In this document: positions 1 to 39,996 of the stretch, one piece after another
Position numbering within the stretch: the first letter of the stretch is position 1
How the letters are laid out: every line of letters begins with the position of its first letter
Assembly: GCF_000381045.1 (NCBI RefSeq)
Contig: NZ_KB905734.1
Coordinates: 1-39,996 of the forward strand
DNA length: 39,996 bases
Reading direction: 5' to 3'
Source of the DNA: Thermus scotoductus DSM 8553
GTDB lineage: Bacteria > Deinococcota > Deinococci > Deinococcales > Thermaceae
Translations under genes and position numbers: made by a program
The notes under the pieces: model-generated
Seen by the model: only the letters and a program-made list of their open reading frames with translations
The model's database searches: none
What the model was told of the DNA's origin: nothing

Positions 1-221
1 TGGACCTGGCGTTCCAGGTCGTCCCTGGCCTCGTGCACCGAGACCCGGGTGTAGATGGCCGCAGCATCCTGGGGGAGCCTAACCTCTTCCTCTTCCTCAA
101 GAACCAGGATGGTGCCCGTGGGTAGCTGGATGGCCCTGGCAGGCAGAATCCCTTGCTTGAACCACTTCCAGGCGGTGCGGTAGGGAATCCCGTGCTTTCT
201 GGCCCAATGGGACAGCTTCAC
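1..221 (-). CDS. IS607-family serine transposase TnpA, N-terminal part (cut by window edge)
   Basis: Reading leftward from a GTG at 221, the frame is open to the window edge (73 codons). It begins with a MerR-like helix-turn-helix (KLSHWARKHGIPYRTAWKW), followed by the start of a serine-recombinase domain with the signature IYTRVSVHEARDDLERQ; the Ser of TRVS would be the nucleophile. This HTH-then-resolvase order is that of IS607-family TnpA. A purine-rich SD (GGAG) lies just upstream. IS607 elements normally carry a tnpB downstream, which would be outside the window. Completeness of the element cannot be judged. Confidence 0.85.
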   Translation of the reverse strand, partial: MKLSHWARKHGIPYRTAWKWFKQGILPARAIQLPTGTILVLEEEEEVRLPQDAAAIYTRVSVHEARDDLERQV

Positions 222-239
222 CCCTATCTCTCCGCCTTT

Positions 240-268
240 ACCTTAACACAGAAGAGGATAGACGTCAA
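240..268 (-). promoter_or_regulatory. Promoter of the IS607-type transposase
   Basis: On the minus strand there is a -35 TTGACG (263-268), a 17-base spacer and a -10 TAAGGT (240-245), about 19 bases before the GTG start. This is one of the best two-box promoters in the window. Confidence 0.6.
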
Positions 269-306
269 TAACAGACCACAACTTCGGCAACCGGTATCAG
301 GACCTT

Positions 307-312
307 TACAAT
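307..312 (+). promoter_or_regulatory. -10 box of the paaG-like/ruvA operon (leaderless)
   Basis: TACAAT ends 6 bases before the ATG at 319, so transcription would begin at or next to the start codon. No SD is present. The -35 is weak. Confidence 0.6.
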
Positions 313-318
313 AGGGCC

Positions 319-1083
319 ATGGTCCTGAAGGAGAGACAGGAAGGCGTCCTTATCCTCAGCCTAAACCGGCCGGAAAAGCTGAACGCCATAACCGGTGCCC
401 TGCTGGACGAACTCTACCAGGTCCTAAAGGAGGCCCAGGAAGACCCCGGGGTCCGGGCCCTCCTCCTCACGGGAGCCGGGCGGGCCTTCTGTGCGGGGCA
501 GGACCTCTTGGAGTTCGGGGAGGGCAAGCCCGACTACGAGGCCCACCTCCGCCGCTACAACCGGGTGGTGGAGGCTCTGGCGGGGCTGGAGAAGCCCCTG
601 GTGGTGGCGGTGAACGGGGTGGCGGCGGGAGCGGGGATGAGCCTGGCCCTTTGGGGCGACCTGCGCCTGGCGGCCCTGGAGGCCAGCTTCACCCCCGCCT
701 TCGTGCGCATCGGCCTGGTGCCGGACTCGGGGATGAGCTTTATCCTGCCCCGGCTGGTGGGGTTCGCCAAGGCCCAGGAGCTCCTCCTCCTCTCCCCCAG
801 GCTTTCCGCCGAGGAGGCCCAGGCCCTGGGCCTGGTGCACCGGGTGGTGCCGGGGGAAAGGCTTTTGGAGGAGGCCCTGGCCCTGGCAAAGGAGCTGGCC
901 CAGGGGCCCACCCGGACCTACGCCCTCACCAAGAAGCTCCTTTTGGAAACCTACCGGCTTTCCCTGACGGAGGCCCTGGCCCTCGAGGCCATCCTCCAGG
1001 GGGAGGCCGGGCGCACCCAGGACCACGAGGAGGGGGTAAGGGCCTTTAGGGAAAAACGCCCGCCCAGGTTCGTGGGCCGATGA
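319..1083 (+). CDS. paaG: Enoyl-CoA hydratase/isomerase family protein, PaaG-like isomerase
   Basis: Crotonase-fold protein of 254 residues, the usual length. The oxyanion-hole segments are visible (FCAGQDL near residue 57 and GVAAGAGMS near 100-108). The two hydratase glutamates are absent: the first position is Ser in GAGMS, the second Ala in TPAF. Asp136 is present in GLVPDSG, the position reported as catalytic in the T. thermophilus PaaG structure. I therefore infer an isomerase (epoxyphenylacetyl-CoA or delta3-delta2 enoyl-CoA type) rather than a hydratase. No other phenylacetate genes are nearby, so the physiological substrate is open. Its stop overlaps the ruvA start (ATGA), suggesting one mRNA. 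Confidence 0.8.
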   Translation: MVLKERQEGVLILSLNRPEKLNAITGALLDELYQVLKEAQEDPGVRALLLTGAGRAFCAGQDLLEFGEGKPDYEAHLRRYNRVVEALAGLEKPLVVAVNGVAAGAGMSLALWGDLRLAALEASFTPAFVRIGLVPDSGMSFILPRLVGFAKAQELLLLSPRLSAEEAQALGLVHRVVPGERLLEEALALAKELAQGPTRTYALTKKLLLETYRLSLTEALALEAILQGEAGRTQDHEEGVRAFREKRPPRFVGR

Positions 1084-1655
1084 TCCGCTACCTCCGGGGC
1101 ACGGTCCTGAAGAGGGAGGAAGGGGGGTTTCTCCTTCTGGTGAACGGGGTGGGCTTCCTGGTGCAAGCCCCCCAGACCTTTCTGCAAAGCCTCAAAGAGG
1201 GCCAGGAGGTGGCGGTCCACACCCACCTCCAGCTCCGGGAGGAGGGCCTGTTTCTCTATGGCTTTCCCGACGAGGAAAGCCTCCTCCTCTTTGAGCTCCT
1301 CCTTTCCGTGAGCGGGGTGGGGCCCAAGGTGGCCCTCTCCCTTCTCTCCGCCCTCACCCCCAGGCTTCTGGCCCAGGCCCTGGCCCAGGGGGACCTGCGC
1401 CTCCTCACCGCGGCAAGCGGGGTGGGAAGAAGGCTCGCCGAGCGGATCGCTTTGGAGCTCAAAGGGAAGGTACCCCTAAGCCTCCTCAGCGGGCAAAAGG
1501 TGGAAAGCCAAAAGGCGGAGGAGGCCATCCTGGCCCTCACCGCCTTGGGCTTCAAGGAGGGCCAGGCCCGGGGGGTGGTCCTGGACCTCCTGGCCAAGCG
1601 CCCCTCGGCCAACGCCCAGGAGCTCATCAAGGAGGCCCTGAAGCGGTTACGCTAG
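1080..1655 (+). CDS. ruvA: Holliday junction branch-migration protein RuvA
   Basis: DNA-binding subunit of the RuvAB complex, which binds four-way junctions and loads the RuvB helicase. The 191 residues match the family: an N-terminal OB domain (MIRYLRGTVL...GFLVQ), two helix-hairpin-helix motifs (VSGVGPKVALSLLS and ASGVGRRLAERIALELKGK), and a C-terminal RuvB-contact domain (EEAILALTALGFKEGQA). It starts with an ATGA overlap on the paaG-like gene, so it is probably translated by coupling. It ends one base short of the convergent gene on the other strand. Confidence 0.96.
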   Translation: MIRYLRGTVLKREEGGFLLLVNGVGFLVQAPQTFLQSLKEGQEVAVHTHLQLREEGLFLYGFPDEESLLLFELLLSVSGVGPKVALSLLSALTPRLLAQALAQGDLRLLTAASGVGRRLAERIALELKGKVPLSLLSGQKVESQKAEEAILALTALGFKEGQARGVVLDLLAKRPSANAQELIKEALKRLR

Positions 1656-1656
1656 G

Positions 1657-2148
1657 CTAGAGTTCGTCCAACGCCTCCCTGGGGGTGCGGCGGGCGGCCA
1701 GGTAACCCCCCTCCCTCAGAACCAGGGGGAAGAGGACCTCCCAGGGCCCCTCGAGGGCCAAAAGCCCCTCCCCCTGGAAGACCCTCGCCCCCTCGGGCGG
1801 GCCTCCCTCCAGGCCGAAGGGGAACAGGGCCAAAAACCCCTCCCCTGGCTCCCCCTCCCCCCGGTCCAGGTAAAGGGCCACGGGCTCCAGAAACCCCATG
1901 AGGCGGGTGCGGTGCATCTCCCGCCTCAGGGCCTGGAGGGCCCTGGGGTGCGAGGCCCCCTGCCAGAGGAGGAAGTCGGCCTCGGGGGAAAGCCCCACCA
2001 GGCTGTAGACCCGGAGGAAACCCTCCTTTTCCTGCCAGCGGGCCAGGAACTGGGCGAACTCCTCTTTAAGGTGCTCCTGGTGCTCGGCCTCGAGGCGGCG
2101 GAACTCCGGCAAAAGCCTATAGAGGCTGAACCCCCAAAGGCGCGGCAT
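1657..2148 (-). CDS. Half-size chlorite dismutase-like protein next to hemQ, function unknown
   Basis: 163 residues, starting 3 bases after the hemQ stop, so co-transcribed. The segment FLRVYSLVGLSPEADFLLWQ...MGFLEPVALYLDR resembles the N-terminal ferredoxin-like half of the neighbouring HemQ (VYQVITSKADLLFLNL...YGFYSVVEL). The C-terminal half, which in HemQ carries the coproheme-binding His, is replaced by a short tail rich in Gly/Pro/Glu. I read it as a decayed or specialised Cld-fold paralogue lacking the heme ligand. It might partner HemQ or have an independent role. No catalytic assignment is possible. Confidence 0.6.
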   Translation of the reverse strand: MPRLWGFSLYRLLPEFRRLEAEHQEHLKEEFAQFLARWQEKEGFLRVYSLVGLSPEADFLLWQGASHPRALQALRREMHRTRLMGFLEPVALYLDRGEGEPGEGFLALFPFGLEGGPPEGARVFQGEGLLALEGPWEVLFPLVLREGGYLAARRTPREALDEL

Positions 2149-2151
2149 GCC

Positions 2152-2904
2152 TCACCCCACCTCCAGGAAACGGGCCAGGGCCTCTTGGCTGAGGCGCTTG
2201 CCCACGTAGAAGGGCCCGAACTCGCCAAAGCGGGCGGATACCTCGTCAAAGCGCATCTCGTACACGATCTTCTTGAACTGGATGGGGTCCTCGCTGAAGA
2301 GGTCCACCCCCCACTCCCAGTCGTCCAGGCCCTGGGCCCCGCTGATCACCTGCAAGACCCTGCCCTGGTACTTCCTTCCCGTTTCCCCGTGGGCCTTCAT
2401 GAGCTCGGCCCGCTCCTTGGCGGGGAGGAGGTACCAGTTGTCCTGCCCCTGGCGCCTTTTGTTCATGGGGTAAAAGCAGACATACCCCTCCCTGGGCACC
2501 CTGGGGGTCAGGCGGGGCTTGACGTAGGGGGCCTCGGGATCCAAGGGCCCGGTCTGGCTTCCCAGCTCCACCACCGAGTAAAACCCGTAGGCGGGGCTTA
2601 GGTAGCGGGCGAAAAGGCTTTTGTTGAGCCTGGCCTCCGCCTCCAAAAGGGCATCCAGGTTCTCCCTCAGGTTCAGGAAGAGGAGGTCGGCCTTAGAGGT
2701 GATCACCTGGTACACGCCAAAAGACCCCTTCCCTTCCGCCTCCACCTTCTCCCACTCCTTAAGGATCTCTAAAAGATCCGCCCAAGCCGCCTCCCGCTCT
2801 TCCCGGGAGGCGGAAAACCAGGCCGCATAGTCCAGGTGGCGGAAGTCGTGGAGGATGTGCCAACCCTCGAGGGTAAAGGTGGGCTCCGGAACATGACCTT
2901 CCAT
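2152..2904 (-). CDS. hemQ: Coproheme decarboxylase HemQ (chlorite dismutase family)
   Basis: Catalyses the last step of the coproporphyrin-dependent haem pathway, oxidative decarboxylation of coproheme to haem b. The 250 residues span two ferredoxin-like domains. The HemQ residues fall at the same numbers as in the S. aureus enzyme: Tyr145 (CFYPMNKRR), Lys149, His172 (KAHGETGRKY, axial ligand) and Gln185 (GRVLQV). The distal Arg of true chlorite dismutases is therefore replaced by Gln, which argues against chlorite dismutase activity. The start at 2904 is supported by a -10 (TATATT) 6 bases upstream. A half-size paralogue follows in the same operon. Confidence 0.93.
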   Translation of the reverse strand: MEGHVPEPTFTLEGWHILHDFRHLDYAAWFSASREEREAAWADLLEILKEWEKVEAEGKGSFGVYQVITSKADLLFLNLRENLDALLEAEARLNKSLFARYLSPAYGFYSVVELGSQTGPLDPEAPYVKPRLTPRVPREGYVCFYPMNKRRQGQDNWYLLPAKERAELMKAHGETGRKYQGRVLQVISGAQGLDDWEWGVDLFSEDPIQFKKIVYEMRFDEVSARFGEFGPFYVGKRLSQEALARFLEVG

Positions 2905-2910
2905 GCCCCC

Positions 2911-2930
2911 AATATACCCGGGGATATACT
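2911..2930. promoter_or_regulatory. Divergent leaderless -10 pair for hemQ (-) and mscS (+)
   Basis: The two start codons are separated by only 32 bases (2905-2936). Minus -10 TATATT occupies 2911-2916; plus -10 TATACT occupies 2925-2930. Each lies 6 bases from its own ATG. Any -35 element must lie near or inside the opposite coding region. The segment is quasi-palindromic, with CCATGC and GCATGG at the ends. Confidence 0.6.
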
Positions 2931-2936
2931 CCCAGC

Positions 2937-3992
2937 ATGGTGGCCCTTCACGTAGCCCTCGCCCTCCTTCTGGCCTGGCTTTTAGGCCGCTACGGGGCCA
3001 GGGCCTTAAACGCCTTGGGGCGCCTCACCCCCGCGGAGCGGGACGACCGCTTCTTCCAGCTTTTGGGATTCCTGTGGTGGGGGGTGGTGGTCCTTTTGGC
3101 CCTAAGCTACCTGGCCCACGCCCTCGCCTGGCCCCTGGAGCCCCTGGCCACCTGGGGGAAGGCCCTCGCCCAGTGGCTGGGAAGCCGGGGCCTGGCCATT
3201 TTGGCGGTGCTGGGCCTCACCCTGGTGGCCTACCGCCTGGTGCCCCTCCTCCTCGCCCGGCTTCCCGAGCCCGAAGAGGAGCTCACCCGGGAGACGGTGC
3301 GGCGCAAAACCCTAAGGGCGGTGGCGGAGTCGGTGCTAAGGGTAACCATCGTGGTGATCGGCGGCCTCTTTGTGCTCTCCAACCTGGGCTTCAACGTCAC
3401 CGCCCTCCTGGCGGGGGCCGGGGTGGTGGGCCTGGCCATCAGCTTCGCCGCCCAGAACCTGATCCGGGACTTCATCAACGGGTTTTTCATCCTCCTGGAG
3501 GACCAGTACGGGATGGAGGATATCGTGCTCATCAACGGGGTGGGGGGGAAGGTGGAGCGCTTCAACCTGCGCCTCACCGTCCTCCGGGACCTGGAAGGCC
3601 GGGTCCACTTCATCCCCAACTCCGAGGTGCGCCAGGTGACGGTCCTCACCCAGGAGTGGAGCCGGGCGGTGGTGGACGTGGGCGTGGCCTACAAGGAGGA
3701 CCTGGACCGGGTTTTGGCGGTGTTCCAAGACGAGGTGGCCCGCTTCCACCAGGACCCCGAATGGCAAAATAGGTTCACGGAAGCCCCTGAGGTCCTGGGG
3801 GTGCAGGATCTTAGGGAGAGCGGTGTGGTGATCCGGGTCCTCTTCAGCACCAAGCCCGCGGAACAGTGGGCCGTGGCCCGGGAGTTCCGCCGCCGCATCA
3901 AAAACCGCCTGGACCAGGAGGGTATAGAGATCCCCTTCCCCCACCAGAAGCTCTACTTCGGCGAACCCCTTAGGCTGGAAAAAGGAGCGTAA
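2937..3992 (+). CDS. MscS-family mechanosensitive ion channel
   Basis: 351 residues. N-terminal membrane segments lie at roughly residues 2-20, 40-65 and 80-105. A charged linker (EPEEELTRETVRRKTLRAV) leads to the conserved pore helix and beta-domain region (LLAGAGVVGLAISFAAQNLIRDFINGFFILLEDQYGMED), the hallmark of MscS. A C-terminal alpha/beta domain ends in IPFPHQKLYF, also typical. It acts as a cytoplasmic-membrane safety valve in osmotic downshock. The ATG at 2937 has no SD but a -10 TATACT 6 bases before it. The coiled-coil gene starts 3 bases after its stop, implying an operon. Confidence 0.93.
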   Translation: MVALHVALALLLAWLLGRYGARALNALGRLTPAERDDRFFQLLGFLWWGVVVLLALSYLAHALAWPLEPLATWGKALAQWLGSRGLAILAVLGLTLVAYRLVPLLLARLPEPEEELTRETVRRKTLRAVAESVLRVTIVVIGGLFVLSNLGFNVTALLAGAGVVGLAISFAAQNLIRDFINGFFILLEDQYGMEDIVLINGVGGKVERFNLRLTVLRDLEGRVHFIPNSEVRQVTVLTQEWSRAVVDVGVAYKEDLDRVLAVFQDEVARFHQDPEWQNRFTEAPEVLGVQDLRESGVVIRVLFSTKPAEQWAVAREFRRRIKNRLDQEGIEIPFPHQKLYFGEPLRLEKGA

Positions 3993-3994
3993 GG

Positions 3995-6301
3995 ATGCCG
4001 GACGTCTACAAAACCATCCTGGAGGCCATCCACCCCCACCTGGGCGCCAGGGCCGTGGCGGTATTGGAGGAGGGGCTAAAGCGCCTGGACAAACGGCCTT
4101 CCGAGCTCACCCCGGAAGACGGGGCCCACCTGCTGAAGGGCTTGGTCTACCGCGAGCTCCAGGCCCGCATGCGCCCGGAGGAGGCCAGGCGGCTGGTGGA
4201 GGGGGTCCTGGCCCAAATGGAAGGGCAGGGGGCCAGGCTGGCCAAGCTGGAACAGGGCTTGAAGCGCTTCGGGCTCTATGTGGACTGGCCGGAGGTGGCC
4301 CGCCTCCGGGCCCTGGTCAACCGCCTGCGCCAGGCCCCGGACCCCGGGCTTTTGGCGGAGGGGGAGGAGCTTGTAGAGGCCCTGGAGGATAAGCTGGAGG
4401 AGGCCCTCCTGCGCCAGGCCAAGGACCTGGCCCACCTGGAGGAGGCCCTGGAAAGGGTGCGCCACCTGGGCGGGCCCAAGGTGCGCAGGCTGGAAAGCCT
4501 GGTGGAAACCATCCGCCAGGCCCAGGGCGAGGGGGTTCTGGCCCAGGCGGAGGTGGAGCAGGCCCGGAGCCTGGCCCTGGAGCTCAGGAAGTTCCTGGAG
4601 TCCAGCGCCGTGCGCTCCCCCACGCTGCCGGAGATCGTCTTTGAGACCCAGGAAACCCCTCCCCCTTCCCACCTCACCGACGAAGTCTTCCTCACCGTGG
4701 AGGAGGCCTCCGAGCTGGAGGGGGAGCTCCTCGTGGACCTCGAGGCCCTTTCCCAGGAAGCCAGCCAGCGGATCCTGGCCCTGGAGGTGGAGGAGGAAAA
4801 GCGCAAGCTGGAAGCCCTCCTCTCCCGCTACGCCCCCCTGGTGGAAAGGGCCACGGTAAGCCCCCTTCTCGCCGAGGTCCAGGCTCTTCTGGAGGCGGGC
4901 ACCCCTGTGGGGGAAAAGCTCCAAACCCTGGAAGAAGCCTTCCAGGAGGCCGAGAAAAACCTTAGGGCAGAAAAGCGGGCCCGCCTGATCCAGCTTTCGG
5001 AGGCCCTAAGGCAGCTTCCCCTTCCCGAAGAGGCCAAGGACCCTGTGCAAAAGGCCCTAGAGCTGGCGGAGGAAACCCTGGAAGAGGGAGGCTACCCCGA
5101 CCTCCTTCCCCTGGAGGAGGAGCTAAGGCGCCTGGAGGAGGAGGCCCGGCGCAAGGCCGAGGAGGGAAAACGCCTCCTTGCGGAGAAAGAGGCCTTGGTG
5201 GAGGAGCTAAAGGAGAAGGGCGAAGCCTTCCGCCCGCTCCTTTTGGAACTAACGGCCTTGCTCCCCGAGGCTCTTTCCCAAAAACTTCCCGAGATCCGCA
5301 CCCGGTATGCGGCCCTCCTCAAAGCCCAAGGGGAGGAAGCCGCCCTTAGGGCCAAGCTGGAGGAGGCACAAAAGGCCCTGGAGGCCCTCAAAGCCCAAGC
5401 CCTGGCCCTGGGACTCGGGGAGAGGATAGCCCAGGCGGAAGCCCTCTTGGCCCAAGGGAGCCTTCCCGACCTGGAAGAGCTCAGGTCTAAGTTGGAGGAG
5501 GCCAAGGCCCAGGCCCGAGGGGAGGCCCTTTTGGAGCTCTCCCGCCTCCAGGCCCTGGCGGAGCGCTTCCGGGGCTTCGGAGGGGAAGGGGTCTTGCGGG
5601 CCATCGCCGAGGAGAAGGGCAAGCCCCTCCCCGACCCCACCCCCATCGCCCGGGCTTTGGAGGCCTTAAAGCGGCGGATGGAGGTCAAGCGGGAGGAACT
5701 CACCACCCGGCTCACCGCCTTCTTCCAGGCCCATGCCCGCCTGGAGGGCTTCCAAAGCGAAACGGGCCGCCGCCTAAAATCCCTCCTTCCCGTGCTAAGA
5801 AGCGCCCAGGAGAGACTGCCCCGCCTGGGCCCCCAAGGCCTTCTCCAGGTGGAGAAAACCCTCACCCAGGCGGAAGGCCTACTAAGGGAGCTGGAAAAGG
5901 AGGCGGAGGCGGCCAAGGCTGTTCTTAGGGAAATCCAGGGAGCCGACCTCGAGGCCCTCCTTGGGGTCTTCGACCAGGGGGGGGCCCCTGCCCGGGCGGC
6001 TCCGCCCGGATCAGAGGCGGCTTCCTTGGGGGAACAGCCGGCGGACCTCTCCCCCCTGCGCCTGCCCGGGGTGGAGGTCCTGGGGTACCTGGAGGCGGCC
6101 TTGCCCCTGCCCAGGGAACCCCTGAAAACCCTGGTCCAGGCCCTGGAGCAACTGGACAGGAGCCTGGGCCAGGCCCGCGGGCCCGTGGCGGTTCTCTTTG
6201 GCGAAAAGGCCCTGGTGCTTGCCCCCTTTAGGGGTCGCACCCTGGTGGCCCTTATGGACCGGACCAGCCTTTCCGCCTTCCTCCTGGAGCTGGCCTCCTG
6301 A
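3995..6301 (+). CDS. Large coiled-coil protein of unknown function
   Basis: 768 residues, unrecognised by name. Residues 1-75 look like a small helical domain. Residues ~75-660 are almost entirely Glu/Leu/Ala/Arg/Lys-rich heptad-like sequence broken near 205-230 by a Pro/Thr-rich hinge (SPTLPEIVFETQETPPPSH). A Pro/Ala/Gly linker at ~668-690 leads to a compact C-terminal domain (GPVAVLFGEKALVLAPFRGRTLVAL) that resembles a Roadblock/LC7-type fold by eye. There is no signal peptide or membrane segment. An SD (AAGGAG) precedes the ATG. Co-transcription with the MscS channel suggests an envelope or cell-shape role, but this is inference only. Confidence 0.75.
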   Translation: MPDVYKTILEAIHPHLGARAVAVLEEGLKRLDKRPSELTPEDGAHLLKGLVYRELQARMRPEEARRLVEGVLAQMEGQGARLAKLEQGLKRFGLYVDWPEVARLRALVNRLRQAPDPGLLAEGEELVEALEDKLEEALLRQAKDLAHLEEALERVRHLGGPKVRRLESLVETIRQAQGEGVLAQAEVEQARSLALELRKFLESSAVRSPTLPEIVFETQETPPPSHLTDEVFLTVEEASELEGELLVDLEALSQEASQRILALEVEEEKRKLEALLSRYAPLVERATVSPLLAEVQALLEAGTPVGEKLQTLEEAFQEAEKNLRAEKRARLIQLSEALRQLPLPEEAKDPVQKALELAEETLEEGGYPDLLPLEEELRRLEEEARRKAEEGKRLLAEKEALVEELKEKGEAFRPLLLELTALLPEALSQKLPEIRTRYAALLKAQGEEAALRAKLEEAQKALEALKAQALALGLGERIAQAEALLAQGSLPDLEELRSKLEEAKAQARGEALLELSRLQALAERFRGFGGEGVLRAIAEEKGKPLPDPTPIARALEALKRRMEVKREELTTRLTAFFQAHARLEGFQSETGRRLKSLLPVLRSAQERLPRLGPQGLLQVEKTLTQAEGLLRELEKEAEAAKAVLREIQGADLEALLGVFDQGGAPARAAPPGSEAASLGEQPADLSPLRLPGVEVLGYLEAALPLPREPLKTLVQALEQLDRSLGQARGPVAVLFGEKALVLAPFRGRTLVALMDRTSLSAFLLELAS

Positions 6302-6307
6302 AGGTGC

Positions 6308-6313
6308 TACACT
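6308..6313 (+). promoter_or_regulatory. -10 box of the rel gene
   Basis: TACACT ends 8 bases before the GTG start at 6322. There is no SD, so transcription is probably near-leaderless. The box lies just after the upstream gene's stop. Confidence 0.5.
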
Positions 6314-6321
6314 GAAAAATA

Positions 6322-8502
6322 GTGATAACTGCCTCGGCCCTTTGGGATAAACTTGAATCCCTTCTTGATTACCTCCCACCCCAAGACCGCGAGAAGGTAA
6401 GGGAGGCCTACCGGTTTGCGGAGGAGGCCCACCGGGGCCAGCTGAGAAAAAGCGGGGAGCCCTACATCACCCACCCGGTGGCGGTGGCCGAGATCCTGGC
6501 CTCCTTGCGCATGGATGCGGACACGGTGGCCGCAGGCCTCCTCCACGATACCCTGGAGGACTGCGGGGTGGCCCCCGAGGAGCTGGAAAGGCGCTTTGGC
6601 CTGGCGGTGCGCAAGCTGGTGGAGGGGGAGACCAAGGTCAGCAAGCTCTACAAGCTGGCCAACCTCGAGGGGGAGGAAAAGAGGGCCGAGGACCTCCGCC
6701 AGATGTTCATCGCCATGGCGGAGGACGTGCGCATCATCATCGTGAAGCTGGCGGATAGGCTCCACAACCTGCGCACCCTGGAGCACATGCCCCCCGAGAA
6801 GCAAAGGCGCATCGCCCAGGAAACCCTGGAGATCTACGCCCCCCTGGCCCACCGCTTGGGAATGGGGCAGCTCAAGTGGGAGTTGGAAGACCTCTCCTTC
6901 CGTTACCTCCACCCCGAGGCCTACCACGCCCTCCTTTCCCGCATCCAGGAAACCCAGGAGGCCCGGGAGCGCTTGGTGCGGCGGGCCATGGAGGTGCTGG
7001 AAGGCGCCTTAGCAAGGGACGAACTCCTCCAGGCCCAGATCCAGGGCTTTGAGATCACGGGCCGCCCCAAGCACCTCTATTCCATCTGGAAGAAGATGGA
7101 GCGGGATAAAAAAGCCCTGGAACAGATCTACGACCTCCTGGCGGTGCGGATCATCCTGGATCCCAAGCCCACCCCCACGGAGGAGGGAAGGGTTCTAAGG
7201 GAAAAGCAGGTCTGCTACCACGTCCTGGGCCTGGTCCACGCCCTTTGGCAGCCCATCCCGGGAAGGGTCAAGGACTACATCGCCGTGCCCAAGCCCAACG
7301 GCTACCAGTCCCTCCACACCACGGTTATCGCCCTGGAAGGACTTCCCCTGGAGGTCCAGATCCGCACCCGGGAGATGCACCGCATCGCCGAGTACGGGAT
7401 CGCCGCCCACTGGCTTTACAAGGAGGGCCTCACCGATCCTGAGGAGATGCGGCGGCGGGTCTCCTGGCTGAAGAACATCCAGGAGTGGCAGCAGGAGTTC
7501 AGCAGCTCCCGGGAGTTCGTGGAGGCGGTAACCCGGGACCTCCTGGGGGGCAGGGTCTTCGTCTTCACCCCCAAGGGGCGGATCATCAACCTGCCTCGGG
7601 GGGCCACCCCCGTGGACTTCGCCTACCACATCCACACCGAGGTGGGGCACCACATGGTGGGGGCCAAGGTGAACGGGCGCATCGTCCCCCTTTCCTACGA
7701 GCTGCAAAACGGGGAGATCGTGGAGATCCTCACCAGCAAAAGCGCCCATCCCTCCAAGGACTGGCTGGAGTTCGCCAAAACCCGTAGCGCCAAGGGCAAG
7801 ATCCGCCAGTACTTCCGCACCCAGGAGCGCCAGGAAACCCTGGAAAGGGGCCAGGGCCTCCTGGAGCGCTACCTGAAGCGCCGAGGCCTGCCCAAGCCCA
7901 GCGACAGCCAGCTGGAGGAGGCGGCCAAGAGGCTGGGCATAGCCCCTTCCCCCGAGGAGCTCTACCTGGCCTTGGCCCTCAACCGCATCACCCCCAAACA
8001 GGTGGCGGAGAAGCTTTACCCCAAGGCCCTCCTCAAACCGGAAAAGCCCAAGCCTACCCCCAAGAACGAGTGGGGGATCCGCCTGGAGCAGGATCTGCAG
8101 GCCCCCATCCGCCTGGCCTCCTGCTGCGAGCCCATGAAGGGGGACGCCATCCTGGGCTTCGTCACCCGGGGCCGGGGAGTGACCATCCACCGGGCGGACT
8201 GCCCCAACCTGCGCCGCATCCTGCAAGGGCCGGAAGCGGACCGGGTGATGGGGGCCTACTGGGAGGGGGTGGGGGGCAAGGTGGCCACCCTCGAGGTCCT
8301 GGCCCAGGACCGCGCCGGCCTCCTGAGGGACGTGATGCAGGTGGTGGCCGAGGCGGGGAAAAGCGCCTTGGGCTCGGAAACCCGGATTCTGGGGCCCATA
8401 GCCCGCATCCGCCTCCGCCTCACCGTGCAGGACGGGGAGCGGGAATCCCTGGTCCAGGCCATAAAGAGCGTGAAAAGCGTGCAGGAGGTGCGCTGGGTCT
8501 AG
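6322..8502 (+). CDS. rel: Bifunctional (p)ppGpp synthetase/hydrolase (RelA/SpoT, Rel)
   Basis: 726 residues, full-length long RSH. The HD hydrolase domain keeps its metal ligands: His51 (ITHPVAVAEIL), His75-Asp76 (LLHDTLED) and Asp145 (KLADRLHNL). The synthetase domain has Asp272 (YDLLAVRII), the G-loop (KDYIAVPKPNGYQSLHT) and Glu344 (LEVQIRT). TGS lies at ~405-465 (VFVFTPKGRIINLPRGATPVDFAY) and a C-terminal ACT at ~655-726. Both activities should be intact, so this is the main stringent-response alarmone enzyme. The GTG at 6322 is chosen because the -10 sits just before it and the N-terminus then matches family length. Confidence 0.95.
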   Translation: MITASALWDKLESLLDYLPPQDREKVREAYRFAEEAHRGQLRKSGEPYITHPVAVAEILASLRMDADTVAAGLLHDTLEDCGVAPEELERRFGLAVRKLVEGETKVSKLYKLANLEGEEKRAEDLRQMFIAMAEDVRIIIVKLADRLHNLRTLEHMPPEKQRRIAQETLEIYAPLAHRLGMGQLKWELEDLSFRYLHPEAYHALLSRIQETQEARERLVRRAMEVLEGALARDELLQAQIQGFEITGRPKHLYSIWKKMERDKKALEQIYDLLAVRIILDPKPTPTEEGRVLREKQVCYHVLGLVHALWQPIPGRVKDYIAVPKPNGYQSLHTTVIALEGLPLEVQIRTREMHRIAEYGIAAHWLYKEGLTDPEEMRRRVSWLKNIQEWQQEFSSSREFVEAVTRDLLGGRVFVFTPKGRIINLPRGATPVDFAYHIHTEVGHHMVGAKVNGRIVPLSYELQNGEIVEILTSKSAHPSKDWLEFAKTRSAKGKIRQYFRTQERQETLERGQGLLERYLKRRGLPKPSDSQLEEAAKRLGIAPSPEELYLALALNRITPKQVAEKLYPKALLKPEKPKPTPKNEWGIRLEQDLQAPIRLASCCEPMKGDAILGFVTRGRGVTIHRADCPNLRRILQGPEADRVMGAYWEGVGGKVATLEVLAQDRAGLLRDVMQVVAEAGKSALGSETRILGPIARIRLRLTVQDGERESLVQAIKSVKSVQEVRWV

Positions 8503-8512
8503 GCGGGCCCGG

Positions 8513-8893
8513 CTAGAGGAGCCTGACCCACACCTCCCGCATCCTCGGCCCGTCAAACTCCGCCAGAAAAACCTGCTGCCAGCGGCCAAGCCGAAGCCTC
8601 CCCCCCTCGGCGGGAAGGAGGAGGTGGACCCCGGTGAGGAGGGTTTTCAGGTGGGCGTGGGAGTTTCCCTCCGCATGCCGGTCCTTGGGATGCAGCTTGG
8701 GGGCCAGCTCCTCCAGGCGGGCGAGAAGGTCGTGGGCCACATCGGGATCCGCCCCCTCCTGCACGGTAAGGCCACAGGTGGTGTGGGGAACGAAGAGGTA
8801 CACCAAGCCGGTGTGCCCGGCCAAGACCTCCTCCACCTGGCGGGTGATGTTCACCAAACCTTCCTTGGGGGTGGAAATGCGGATGGCCTTCAT
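8513..8893 (-). CDS. YjbQ/UPF0047 family protein
   Basis: 126 residues with the family signature YLFVPHTTCGLTVQEGADPDVAHDL and the later HAHLKTLLTG / GRWQQVFLAEFDGPR motifs, which hold the conserved His and Gln/Phe residues of the fold. Family members have weak thiamine-phosphate synthase activity, but the physiological role is unsettled. It converges with rel, leaving a 10-base gap. The start at 8893 lies 6 bases after a -10 (TATGCT). Confidence 0.9.
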   Translation of the reverse strand: MKAIRISTPKEGLVNITRQVEEVLAGHTGLVYLFVPHTTCGLTVQEGADPDVAHDLLARLEELAPKLHPKDRHAEGNSHAHLKTLLTGVHLLLPAEGGRLRLGRWQQVFLAEFDGPRMREVWVRLL

Positions 8894-8899
8894 CCTTTA

Positions 8900-8905
8900 A
8901 GCATA
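8900..8905 (-). promoter_or_regulatory. Leaderless -10 box of the yjbQ-family gene
   Basis: TATGCT on the minus strand, separated by 6 bases from the ATG at 8893. No SD is visible. Confidence 0.5.
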
Positions 8906-8970
8906 TCGGGCCAAGAAAATAGATCCCTTAAGCAAGGGCTTAAGCGTGGCCCTGCCAGGATGGGGTGGTA

Positions 8971-9762
8971 TCAGGCCATGCGGGTGGCCCGCAGGGTAAA
9001 GCTCCGTTCCAGGGTGAAGGAGCGGTCCAAATCGCCGAACTCCCCCTGGGCCCAGGCCCAGAGCCCAGGCATGATGCGCTCGTGCACCTCCTCGGGAACC
9101 AGCTGGGTGAAGGAGTAAAGCCTTTCCTCCAGGGCCTCGAGGGCCTGGCGCAGGGTGCGCTCCTCCCGCCACTGGACCACCTGCTTGGTCTTCGGCCTGA
9201 GGCCAAGCCGTTTTAGGGCTTCCTCCACCTCCTCGAGGCGCTTTCTGTGCAAGCCCCGCACCACCCCCACGTCCTCCGCCTCCACCAGGGAGCGCCACCT
9301 TTCCTGGATCAGGCGCTCCTCCTCCGCCTCCATCTCATCCCAGCCTTCCAGAAGCACCCCTCCCGGCTTCAGCACCCTCAAGGCCTCCGCCAGGGCCTTG
9401 GGCCAGTCGGGGAGGAGGTGCCAGAGGTGGACCACGATCACCCCGTGCACGCTCTCATCGGGCAGGGGAATGGCCCGGGCATCGGCCTCTATAAGGCGCA
9501 CCTTGCGCATAACCCCCGCCGCCTTCTGGCGGAAGACCTCCAGCATGCCGGGATCCTTGTCCAGGGCCAGGTAGCGGTATCCCCGGGCGATGAGGGGCAG
9601 GGCGATGCGCCCGGTACCCACCCCAAGCTCCAGGAGCACCGCCTCCTCCCCCCGCACCCCCAGGGCATTCCCTATGGCGGTGGCGATGCGGCCCGCCACC
9701 TCCGGCGGGTAGGCCCGGAGGCGGTCGTAGGCGTAAGCCATGCGCACGGAGGCCTTGGGCAT
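8971..9762 (-). CDS. SAM-dependent class I methyltransferase
   Basis: 263 residues from the chosen ATG at 9762. The frame is open further upstream, but that stretch overlaps the divergent nucleotidyltransferase gene, and starting at 9762 matches the N-terminus I remember for the HB8 homologue. Motif I is LLELGVGTGRIALPLIARG; the acidic end of strand 2 is LALDKDPGMLEVF; motif II is ADARAIPLPDESVHGVIVVHLWHLL; post-motif is LRVLKPGGVLLEGWDEM. The substrate is unknown. An SD-like GAGGAGAAGG directly precedes the start, and TAAAAT lies just before it. Confidence 0.88.
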   Translation of the reverse strand: MPKASVRMAYAYDRLRAYPPEVAGRIATAIGNALGVRGEEAVLLELGVGTGRIALPLIARGYRYLALDKDPGMLEVFRQKAAGVMRKVRLIEADARAIPLPDESVHGVIVVHLWHLLPDWPKALAEALRVLKPGGVLLEGWDEMEAEEERLIQERWRSLVEAEDVGVVRGLHRKRLEEVEEALKRLGLRPKTKQVVQWREERTLRQALEALEERLYSFTQLVPEEVHERIMPGLWAWAQGEFGDLDRSFTLERSFTLRATRMA

Positions 9763-9783
9763 CCTTCTCCTCATTTTACGGGG

Positions 9784-9789
9784 TATACT
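9784..9789 (+). promoter_or_regulatory. Leaderless -10 box of the nucleotidyltransferase-birA operon
   Basis: TATACT ends 7 bases before the GTG at 9797. The same bases read TATACC on the minus strand toward the methyltransferase gene, so the two genes share a compact divergent control region. Confidence 0.55.
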
Positions 9790-9796
9790 TCCCGGC

Positions 9797-10843
9797 GTGA
9801 AAGGACTCATTCTGGCTGCCGGACGGGGCACCCGGCTCCGCCCCCTCACCCACACCCGGCCCAAACCCGTGATCCGGGTGGCGGGAAGGCCCATCCTCCA
9901 CTACGGCCTGGAAAACCTCCTGCAAGCGGGGATAGAGGAGATCGGGGTGGTGGTTTCTCCGGAAACGGAAAAGGACATCCGGGAGGCCCTTTCGGGCTAC
10001 CACGTGCGCTACATCCTGCAAGAGGAGCCCCAGGGCCTGGCCCATGCGGTGGCGGTGGCCAGGGACTTCCTGGGCCAAAGCCCCTTCGTCCTCTACCTGG
10101 GGGATAACCTCTTCCAGAAGGGAATCGCCCGCTTTTTCCAGGCCTTTACCCCGGGGGTGAGTGCGGTGATCGCCCTGGTGCGGGTGGAAAACCCCAGCTC
10201 ATTTGGGGTGGCAGTGCTGGAAGGGGAAAGGATCGTGCGCCTTCTGGAAAAACCCAAGGAGCCGCCCTCAAACCTGGCGGTGGCCGGGGTTTATGTCTTC
10301 ACCCCGGAGGTGCTGGAGGTCATCGAGGGGCTCAAGCCCTCCGCCCGGGGGGAGTACGAGATCACCGACGCCATCCAGGGCCTCATCGACCGGGGGAAGA
10401 GGGTGGTGGGGGTGGAGGTGGAGGGGTGGTGGAAGGACACCGGCCGCCCCCAGGACCTCCTGGACGCCAACCGCCTCATCCTGGAAGAACTGGAACCCCG
10501 GGTGGAGGGGGAGGTGGTGGAAAGCCAGCTCACCGGGCGGGTGGTGGTGGAGAAGGGGGCTAGGGTACGGAAAAGCACCGTGATCGGCCCCGCCTTCATC
10601 GGGGAGGGAGCGGTGGTGGAAGGAGCCTACATCGGGCCCTTCACCTCCTTAGGGCCCGGGGCCAAGGTGGTGCGCTCGGAGGTGGAGTACTCCATCCTCG
10701 AGGACCACGCCATCCTGGAAGACGTGGCCCTACGCCTGCAGGAAAGCATCCTGGGGGTGGGGGCCCAGGTGAAAAACCGCGATGGCCTCCCCCGGGCCCA
10801 CCGCCTGATCCTGGGGGACCTATCCCAGGTGGAGCTGGCCTGA
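9797..10843 (+). CDS. Glucose-1-phosphate thymidylyltransferase, long RmlA/StrD type
   Basis: 348 residues from a GTG. It probably makes dTDP-glucose from glucose-1-phosphate and dTTP for cell-surface sugars. The N-terminal nucleotidyltransferase domain starts with the signature LILAAGRGTRLRPLTHTRPKP and contains YLGDNLF, SSFGVAVLEG and GEYEITDAIQ. From ~240 there is a left-handed beta-helix of hexapeptide-like repeats (VVVEKGARVRKSTVIGPAFI, GAYIGPFTSLGPGA), typical of the long subclass. The GTG is preferred over the upstream ATG because the -10 sits just before it and the protein then begins at the conserved motif. Its stop overlaps the birA start. Confidence 0.88.
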   Translation: MKGLILAAGRGTRLRPLTHTRPKPVIRVAGRPILHYGLENLLQAGIEEIGVVVSPETEKDIREALSGYHVRYILQEEPQGLAHAVAVARDFLGQSPFVLYLGDNLFQKGIARFFQAFTPGVSAVIALVRVENPSSFGVAVLEGERIVRLLEKPKEPPSNLAVAGVYVFTPEVLEVIEGLKPSARGEYEITDAIQGLIDRGKRVVGVEVEGWWKDTGRPQDLLDANRLILEELEPRVEGEVVESQLTGRVVVEKGARVRKSTVIGPAFIGEGAVVEGAYIGPFTSLGPGAKVVRSEVEYSILEDHAILEDVALRLQESILGVGAQVKNRDGLPRAHRLILGDLSQVELA

Positions 10844-11748
10844 TGCCTGGCCTTCTGGACCTCCTCACCGAGGACCACCAAAGCGGCGAGGCCCTGGCCC
10901 GGCACCTGGGGATAAGCCGCCAGGCGGTTTCCAAGGAGGCGAAGAGGCTTCTCGCCGAGGGCTTCCCCGTGGAGATGAGCCGGAAGGGCTACCGCATCCG
11001 GCCCGGCACTCCCCTTCCCCACCTCTTCCACCCCCCAGGGCGCCTCGGCCAGCCCTACCGCTACCTGGGGCGGGTGGGAAGCACCCAGGACGTCCTAAGG
11101 GCCTGGGCGGAGGAAGGGGCCGAGGAGGGAGCCCTGGTCCTGGCCGAGGTGCAGGAAAGGGGCCGGGGCAGGCGGGGAAGGCCCTGGGAAAGCCGCCCGG
11201 GGGAAAGCCTCACCTTCTCCCTCCTCCTCCGCCCTACCCTTCCCCTCTCCTCCATGGGCCTCCTTCCCCTTCTCGCCGGCCTGGCCCTTTGGCGGGCGGT
11301 GGGGGTGGGGGGGATCAAGTGGCCCAACGACCTCCTGGCCCCCGATGACCGGAAGCTGGCCGGGGTCCTTTTGGAGGCCAAGGCCGAGGGGGAGGAGGTG
11401 GCCTACGTCCTCCTGGGAGTGGGGGTGAACGTGGACTGGGCCCCCGAGGGCGCCGCCGCCTTGAGGGAGTTCTCTCCCCTTTCCCGGCGGGAGGTGCTTT
11501 CGGGCTTCCTCCTCCACCTGGAAAGCCTCCTCCCCCTTCTGGAAAGCCCGGAAACCCTCCTCTCCCTCTACCGGGAGGCCTCCTACACCCTGGGCCGAAG
11601 GGTGCGGGTCCAAACCCCTAAGGGGGTGGTGGAGGGGGTGGCGGAGGCCATCCTCCCCGACGGCAGCCTCCAGGTGGAGGGGGTCAGGATCGGCGCGGGC
11701 GAGGTGGCCCTCGTGTCCCCCCTCCGGACCGGGAAGTCCGACCCTTGA
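10843..11748 (+). CDS. birA: Biotin--protein ligase / biotin operon repressor BirA
   Basis: 301 residues. The N-terminal winged helix (SGEALARHLGISRQAVSKEAKRLLAEG) is followed by the ligase domain with GSTQDVLRAW, the biotinyl-AMP loop RGRGRRGRPW, IKWPNDLLA and KLAGVLLEAK, then the C-terminal SH3-like domain (LGRRVRVQTPKGVVEG). It biotinylates carrier proteins such as AccB and, with its HTH, may repress biotin genes. Translation is coupled to the upstream gene through a TGATG overlap. It is slightly shorter than E. coli BirA. Confidence 0.94.
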   Translation: MPGLLDLLTEDHQSGEALARHLGISRQAVSKEAKRLLAEGFPVEMSRKGYRIRPGTPLPHLFHPPGRLGQPYRYLGRVGSTQDVLRAWAEEGAEEGALVLAEVQERGRGRRGRPWESRPGESLTFSLLLRPTLPLSSMGLLPLLAGLALWRAVGVGGIKWPNDLLAPDDRKLAGVLLEAKAEGEEVAYVLLGVGVNVDWAPEGAAALREFSPLSRREVLSGFLLHLESLLPLLESPETLLSLYREASYTLGRRVRVQTPKGVVEGVAEAILPDGSLQVEGVRIGAGEVALVSPLRTGKSDP

Positions 11749-11799
11749 GCATTCCAGGCTTAGATTTCCCAAAGCGTTTGTGCTAGGATAAGGCTAGGT

Positions 11800-12225
11800 A
11801 TGTTTGCCCGCATCTTCACCAAGGAAGAGGCCGATGCCCTCTTGCCCGAGATCCAGCGGGTCCTCTCCCAGATGCGGCAGGCCCGGAAGGAGCTCTCCGA
11901 GGTGCAGGCCCGGCTTCCCGAGGCTCGCGGGCTGGAACGAAGGGCCCTGGAGGAGGAGGCCCGCTTCCTCCTGGGCTCCTTGGAAGCCGACGCCCGCTAC
12001 CTCGCCTCCCTGGGGGTCTTCCTCAAGGACCTGGACCAGGGCCTGGTGGACTTCCCCGCCCGGCTGGGGGGGGAGGTGGTCTTCCTCTGCTGGCGCGAGG
12101 GGGAGCCCGAGGTGGCCCACTACCACCCCCTGGCCGGGGGCTTCGCCCAGCGCCGCCCCTTAGGGGAACCTAACCCTCCCCTTCCCCCGGAGGAGCGCCC
12201 CGGCGAAAGGCGGCCAGGCGCCTGA
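11800..12225 (+). CDS. DUF2203 family protein
   Basis: 141 residues, conserved protein of unknown function. The N-terminal half is helical and charged (FTKEEADALLPEIQRVLSQMRQARKEL). The C-terminal half carries the family core (DFPARLGGEVVFLCWREGEPEVAHYHPLAGGFAQRRPL), and a proline/arginine-rich tail ends it. The His pair in HYHP could bind metal. The last 56 bases overlap the convergent zincin-like gene, so the tail may be poorly constrained. A TAGGAT hexamer stands 10 bases before the ATG. Confidence 0.85.
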   Translation: MFARIFTKEEADALLPEIQRVLSQMRQARKELSEVQARLPEARGLERRALEEEARFLLGSLEADARYLASLGVFLKDLDQGLVDFPARLGGEVVFLCWREGEPEVAHYHPLAGGFAQRRPLGEPNPPLPPEERPGERRPGA

Positions 12226-12568
12226 GGTCCTCCTGGACCAGGTCGTCCCGGCCCGCCAGGGACTCCAGGTGGTGCCGAAGCTCGTGAAGGAGGGTTTCCC
12301 AGACCTCTTCCTCCCAGTCAAACCCCGGCCCCGCCACCTTTTGGAAGGAACCGTAGTAGAGGGCGATGTGCCGCCCGAGCCCCTCAAATCCCCGGAAGGT
12401 GGAAGGAGGGCCGGGGTCCAGATATTCCCCAAGCCGCCACACCCCCTTTAGCCCAGGCTCCGGCTTGGCCTGGGGAAGGACGTGCACCCCCTGAAGCTCC
12501 CGCTTGAAGGCCTCGGGGATCTCCGCCCAAAGCCTTTCCACCAGCGCCACAAAGGCCTCGTAGGTCAT
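12170..12568 (-). CDS. Zincin-like metallopeptidase family protein (PF06262 type)
   Basis: 132 residues with the metal-binding HExxH motif HELRH in LLHELRHHLESLAGRDD, preceded by a helical N-terminus (YEAFVALVERLWAEIPEAFKREL) and a short sheet region (IALYYGSFQKV). The HB8 homologue, as I recall, has a solved structure with a minimal zincin fold. No substrate is known. It is translated in one unit with rlmH (4-base overlap). The C-terminal end overlaps the DUF2203 gene on the other strand. Confidence 0.85.
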   Translation of the reverse strand: MTYEAFVALVERLWAEIPEAFKRELQGVHVLPQAKPEPGLKGVWRLGEYLDPGPPSTFRGFEGLGRHIALYYGSFQKVAGPGFDWEEEVWETLLHELRHHLESLAGRDDLVQEDLRRLAAFRRGAPPGEGEG

Positions 12569-12978
12569 GGCCGATGGTAGGGATGCCCGGCCCTCAGGGT
12601 AAGGATCCGGTAGAGCTGCTCCATGAGGACCAAAAGGGCCAGCTCATGCTGCAGGGTAAGGGGGGAAAGGGAAAGGAGGAGGTCGGCTCCCTCACGTATC
12701 CCCTCAGAGTACCCCTCGGCGCCCCCCACCAAAAAGGCCACCCGTTCCCCCTCCCAGTGCCTCAACTTTTCCAGAAGCCCCTCTGTGGTGAAGAGCTTTC
12801 CCCTTTCGTCCAGGACCACCTTGCGGTGGCCCTCCGCCTTGGGCAGGAGGTCCTGGGCTTCCTTGACGAAGTGGACCTCGAGGGAAGCATATTTCCGGAT
12901 GCGCATCGCATACTCTTCCACTCCCAGCCGGGCGTAATCCAGCCTGGGTTTGCCCACCGCCACCACCCTTAGGCGCAC
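12565..12978 (-). CDS. rlmH: 23S rRNA (pseudouridine1915-N3)-methyltransferase RlmH
   Basis: Small SPOUT-class methyltransferase of 137 residues. It N3-methylates pseudouridine 1915 in helix 69 of 23S rRNA. The SAM-binding trefoil knot is recognisable: LDERGKLFTTEGLLEKL, VAFLVGGAEGYSEGI and LSLSPLTLQHELALLVLMEQLYRILTLRAGHPYHRP, the last being the family's C-terminal signature. The start is a GTG at 12978. The 3' end overlaps the next gene by ATGA. It diverges from the dehydrogenase operon, and a TATA-rich segment (12998-13005) could serve both directions. Confidence 0.94.
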   Translation of the reverse strand: MRLRVVAVGKPRLDYARLGVEEYAMRIRKYASLEVHFVKEAQDLLPKAEGHRKVVLDERGKLFTTEGLLEKLRHWEGERVAFLVGGAEGYSEGIREGADLLLSLSPLTLQHELALLVLMEQLYRILTLRAGHPYHRP

Positions 12979-12999
12979 GCCTCCATCCTAAGGCCAGGG

Positions 13000-13005
13000 T
13001 ATACT
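13000..13005 (+). promoter_or_regulatory. Putative -10 box of the branched-chain 2-oxoacid dehydrogenase operon
   Basis: TATACT on the plus strand. A transcript starting ~7 bases downstream would carry a leader of about 98 bases before the ATG at 13111, in contrast to the leaderless starts found at many other genes in the window. No good -35 is visible. Confidence 0.4.
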
Positions 13006-13014
13006 CAGGGCGAA

Positions 13015-14214
<1,200 letters not shown>

Positions 14215-14224
14215 GGAGGTCCCC

Positions 14225-15199
14225 ATGGCCCCCATGACCATGGTGCAAGCCCTGAACCGGGCCCTGGACGAGGAGATGGCCCTGGACCCCCGGGTAGTGG
14301 TCCTAGGAGAGGATGTGGGTAAGAGGGGCGGGGTCTTCCTGGTCACGGAAGGCCTTTTGCAGAAGTATGGCCCCGACCGGGTTATGGACACCCCCCTTTC
14401 CGAGGCCGCCATCGTGGGAGCTGCCCTGGGCATGGCCGCCCACGGCTTAAGGCCCGTGGCCGAGATCCAGTTCGCCGACTACATCTTCCCCGGCTTCGAC
14501 CAGCTGGTGAGCCAGGTGGCCAAGCTCCGCTACCGCTCGGGAGGGCAGTTCACCGCCCCTCTGGTGGTGCGGATGCCCTCCGGGGGCGGGGTCAAGGGGG
14601 GGCACCACCATTCCCAAAGCCCCGAGGCCCATTTCGTCCACACCGCCGGGCTCAAGGTGGTGGCGGTTTCCACCCCCTACGACGCCAAGGGCCTTTTAAA
14701 GGCAGCCATCCGCGACGAGGACCCCGTGGTCTTCCTGGAGCCCAAAAGGCTTTACCGCTCGGTGAAGGAGGAAGTGCCGGAGGAGGACTACGTCCTGCCC
14801 CTGGGCAAGGCCGCCATCAGGCGGGAAGGGAAGGACCTCACCCTCATCGGCTACGGCACCGTCATGCCCGAGGTGCTCCAGGCGGCGGAGGAGCTGGAGA
14901 AGGCGGGGGTTTCCGCCGAGGTTCTGGACCTCCGCACCCTCATGCCCTGGGATTACGAGGCGGTGATGAACTCCGTGGCCAAAACAGGAAGGGCCGTGCT
15001 GGTATCCGACGCCCCCCGGCACGCCAGCTTCTTAAGCGAGGTGGCGGCCACCATCGCCGAGGACATCCTGGACATGCTCCTCGCCCCTCCCATCCGGGTG
15101 ACGGGGTTTGACACCCCGTACCCCTACGCCCAGGACAAGCTGTACCTGCCCACCGTCACCCGCATCCTGGGCGCCGCCAAGCGGGCGTTAGACTACTGA
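14225..15199 (+). CDS. Branched-chain 2-oxoacid dehydrogenase E1 component, beta subunit
   Basis: 324 residues, standard length. The protein pairs with E1alpha in an alpha2beta2 heterotetramer and supplies the Glu that activates ThDP ([17 protein letters not shown]). Further signatures are [38 protein letters not shown] and the C-terminal transketolase domain ([26 protein letters not shown]). SD GGAGGT lies just before the ATG. In a standard operon E2 would follow. Here a HicB-HicA pair is interposed. Confidence 0.95.
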
Positions 15200-15214
15200 C
15201 TGAAGGGAGGCTTT

Positions 15215-15442
15215 ATGCGGCTAAAGGTGGTCCTGGAAAAGAGCGAGGAGGGAGGGTACACCGTCTACGTGCCTGCCCTTCCTGGTTGTATTAGCGAGGG
15301 GGACACCTTGGAAGAAGCTTTGGCCAACATCCGTGAGGCCATCGCCCTCTACCTGGAACCGCTAGAGGAAAAGTTGCCGGAGAACGCTGAGCTGGCCGAG
15401 GTAGAGGTTAGAAGGTCCCCTCCTTGTCCTACAAGCGGGTGA
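15215..15442 (+). CDS. hicB: HicB family antitoxin (short form)
   Basis: 75 residues with the partial RNase-H-like HicB fold: KVVLEKSEEGGYTVYVPALPGCISEGDTLEEA followed by LANIREAIALYLEPL. There is no recognisable C-terminal HTH or ribbon-helix-helix, so this is the short class. It should bind and neutralise HicA. A strong SD (GGGAGG) sits upstream. It begins 15 bases after the E1beta stop, in operon phase, and its last 19 bases overlap hicA. Gene order (antitoxin first) is the reverse of E. coli hicAB. Confidence 0.85.
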   Translation: MRLKVVLEKSEEGGYTVYVPALPGCISEGDTLEEALANIREAIALYLEPLEEKLPENAELAEVEVRRSPPCPTSG

Positions 15443-15633
15443 TCAAGGCTTTAGAAAAGGCAGGCTTTCAGGTGGTGCGCCAACGGGGAAGCCATATCCG
15501 GATGGAGAGGCAGCTGGGAGAAAAGCGGATCATCGTCATCGTGCCTGCGCATATCCCCATAAAGCGCTCCACCCTAGCCCACATTCTCAAAGATGCGCAG
15601 ATCTCCCTCGAGGAATTTTTAGATTTGATCTAG
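15424..15633 (+). CDS. hicA: HicA family mRNA interferase toxin
   Basis: 69 residues with the dsRBD-like HicA fold: KRVIKALEKAGFQVVRQRGSHIRM, in which the His of GSH is the catalytic residue of the family, and the C-terminal VPAHIPIKRSTLAHILKDAQISLEEF. The TTG at 15424 is chosen because it gives the family's usual N-terminus (Met-Ser-x-Lys-x-Val-Ile). A GTG at 15439 overlapping the hicB stop (GTGA) is the alternative. The predicted activity is ribosome-independent mRNA cleavage. It lies 7 bases before E2. Confidence 0.85.
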   Translation: MSYKRVIKALEKAGFQVVRQRGSHIRMERQLGEKRIIVIVPAHIPIKRSTLAHILKDAQISLEEFLDLI

Positions 15634-15640
15634 GAGGCCT

Positions 15641-17029
15641 ATGCCCAAGGAAATCCTCATGCCCGAACTGGCGGAAAGCGTGGTGGAAGGCGAGATCCTC
15701 AAGTGGCTGGTGGAGGAAGGGGACTACCTCAAGAAGGACCAGCCCTTCGTGGAGGTGATGACCGACAAGGTCACGGTGGAGCTACCCTCCCCCTACGAGG
15801 GGGTGCTTTTGAAAAAGCTGGCCAAGGAAGGGGAGGTGGTCAAGGTCCACGCCCCCATCGCCCTCCTGGCGGAGCCCGGGGAGACCGTGGCTGGGGTAAA
15901 GGAGGTAAAGGAGGAGGCTCCGCCCGTGCAAGCGGTGGAGGAGCGCTCCATCGTGGAGCCCGGGCTTCCCCCAAAGGAGGAAAAGGAGGATCTCTCCCTT
16001 TTCAAACCGGACACCACCCAGGTGGCGGTGAAGAACCCCTTCTTAAGAGGCCAAGCGGAGCAGGCTCCCAGGGAAGGCCAGGCTCCAGGCCGCATCCTGG
16101 CGGTGCCCGCCGCCCGGAAGCTGGCCCGGGAACTGGGGATTCCCCTCGAGGCCATCCCCGGCTCCGGCCCCATGGGCCGCATCCGGGTGGAGGACGTGCG
16201 GGCCTATGCCGAACAGCTTAAGGCCCAGGCCGCACCCCCGCCCCCAAGCCCCAAGGAGGCCCCAGCACCCCTTCCCACGGGCTTCCCGCCCCCACCCCGC
16301 CACACCCCCCCCAAGGGCTACGAGCACCTGGAGGAGCGCATCCCTCTAAGGGGCATCCGCCGCACCATCGCCCAGGGGCTTTGGCAAAGCCACCTCTACA
16401 CCGTGCGCACCCTGAACGTGGACGAGGCGGACCTCACGGAACTGGTGGCCCTGAGGGAGCGCCTGAAGCCCGAGGCCGAACGCCAGGGGGTGAAGCTCAC
16501 CTACCTCCCCTTCATCTTCAAGGCGGTGGTGCGGGCTTTGAAGAAGTACCCCATGCTGAACACCACCCTGGACGAAGAAAGGCAGGAGATCGTCTACAAG
16601 CGCTACTACCACCTGGGCCTGGCGGTGGCCACGGAAAGGGGGCTCATCGTGCCCGTGGTGCGGGACGTGGACCGGAAAAACATCCTGGAGCTGGCCCAGG
16701 AGATCGCTGAGCTCTCCGCCAAGGCCCGGGAAGGAAGGCTCTCCCCCGAGGAGGTCACGGGTTCCACCTTCACCATCACCAACATTGGCTCCGTGGGGGC
16801 TTTGATGAGCTTCCCCATCATCAACGTACCCGAGGCCGCCATCCTGGGGGTGCACTCCATAAGGAAGCGGCCCTGGGTGATGCCGGATGGCTCCATCCAG
16901 GCGAGGGATATCATGTACCTCTCCCTCTCCTTTGACCACCGCCTGGTGGACGGGGCCGAGGCCGCCCAGTTCACCCGGGAGGTGATCCGGCTCCTGGAAA
17001 ACCCCGACCTGCTCCTTCTGGAGATGTAG
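15641..17029 (+). CDS. Dihydrolipoamide acyltransferase, E2 of branched-chain 2-oxoacid dehydrogenase
   Basis: 462 residues forming the complex core. The single lipoyl domain holds the lipoyl-lysine Lys43 in [15 protein letters not shown] Pro/Glu linker leads to the peripheral-subunit binding domain ([25 protein letters not shown], then [14 protein letters not shown]), another Ala/Pro linker, and the acyltransferase domain ending with the catalytic motif [15 protein letters not shown] (His433, Asp437). Lipoylation would depend on lipB/lipA, encoded ~4 kb downstream on the other strand. SD AGGAGG precedes the ATG. E3 begins one base after the stop. Confidence 0.95.
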
Positions 17030-17030
17030 G

Positions 17031-18425
17031 ATGGACCCCATGAAGACCTACGACCTCATCGTGATCGGCACCGGGCCCGGCGGCTACCCCGCCGCCATCC
17101 GGGGGGCGCAACTGGGGCTTAGGGTTCTGGCGGTGGAGGCCGCCGAGGTGGGGGGCGTGTGCCTGAACGTGGGGTGCATCCCCACCAAGGCGCTTTTGCA
17201 CGCCGCGGAAACCGTACACCACCTCAAGGGGGCCGAGGGCTTTGGCCTGAAGGCCAAGCCCGAACTGGATTTCAACAAGCTCGGCGCCTGGCGGGATGGC
17301 GTGGTGAAGAAGCTCACCGGGGGCGTGGCCGGGCTTTTAAAGGGCAACAAGGTGGAGCTTTTGCGGGGCTTCGCCCGCTTTAAGGGCCCCAGGGAAATAG
17401 AGGTCAATGGGGAAACCTACGGGGCCCAAAGCTTCATCATCGCCACGGGAAGCGAGCCCATGCCCTTAAAGGGCTTCCCCTTCGGGGAGGACGTGTGGGA
17501 CTCCACCCGGGCCCTAAGGGTGGAGGAGGGTATCCCCAAGCGCCTTTTGGTGATCGGGGGCGGGGCGGTGGGGCTCGAGCTTGGCCAGATCTACCACCGC
17601 CTGGGCTCGGAGGTGACCCTGATCGAATACATGCCGGAGATCCTCCCCGCAGGCGACAGGGAAACCGCCGCCCTCCTGCGCAAGGCCCTGGAGAAGGAAG
17701 GCCTTAAGGTACGCACGGGCACCAAGGCGGTGGGTTACGAGAAGAAGCAGGATGGCCTCCACGTGCTCCTCGAGGCCGCCCAGGGAGGCAGCCAGGAGGA
17801 GATCGTGGTGGACAAAATCCTGGTGGCGGTGGGCCGCAGGCCCCGCACGGAAGGGCTCGGCTTGGAAAAGGCCGGGGTCAAGGTGGACGAACGGGGCTTC
17901 ATCCAGGTGAACGCCCGCATGGAAACCTCGGCCCCCGGGGTCTACGCCATCGGGGATGTGGCCAGGCCCCCCCTCCTTGCCCACAAGGCCATGAAGGAGG
18001 GCCTGGTGGCCGCCGAAAACGCCGCCGGCAAAAACGCCCTCTTCGACTTCCAGGTGCCCAGCGTGGTCTACACCGGCCCCGAATGGGCCGGGGTGGGGCT
18101 CACGGAGGAGGAGGCAGAGAAGGCGGGGTATAAGGTCAAGGTGGGGAAGTTTCCCTTTTCCGCCAGCGGCCGGGCCCTTACCCTGGGTGGGGCGGAGGGC
18201 CTGGTGAAGGTGGTGGGGGATGCGGAGACGGACCTCCTCCTCGGGGTCTTCATGGTGGGGCCCCAGGCGGGAGAGCTCATCGCCGAGGCCACCTTGGCCC
18301 TGGAGATGGGGGCCACGGTTTCCGACCTGGGCCTCACCATCCACCCCCACCCCACCCTTTCCGAGGGCCTCATGGAGGCGGCGGAGGCCCTCCACAAACA
18401 GGCCATCCACATCCTGAACCGTTGA
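17031..18425 (+). CDS. lpdA: Dihydrolipoamide dehydrogenase, E3
   Basis: 464 residues. This flavoprotein re-oxidises dihydrolipoyl-E2 with NAD+. FAD-binding [20 protein letters not shown] is at the N-terminus; the redox-active disulfide is Cys44/Cys49 ([13 protein letters not shown]). NAD-binding [20 protein letters not shown] is central, GVYAIGDVA is the second FAD motif, and the C-terminal dimer interface carries the catalytic His-Glu pair in [10 protein letters not shown]. The start at 17031 has GGAG 7 bases upstream; ATG 17040 (MKTYDLIV) is equally possible. Last gene of the operon, followed by a strong hairpin. Confidence 0.95.
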
Positions 18426-18448
18426 CCCAACAGGTTTCTTGGGAGTTC

Positions 18449-18472
18449 CCGGTGGGGCTTCTGCCCCACCGG
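18449..18472. terminator. Terminator hairpin between convergent lpdA and azlD
   Basis: A perfect 9-bp stem, CCGGTGGGG (18449-18457) with CCCCACCGG (18464-18472), closes a 6-base loop. There is no T-tract. It lies between two convergent operons, so it may act in both directions. Confidence 0.65.
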
Positions 18473-18476
18473 ACCC

Positions 18477-18755
18477 TTAAAAGCCCAGGGCCCCGAGAAG
18501 CCCGTAAAGCCCTGCCCCCAGGAAGACGGCCACGCCCAGGTTCCCGGTGAGCCTAAGCCCCAGATAGGTGCCAAGAAGGGCCAAGGCCGCCCGGACCCAC
18601 TCGGAAGAGGGAGGCGGGCTGAAGGCGGAGACCAGGAAGAGGGCCACCACCAAGGCGGGCCCTGCCTGGCCCGTCTTCAGGCTTTTTTCCCCCCGCCAGG
18701 GCAGAAAGCGGAGGAGAAAGGTGCCCAAAGCCAGAAGGAGAAGGGCCAGGGTCAT
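18477..18755 (-). CDS. azlD: AzlD-like branched-chain amino acid export subunit
   Basis: 92 residues from the ATG at 18755, whose ATGA overlaps the azlC stop; the longer open frame to 18785 would overlap azlC and is less likely. It is almost entirely hydrophobic, with four likely membrane helices (TLALLLLALGTFLLRFLPW, PALVVALFLVSAF and so on), as in AzlD. With AzlC it forms a branched-chain amino-acid exporter. The neighbouring branched-chain oxoacid dehydrogenase and hydroxyisobutyrate dehydrogenase support this substrate class. Confidence 0.85.
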   Translation of the reverse strand: MTLALLLLALGTFLLRFLPWRGEKSLKTGQAGPALVVALFLVSAFSPPPSSEWVRAALALLGTYLGLRLTGNLGVAVFLGAGLYGLLGALGF

Positions 18756-19402
18756 GCCTTCCTCCCTTTCCAGGGCTCCTTCCAAAGGAGCCCCACCACC
18801 CCTGCCAGGAATAGACCCCAGGCCGTCTGGCCCAGGAGGTGAAACCCCAGGGCCACTCCGCCCGCCAGGAGGGCCACCGGGTTCCTGAGGTGGGGCAGGG
18901 CCAAGAGGAGAAAGAGGGCCGGAAGGGCAAAGGAAAGGGCCTCCCCCAACCTGGGCCAGGCCAGAAGCCCCTTGGCCCCCAAGGCCCCCAAGGCGGTACC
19001 CAGGTTCCAGGAGAGGTACGCTCCCAAACCCAGGCCCAGGAAGTAGCCCCGCCTCTTTTCCGAGGAAAGGCCGGGAAGCGTCCTTAAGGCCAGGGCGAAG
19101 ACCTCGTCGGTGAGGAAAAAGGCCTCCAGGGGGCCTCCTTTCAGGTAGGGCCTCAGGGCCGGGCCGTAGAAGGCGTGGCGCAGGTTAAGGAGAAGGCCCA
19201 AGGAGGCCGCCAAAAGGGGCGGCACCCCCTGGGCCAGAAGCCCCACCAGGGCGAACTGGCTGGCCCCGGCAAAGACCAAGAGGGAGGTGAGCTGGATCCA
19301 AAGGTAGCCAAGCCCCGCCTGGGCCCCCAAGGCGCCAAAGGCCACAGCCACGGGGAAGTAGCCCAGGGCGATGGGCCAGGCAGCCCGCAGGCCTTCTCCC
19401 AT
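18752..19402 (-). CDS. azlC: AzlC family branched-chain amino acid exporter subunit
   Basis: 216 residues, multi-pass membrane protein. The N-terminal AWPIALGYFPVAVAFGALGAQAGLG and LVFAGASQFALVGLL segments are the AzlC signature, followed by NLRHAFYGPALRPYL and LTDEVFAL. It is expected to be the large subunit exporting Leu/Ile/Val or analogues. It begins 2 bases after the upstream hydroxyisobutyrate dehydrogenase stop and ends overlapping azlD, so the three are one transcription unit. Confidence 0.9.
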   Translation of the reverse strand: MGEGLRAAWPIALGYFPVAVAFGALGAQAGLGYLWIQLTSLLVFAGASQFALVGLLAQGVPPLLAASLGLLLNLRHAFYGPALRPYLKGGPLEAFFLTDEVFALALRTLPGLSSEKRRGYFLGLGLGAYLSWNLGTALGALGAKGLLAWPRLGEALSFALPALFLLLALPHLRNPVALLAGGVALGFHLLGQTAWGLFLAGVVGLLWKEPWKGRKA

Positions 19403-19404
19403 CC

Positions 19405-20292
19405 CTAGCGGATCTCCGTCCCGCCCCAGCGCTCCAAAAGCTTCAAGGCCTCCACGTGGTCGGCCTCCGAGGCCAGCTCCCTTTTGGCCATCTCGTACAC
19501 CTCCCGGGTGAGGCGAAGCAGGGGGCTTGGGGCTTTTCCCCCATCCAAAACTCCCATGGCAATCCCCAGGTCCTTCACCAGGAGGCCCAGGGCGAAGGTC
19601 TTGGGGAAGGCCCGGGTGAGGACCCTTTGGGGAATGAGGTTCTCCGTGGCGTTAGAGCGGCCGCTGGAGGCGTTGATGACCTCGAGGGCCTTCTCGGCGG
19701 ACACCCCCTGCCGTACCAGGGCGATAAGCCCTTCCCCCGCCGCCCAGAGGTTCACCGCCAAAAGGGCGTTGTTGATGGCCTTCACCGCATGCCCTGCCCC
19801 CACGGGCCCCACGTGGACCACCTTGGCGGCGTAGGCCAGGTAGGGCTTCACGTATTCCACGGCCTCAGGGGGCCCCCCCAGCATCACCGTGAGGGTGCCT
19901 TTTTCCGCCCCTAAGGTCCCGCCGGAAACCGGGGCGTCCAGGTAAACCACCCCCTTCTGCAAAAGGCGCTCCGCCAGTTTGCGGCTTCCCTCGGGTTCCC
20001 CGCTGGTGGCGTCCACCCAGTAGGTGCCGGGCCTCAGGTGGGGCCAAAGGGCCTCCGCCACCTCCACCACCTCCTTGGTGGTGGGCAGGCAGGTGAAGAT
20101 CACCTGGGCCTCGGCCACCCCCTCCAGGGGCACGGCCTTGGAACCGAACTCCTCCTGGTGCTTTAAGGCCTTGGCGAAGGTGCGGTTCCAGACCAAAGTG
20201 GGAAACCTCTTGGCCAGATGGGCCGCCATGGGATAGCCCATGGCCCCAAGGCCGAGGAAGGCCACCTTCAGAGAACCTAGCGGCTGACCCAT
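19405..20292 (-). CDS. mmsB: 3-hydroxyisobutyrate dehydrogenase (beta-hydroxyacid dehydrogenase family)
   Basis: 295 residues. NAD-dependent oxidation of 3-hydroxyisobutyrate to methylmalonate semialdehyde in valine degradation is the likely reaction. Rossmann motif [20 protein letters not shown]; substrate-binding [22 protein letters not shown]; catalytic lysine segment [15 protein letters not shown]; cofactor/substrate segment [15 protein letters not shown]. It closely resembles the HB8 protein of known structure, with ~5 extra N-terminal residues. The -10-like TAAAAA 6 bases before the ATG at 20292 supports that start. The product could also be a related hydroxyacid dehydrogenase, but the context favours valine catabolism. 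Confidence 0.9.
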
Positions 20293-20301
20293 GTCCCCTT
20301 T

Positions 20302-20673
20302 TTACCAAAGCCTCAGGAGCTTGGCGAGGCCCCGAAGGAGGAGGAGGAAAAGGAGGCTGAAGCCCATGGCCACGCCCAGGAAGACGAAAAACCCCACCCC
20401 AAAATCCCCGCCCAGGACCATCTGCCTAAGCCAAAGCCCGGCAGGGAAGGCCAGGGCCCAGGTGAGGAGGAGGTTTTTCCAGGTGGGCTGGCGGTACGTC
20501 CTAAGGAAAGGGGAAAGGAGGAGCCAGACGAAAAGCACCGGGAGCACGTTCCGGGCCAGGCCCCCTAAGGTTATGGGAAGGCCGTGGGAAAGAAGCCCCG
20601 CTCCGGCAAACAACAGGAGGGCCAAAAGGTCCAGAAGAAAAAGGGGCATGCCAGCGGTGCGGCCTCCGGTCAT
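20302..20673 (-). CDS. DUF3054-like small membrane protein
   Basis: 123 residues with four hydrophobic segments (LFLLDLLALLLFAGAGLLSHG, NVLPVLFVWLLLSPFL, LLLTWALAFPAGLWLRQM, FGVGFFVFLGVAMGFSLLF). The motif RTYRQPTWKNLLLTWALAFPAG fits DUF3054. Function unknown. It lies between lipA and the hydroxyisobutyrate dehydrogenase in one strand-wise run. A leaderless -10 (TAGGCT, 20680-20685) 6 bases before the ATG suggests its own promoter. Confidence 0.75.
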   Translation of the reverse strand: MTGGRTAGMPLFLLDLLALLLFAGAGLLSHGLPITLGGLARNVLPVLFVWLLLSPFLRTYRQPTWKNLLLTWALAFPAGLWLRQMVLGGDFGVGFFVFLGVAMGFSLLFLLLLRGLAKLLRLW

Positions 20674-20701
20674 GGCCTTAGCCTACCAGGTGGAAGGCCC
20701 C

Positions 20702-22334
<1,633 letters not shown>

Positions 22335-22386
22335 TCAGGGGGAAGCTCCCTTAAAGTATCGGGCTTCACCGAGCCCAGCTTCGCTG

Positions 22387-22398
22387 GCTTGCGCAAGC
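22387..22398. promoter_or_regulatory. Palindrome in the lipB / small-ORF divergent region, possible operator
   Basis: GCTTGCGCAAGC is a perfect 12-base palindrome; GGGCT-6-AGCCC (22361-22376) is a second inverted repeat beside it. Both lie between the divergent starts of lipB and the 63-residue gene. The intergenic region (22332-22452) otherwise holds no gene. Confidence 0.35.
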
Positions 22399-22440
22399 AT
22401 GTTGCAAGGTAGCCCTGACCGGCCTCTGACCCCAGGGACC

Positions 22441-22446
22441 TAGGCT
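22441..22446 (+). promoter_or_regulatory. Leaderless -10 box of the 63-residue gene
   Basis: TAGGCT ends 6 bases before the ATG at 22453. Confidence 0.5.
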
Positions 22447-22452
22447 AGGGGC

Positions 22453-22644
22453 ATGGACTTGGAAACCCGGCTGGAGATGCCTTTGGCGCTTGACCCCGAG
22501 GCCTTGGACCCTGGGCTTGTGGAGAGGCTGATGGATGAGGTGCTGGGGGTTTTCCGCCAGCACCTTCCCGTGCGGAGCCTCGAGGGCATCCTGAAGCGGC
22601 AGGAGGGCCACTTGATCCTTCTGGTGAACCTGGAGCTGGCCTAG
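22453..22644 (+). CDS. Small protein of unknown function
   Basis: 63 residues (METs at the start and LNLELA at the end), acidic-hydrophobic, with a helical look: PGLVERLMDEVLGVFRQHLPVRSLEGILKRQEGHL. Not recognised. Its reality is supported by a -10 at the canonical 6-base distance, a coding-like reading frame, and a tidy 4-base convergent overlap with the SDR gene. No membrane segment. Confidence 0.6.
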   Translation: MDLETRLEMPLALDPEALDPGLVERLMDEVLGVFRQHLPVRSLEGILKRQEGHLILLVNLELA

Positions 22645-23456
22645 GCCAGAAAGCGGGCCAGAAGCCGGTCCCGTAAGGCCTCAGGGAGGTGGCGGAGAAG
22701 AAGGGTCTGCCACCCCCTAGGGGCCACCAGGTAGCGGGCCCTGGGCCTTGGGTCTTGGAGGGCCTTAAGCACCACCTCCGCCACCCTCTCGGGGGGCAGG
22801 CCCCTTCTGGCGCTGGCCCGGGCCGCCCTGCGGGCCACCTCCAGGTAGCGGCCGTACACCCTTTCCGTACCGGAAGGAGGAGGTTCCAAGTAGCTTTCCG
22901 CCCAGCGTTCCGAACGTTCCCAGATGGGGGTGGCCACGGGCCCCGGTTCCACCAAGACCACCCTCACCCCAAAGGGAAGGAGCTCCACCCTCAGGGCATC
23001 CGCCAGGGCCTCGAGGGCGAACTTGCTGGCGGCGTAGGGTCCCGCCAGGGGCAGGGCTACCAGGCCGGAAACCGAGCCCATGAGCACCACCCGCCCCCGG
23101 GTCTTTCGAAGAAGGGGCAAAAAGGTCCTCACCGTGGCGAAGGCCCCGAGGACGTTCACCTCCAGCACCTGGCGGAAGACGGAAGGGGGAATAAGCTCCA
23201 AGGGCCCCGCCACGGCAATCCCCGCATTGGCCACCAGTCCCTCCAACCCCTCCCCCTCCAGAAGCCTCCTGGCCTGCACAAGGCTTTCCTCCTGGGTTAC
23301 ATCCAGGAAAAGGGGCACCACCCCCAGGGCACGAAGGGCCTTTGCATCCTCGGATTTGCGCACCCCGCCATAGACCCGAAAACCCCTTTCCGCCAAGAGC
23401 CGGGCCGTGGCCAGGCCAATGCCGCTACCCGCTCCCGTGATGAGCACAGCCCCCAT
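22641..23456 (-). CDS. Short-chain dehydrogenase/reductase (SDR)
   Basis: 271 residues, classical SDR. Cofactor motif TGAGSGIGLATARLLAERG; NAG motif LVANAGIAV; catalytic Ser (MGSVSG), Tyr and Lys (GPYAASKFALEALADAL); and the PG motif LVEPGPVATP. The Arg/Lys pattern after strand 2 (GGVRKSEDA) hints at NADP preference. The C-terminal ~60 residues are longer than the minimal fold and may form a membrane-associated helix region as in 17-beta-HSD-like SDRs. The substrate is unknown. A -10 (TAAGCT, 23463-23468) is 6 bases before the ATG. Confidence 0.9.
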   Translation of the reverse strand: MGAVLITGAGSGIGLATARLLAERGFRVYGGVRKSEDAKALRALGVVPLFLDVTQEESLVQARRLLEGEGLEGLVANAGIAVAGPLELIPPSVFRQVLEVNVLGAFATVRTFLPLLRKTRGRVVLMGSVSGLVALPLAGPYAASKFALEALADALRVELLPFGVRVVLVEPGPVATPIWERSERWAESYLEPPPSGTERVYGRYLEVARRAARASARRGLPPERVAEVVLKALQDPRPRARYLVAPRGWQTLLLRHLPEALRDRLLARFLA

Positions 23457-23469
23457 AGGAAAAGCTTAA

Positions 23470-23493
23470 GGACCCCCGGCATCCCAGGGGTCC
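23470..23493 (-). terminator. Rho-independent terminator of the rpsF-ssb-rpsR-rplI operon
   Basis: A 7-bp perfect stem GGACCCC/GGGGTCC with a 10-base loop, followed on the minus strand by a short T-rich stretch (TTAAGCTTTT). It abuts the -10 of the downstream SDR gene. Confidence 0.65.
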
Positions 23494-23521
23494 CAAGGCA
23501 GCCTGCCGGATCCCCAGGCCC

Positions 23522-23965
23522 CTACTGGGCCACCACGCTCACCTTCAAGGCGATCGGCACCTCGGGGTGGGGCTTGTAGGTGAGGACGTACTCCCCCAGC
23601 TCCTTGATGGGCTTTTCCAGCACCAGGCGCTTGGGATCAATGGTGATGCCGTGCTGGCGCGAAAGGGCCTCGGCGACATCCTTGGCGGTCACGGAGCCGT
23701 AGATCTTGGTCTCCCCCGCCCGCACCGGAATGGTGAGGGTGAGGTTCTCCAGGATCTCCTTAAGCCTCTCCGCCTCCGCCTTCCTTTCCGCCAGGCGCTT
23801 GGCCTGGGCGCGGATCTTGGCCTCGAGGGCCTTCAGGTTGCTCTCCGTGGCCAAGACCGCCAGGCCCCGGGGCAGGAGGTAGTTCCTGGCGTAGCCGGGC
23901 TTCACGTTCACCACCTGGCCCACATCGCCCAGGTTCTCCAGGGGTTCAAGCAGGATGACCTTCAT
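23522..23965 (-). CDS. rplI: 50S ribosomal protein L9
   Basis: 147 residues from the ATG at 23965; a GTG two codons upstream is the alternative, but MKVILLEPLENLGDVGQV is the standard N-terminus. The N-terminal rRNA-binding domain (VKPGYARNYLLPRGLAVLAT), long connecting helix (ALEAKIRAQAKRLAERKAE) and C-terminal domain (GSVTAKDVAEALSRQHG) are all present. Last gene of the S6 operon, followed by a terminator. Confidence 0.97.
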   Translation of the reverse strand: MKVILLEPLENLGDVGQVVNVKPGYARNYLLPRGLAVLATESNLKALEAKIRAQAKRLAERKAEAERLKEILENLTLTIPVRAGETKIYGSVTAKDVAEALSRQHGITIDPKRLVLEKPIKELGEYVLTYKPHPEVPIALKVSVVAQ

Positions 23966-23974
23966 GTCCACCCC

Positions 23975-24241
23975 CTATTTGCGCACCAGCTTCTCCGTGA
24001 AGGGAAGAAGCCCAAGAATCCTCGCCCGCTTGATGGTGCGGGCCAGGATGCGCTGCTCCTTGGCGGTAAGCCCCGTGCGGCGGCGGGGAAGGATCTTCCC
24101 CGTCTCCGACAGGAACCGCTTCAGCACCTCCACGTTACGGTAATCCTTAAGGTCAAACTCCCCCAGGCTGGCCTTGACCTTGGCCTTCCTGGAAGGGCGC
24201 TTCTGCGCCTCCTTCTTGGGTTTAGCGTTCTTCGTGCTCAA
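23975..24241 (-). CDS. rpsR: 30S ribosomal protein S18
   Basis: 88 residues with the S18 signature [48 protein letters not shown]. The basic N-terminal tail is typical of Thermus. It binds S6 in the small-subunit platform; S6 is encoded in the same operon. Start overlaps the ssb stop by 4 bases. Confidence 0.97.
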
Positions 24242-25077
24242 AACGGCAAATCCTCCTCCGGCGGGAAGTCTTCCAGTCCTTCGTCGATGTCCACCCCACC
24301 CGTCTGGACAGAGCGCTCTGGCTCTTGGGGCCTGCTTCCGCCGGTCCTTTCAGGCCCACGGGTGGGTCGCTCCAACCGGAGGGCTTCCACACGGGTCTGG
24401 AAGCGCCTCTCCCCGGTGGAGCTCGTCCAGGAGTCGTTCACCAAACGGCCGATCACCAAAAGCCCCTCGCCCCGCTTGAGTTCCCCGGCCCACTCGGCCA
24501 GGTCGCGCCAGGCCTGAACCTCTATGAAGTGGGTCCTCAAGATGTTCCCCTGACGGGGAAGCAGCTCCCCGTCCGGTCCCTGGCCCGGGCGGCGCTCGTT
24601 GATGGCTAAGCCCAGCCGGGCTACCGCCGTCCCCTGGGGAGTGTAGCGCAGATCGGGATCGCGGGTGAGGTTGCCCATGAGGATCACCTGATTTAGGGCG
24701 TGGCGAAGCCTGGGCTGGCCCCGGGCGTCCTCGAGGGTCTCGCGGCCCCGCCCCTCCAAGGGATCGATGAAATCCGCCCGGATCTGGACCTCGCTCCGCT
24801 TCTCCCCTTCCCGCTCCCACTGCCGGTATTCCAGCCGGCCTTCTACAAAAATCAGCTGGCCCCTTTCCAGGATGTCCCCCCACATCTCCGCCTGCCGGCC
24901 CAGAAGGCGCACCCGGTGGTACCAGGGCACCTCCCGCTCCTGGCCGGAAGCATCCAGGAGGGTATCCTGACCCGCCAGGTTCAGGTCCAGAATGGCCATC
25001 CCCCCCGGGGTGTAGCGCATGTCCGGACGGGCGGTAAGGGTACCGATGAGGAAAACGCGGTTCAGGCCTCTTGCCAT
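24238..25077 (-). CDS. ssb: Single-stranded DNA-binding protein, double-OB type
   Basis: 279 residues, about twice the length of E. coli SSB. Two OB folds are visible in tandem: [20 protein letters not shown] (residues ~5-110) and [20 protein letters not shown] (~128-230). Each is followed by its own [16 protein letters not shown]- or [15 protein letters not shown]-type strand. The dimeric two-OB architecture is characteristic of Deinococcus-Thermus. The acidic tail ends in EEDLPF, the partner-binding tip. Located between rpsF and rpsR. Confidence 0.97.
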
Positions 25078-25086
25078 GGGAACAGT

Positions 25087-25392
25087 CTACGCCTTGGTGA
25101 GGAGGGGCTCCTGGGTTTTCACCACCATGACCCGGCGCACGTTATCGCGCAGGCGGAGCTCCCGGGCCAGGTTGTTCACCCGGTCTTCGGGCATCTCCAC
25201 CTGGTACCAGAGGAAGTAGCCCTGGGTGTCCTTGGCGATGGGGTAGGCCAGGCGGCGCATTCCCCATTCCTCCACCTTCTCCACCCGGGCACCGAAGGCC
25301 TCGAGGGCCTTCCCGATGATCTCCTTCTCCAGGGCGAGCTGGCTTTGGTCCAGGTTGGGACTCAGGATGACGTTCACCTCGTACTTGCGCAT
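25087..25392 (-). CDS. rpsF: 30S ribosomal protein S6
   Basis: 101 residues, identical in length to T. thermophilus S6, with MRKYEVNVILSPNLDQSQL at the N-terminus and the S18-binding surface region WGMRRLAYPIAKDTQGYFLWYQ. First gene of the S6-SSB-S18-L9 operon. A strong SD (GAGGAGGT) precedes the ATG. A leader of about 35 bases separates it from the promoter. Confidence 0.97.
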   Translation of the reverse strand: MRKYEVNVILSPNLDQSQLALEKEIIGKALEAFGARVEKVEEWGMRRLAYPIAKDTQGYFLWYQVEMPEDRVNNLARELRLRDNVRRVMVVKTQEPLLTKA

Positions 25393-25433
25393 CTACACCT
25401 CCTCTCCGGGCCCGGCAGGCCGCACGAAGGATG

Positions 25434-25439
25434 ATTATA
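25434..25439 (-). promoter_or_regulatory. -10 box of the rpsF operon
   Basis: Consensus TATAAT on the minus strand. The only T-rich -35 candidate, 17 bases upstream, coincides with the T-tract of the tRNA-Asn terminator. The leader (25393-25427) contains GC-rich inverted repeats that might bind S6:S18, which I cannot show. Confidence 0.65.
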
Positions 25440-25454
25440 CCCTCTTCCCCTCCC

Positions 25455-25486
25455 CAAAAAAAGACCCAGGGGGCCCTAGGGCCCCC
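25455..25486 (-). terminator. Terminator after tRNA-Asn
   Basis: An 18-base perfect palindrome GGGGGCCCTAGGGCCCCC (25469-25486) followed on the minus strand by TGGGTC and a run of seven T (25456-25462). Classic intrinsic terminator. Confidence 0.8.
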
Positions 25487-25489
25487 ATC

Positions 25490-25565
25490 TGGCTCCGCGG
25501 GCAGGACTCGAACCTGCGACCAACCGGTTAACAGCCGGCCGCTCTACCTGCTGAGCTACCGCGGA
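25490..25565 (-). tRNA. tRNA-Asn (anticodon GTT)
   Basis: 76 bases including an encoded 3' CCA. Acceptor stem TCCGCGG/CCGCGGA with discriminator G, D arm GCTC-AGCAGGTA-GAGC, anticodon stem GCCGG/CCGGT with loop CTGTTAA, variable TGGTC, and T arm GCAGG-TTCGAGT-CCTGC. All stems pair (one G-T at the base of the anticodon stem). It sits alone between the pnt and rpsF operons. Confidence 0.96.
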
Positions 25566-25580
25566 CCGACCGCACTAGGC

Positions 25581-25610
25581 ACTATAGCAGGATGCCCTGG
25601 GAAGCGTCAA
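25581..25610 (-). promoter_or_regulatory. Promoter of tRNA-Asn
   Basis: -35 TTGACG (25605-25610), 18-base spacer, -10 TATAGT (25581-25586), about 15 bases before the mature 5' end. The -35 directly follows the T-rich tail of the pntB terminator. Confidence 0.75.
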
Positions 25611-25616
25611 GAAGAA

Positions 25617-25641
25617 GACCCCGGGGAGTTTCCCCGGGGTC
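25617..25641 (-). terminator. Terminator of the pntA1-pntA2-pntB operon
   Basis: Perfect 10-bp stem GACCCCGGGG/CCCCGGGGTC with a 5-base loop, 14 bases after the pntB stop, followed on the minus strand by TTCTTCTTG. Confidence 0.75.
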
Positions 25642-25654
25642 CGGCCAGGGACTC

Positions 25655-27007
25655 CTAAAGCTTCTTCAGGGCCTGGGTGAGCTGGGTGAGGACGTTTTGC
25701 GCATCCCCGTAGAGCATCCGGGTGTTATCGGCGTAGAAGAGCTCGTTCTCCACCCCGGCGAAGCCCTTGCCCTGGCCCCGCTTGATGACGATGACGTTCT
25801 TGGCCTTGTCCACGTCCAGGATGGGCATGCCGTAAAGGGGGCTTCCCGGGCGGCGGGCGGCAGGGTTCACCACGTCGTTGGCCCCGATGACCACTGCCAC
25901 GTCCACGGTGGGGAACTCGGGGTTGATCTCCTCGAGGTCCTTGAGCTTGTCGTACTCCACCCCAGCCTCCGCCAAAAGCACGTTCATGTGCCCGGGCATC
26001 CGCCCCGCCACCGGGTGGATGGCGAACTTCACCTCCACCCCCTTGCTCTCCAAAAGGTCCGCCAGCTCCTTCACCTTGTGCTGGGCCTGGGAGAGGGCCA
26101 TGCCGTAGCCGGGCACGAAAACCACCTTACTGGCGTAGGCCAGCATGACGGCGGCGTCCTCCACGTCGATGGGCTTGAGGCTTCCCTTGACCTCCCCCGC
26201 CTCCTGCTCCACGCCAAAGCCCCCTACCAGGACACTCCACACCGAGCGGTTCATGGCCCTCGCCATGAGCACGGTGAGGAGGGTACCCGCAGCCCCCACC
26301 AGGGTACCCGCCACCATCAAGGCCGGGTTCCCCACGGCGAAGCCCTCAAAGCCCACGGCCATACCGGTGAAGGCGTTGTAGAAGCTGATGGCCACCGGCA
26401 TGTCCCCGCCCCCGATGGGCAGGGTCATGAGGATACCGAAAAGGAGGGCCAGGAGGAAGAAGAGCACGATGCTCAGGGTGGGGTCGTTCCAGAGCAGGGA
26501 AAAGCCCAAAAGCACCGTGATGAGGAGCGCCAGGGCGTTCACCACCTTCTGCCCGGGGAAGAGGATGGGCCGGCTTTTCATGATGCCCTGGAGCTTGGCG
26601 AAGGCGATGAGGCTTCCCGTGAAGGCCACGCTCCCGATGAGGCCGCCCAGGATGGCCAAGGCCATGAGGCCCGGGTTCTCAAAGGCTCCCTTCAGGAGCT
26701 CCACCGCCGCGATGGTGGCGGCCGCACCCCCACCCATGCCGTTGTAGATGGCCACCATCTGGGGCATGTCGGTCATGGCCACCTTGACGGCCGCCCACCA
26801 GGCCACCACGGAGCCCACCAAAAGAGCGATGAGCATGAGGCCAAAGTTCTGCATCCCCGGCCAGAAGAAGGTGGCCAGAACCGCCAGGGCCATGCCCCAC
26901 CCCGCCCAGACGATGCCGCTTTTGGCGGTGGTGGGATGGGCCATACGTTTTAAGCCCACGATGAAGAGGATGGCCACCACGAAGTAGGCTGCCTGGATGA
27001 GATCCAT
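25655..27007 (-). CDS. pntB: NAD(P) transhydrogenase subunit beta
   Basis: 450 residues. Proton-coupled hydride transfer between NADH and NADP+. The N-terminal ~260 residues form eight or nine membrane helices (VAIYNGMGGGAAATIAAVELL and LPIGGGDMPVAISFYNAFTG are conserved channel segments). The C-terminal ~175 residues are the NADP(H)-binding dIII domain (VVFVPGYGMALSQAQHKV, HPVAGRMPGHMNVLLAEA, VIGANDVVNPAA, IKRGQGKGFAGVENELF). Its start overlaps the pntA2 stop by one base. Confidence 0.97.
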   Translation of the reverse strand: MDLIQAAYFVVAILFIVGLKRMAHPTTAKSGIVWAGWGMALAVLATFFWPGMQNFGLMLIALLVGSVVAWWAAVKVAMTDMPQMVAIYNGMGGGAAATIAAVELLKGAFENPGLMALAILGGLIGSVAFTGSLIAFAKLQGIMKSRPILFPGQKVVNALALLITVLLGFSLLWNDPTLSIVLFFLLALLFGILMTLPIGGGDMPVAISFYNAFTGMAVGFEGFAVGNPALMVAGTLVGAAGTLLTVLMARAMNRSVWSVLVGGFGVEQEAGEVKGSLKPIDVEDAAVMLAYASKVVFVPGYGMALSQAQHKVKELADLLESKGVEVKFAIHPVAGRMPGHMNVLLAEAGVEYDKLKDLEEINPEFPTVDVAVVIGANDVVNPAARRPGSPLYGMPILDVDKAKNVIVIKRGQGKGFAGVENELFYADNTRMLYGDAQNVLTQLTQALKKL

Positions 27008-27309
27008 TACTGACCACCCCCCTTGCCCGGCTTCTTCTCAAACATCTCCAGCATGCGCACCGTGACCGCATACCCCCCGGCGGCGTTGGCCGCCCCCAGG
27101 ATGACCCCCAGGAAGCCGATGAGCTTCTCCAAACCGGTTTCCGCATGGCCCAGGACCACCATGGCCCCCACCACCACCACCCCGTGGATGAAGTTGGACC
27201 CGGACATGAGGGGGGTGTGGAGGATCACCGGCACCCGGGTGATGAGCTCATAACCCAAGAAAGCCGTGAGCACAAAGATGTAAAGGGCAGACCAGAAGCC
27301 AAACTCCAT
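27007..27309 (-). CDS. pntA2: NAD(P) transhydrogenase subunit alpha part 2 (membrane)
   Basis: 100 residues starting at ATG 27309, whose TGATG overlap with the pntA1 stop fixes the start; the upstream open frame to 27399 lies inside pntA1. It has three membrane helices (FWSALYIFVLTAFLGYEL, FIHGVVVVGAMVVLGH, LIGFLGVILGAANAAGGYAV), with the conserved PLMSGSNFIHG. It completes the membrane domain together with PntB, as in the three-subunit Thermus enzyme. Confidence 0.95.
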   Translation of the reverse strand: MEFGFWSALYIFVLTAFLGYELITRVPVILHTPLMSGSNFIHGVVVVGAMVVLGHAETGLEKLIGFLGVILGAANAAGGYAVTVRMLEMFEKKPGKGGGQ

Positions 27310-28436
27310 CACGCACCTCCCACGAGGGCCTTGGTGGGCCCGTGCAGGATCTCGCCTTCCTTCATGAGAAGCGCCCCCTGGATGATCTCGTCCTCCCACT
27401 TGGGGGCGAACTCGCCCTTTTCCATGAGCAGGCTGGAAAGGTTGAAAAGGTTTTTGGCGTACATCTCCGAGGCGTGCACGGAAAGCTCGCTGGGGAGGTT
27501 CAAGGGGCCAAAGATCCTCACGCCCTTCACCTCCACCACCTCTCCGGGCTGGGTGAGGACGCAGTTGCCCCCCGATTCCGCCGCCAGGTCCACCACCACC
27601 GTGCCCGGCTTCAGGCGCTCCACCATGTCCTCGGTAAGGAGGATGGGGGCCCGACGGCCTGGCACCTGGGCGGTGGTGATGATGGCGTCCATCCCCGCCA
27701 CGTGTTCCCGCAGGGCCTCGTGCTGGATGCGCTTCTCCTCCTCGGTGAGCTCCCGGGCGTAGCCGCCCTCCCCTTCCGCGCTGATGGGAAGCTCAATGGG
27801 CTTGGCCCCCAGGGAGAGGGCCTGCTCCACCGCCGCCTTGCGCACATCGTAGGCAAAGACCTGGGCCCCCAGGCGCTTGGCGGTGGCGATGGCCATAAGC
27901 CCCGCCACCCCCACCCCCATGACCATCACCTTGGCGGGGCGGATGGTGCCCGCCGCCGTGGTGAGCATGGGGAAGAAGCGAGGGGATAGCCTTGCGGCGT
28001 GGATGGCCGCCAGGTACCCCGCCACCGTGGCCTGGCTGGAGAGGGCATCCATGCTCTGGGCCCGGGTGATGCGGGGGATGAGCTCCATGGCGATCACCGT
28101 GGCCTTTTTAGCCGCCAGGGCCTTCACCAGGTCCAGGTTCTTGTGGGCCTGGACAAACCCCACCACGATAGCCCCGGACTCCAGGGCCCCGATCAGGTCT
28201 TCAGGAGGCGGCTGAACAGTGAAAAGCAGGTTGGCATCCTTCAGGAGCTCCCCTCGCTCCACCACCTCTGCCCCAACTTCCTGGTAGGCGGTGTCGGGAT
28301 AGTAGGCACCTTCCCCGGCACCCTTCTCTACCCGCACCCTGGCCCCCTGCTTCACCAGGCGGGCCACCACCTCGGGCACCAGGGCCACCCTTCTTTCCCC
28401 TGGAGCCCTTTCCTTGGGAACCGCGATGGTCACCAT
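27309..28436 (-). CDS. pntA1: NAD(P) transhydrogenase subunit alpha part 1 (NAD-binding)
   Basis: 375 residues, soluble dI domain related to alanine dehydrogenase. MVTIAVPKERAPGERRVALVPEVVARLVKQG at the N-terminus, AMELIPRITRAQSMDALSSQA, and the Rossmann motif KVMVMGVGVAGLMAIATAKRLGA for NAD(H). A strong SD (AAGGAGGT) precedes the ATG and a TATACT -10 (28455-28460) lies 18 bases upstream. First gene of the operon. Confidence 0.96.
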   Translation of the reverse strand: MVTIAVPKERAPGERRVALVPEVVARLVKQGARVRVEKGAGEGAYYPDTAYQEVGAEVVERGELLKDANLLFTVQPPPEDLIGALESGAIVVGFVQAHKNLDLVKALAAKKATVIAMELIPRITRAQSMDALSSQATVAGYLAAIHAARLSPRFFPMLTTAAGTIRPAKVMVMGVGVAGLMAIATAKRLGAQVFAYDVRKAAVEQALSLGAKPIELPISAEGEGGYARELTEEEKRIQHEALREHVAGMDAIITTAQVPGRRAPILLTEDMVERLKPGTVVVDLAAESGGNCVLTQPGEVVEVKGVRIFGPLNLPSELSVHASEMYAKNLFNLSSLLMEKGEFAPKWEDEIIQGALLMKEGEILHGPTKALVGGA

Positions 28437-28541
28437 AGGACCTCCTTCCGCGCCAGTATACCAATGGGGCCACGAGCATCTGTCCTTGCCCTCGAGGGTG
28501 ACCCGCTGGTCAGAAGCGAATCCTTATGGAAGAATGCCTCC

Positions 28542-29432
28542 ATGCGGCCCTCCGGGCTCAAGATCGCCTCCGTACTGCTCCTGGGCATCTTCGCCATCAG
28601 CTTCGGCAGCATTCTGGTGCGCTTGGCCCTGGCGGCCTCCGGGGATAGAAGCCTGGCCTTCAGCCTGGTGATGAGCGCAGGACGGATGGGCCTTGCGGCC
28701 TTGCTCCTCCTCCCCAGCTGGCGAAGACCTCTGGCCAGCCGAAGGGGGCTTCCCTATGCGATGGCCGCCGGGGCTTCCCTGGCCCTGCACTTTGCCCTTT
28801 GGATCACCTCCCTCTCCTACACCTCGGTGGCGGCCAGCACCGCCTTGGTCACCACCAACCCGGTCTGGGTTACCCTCTTCGGCTGGCTTTTCTTTCGGGA
28901 AGCTCCCTCTGGCCTTACTCTCCTGGGGATTGCGGTAGCCCTTTTTGGGGGGCTTCTCATCGGTTTAGGGGATGCGCAAGGGGGAAACGGGGGAACCAAC
29001 CCCCTCCTCGGGGACCTCCTGGCCCTCCTGGGAGCGGTGGCCGCCTCCCTCTACTTCCTCCTGGGGCGGGAAGCCCAGAGGCGGGGGCTTTCCATCTTGG
29101 AATACATACGGGTGGCTTACACCGCCGCCGCCCTTCTCCTCCTTCCCCTTCCCTACCTCTTTGGAGGTGGGTATGGAGGCTATCCCCTCGAGGTCTACGC
29201 CTACCTCCTCCTCATGGCCCTCCTTCCCCAGCTCGTGGGCCACACCAGCTTCAACTGGGCCACCCGGCACATCCCGCCGGTGCTGGTCACCCTGGCCATC
29301 CTCTTTGAGCCGGTGGGGGCAAGCCTTTTGGCCTTCCTCCTCTTCGGGGAGCTTCCCGGGGCACAGGTGCTTTTGGGAGCCTTGGTCCTCCTTCTAGGGG
29401 TGGGGATGGCGGTGGTGGGGGGGCGGAGATGA
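28542..29432 (+). CDS. EamA/DMT family transporter (first of pair)
   Basis: 296 residues, about ten predicted membrane helices in two EamA repeats (IASVLLLGIFAISFGSILVRLAL near the N-terminus; NPLLGDLLALLGAVAASLYFLLGREA starting the second). SYTSVAASTALVTTNPVW is a typical DMT motif. The much longer open frame starting at 27999 runs through antisense pntA1 and is rejected; ATG 28542 begins right at the first helix. The substrate is unknown; amino-acid or metabolite export is usual for the family. It overlaps the next transporter by ATGA. Confidence 0.88.
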   Translation: MRPSGLKIASVLLLGIFAISFGSILVRLALAASGDRSLAFSLVMSAGRMGLAALLLLPSWRRPLASRRGLPYAMAAGASLALHFALWITSLSYTSVAASTALVTTNPVWVTLFGWLFFREAPSGLTLLGIAVALFGGLLIGLGDAQGGNGGTNPLLGDLLALLGAVAASLYFLLGREAQRRGLSILEYIRVAYTAAALLLLPLPYLFGGGYGGYPLEVYAYLLLMALLPQLVGHTSFNWATRHIPPVLVTLAILFEPVGASLLAFLLFGELPGAQVLLGALVLLLGVGMAVVGGRR

Positions 29433-30241
29433 TCTACATCGCTTTGGCCGCCCTTCTCTGGGGCCTGGGTGGGGCCCTGGCCGGGCGGTTCATGGGGGAG
29501 ATTCCCCCCTCGGTCCTCATCCCCTTGCGCTTCCTCCTAAGCTTCTTCCTGCTTCTCCCCCTGGTGCTCCGGTTTCCCCCAGCCGCCAAGGAGTGGCCCC
29601 GGCTCCTTCGGGTGGGGCTCGCCCTCTCCGGGGCCCAGGCCTTCTACTACCTGGCCATCCACGCCACCACCGTGGCCACGGGGATCTTCCTCCAGTACCT
29701 GGCCCCTGCCCTCCTCACCCTCTATGCCCTCCTAAGGGGGGAAAGGCTTCCCGGCAAGGCCCTTTTGGGGGTAGCCGTGGCCCTTTTGGGAGCCTACGTG
29801 CTGGTGGTGGGGTCCAAGGGTTTCACGGCAAGCCCCCTGGGGGTGGCCTACGGCCTCCTCTCCGCCCTTTCCTTCGCCCTTTACGCTGCCTTCTCCCACG
29901 GGCTCAAGACCCCACCCCTGGTGAGCCTGGGGGTGGCCACGGGGGTGGGAAGCCTCCTCTCCCTCCCCATCCTTATGGGCAACCTCCCCCGGGTTTGGAC
30001 CCTGGACCCAGGGGACTGGGGGGCGGTGGCCTACCTGGTCATCCTGGGAACGGTGGTGCCCTTTAGCCTCTTCCTCTTGGGGGTGCGCACGGTACCCGCC
30101 CGGAACGCCACCCTAACCGCCATGCTGGAGCCAGTGGCCGGGGCAATCTTCGCCTGGCCCCTGGCGGGAGAATCCTTGAGCCTCGAGGGCCTTCTGGGCG
30201 GTACCCTCATCCTCCTGGGAGTGGCTCTGAACCGGAGGTGA
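29429..30241 (+). CDS. EamA/DMT family transporter (second of pair)
   Basis: 270 residues, again two EamA repeats with about ten helices (YIALAALLWGLGGALAGRFMG, TTVATGIFLQYLAPALLTLYALL, SPLGVAYGLLSALSFALYAAFSHG). Coupled to the first EamA gene by a 4-base overlap; the MFS gene starts one base after its stop. The two may form a heterodimer or be tandem duplicates with different substrates. Confidence 0.9.
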   Translation: MIYIALAALLWGLGGALAGRFMGEIPPSVLIPLRFLLSFFLLLPLVLRFPPAAKEWPRLLRVGLALSGAQAFYYLAIHATTVATGIFLQYLAPALLTLYALLRGERLPGKALLGVAVALLGAYVLVVGSKGFTASPLGVAYGLLSALSFALYAAFSHGLKTPPLVSLGVATGVGSLLSLPILMGNLPRVWTLDPGDWGAVAYLVILGTVVPFSLFLLGVRTVPARNATLTAMLEPVAGAIFAWPLAGESLSLEGLLGGTLILLGVALNRR

Positions 30242-30242
30242 T

Positions 30243-31385
30243 ATGGCAGCGCGGGTTTTTCTCCTCTTCACCCTAGGCTACTTCCTCTCCTACTTCTACC
30301 GGTCGGCCAATGCGGTGCTGGCCAAGGACCTGTCCCAGGACCTGGGCCTGGGCCCGGCGGAGCTAGGGTTTATGACCAGCCTCTTCTACCTCTCCTTCGC
30401 CGCGGTACAGCTCCCCTTGGGAAGCCTCCTGGACCGGTACGGTTCCAGGATCATCACCCCGGCCCTCCTCCTGGTGGCTTCCCTGGGAAGCGTGGTCTTC
30501 GGGCTGGCGCAAAGCTTCCCCACCCTGGCCCTGGGCCGGGCCCTGATCGGGGTGGGGATGGCCGCCGCCCTTATGGGCTCCCTAAAGGCCTTTAGCCTCT
30601 GGTTCCCCCGGACCTACGCCACGGTTTCCACCCTCCTGGTGGGCCTGGGGGCCACAGGGGGGCTTTTGGCGGCCACCCCCCTGGCCCTCCTGAAGGAGGC
30701 CATGGGCTGGCGGGGGGTCTTCCTCCTGGGCGCAGGGGTGGTGGTTCTGGTGGCCCTTCTCATCTACCTGGGGGTGCGGAACACCCCCCCTGGGGTTCCC
30801 TGGCCCAAGGGTGGGGGAGGCGGAGGGCTAAGGGAAGTCCTGGGCAATTCCAGGCTCCTGCGGGTGGCCTTTTTGGCCTTGGCCTTTGCGGGAAGCTTCC
30901 TGGCCTTGCAAACCCTCTGGGCTGGGGCCTACGCCTACGCCCTGGGCCTTGAGGCGGTGAAGGTGGGGAACCTCCTCCTCCTCTACTCGGGAGGCGCGGT
31001 CCTAGGCTTTCTGGTATCCGGCTACCTGGCCGACCACCTGGGCACCGCCAGGGTGCTGGTGGGAGCGGCCCTGCTCTTCGCCCTGGGCCTCCTCCTCGCC
31101 CTCTTCAAGCTTCTTGCCCTCGCCTACCCCGTCATGGGATTCTTCGGGGCCTTCAACATCCTCACCCTTACCCAGGCCCGGGAGCTGGTGCCCCCTCACC
31201 TGGTGGGCCGGGGCACCACCCTGGTGAACCTCTTCGGCATTGGGGGCACCTTCCTGTTGCAGTGGGGGGTGGGGGTGGCGGTGGGAACCCTGGGATACGC
31301 CTTCGCCTTCGGCAGCCTTCTTGGCCTTTTGCTCTTAGCCCTCTTCCTTTACCGCCCCCTTCTCGGTCCAAGGGTCTCCGGGTGA
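30243..31385 (+). CDS. Major facilitator superfamily transporter
   Basis: 380 residues, twelve likely helices. Motif A between helices 2 and 3 is GSLLDRYGSRI, and a similar GYLADHLGTARV lies between helices 8 and 9. Helix 4/5 holds GVGMAAALMGSLKAFSLWFP. Third gene in a transporter operon. Its last 37 bases overlap the fic gene on the opposite strand. The substrate cannot be assigned from sequence. Confidence 0.9.
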   Translation: MAARVFLLFTLGYFLSYFYRSANAVLAKDLSQDLGLGPAELGFMTSLFYLSFAAVQLPLGSLLDRYGSRIITPALLLVASLGSVVFGLAQSFPTLALGRALIGVGMAAALMGSLKAFSLWFPRTYATVSTLLVGLGATGGLLAATPLALLKEAMGWRGVFLLGAGVVVLVALLIYLGVRNTPPGVPWPKGGGGGGLREVLGNSRLLRVAFLALAFAGSFLALQTLWAGAYAYALGLEAVKVGNLLLLYSGGAVLGFLVSGYLADHLGTARVLVGAALLFALGLLLALFKLLALAYPVMGFFGAFNILTLTQARELVPPHLVGRGTTLVNLFGIGGTFLLQWGVGVAVGTLGYAFAFGSLLGLLLLALFLYRPLLGPRVSG

Positions 31386-32461
31386 AACAATAGGCGCTGT
31401 TGCTCCCGGACTTTATTCGGCCAGTCGAGGCGTTCTGGGGGAAGAGGATCGGGCAAAAGGGGGGGACGCTCCCGGGTCCCCAGGAAAAGCCAGGGATGGG
31501 AGAGCAGCTGGACCCTACCTCCTGGGCGGTAGACCGCAAGCCTGCGGCGATTCACCCACACATAGGCTTGTGCCCGGTTTACCCCGAGGTCGCGAGCCAC
31601 CTCCTCCATGGGCTTTAGGTCCGCATACCGCAGCAGGGCCAAGCCCAAGACAGTTTCTAAGCGGTCCACCAGAGCCTCCCCTAGCACACAGGCCAGGGGT
31701 TGCCACTCCCCTTCGTCCAAGGCCCTAAGCAAAGCCGAAGGATCAGGGGGAGGAAAGCCCACGTGAAAAGCCTTATCCGCCCCCTCCAAAGCTCGGTAAT
31801 ACCGTTCCCTTTCCTCCTTCTCTAAGCCTTTGATGGCAATGGGGGGTAGTCCCTTCCATAAGGCCATGTAGTTAAGGACCAAGCGGCCTACCCGACCGTT
31901 GCCGTCCCGGTAAGGGTGAATGGCCTCAAAAAGCACATGGGCCTTGGCTAGGGCCTCGAGGGGCTCCCGCTCCTCCATGAGCCGTGGGACTAACCGGGCA
32001 AAAGCCCTAAGGTAATCGGTGGCCTCCAGAGGGGGCTGCACCTTAGCCCCACCAATAACGCGGTCCACCCCATCCGCAGGCCTTCCCCGAAAAGCCTCCA
32101 AAGGGGTATCCCGGAAGAGTTGCCCGTGAAGGTTGTTGATAAAGGACACATTTAAACGGAACTCTCCCTCCTTGGCATCCTGCAATGCCTGCTCGTAGGC
32201 AAACTGGGCTGTGCGGAAGTAGTTTAGAATCTCTACAGAAGCCTTGGAACCCCGCAGAACCTCGTCAAGTTCCGCCTCCGAGAAAAAGTACCCTTCTATA
32301 GCCAAGGAGTGGCGGCTATCCTCGCGAAGCATGTAAAGCCACTCCTGGTTGGCCACCTGCACCAAGGCCAAATCCAAGCCGCCCAAACGCCGGAGCAAAT
32401 CCCAACGCTCCTTCACCCAGCGGCGATATTTGTTATATGGCTCCAGCCACCCCCTAGGCAT
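31349..32461 (-). CDS. Fic family AMP-transferase with built-in inhibitory helix and C-terminal winged helix
   Basis: 370 residues. The catalytic Fic motif is HPYRDGNGR (182-190, canonical HPFxDGNGRxxR). An inhibitory SxxxEG motif, SLAIEG (52-57), precedes the Fic core, so this is class II: the Glu is expected to block ATP gamma-phosphate binding until relieved. FINNLHGQLF is the beta-hairpin region. Residues ~300-350 form an HTH/winged helix (MEEVARDLGVNRAQAYVWVNRRRLAVYRPGG). Predicted to AMPylate a protein Tyr/Thr/Ser; the target is unknown. GC content appears a little lower than its neighbours. Convergent overlap with the MFS gene. Confidence 0.9.
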   Translation of the reverse strand: MPRGWLEPYNKYRRWVKERWDLLRRLGGLDLALVQVANQEWLYMLREDSRHSLAIEGYFFSEAELDEVLRGSKASVEILNYFRTAQFAYEQALQDAKEGEFRLNVSFINNLHGQLFRDTPLEAFRGRPADGVDRVIGGAKVQPPLEATDYLRAFARLVPRLMEEREPLEALAKAHVLFEAIHPYRDGNGRVGRLVLNYMALWKGLPPIAIKGLEKEERERYYRALEGADKAFHVGFPPPDPSALLRALDEGEWQPLACVLGEALVDRLETVLGLALLRYADLKPMEEVARDLGVNRAQAYVWVNRRRLAVYRPGGRVQLLSHPWLFLGTRERPPLLPDPLPPERLDWPNKVREQQRLLFHPETLGPRRGR

Positions 32462-32469
32462 CCAGCACG

Positions 32470-32499
32470 ATCATAAGGCAACAAACGCTATGTTAACAA
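32470..32499 (-). promoter_or_regulatory. Promoter of the fic gene
   Basis: -35 TTGTTA (32494-32499), 18-base spacer, -10 TATGAT (32470-32475), 8 bases before the ATG. TGTTAACA (32491-32498) makes the -35 palindromic. Confidence 0.6.
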
Positions 32500-32516
32500 A
32501 ACTGGGGGTACTAGGC

Positions 32517-32531
32517 GAAACTAACAGTTTC
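32517..32531. promoter_or_regulatory. Operator-like inverted repeat between fic and comM
   Basis: GAAACT-AAC-AGTTTC, a perfect 6-bp inverted repeat with a 3-base centre. It lies just upstream of the comM -10 (TAAACT 32536-32541), in the spacer or over the -35, and upstream of the fic promoter, a position suited to repression of comM and control of fic. Confidence 0.5.
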
Positions 32532-32535
32532 ATGT

Positions 32536-32541
32536 TAAACT
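32536..32541 (+). promoter_or_regulatory. Leaderless -10 box of comM
   Basis: TAAACT, 6 bases before the ATG at 32548. Confidence 0.5.
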
Positions 32542-32547
32542 TCTTCC

Positions 32548-34032
32548 ATGCTAGCCCAGGTGCGGAGCTATACCCTCTTCGGCCTGGACGCGGTTCCCGT
32601 CACCGTGGAGGTGGATGTTAGCCCCGGGCTTCCCAGCTACGCCCTGGTGGGGCTACCGGACAAGGCGGTGGAGGAAAGCCGGGAGCGGGTCAGGGCCGCC
32701 CTCAAGAACTCGGGCTTCCCCTACCCCCAGGCCCGGGTGGTGGTGAACCTGGCCCCGGCGGAACTCCGTAAGGAAGGAAGCCACTTTGACCTGCCCATCG
32801 CCTTGGGGCTTCTGGCCGCCCAAGGGGTGGTTCCCTTGGAGGCCCTTGCGGGCCTAGCCGTGGCCGGGGAGCTGGGCCTGGATGGCGCCTTGCGCCCGGT
32901 ACCCGGGGCGGTGAACCTGGCTTTGGGGGCCTTGGGCGAAGGGAAAAAGCTCCTCCTGCCCCTGGAAAGCGCCAAGGAGGCCGCCTTGGTGGAGGGGGTG
33001 GAGGTCTACGGGGCGGAAAGCCTCCTGCAGGCGGTGGCCTACCTGAGGGGAGAAGAGGAGCCCAGAAGGGTGGAACCCGACGATCCCGTGGCCGCCCTGG
33101 AGGCTTTGGACCTCCGGGACGTGAAGGGCCAGGCCAAGGCCAAAAGGGCCCTGGAGATCGCCGCCGCTGGTTACCACCACCTCCTTATGGTGGGAAGCCC
33201 GGGCTCGGGAAAGACCATGCTGGCCAGGCGCCTTCCCTTTCTGCTTCCCCCTCTGAGCCAGGAGGCCGCCCTCGAGGTAAGCCGCATCCACTCCGCCGCC
33301 GGGCAGATCCTTAAAGGCCTGGTGCGCACGCCCCCCTTCCGCGCCCCCCACCACACGGTGAGCTACGCGGGCCTCATCGGGGGCGGGGCCATCCCCAAGC
33401 CGGGGGAGGTTTCCCTAGCCCACCGGGGGGTGCTTTTCCTGGACGAGTTCCCCGAGTTTTCCCGGGATGCCCTGGAGGCCCTCCGCCAGCCCCTCGAGGA
33501 CGGGGTGGTGACCGTCTCCCGGGCCAGGGCCAGCCTCACCTTCCCCGCCCGCTTCCTCCTGGTGGCGGCCATGAACCCCTGCCCCTGCGGCTGGTACGGG
33601 GACCCGGAAAGGGCCTGCACCTGCACCCCGGCAAGCCGCCAGCGCTACGTGGGGAAGATCTCCGGGCCCCTCCTGGACCGGTTTGACCTGGTGGTGGAGG
33701 TGCCCCGCTTAACCCCAGCCGAGCTCGCCCGCGCCCCCGAAGGGGAAGGCACCGAGGCTGTGCGGGAAAGGGTCCTAAGGGCCCGGGAGAGGATGCTCGC
33801 CCGGCAGGGCAGGCCCAACGGGGAGCTTGCGGGAAAGGCCCTGAGGGAGCACGTGCGCTTAACCTCGGGGGCGGAAAACCTCCTCCAGGCGGCGGCCAAG
33901 CGGATGCTCCTTTCCGCCAGGAGCTACGACCGCCTCCTCCGGGTAGCCCGCACCATCGCCGACCTGCAGGGAGCGGAGAGCGTGGAGGAAAACCACGTGG
34001 CCGAGGCCTTGGCCTACCGCAAGACTCTTTAA
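32548..34032 (+). CDS. comM: YifB/ComM family Mg-chelatase-like AAA+ ATPase
   Basis: 494 residues. N-terminal Lon-protease-like ChlI domain ([31 protein letters not shown]); AAA+ core with Walker A GSPGSGKT (~218-225) and Walker [11 protein letters not shown]; the zinc-finger-like [10 protein letters not shown] with two further Cys (CTCTP) and the sensor region [16 protein letters not shown]-terminal Mg-chelatase domain. In other bacteria ComM is a helicase promoting branch migration during natural transformation, which fits the high competence of Thermus. Its stop overlaps the convergent mgsA by 4 bases. Confidence 0.93.
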
Positions 34033-34406
34033 CCCACCTGGGCAGCTAGCCAGGGAACAAGGGCCTCCGCCGCCTCGAGGTTGGTGGCCAAGGGCACCCC
34101 GTGCACGTTGCACACCCGCATGAGGGCCTGCACGTCGGGCTCGTGGGGCTTGGGGGTGAGGGGATCCTGGAAGAAGAGCACGCAAAGTACCTTTCCCTCA
34201 GCCACCCTGGACCCGATCTGCATATCCCCTCCCAGGGGACCGGAAAGAACCCGCTCCACCTCGAGGCCGGTGGCCTCCTGGATGCGTTTCCCCGTGGTGC
34301 CCGTGGCCAGGAGGGGGAAGCGGGAAAGAAGCTCCCGGTGCCGTTGGCAAAAGGCCACCATATCGTCCTTCTTGGCATCGTGGGCAATGAGGGCCAAGAC
34401 CTTCAT
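34029..34406 (-). CDS. mgsA: Methylglyoxal synthase
   Basis: 125 residues. Converts dihydroxyacetone phosphate to methylglyoxal and phosphate. Conserved [31 protein letters not shown] and [19 protein letters not shown] (catalytic Asp in GGDMQIG), then [32 protein letters not shown]. Full length. Leaderless start: -10 TACAAT is 6 bases before the ATG. Confidence 0.96.
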
Positions 34407-34412
34407 GGGGCC

Positions 34413-34422
34413 ATTGTATGCT
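34413..34422. promoter_or_regulatory. Overlapping divergent -10 boxes for mgsA (-) and the MazG-like gene (+)
   Basis: Minus -10 TACAAT covers 34413-34418 and plus -10 TATGCT covers 34417-34422, so they share two bases. Start codons lie 6 and 7 bases away. Simultaneous occupancy by two polymerases is physically unlikely. Confidence 0.55.
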
Positions 34423-34429
34423 CCTTTCC

Positions 34430-34756
34430 ATGGAAACCCTCACCTTAAAGGAAGCCCAGAGGCAGGTGGACGCCTGGATCAGCCAGTTCCAGGAGGGCTA
34501 TTTCCCGCCTCTTCTCATGCTGGCTCGCCTGACGGAGGAGCTAGGGGAGGTGGCCCGGGTCCTGGCCCACCGCCATGGGAAGACGCCCAAGCCAGGGGAG
34601 GAGGAAGGGGATCTGGCCATGGAGCTCGCCGACCTCCTCTTCGTCCTCATCTCCCTGGCCAACCGGGAGGGGATCGATCTGGAGGAAGCCTTCCTCAAGG
34701 CCATGGCCAAGTACCGGGACCGGGACGGGGAGCGCTGGACCCGGAAAGGAGGCTAG
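34430..34756 (+). CDS. MazG-like nucleotide pyrophosphohydrolase
   Basis: 108 residues from ATG 34430, chosen because the -10 TATGCT ends 7 bases before it; the in-frame ATG at 34418 overlaps the -10. Single MazG domain: [17 protein letters not shown] (ExxE), then [20 protein letters not shown] (ExxD), the metal-binding EExxE...ExxD pattern of all-alpha NTP pyrophosphatases. It probably hydrolyses (d)NTPs or related nucleotides. The broken ABC gene starts one base after its stop. Confidence 0.88.
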
Positions 34757-34757
34757 G

Positions 34758-34899
34758 ATGGAGCGCCCCTTCCTGGAAGCCCAGGGCCTGCACAAGCGCT
34801 TCGGGGCCCTCGAGGCCGTGAAAAAGGTCCACCTTACCCTACGACCTGGCGAGATCCTGGCCTTCCTGGGGAAAAACGGCGCGGGCAAAAGCACCACGG
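34758..34899 (+). pseudogene. ABC transporter ATPase gene, truncated after Walker A by a TnpB element
   Basis: An SD (AGGAGG) and ATG open a normal ABC ATPase: [40 protein letters not shown] with Walker [10 protein letters not shown]. The frame then runs into the end of the TnpB element at about 34899 and stops soon after. Q-loop, signature and Walker B are missing, and nothing resembling them is seen between 36121 and 36470. The exact family is unclear; the segment resembles importer ATPases for sugars or branched-chain amino acids. Almost certainly non-functional. Confidence 0.85.
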
Positions 34900-36030
34900 T
34901 CATCTACCTCGGACTGAAGTCCGAGGCTTGCAGGTGGCACGATAGCCATGCATGGCATCTCGTACCCCCGCGTTCGGCTGGATGACGGCAGCCCGGCTTG
35001 CAATATTGCAAGCCGCGACGTAGTCCGCAGCCCCAGAGTAGCCGCAGACCACACAGCGAAAGAGTGCCTGCGTTGGACGGTTCGCCTTCTCGGTATGTCC
35101 GCAGGCTGGACATTGCCGAGAAGTGTTCGCTGGGTCAACCCAAACCAAAGCTACTCCGCTCCGTTCAGCTTTGTACCGCAGTTTTTGGCCCAGGTCATGG
35201 AACGCCCAGCTATGCAGCGTAGCCCTCTGGGGCTTGCGAAGCCGTACCCGCTCGCGGATGCCCCGGAGGTCTTCCAGGGCGATGCCGCGCCCGGTGCGTT
35301 GAGCCTTGGCTACGATGCGTTTGCTGATGCGGTGGTTGAGGTCGTTGGCAAAGCGTTTCTCTTTGCCCGAGAGCTTTTTCAAAAGACGCTTGGCCGACTT
35401 GGTGCCTTTCTTCTGCAACTTCCTCCTGAGCCTTCGGTAGCGGTGTCTGACCGAGTTGAGGTGCTTGCCCGAGTAGGCCTCCCCGTCCGAATCGGTGGCG
35501 ATGTTGACGATGCCGAGGTCAACCCCGAGAAAGCCGTTTGGGGCCATGGCGGGCGGGTCGTCGTACTCGCACCACAGGTGGACGTACCAGGAGTCCCGCC
35601 CCCTGACCAGAGTCCCGCCCTGGATGCTTTTGGCGGTTCGCAGCAGGTGGCGCTGATACCCGGCGATGCGCATGGGCACCCTCGCCCGCCCATCCACGGT
35701 GGAGAGGCTGACGGTCTCGGTGTCCACGTTGACCGACAAGATGCGCTGGTCGTAGTCCACCGAGGTGGCCTTGAAACCGCCTGCCTTATGACCTTTGCGC
35801 TTGCCCACGCGGGCAATAACTCGCACCGCCAGGTTGGCGCTGAGACCGAAGCGTTCCCGAAGTTCCCGGTAGACCAGTCTTTGCAGGGCGAACTTGTTCC
35901 AAGCGTTCTCCTGACGCGCCACCTGCAAGGCGTAGTTACAAGCGTTGGCAAACTGTTCCACCGTGCGGGAAAGCTTCTCGGCTGTACTCGCATCGGGTAT
36001 CAGCTTGCACTTGACGGACAGGAGGGACAT
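34900..36030 (-). CDS. tnpB: TnpB RNA-guided nuclease (IS605-type)
   Basis: 376 residues, intact. RuvC-I Asp171 in [17 protein letters not shown], RuvC-II Glu253 in [14 protein letters not shown], RuvC-III Asp336 in [10 protein letters not shown]. The zinc ribbon is Cys307/Cys310 (CPAC) and Cys326/Cys329 (CVVC). N-terminal [29 protein letters not shown] is the HTH/WED start. TnpB proteins are omega-RNA-guided dsDNA nucleases. The guide scaffold normally overlaps the gene's 3' end, where a hairpin lies inside the last codons here. All catalytic residues are present, so activity is plausible. Confidence 0.93.
34907..34926. repeat. Right-end hairpin of the tnpB element
   Basis: CCTCGGAC-TGAA-GTCCGAGG, perfect 8-bp stem, located within the last codons of tnpB. 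It would be part of both the element end and the omega-RNA 3' region. Confidence 0.75.
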
Positions 36031-36095
36031 GCCTTGACTGGTTATACCACAAAGTCGTCGGCCATGTACCGGGCTTCGCCCGGCTTCCGCTTCCT

Positions 36096-36115
36096 CCCCG
36101 CATTGAAATGCGGGG
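36096..36115. repeat. Left-end hairpin of the tnpB element
   Basis: CCCCGCAT-TGAA-ATGCGGGG, perfect 8-bp stem with the same loop as the right end but a different stem sequence. It lies 66 bases upstream of tnpB. A further GC-rich hairpin (CCGGGC-TTC-GCCCGG, 36069-36083) lies between it and the gene. Confidence 0.75.
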
Positions 36116-36121
36116 CATCTG

Positions 36122-36457
36122 CGAAAGGGGTTCTGTGACAGTACTCCACGCGGTCCCGGAAAAGGTCAGCGAACCAGGCCTTCTCCCCTACCCTTTACCC
36201 GGAGCAGTAAGGGCACCTACAGGAGGCCCTCGGGCCCTCAAAGGCCATGATCCCGCTTCAGCTGGCAGAGGTAGGGCACCCTTTGGATTTCCCCAGGCAC
36301 CCCGTTCCCTAGCAAACCCCACTTTACTCCACTCACTAGGCCCGATGGCAGCTATTCCGCCACCAGGCATGGGAGTGGGGTCAAGGGCGGAGCCGATCAC
36401 GATCCATGGGCCATGATCGACCGTTACCTAGAGGGCAGTTCTGGTTGGAAAACGGTC
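36122..36457. other. Gene-free stretch between the tnpB element and the Argonaute gene
   Basis: No convincing coding frame on either strand; short open frames here have no recognisable motif. The missing part of the ABC gene is not here. Two similar segments containing AGGGCAC (near 36208 and 36274) and the inverted repeat at 36400-36419 are the only structure I see. It may be debris left by a deletion or insertion. Confidence 0.5.
36400..36419. promoter_or_regulatory. Inverted repeat upstream of the Argonaute promoter
   Basis: CGATC(C)ATGG-G-CCATGATCG: 9 bp paired with a single bulged C, ending 38 bases before the -10. It could be an activator or repressor site. Confidence 0.35.
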
Positions 36458-36463
36458 TATAAT
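36458..36463 (+). promoter_or_regulatory. Leaderless -10 box of the Argonaute gene
   Basis: Consensus TATAAT ending 7 bases before the ATG at 36471. No clear -35, and no SD. Confidence 0.6.
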
Positions 36464-36470
36464 TGCCTTG

Positions 36471-38588
36471 ATGCAGGGAATGCAAGTTCGTCTTAACCGG
36501 TTTATCCTGCGGTCCTTGCAGGAGGAAGAGCTACGGCCAGGCTTTTGGGAGGTGCGCTGGGATCCCCTACCTTCCCGGCAGGAAAACCTGTTCCAGCTTT
36601 TGGGGAAAGCGGCCAACCGGGTGGGCGGTGTCGCCACCCCATGGCAGTCCGGCTTGGTGGCTTGGACCGCACCTAGAATCCAAGAAGGAGAAGTAAGGGG
36701 CCTGTCCCAGGCCTATCGTTTCACCCTCCGCGACGGTGGGGCACTTCTCCTGGACCCCGCTAGGGTCCAAGAGCGCGAGGTCCTCTCCCGTCTGGCCCAG
36801 AAGAAACTGGAGGCGGGACTTAAGCAAGTGTATGGGCAAAGCCGCCGCTACCAAGTGGAGGGAAACCTAATCCTGGGTGGAGAAATCCGTTCGGGAAACG
36901 GCTGGCGCATCCGAAAGGGATCCCGTCTCCGGGCCCGGGTGGACCACACGGGCCAGCTGGTCCTGGAGGTGGAGATCGTGCACCGGATCCTCCCTACCCT
37001 GACCCTGGAGGCCTGGCTGCAGGGGTTTCCCGAGCCCCGGCGGGTCCGTAACACCTACGAGAACCCACCCGGCAGGCGGCAGACCTGGCGCTTTTTGAGG
37101 CTTGAACCCGAACTCAAGCCCAGGGAGGTAGACCTCGGGGGGGTGAGCCTCTTCGACTACCACGCTGGCAAGGGCAGGCTCTCGAGCGAGGAACAAGCGG
37201 GCCGGGTGGTGCGGGTGGCCGACGACAGCGGCGCGGAATTCTTCCACCTTACGGGGCTCCTCGAGCCTGTGCTGACCCTAGAGGACCTGGTCGAACTGGG
37301 CCTCGAGGCCGAGGCTGCCCTTGCCCTCCAGATCGGCCCCGAAGAGCGGTTCTCCCAGGCCCAAAAGACGGCCCGGGGCATTGCCGAAAGGATCTTTGGA
37401 GTACCGCGGGCCGAGCCTGTAGTGGCCCAGGCCTACCTGCTGCCCAAGCCCCAGCTCAAGGCCGGCCGGGGGCAACGGATTGGCAAGCCCGCAGACGCTC
37501 TCCGCAAGGGAGCCCTTAAGGCGCAGGACGCCACGGTGGGCCTCCTTGTGGTGGAGGGGAAGCCCGAGTGGCCCCAAGCCCTGAGGAAGTCCCTTCAGGA
37601 CATGGCCCGGGCCAGCGGGGTTAGGCTCAGGTTGGCGGATCCCATCGCGGTGGCCCGTGGGGACCTGCGCGGCCTGGATTTGGCCAGCTCCCTCGACCAA
37701 CTGGCCCAGCAGGAGGTGGCTGCCCTGCTGGTACAAACCCCACCCCTCACCTGGGAGGAACGCAACCGGCTCAAGCGGGCCTCCCTCCAACGCACCCTTC
37801 CCAGCCAGTTCTTTAACCCGCCCCTGGCCGAGCACAAGCTGGACAACATCCTCCTGGGCCTGGCCAGCAAGCTGGGGTGGCGGATGGTGGGGCTAGAGGG
37901 CGAATACCCGGCCGAGGTAGCGGTGGGGTTTGACGCGGGCGTGGACGGCTCCCGAAGCCTCCGCTACGGCGGGGCAGCCTGTGCGGTGACCGCGGACGGG
38001 GGGCTCCTCTCCTGGATCCTGCCCGAGGCCCAGAGGGGTGAGAGGATCCACGAGGATGTGGTCTGGGGCATGGTTCAGGAGGTCCTGCTCCGCTTCCGAA
38101 GGCTCGCAGGCCGCTGGCCCAGGCATGTGCTCCTCCTGCGGGACGGCAAGACCCAAAGGCAGGAGTTCACCCTGGCCCTCGAGGAGCTGGCCAGGAAGGA
38201 GATCGGCTACGACCTGGTCTCCGTGAGGAAAAGCAGCGGGGGACGTGTCTACCCGGTGGAGGGGGGCAGGCTGAGGGATGGGCTCTACGTACCCCTGCCC
38301 GAGGAGGAGGACAAAGTCTCCTTCCTTCTCCTCACCGCCTACCCGGGTGAGGGCAGGATGAAGGGCACCCCCCGCCCCCTCAAGGTGGTGCACGAGGAAG
38401 GGCCCACGCCCGTGGAGGAGCTGGCCCGGCAGATCTACCACCTCTCGCGCCTCTACCCCCCAAGCGGCTACCGCTTCCCCAGCCTCCCGGCCCCCCTGCA
38501 CCTGGCGGACCGGCTGGTGCGCGAAGTGGGCAGGGTTGGGCTCAGTTCCCTGCACGGCTTGGACCGGGAAAAGCTTTTCTTCGTCTAG
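36471..38588 (+). CDS. ago: Prokaryotic Argonaute, long catalytic type (TtAgo orthologue)
   Basis: 705 residues from ATG 36471, chosen by the -10 position; a TTG one codon upstream is the alternative. The order is N, L1, PAZ, L2, MID, PIWI. It aligns by eye along its whole length with T. thermophilus Argonaute (e.g. LSLLDYHASKGRL versus VSLFDYHAGKGRL; identical LHLADRLV and EKLFFV end). The PIWI tetrad is complete: Asp488 (GFDAG), Glu524 (GERI), Asp558 (LLLRDG), Asp680 (LADR). TtAgo uses 5'-phosphorylated DNA guides to cut DNA, acting against plasmids and in decatenating chromosomes. No helicase, nuclease or TIR/Sir2 partner is adjacent. Confidence 0.97.
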   Translation: MQGMQVRLNRFILRSLQEEELRPGFWEVRWDPLPSRQENLFQLLGKAANRVGGVATPWQSGLVAWTAPRIQEGEVRGLSQAYRFTLRDGGALLLDPARVQEREVLSRLAQKKLEAGLKQVYGQSRRYQVEGNLILGGEIRSGNGWRIRKGSRLRARVDHTGQLVLEVEIVHRILPTLTLEAWLQGFPEPRRVRNTYENPPGRRQTWRFLRLEPELKPREVDLGGVSLFDYHAGKGRLSSEEQAGRVVRVADDSGAEFFHLTGLLEPVLTLEDLVELGLEAEAALALQIGPEERFSQAQKTARGIAERIFGVPRAEPVVAQAYLLPKPQLKAGRGQRIGKPADALRKGALKAQDATVGLLVVEGKPEWPQALRKSLQDMARASGVRLRLADPIAVARGDLRGLDLASSLDQLAQQEVAALLVQTPPLTWEERNRLKRASLQRTLPSQFFNPPLAEHKLDNILLGLASKLGWRMVGLEGEYPAEVAVGFDAGVDGSRSLRYGGAACAVTADGGLLSWILPEAQRGERIHEDVVWGMVQEVLLRFRRLAGRWPRHVLLLRDGKTQRQEFTLALEELARKEIGYDLVSVRKSSGGRVYPVEGGRLRDGLYVPLPEEEDKVSFLLLTAYPGEGRMKGTPRPLKVVHEEGPTPVEELARQIYHLSRLYPPSGYRFPSLPAPLHLADRLVREVGRVGLSSLHGLDREKLFFV

Positions 38589-38803
38589 GGGACTTTGGGC
38601 TCGGGCGATCCCCATCCGCAGGGGGCACCCACCCCCTAAGGACCGATTCGCACAAAAGCCTGGGGGAAGACCTTCTACTACCCGGGCTTCAGCCTGGTGG
38701 TCCATCCGCGGCCATGGCAGGAAAACGGGTCGCTCCCGGGGGGATTCGCCGTTTGGGCGAAACCTGGACACCTTTGGGGATGCCGTCTGCGGTGAGGCTC
38801 CCG
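38589..38803. other. Intergenic stretch after ago
   Basis: About 215 bases without a supported gene. It contains GC-rich hairpins, but I could not assemble a convincing cobalamin riboswitch despite the following cobalamin-binding gene. Confidence 0.4.
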
Positions 38804-38809
38804 CATAAT
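38804..38809 (+). promoter_or_regulatory. Leaderless -10 box of the cobalamin-binding protein gene
   Basis: CATAAT ends 6 bases before the ATG at 38816. No SD. Confidence 0.5.
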
Positions 38810-38815
38810 GGGGGC

Positions 38816-39676
38816 ATGCGGGCAGTGAGCCTCGTACCCTCTGGGACCCTCATGCTGCGGGCCCTGGGGGTGGAGCCCGTGGGGGTGAGCCACTCCTGCC
38901 CAAACCCCCACGGCGTCCCGGTGGTTACGGAAGGCCTCATCCCCAAGGGCCTCCCCCAGGGGGAGATCGACCGGCGGGTCCGGGAAGCCTACCAGAGGGG
39001 GCTACCCCTCTACCGCATCCGGGGAGAGATCCTGGCCTCCCTGGAACCCGAGCTCCTGGTCACCCAGGGGGTGTGCGAGGTGTGCGCGGTAACCCCTGGG
39101 GAGGTGGCGGGGGCCTTGCCCCTCCTGGCCCAGAGGCCCAAGGTGGTGGAGCTCACGGGGGTGCGCCTCGGAGACCTCTTCGCGGACCTCCGCCACCTGG
39201 CCCGGGAAGCGGGGGTGGAGGAAAGGGGGAGGCGCCTCGAGGAGGAGCTGCGGAACCAGCTGGCGTGCCTGCCCCCTCCTCCGAAGGTCCGGCCCCGGGT
39301 GGTCTTCCTGGAGTGGTTGGACCCTCCCTACCTGGGGGGGCACTGGGTGCCGGAGATGGTGGCCCTGGCGGGAGGGGAGTACCTGGGGCCGGCCCCCGGG
39401 GAGGCGAGCCGGCGGGTACCGCCCGAGACCCTCCCCGAGGCCGAAGTGGTCCTTCTGTCCTTTTGCGGTTATTCCCTGGAGGAAGCTGAGCAGGCTGTGA
39501 CCTCATACCTGGACGCAGGGGGCCCCCTGGCCTCGTACCTCGAGGAGCGCAGGACCTACATCCTGGACGCAGCTCCCTTCCAGGCCCTGACCCACCGGGT
39601 GGTGGAAGGTATCCACCTCCTGGCGGGGATCCTTCGGGGAGAAGCCGCGCCCGGGGACCTGGTGAAACCCCTTTAA
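38816..39676 (+). CDS. BtuF-like cobalamin-binding / ABC substrate-binding-fold protein without signal peptide
   Basis: 286 residues from ATG 38816, chosen by the -10 and because the helical-backbone binding fold begins at once (MRAVSLVPSGTLMLRALGVEPVGVSHSCP). The motif LLVTQGVCEVCAVTPGEV matches the CxVCA motif of the cobalamin-binding subfamily; VFLEWLDPPYLGGHWVPEMVALAGG and EAEVVLLSFCGYSLEEA belong to the second lobe. No signal peptide or lipobox precedes it, so it may act in the cytoplasm, or the export signal has been lost. No btuCD genes are within the window. Confidence 0.82.
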   Translation: MRAVSLVPSGTLMLRALGVEPVGVSHSCPNPHGVPVVTEGLIPKGLPQGEIDRRVREAYQRGLPLYRIRGEILASLEPELLVTQGVCEVCAVTPGEVAGALPLLAQRPKVVELTGVRLGDLFADLRHLAREAGVEERGRRLEEELRNQLACLPPPPKVRPRVVFLEWLDPPYLGGHWVPEMVALAGGEYLGPAPGEASRRVPPETLPEAEVVLLSFCGYSLEEAEQAVTSYLDAGGPLASYLEERRTYILDAAPFQALTHRVVEGIHLLAGILRGEAAPGDLVKPL

Positions 39677-39699
39677 GGGGTGGCCTCGAGGCCATCCCC
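39677..39699 (+). terminator. Terminator hairpin after the cobalamin-binding protein gene
   Basis: GGGGTGGCC-TCGA-GGCCATCCCC, 9 bp with one bulged T, starting right after the TAA stop. No T-tract. Confidence 0.6.
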
Positions 39700-39756
39700 T
39701 CCCATCCGGGAGTTGCGGCCACCGGTCGTGTAAGGAATTATGTGTAGGAGTTTGTG

Positions 39757-39762
39757 TATAAA
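39757..39762 (+). promoter_or_regulatory. Possible -10 box near the right edge
   Basis: TATAAA in an AT-rich segment (39731-39763) that contrasts with the GC-rich surroundings. It precedes a small frame with a strong SD. It resembles the terminal region of an insertion sequence. Confidence 0.35.
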
Positions 39763-39765
39763 AGG

Positions 39766-39795
39766 GGGGTACCAGGATTAGGAAGGAGGTACCCC
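39766..39795 (+). promoter_or_regulatory. Inverted repeat enclosing a Shine-Dalgarno sequence
   Basis: GGGGTACC (39766-39773) and GGTACCCC (39788-39795) are perfectly complementary; the SD (AGGAAGGAGG) lies in the 14-base loop and the 3' arm, directly before a GTG. The hairpin would hide the ribosome site. Confidence 0.5.
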
Positions 39796-39867
39796 GTGGA
39801 CCAGGATACCTTGCAGGTGATGCTAAGGGAAGCGCAGGACTTTACCCACATCTCCGTTTCGTGGTAA
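39796..39867 (+). pseudogene. Truncated transposase N-terminus, possibly IS256-type
   Basis: GTG start with a near-ideal SD (GGAAGGAGGT), encoding 23 residues beginning MDQDTLQVMLREAQDF and then a stop. The beginning resembles N-termini of mutator/IS256-family transposases, and the AT-rich stretch upstream would fit the element end. Family assignment is weak. It is too short to be functional; the rest may have been replaced by the next fragment. Confidence 0.35.
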
Positions 39868-39913
39868 ATCTCCCCTTGCGGGCGCAGCCCGTATCTGGTA
39901 CCGGGGGTGATCC

Positions 39914-39988
39914 ATGGACATGCTCAAGGTGGCCGAGGCCAGGCTCCAGGAGTTCACGGGCCGTTTTGCGAGCGTTTTCCCCCGATAA
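39914..39988 (+). pseudogene. Second small frame, possible transposase remnant of another family
   Basis: 24 residues, MDMLKVAEARLQEFTGRFASVFPR, then a stop. The pattern LxEFTxRFxxVFPR resembles the N-terminus of DDE transposases of the IS4/IS701 kind found in Thermus, which would normally continue for ~400 residues. Either a frameshifted copy or a fragment; only 8 bases of window remain after it. Confidence 0.3.
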
Positions 39989-39996
39989 GCGCCTCC

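Follow-up and report, generated by a model that had tools for sequence, protein, structure and literature searches.

Only 23 bp separate mgsA from a short MazG-like gene that is transcribed away from it in Thermus scotoductus DSM 8553, and two predicted promoter elements have to fit into this space. The locus raises the question of what kind of promoter can serve two genes in so few bases, and whether the layout ties methylglyoxal production to nucleotide sanitation. We analysed it in a stretch of 39,996 nucleotides (contig NZ_KB905734.1 of assembly GCF_000381045.1, positions 1 to 39,996), hereafter the window, and in the corresponding loci of relatives.

Anatomy of the mgsA-mazG intergenic region

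The sequence of 34404-34432 reads CAT ggggccATTGTATGCTcctttcc ATG, and the two divergent genes start at 34406 (mgsA, minus strand) and 34430 (MazG-like gene, plus strand), leaving a gap of 23 bp at 34407-34429. The original prediction had placed overlapping divergent -10 boxes in this 23-base intergenic region, with two bases in common and both start codons within 7 bases of them. All three points are confirmed by the sequence: the two predicted boxes have the self-complementary TA of 34417-34418 in common, and the start codons lie 6 nt (mgsA) and 7 nt (mazG) away. The features of the locus are listed below.

34029..34406, minus strand: mgsA, methylglyoxal synthase, 125 aa (TIGR00160; nearest solved proteins 1wo8, 2x8w and 2xw6)
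34413..34418, minus strand: predicted mgsA -10 box TACAAT, 6 nt from the ATG (sequence)
34417..34422, plus strand: predicted -10 box of the plus-strand gene, TATGCT, 7 nt from the ATG (sequence)
34413..34422, both strands: putative bidirectional promoter core ATTGTANGCT (conservation in Thermus)
34430..34756, plus strand: short MazG-like (YpjD-type) gene, 108 aa, predicted to be leaderless in the window's clade (PF03819, 2gta, no Shine-Dalgarno (SD) word, -10 at 7 nt)

By a rough estimate, the four fixed bases of ANNNTANNNT would be found at set spacers with a chance of about 1 in 1000 at the local base composition. A conventional -35/-10 scan of 33000-36500 returned 0 promoters (0.3 expected), as expected of -10-only promoters, and by eye neither side has a TTGACA-like -35 hexamer at a suitable distance (34394-34399 and 34436-34441). 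A second in-frame ATG at 34418, within the -10, occurs in all 7 genomes of the window's group; since the matching ATG is missing from all 8 other genomes in which mazG starts at the promoter, 34430 is the likelier start of mazG. We also considered a minus-strand minicistron seen by eye, consisting of an ATG, two codons and a TGA that overlaps the mgsA ATG, and rejected it as a consequence of ACAAT beside a G-rich spacer. At the other end of mgsA, a comM-like gene (Mg-chelatase family) converges with it, and the stop codons of the two overlap in TTAA at 34029-34032. This overlap and the 23-bp gap at the 5′ end leave mgsA with hardly any intergenic space on either side.

The identity of mgsA is given by a match of 177 bits to TIGR00160, an NCBIfam equivalog, above the cut-off of 146.9. 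The plus-strand gene has a MazG domain (Pfam PF03819, 53.8 bits, above the gathering cut-off of 22) and does not reach the cut-offs for MazG proper, with 19.2 of 148.3 bits for TIGR00444 and 25 of 208 bits for NF007113; it encodes a short MazG-like protein, not MazG itself, and is called mazG here for brevity. Its nearest solved protein is 2gta, titled 'hypothetical protein ypjD' (residues 3-106 aligned, E 1e-30). In B. subtilis, too, ypjD presumably lies near mgsA.

Just 3′ of mazG, at 34758, starts an ABC transporter ATP-binding gene (identity read from the sequence) that is cut at ~34900. Similarity to relatives ends there as well, at an element with a TnpB gene on the minus strand (34900-36030; NCBIfam guided_TnpB, 194.8 bits). 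By comparison with eight loci of relatives, the remainder of the cut gene is not seen further along the window. Beyond the TnpB element lies a gene for an Argonaute of 706 aa (36468-38588), a full-length relative of T. thermophilus Argonaute (E 1.4e-175).

Resemblance to leaderless and to bidirectional promoters

Leaderless genes are frequent in Deinococcus-Thermus, where on average ~30% of ORFs have TANNNT ~6-7 nt 5′ of the start codon (PMC12340547). According to reporter assays in D. radiodurans and to RNA-seq that also covered T. thermophilus, TANNNT is probably a -10 element that yields leaderless RNA and for which a -35 is dispensable (PMC12340547). We observe the corresponding peak in an 800-kb sample of a close relative assembled as one contig (G010), with 90 and 49 of 813 called genes having TANNNT at 6 and 7 nt, and these are the two distances found for mgsA and mazG, respectively, in the window. 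The mazG start of the window also lacks an SD word, and its duplex energy with the anti-SD is +0.8 kcal/mol. By eye, the mgsA strand has a single AAGGAG, which is found 14 nt from the ATG on the far side of the -10 and is conserved in only 5 of the 27 Thermus genomes that we compared. The locus has TANNNT at 6-7 nt, the lack of an SD ahead of mazG and the phylum in common with the genes bearing the leaderless '-10 motif' in Zhong et al. 2025 (PMC12340547) and Zheng et al. 2011 (PMC3160421). Unlike the genes described there, its motifs interlock and would serve two divergent genes, an arrangement that the accessible parts of those two papers do not mention.

Opposite-strand -10 elements that overlap and have key bases in common are the hallmark of the bidirectional promoters described by Warman, Grainger and colleagues (PMC12825309, PMC10268837), and the locus has such an overlap of 2 bp, which is found in 26 of the 27 Thermus genomes with the window included. 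From the motif itself it can be deduced that overlapping divergent TANNNT pairs may share 2, 4 or 5 bases and never 1, 3 or 6, and that the 2-bp form is the one in which the TA of both boxes is shared. In the available portions of the E. coli work, distances between RNA starts of 18, 10 and 23 bp are common and 7-25 bp is the definition (PMC12825309, PMC10268837); for comparison, the distance between the start codons is 24 positions in the window and 23 in those 19 Thermus genomes whose gap is 22 bp. Two differences from the E. coli promoters stand out. The RNA starts of the locus, which are predicted rather than mapped, coincide with the start codons, so that both RNAs are predicted from the sequence to be leaderless, and no -35 is evident at the locus. 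In sum, the locus looks like two leaderless -10 motifs placed back to back. Judging from literature listings, no publication evidently covers leaderless and bidirectional or divergent promoters in combination, and none was found that maps a transcript start at the mgsA/mazG locus.

Conservation of the core

We compared 27 Thermus genomes (G000-G026, the window being G000; G032 was counted apart). Both mgsA and the MazG-like gene are present in all of them, within ~1.1 kb of each other. The core with its 2-bp overlap is found in 26 of the 27. TACAAT lies at 6 nt of mgsA in 26 genomes and is replaced by TAAGAT in G004, and the plus box TANGCT occurs in all 27, overlapping the mgsA -10 in 26; in the exception, again G004, both motifs are present 3 bp apart. 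The distance between the mgsA start and the next start codon is 22 bp in 19 genomes, 23 bp in 7 (the window's group) and 28 bp in 1 (G004). The original prediction had named conservation of the 23-base spacing as a check, and this conservation is supported, with 22-23 bp in 26/27. In the 26 genomes other than G004, 9 of 9 fixed core positions are invariant, compared with 2 of 12 spacer positions and 16 of the 60 third codon positions in mgsA; when G004 is added, the figures are 5/9, 2/12 and 15/60. With all but one of the 27 Thermus genomes having the core, it is not a product of chance.

Outside Thermus we tabled eight loci, omitting G039, in which the stretch cuts mgsA. The motifs overlap by 4 bp in G028 and by 2 bp in G032, and are both present 6 bp apart in G043, G047 and G060 and 17 bp apart in G051. 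The mgsA motif is present in G030 and G033, with no plus-strand motif by the pattern used. As for mgsA beside mazG outside Deinococcota, none of the nine loci L042-L050 has mgsA in the DNA examined, whose flanks are of unequal length, and among the twelve order- and family-level loci L051-L062 six (L057-L062) have no mgsA. L040 is a Thermus-like fragment in a bin labelled Bipolaricaulota and comes without upstream DNA.

The gene behind the plus arm and the start of mazG

The gene that follows the plus arm differs among the 27 Thermus genomes: it is mazG in 15, including the window, an M42-type peptidase gene in 9, and something else in 3. The nine peptidase genomes have the order mgsA, M42 peptidase, mazG, and mazG lies further on in all 12 genomes where it does not adjoin the core. 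The assignment to the M42 family rests on Pfam PF05343 (273.7 bits for the peptidase of G018), and none of the 18 Thermus genomes without a peptidase gene here has a peptidase match at E <= 0.001. We refer to a mazG directly behind the core as captured.

Captured and non-captured mazG genes differ in the sequence ahead of their start codons, which were picked by alignment with a script that could move the start by one or two codons to reach the nearest start codon. A -10 motif lies at 6-7 nt in 15/15 captured genes vs 0/12 of the others (5-8 nt checked). Mean anti-SD pairing is -12.7 kcal/mol in the nine genomes with the peptidase, -11.7 kcal/mol in the three others and -1.1 kcal/mol in the 15 captured cases, with ranges of -9.3 to -15.1 kcal/mol for all 12 non-captured genes and +0.8 to -5.2 kcal/mol for captured ones, the strongest captured value being that of G004. 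A listed SD word precedes 9 of the 12 non-captured genes and none of the captured; the remaining three (G003, G020 and G023) have no listed word, yet pair at -12.5, -9.3 and -14.0 kcal/mol. Judged by these upstream sequences, mazG appears to have changed from an SD-led to a leaderless gene. Zheng et al. argued that operon-distal genes usually need an SD, whereas the first gene may be leaderless (PMC3160421), and the Thermus mgsA-mazG loci would provide a concrete series of the kind that this argument, as given in the accessible part of the paper, envisages.

It is unlikely, in our assessment, that only the TACAAT arm of mgsA works, with TANGCT a by-product of symmetry and mazG expressed in some other way. 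The mgsA -10 is indeed the closer of the two to TATAAT, and bacterial -10 elements are near-symmetric (PMC10268837), which could produce an idle opposite motif. Against this, the GCT of the plus box is not part of the mgsA -10 and shows no variation among the 26 overlapping Thermus loci, next to variable spacers; a start codon follows 6-7 nt 3′ of the plus box in 26/26; and captured mazG genes are without SD-like pairing.

Probable loss of the peptidase gene

Traces of a former peptidase gene are visible in G024, where 102 bp lie between the core and mazG and the first 28 nt match the peptidase start (27/28, E 3e-9). The intervening sequences of G002 (141 bp) and G021 (144 bp) do not resemble the peptidase significantly (best E 0.24), and a former peptidase in these two is only assumed. 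Short open frames run from the plus arm in these three loci (L017, L026 and L027), of 30 codons in G024, 46 in G021 and 45 in G002. The 30-codon frame of G024 begins like the peptidase and ends just 5′ of the SD and mazG; the short frames could be either relics or small leaderless cistrons ahead of mazG. A further clue comes from G006, whose 22-bp gap is identical letter for letter to the gap before the peptidase in G018 and G009. In these last two genomes the start codons of the peptidase and of mazG both lie within CCATGGA, an arrangement suggesting that the DNA between them was deleted by way of short repeats located at these starts.

G028, which is sister to the Thermus rows, and five genomes from another family (G039, G043, G047, G051 and G060) likewise have the order mgsA, peptidase, mazG, making loss the simpler direction. 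It is quite unlikely that mazG next to mgsA is ancestral and that the peptidase gene was inserted later in some Thermus. Such an insertion would agree with G030 and G033 (same family), where mazG is beside mgsA without the peptidase at gaps of 52 and 59 and which do not favour loss, and the trees do not fix the direction; it fits poorly with the shared gene order of the six genomes just named and with a relic in G024 that begins like the peptidase. The promoter and mgsA look like the constant part of the locus, with mazG as a later tenant. In three genomes of another family (G054, G056 and G058; loci L058, L059 and L061) the peptidase gene is directly 5′ of mazG and no mgsA match was found in the genome; the two genes thus stay together without mgsA.

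We mapped the presence of the peptidase onto trees. On an rpoB tree with outgroups (33 rows, with G032 counted as peptidase-bearing) the label needs 8 changes, 5 of them forced by well-supported branches, and on an rpoB tree of Thermus and G028 (27 rows) it needs 6, of which 3 are forced; G025, whose rpoB is in pieces, was left out of both. A tree of mgsA and mazG together (30 rows) needs only 3 changes, 2 of them forced, among the rows counted, and places the peptidase-less G002, G004, G006, G021 and G024 in no group. The label is barely more clustered than when shuffled on both rpoB trees (60 and 68 of 500 shuffles as low), which together with the 3 changes of the mgsA and mazG tree makes the number and direction of changes unsure. 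Several losses of the peptidase gene are likely from these trees, which do not settle their number or the root. G014 has a 22-bp gap as in the brockianus group and is placed elsewhere in the rpoB tree, and because of this disagreement a transfer of the locus is possible.

A separate case is G032, which is labelled another genus and has an rpoB outside Thermus. Its mgsA-peptidase-mazG locus (L014) shares 95.7% identity over 3.3 kb with the one in Thermus G023 and lies on the same contig as rpoB, and a second mgsA is found elsewhere (L013 and L206 are also concerned). Either the transfer was recent or the assembly is mixed; the locus was probably acquired by transfer from Thermus.

Overlapping pairs at other divergent genes

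Overlapping divergent TANNNT motifs at both starts were found in 6 of 81 divergent gene pairs in the 800-kb G010 sample, whose stretches exclude the mgsA locus. Five of these have the 2-bp overlap and starts 22-23 apart (script's count), and one overlaps by 5 bp. In 400 kb of G002 there were 2 of 43, one with a 2-bp overlap and one with another geometry, and in 400 kb of G042, from another family, none of 44 divergent pairs overlapped with TANNNT. Among eight permuted motifs run as a control, T...AT gave 1/81 and 1/43 and the other seven gave 0. A variant run with spacers of 5-7 and a slightly different gene call returned 7 of 80 pairs. These counts are approximate: a simple script assigned the gene starts, with candidate starts accepted within 60 nt.

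Polymerase competition and the proposed switch

The original prediction had held that only one direction can fire at a time, and that this gives a built-in switch between methylglyoxal production and nucleotide sanitation. The first statement stands in part. The geometry makes exclusion reasonable, and it is plausible that two polymerases are unable to occupy the locus together; however, 5/5 bidirectional promoters of E. coli were too weakly active at the basal level to compete markedly, and competition emerged once one side was strengthened or activated (PMC12825309, available portion). The second statement is not supported, since the core is not directly before mazG in 12/27 Thermus genomes, 9 of which have the peptidase and 3 leftover or unrecognised sequence in its place; within the window's group such a switch is still conceivable. 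A dedicated switch, in which polymerase competition would make mgsA and mazG mutually exclusive and have their two activities alternate, is very unlikely: the geometry, the lowering of the other direction at strengthened or activated E. coli promoters, and an mgsA-mazG distance of at most ~1.1 kb in 27/27 Thermus genomes speak for it, but the sequence behind the plus arm, the lack of marked basal competition in E. coli, and the overlapping pairs at other divergent genes, by which the layout needs no special reason here, speak against it. As far as the window is concerned, the finding is rather ordinary, namely a conserved promoter with no specific methylglyoxal/nucleotide switch indicated. The locus has the look of a two-way promoter that is elegant but of an ordinary kind, and not of a metabolic switch built for the purpose.

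Discussion

Our preferred explanation, which we consider probable, is that the 23 bp are a bidirectional leaderless promoter of mgsA whose other arm first belonged to the peptidase gene and was then captured by mazG. Opposite -10 motifs would interlock on a self-complementary TA, and RNA polymerase would load in either orientation and start RNA at or next to each start codon, so that neither the mgsA message nor that of the plus-strand gene would have a leader. The promoter would belong to the 5′ end of mgsA and be kept with it across Thermus. Its plus arm probably first served the M42 peptidase gene, followed by a mazG translated from a Shine-Dalgarno. The peptidase gene would then have been lost, probably several times, and its loss in the window's lineage and others would have put the mazG ATG at the position of the peptidase ATG. 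By this step mazG would have taken over the promoter and become leaderless. The anatomy, the conservation, the gene orders and the presence or absence of SD-like pairing are the sequence basis of this account; from them we infer the use of both -10 boxes, the leaderless RNAs, the direction and route of the deletions and any interference between the two directions.

More tentatively, and with slightly less than even confidence, we propose that an interlocked leaderless promoter of 22-23 bp may act as a portable module that reaches from start codon to start codon. Repeated deletions between short repeats at the start codons could then swap the gene of one arm while leaving the promoter and mgsA undisturbed, turning an SD-translated operon gene into a leaderless one in a single step. 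Such interlocked promoters may mark a regular class of divergent gene pair in Thermus, each of them open to competition between polymerase orientations when one side is strongly used.

The locus would offer a minimal case for polymerase competition at a promoter without a leader on either side. Beyond this, the Thermus loci with the peptidase present, reduced to a relic, or gone form a natural series: the promoter stays the same, whereas the gene that follows it differs and so, apparently, does the way in which translation of that gene begins. This series makes the proposed link between operon position and SD-led or leaderless translation (Zheng et al. 2011, PMC3160421) testable with few strains.

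What the first reader, a model, noticed from the sequence alone, without database searches (positions are those of the whole stretch)
34907..36115. Both ends of the tnpB element carry 8-bp hairpins with an identical TGAA loop and outer AGATG
Right end CCTCGGAC-TGAA-GTCCGAGG and left end CCCCGCAT-TGAA-ATGCGGGG have unrelated stems but the same loop. On the minus strand each is bounded outside by AGATG. This suggests a transposase that reads loop and flank rather than stem sequence. The right hairpin lies inside tnpB codons, so protein and RNA/DNA structure are under joint constraint. With no tnpA here, the ends define which Y1 transposase could move it in trans.
Basis: partly seen in the sequence, partly recalled or inferred. 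Interest (0 to 1): 0.6.

Follow-up and report, generated by a model that had tools for sequence, protein, structure and literature searches.

The report
Ordinary ends of a TnpB transposon
The two matching hairpins are the normal transposase-binding ends of a small jumping element that carries a TnpB nuclease but no transposase, and related elements show that short "guide" letters beside each hairpin, rather than a shared flanking motif, set where the DNA is cut.

Summary
Both hairpins exist at the stated places (34907-34926 and 36096-36115), each with an 8-bp perfect stem and, on the tnpB strand, a TTCA loop; one at each end never arose in 2000 shuffles. Other copies and an intact target gene fix the element at 34899-36134 plus the retained target TCAC (36135-36138). 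It is a solo-tnpB member of the IS200/IS605 family, inserted in an ABC-ATPase gene of a Thermus-like genome. The hairpins are the usual subterminal IPL/IPR. The tetranucleotide 5' of each hairpin obeys the published IS608 guide/cleavage-site pairing rule: GATG for TCAC at the left end, CAAG for TGAC at the right end. The letters covary across related ends. The shared AGATG is coincidental: at the left end it holds the guide, at the right end it is spacer plus the start of the cleavage site, and relatives break it. In 94 Thermus right ends the loop is mostly TTTA/TTCA while stems covary, as known for IS608-type and REP transposases; but two identical mobile relatives lack the TTCA loop at the left end. 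Intact IS200-type tnpA genes exist elsewhere in the genome. New member of a known kind.

The parts
34899..36134 (-). whole element (solo-tnpB IS200/IS605 type), LE at the high coordinate, RE at the low coordinate
   Evidence: common block shared with copy C53:5623-6862 and with the LE fragment at C6:40097-40191; target gene intact in 11 relatives
36135..36138 (-). TCAC, left cleavage/target site (CL), retained flank, predicted TAM of TnpB
   Evidence: minus strand reads TCAC|AGAACC; intact ABC gene of relatives has GTGA (+) at this point
36116..36119 (-).
   Evidence: tetranucleotide at 5' foot of LE hairpin; obeys IS608 guide rule for TCAC
36096..36115 (-). left hairpin IPL, CCCCGCAT-TTCA-ATGCGGGG
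36084..36127 (-). outer 7-bp stem (36121-36127 with 36084-36090) enclosing IPL, leaving the guide in a 5x5 internal loop
   Evidence: DNA fold z -3.8; same fold in most LE relatives
34900..36030 (-). tnpB, 376 aa, RuvC D/E/D motifs and zinc finger present
   Evidence: NCBIfam guided_TnpB 194.8 bits over cut-off 100; Pfam OrfB_IS605 and Cas12f1-like_TNB; PDB alignment
34927..34930 (-). CAAG, right guide (GR)
   Evidence: 5' foot of RE hairpin; obeys guide rule for TGAC
34907..34926 (-). right hairpin IPR, CCTCGGAC-TTCA-GTCCGAGG, inside the tnpB frame
34899..34902 (-). TGAC, right cleavage site (CR), includes the tnpB stop codon TGA
   Evidence: end of identity between copies; rule test
34899..35074 (-). 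candidate omega/reRNA scaffold (3' end of tnpB plus RE)
   Evidence: RNA fold z -5.9 for 34883-35050; 15 of 47 consensus pairs with changes on both sides in 4 relatives; transcript not shown
34883..34898 (-). predicted 16-nt guide of the omega RNA, CGTGGTGCTTTTGCCC, from the interrupted ABC gene
   Evidence: sequence directly 3' of RE; guide length by analogy to ISDra2 reRNA (PMC8612924)
34758..34898 (+). 5' part of the interrupted ABC-transporter ATPase gene
   Evidence: Walker A GKSTTV reads on into C6:40188 onward; intact in 11 Thermus relatives

Best explanation
The region is a non-autonomous, solo-tnpB element of the IS200/IS605 family. On its tnpB strand it has the standard ends: TCAC | 19 nt ending in guide GATG, hairpin IPL, tnpB, guide CAAG, hairpin IPR, TAGA-TGAC |. 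A Y1 (HUH) TnpA acting in trans binds the two hairpins as single strands, probably contacting the first T of the TTCA loop. The guide at the foot of each hairpin pairs with its own cleavage tetranucleotide, so the element is cut and joined as a single-stranded circle and re-inserted 3' of TCAC. The stem sequence is free as long as it pairs. TnpB with an RNA made from the right end would cut the empty TCAC site and so restore the element. Shown: anatomy, boundaries, target, guide/cleavage covariation, intact tnpA genes elsewhere. Inferred: binding by that TnpA, loop contact, omega RNA and TnpB cutting.
For: Boundaries from a second copy and an LE fragment and from the intact ABC gene in 11 relatives, which gives insertion 3' of TCAC with no duplication. 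The guide rule of IS608 (CL TTAC/GL AAAG, CR TCAA/GR GAAT; PMC5934647) predicts all ten tested LE sites and all but one RE site (the exception needs a G.T pair), with covariation TTAC/AATG or AACG, TTAG/AATC, TCAC/GATG or GAAG, TGAC/CAAG, TCAG/GAAC or GAGC, TTAC/AAAG; 12 of 14 distinct RE contexts fit against 4.3 with permuted guides (0 of 5000 as good) and 0.9 with random guides (one of the two misses is a hairpin read on the wrong strand). 94 Thermus right ends: 749 of 752 stem cells pair, first loop base always T, last A in 92. Two intact IS200-type TnpA genes in the genome with HVH and Tyr; the element on C3 has a right hairpin 20/20 identical to the window's. Two identical 1304-bp relatives at different sites in another genus show mobility of the type.
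Against: No transposition was observed. Stem identity with the C3 element is weak evidence for which TnpA acts, since right-end stems are drawn from few sequences. Copy C53 has a broken closing pair and a G.T pair in its right hairpin, so a perfect stem is not strictly kept. The interior identity of the two copies may be an assembly artefact. The rule test was on related elements, and part of the LE set was found with a pattern containing TCAC and GATG, so it is independent evidence only for the elements found by other routes (G021, C24, C37, C3, C34, window).
Confidence: 0.9

Rival explanations
1. The transposase reads a fixed TTCA loop plus a shared AGATG flank at both ends.
For: Both occur at both ends of the window copy; loop T and A are nearly invariant in 94 right ends; loop contacts are published for IS608, ISDra2 and a REP transposase (PMC8266576).
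Against: AGATG has different roles at the two ends and is GGATG at LE and TAGTTGAC at RE in close relatives; two identical mobile copies in G027 have no TTCA loop at LE; M. hypogaeus keeps CAAG/TGAC but not the RE loop; RE loops include TGAA, TAGA, TCTA, TAAA, TTAA, TTGA, TTCG.
Confidence: 0.07
2. The right hairpin is kept mainly as part of the TnpB omega RNA (or as a terminator) and only secondarily as a transposase site.
For: It lies at the 3' end of a strongly structured, covarying RNA candidate.
Against: The same hairpin form recurs at the left end, which is not in an omega RNA, and beside tnpA genes; ends-only copies of 65 to 358 bp without tnpB exist at several sites.
Confidence: 0.1
3. 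Two direct copies flank the Argonaute region and moved together as a composite unit into the ABC gene.
For: In the assembly the ABC gene is split between 34898 and C6:40188, with a full copy at one side, Argonaute and a BtuF-like gene between, and an LE fragment at the other side.
Against: A 100-N gap and other insertion sequences lie between; contig C53 ends exactly at the LE; the two RE flanks and two LE flanks can be paired as two ordinary single insertions. Assembly of near-identical repeats cannot decide.
Confidence: 0.12

Closest known systems
IS608 (Helicobacter pylori), IS200/IS605 family
   Same: subterminal hairpins, guide 5' of each hairpin foot, cleavage tetranucleotide at each end, insertion 3' of a tetranucleotide without duplication (PMC5934647)
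   Different: target TCAC instead of TTAC, unrelated stems at the two ends, 8-bp perfect stems, no tnpA in the element
ISDra2 (Deinococcus radiodurans)
   Same: TnpB nuclease with reRNA made from tnpB 3' end plus RE, target site doubling as TAM (PMC8612924)
   Different: TTGAT target; has its own tnpA; activity of the window TnpB untested
Halanaerobium hydrogeniformans IS605 elements
   Same: LE and RE hairpins of unrelated stem sequence but shared loop motif, proposed as TnpA recognition signal; most copies depend on TnpA in trans (PMC7290912)
   Different: loop motif AAGCT in longer loops rather than TTCA
Marinomonas REP/TnpAREP (REPtron Mb)
   Same: 4-nt loop TT-N-A is selected by the transposase (PMC8266576), the same loop consensus as here
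   Different: domesticated REP system with GTAG foot, not an insertion sequence
Thermus/Meiothermus-group IS605 elements found here (C3, C34, G021, G027)
   Same: same hairpin form and guide rule
   Different: other guides and cleavage sites (TTAG, TTAC, TCAG, TCAC); some carry tnpA; some have an apical hairpin instead of the loop

Membership tests
IS200/IS605 family, solo-tnpB (IS1341-type) group | TnpB protein with RuvC motifs and zinc finger | tested here: met
IS200/IS605 family, solo-tnpB (IS1341-type) group | subterminal hairpins at both ends on the same strand | tested here: met
IS200/IS605 family, solo-tnpB (IS1341-type) group | insertion 3' of a fixed short target, no target duplication | tested here: met
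   TCAC; intact site in 11 relatives
IS200/IS605 family, solo-tnpB (IS1341-type) group | guide tetranucleotide 5' of each hairpin pairs with its cleavage site | tested here: met
   rule from PMC5934647
IS200/IS605 family, autonomous IS605 | own tnpA in the element | tested here: not met
   no Y1 tnpA in the element; tnpA only at C3, C37 and a fragment at C24
IS200/IS605 family, solo-tnpB (IS1341-type) group | single-strand excision and integration by TnpA | not testable with these tools
   needs biochemistry
OMEGA (TnpB-omegaRNA) systems | structured RNA from tnpB 3' end and RE, ending in a flank-derived guide | tested here: inconclusive
   structured and covarying; no Rfam family; no transcript data
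OMEGA (TnpB-omegaRNA) systems | RNA-guided cutting next to a TAM equal to the target site | not testable with these tools
   prediction: TAM TCAC, target CGTGGTGCTTTTGCCC
Composite transposon carrying Argonaute | two directly flanking copies move as one unit | tested here: inconclusive
   assembly ambiguity

The most novel reading that the evidence does not exclude
Two direct copies of a TnpB-only IS605 element bracket a long prokaryotic Argonaute gene and its neighbours and carried them as one single-strand composite unit into a chromosomal ABC-transporter gene, with TnpB guarding the insertion site.
Probability: 0.12. Interest if true: 0.65.

Novelty: new member of a known kind. Interest (0 to 1): 0.3.

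Why it matters
It places the element in a well-understood mechanism and shows, from natural covariation in one bacterial family, that the IS608 guide/cleavage pairing rule holds for several other target sites, so targets and TAMs of thermophilic TnpB elements can be predicted from four letters beside each hairpin. It gives a thermophilic TnpB with a predicted TAM (TCAC) and guide that can be tested directly.

Tried and rejected
Rfam scan found no family (one sub-threshold Acido-Lenti-1 match on the RE hairpin, opposite strand, 22 against 37 bits). AGATG as a shared signal was tested against relatives and rejected. The first MAFFT alignment of omega-RNA candidates used wrong coordinates for G027 and was discarded; it was redone. 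The search for an empty second site joining the C53 flank to the Argonaute flank in 27 Thermus genomes found nothing informative. Argonaute neighbours in seven other Thermus genomes carry no substantial match to the flanks here.

Full report
Observation. The two hairpins are real and exact: CCTCGGAC-TGAA-GTCCGAGG at 34907-34926 and CCCCGCAT-TGAA-ATGCGGGG at 36096-36115 on the + strand. The gene between them is tnpB on the minus strand, 34900-36030, so I read the element on the minus strand, where both loops are TTCA. The 40-kb window has six hairpins of this form; shuffles of the element give 0.025 on average and never one at each end in 2000 trials.

Boundaries and target. The genome is 2.07 Mb in 84 contigs; its Argonaute and gene content place it in Thermus or very near it (my inference). 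It has a second copy at C53:5623-6862 and a 95-bp left-end piece at C6:40097-40191. Common sequence stops at 34899 and 36138. The right end abuts an ABC-ATPase gene at its Walker A motif, and the rest of this gene follows the left-end piece at C6:40188. Eleven relatives of the same genus have the gene intact with ACG|GTGA at this point. So the element goes in 3' of TCAC (minus strand) with no duplication, as IS200/IS605 elements do.

What the hairpins are. In IS608 the cleavage sites are not read by protein but pair with a guide tetranucleotide just 5' of each hairpin (PMC5934647; PMC6006769). From the two IS608 guide/site pairs and the contact of T-4 with A+17 described there, I derived the rule: guide letter 1 pairs with site letter 2, guide letter 2 with site letter 1, letter 4 with letter 4. 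In the window copy the left guide is GATG and the left site TCAC; the right guide is CAAG and the right site TGAC. Both fit. Over the ends collected, ten left ends and all right ends but one fit, the exception (A. silvanus) needing a G.T pair, and the letters covary: TTAC with AATG or AACG, TTAG with AATC (three elements), TCAC with GATG or GAAG, TGAC with CAAG, TCAG with GAAC or GAGC, TTAC with AAAG. Twelve of 14 distinct right-end contexts fit against a mean of 4.3 with permuted guides and 0.9 with random guides; one of the two misses is a palindrome read on the wrong strand.

AGATG. At the left end AGATG is the guide plus one base, in an internal loop between IPL and an outer stem that most relatives share. 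At the right end the same letters are spacer plus the start of TGAC. The relatives in G027 and M. hypogaeus have TAGTTGAC at the right end, and G027 has GGATG at the left end. The match of the two ends is a coincidence of this copy.

Loop and stem. A pattern that fixed only GAAG, 20 free bases and AGTCGTCAC found 94 right ends in 15 of 27 same-genus genomes, none with the reversed control pattern. All are 8-bp hairpins: 716 Watson-Crick, 33 G.T and 3 mismatched cells out of 752, with 14 different 5' arms. Loops: TTTA 57, TTCA 24, TGAA 6, TTCG 2, and one each of TCTA, TTGA, TAGA, TTAA, TAAA. The first T is invariant, the last A nearly so, the middle is biased but not fixed. Published work shows loop contact in this class: IS608 T10, ISDra2 T14, and selection of TT-N-A in the Marinomonas REP transposase (PMC8266576). 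A Halanaerobium study had proposed loop recognition from the same kind of observation (PMC7290912). Against a strict need for the loop at the left end: in a sister genus (G027) two identical 1304-bp relatives, 88% identical to the window element, sit at different sites with the left loop replaced by an apical hairpin; M. hypogaeus has lost the right loop while keeping guide and site. Copy C53 has two differences from the window copy, both in the right hairpin, one breaking the closing pair. Identity of the interior may reflect one shared assembly path, so this bias should not be over-read.

Coding overlap. In the window the tnpB frame runs through the right hairpin and its stop TGA is part of TGAC; M. 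hypogaeus appears to do the same and A. silvanus stops in the loop. G027 stops about 20 codons earlier, and the C34-type elements stop 4 bases before the hairpin. The C-terminal tail is therefore not a conserved protein feature. Overlap of the tnpB 3' end and the right-end RNA is normal: ISDra2 reRNA matches the tnpB 3' end and RE (PMC8612924). The corresponding RNA here folds with z -5.9, and four relatives share a consensus fold with 15 of 47 pairs changed on both sides in at least one sequence; the region is also coding, so the covariation is suggestive rather than proof. Expression is not shown.

Transposase. The genome has two intact IS200-type TnpA genes (C37, C3) and one at a contig end (C24). 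The C3 element has the identical 20-nt right hairpin. Because guides lie in the DNA, its different target (TTAG) does not exclude its TnpA from moving the window element. Ends-only copies of 65, 67, 180 and 358 bp in other genera of the family suggest that such ends without genes spread in trans.

Argonaute. A long Argonaute gene (36468-38588) lies beside the element. In the assembly it sits between the two halves of the ABC gene, bracketed by element ends. The two right-end flanks and two left-end flanks can, however, be paired as two simple insertions; a 100-N gap and other insertion sequences intervene, and no relative resolves it. I leave it open.

Verdict. A well-anchored new member of a known kind.

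Noticed in passing
window 36468-38588 and C6:34899-40191: Long prokaryotic Argonaute gene next to the element; in the assembly it lies between the two halves of an ABC-ATPase gene, bracketed by element ends in direct orientation, with a 100-N gap.
   Followed up: partly
L054 1821-1856 (G001:C13:7320-7355): A solitary 36-nt palindrome GTCATCTACCTCGGAC-TTCA-GTCCGAGGTAGATGAC at the 3' end of a pilus-like gene: the window's right end with its foot on both sides, like a double-foot REP.
   Followed up: no
G002, G007, G008, G013, G022 right ends; L106: Loops reading TGAA instead of TTCA on the tnpB strand, i.e. the loop inverted within the same stem, suggesting recombination between palindrome arms.
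   Followed up: no
L109, L114, L119, L117, L121: Ends-only (MITE-like) derivatives of 358, 358, 65, 67 and 180 bp with TCAC left and TCAG right ends in G048, G040 and G030.
   Followed up: partly
G000, many contig ends: 36 copies of another IS605 right end (hairpin plus AGTCGTCAC) in this genome, many at contig ends, so the assembly is broken at these elements.
   Followed up: no
window 34994-35015: Perfect 11-bp palindrome CGGCTTGCAATATTGCAAGCCG in tnpB; same stem with different letters in relatives, a core stem of the candidate omega RNA.
   Followed up: yes
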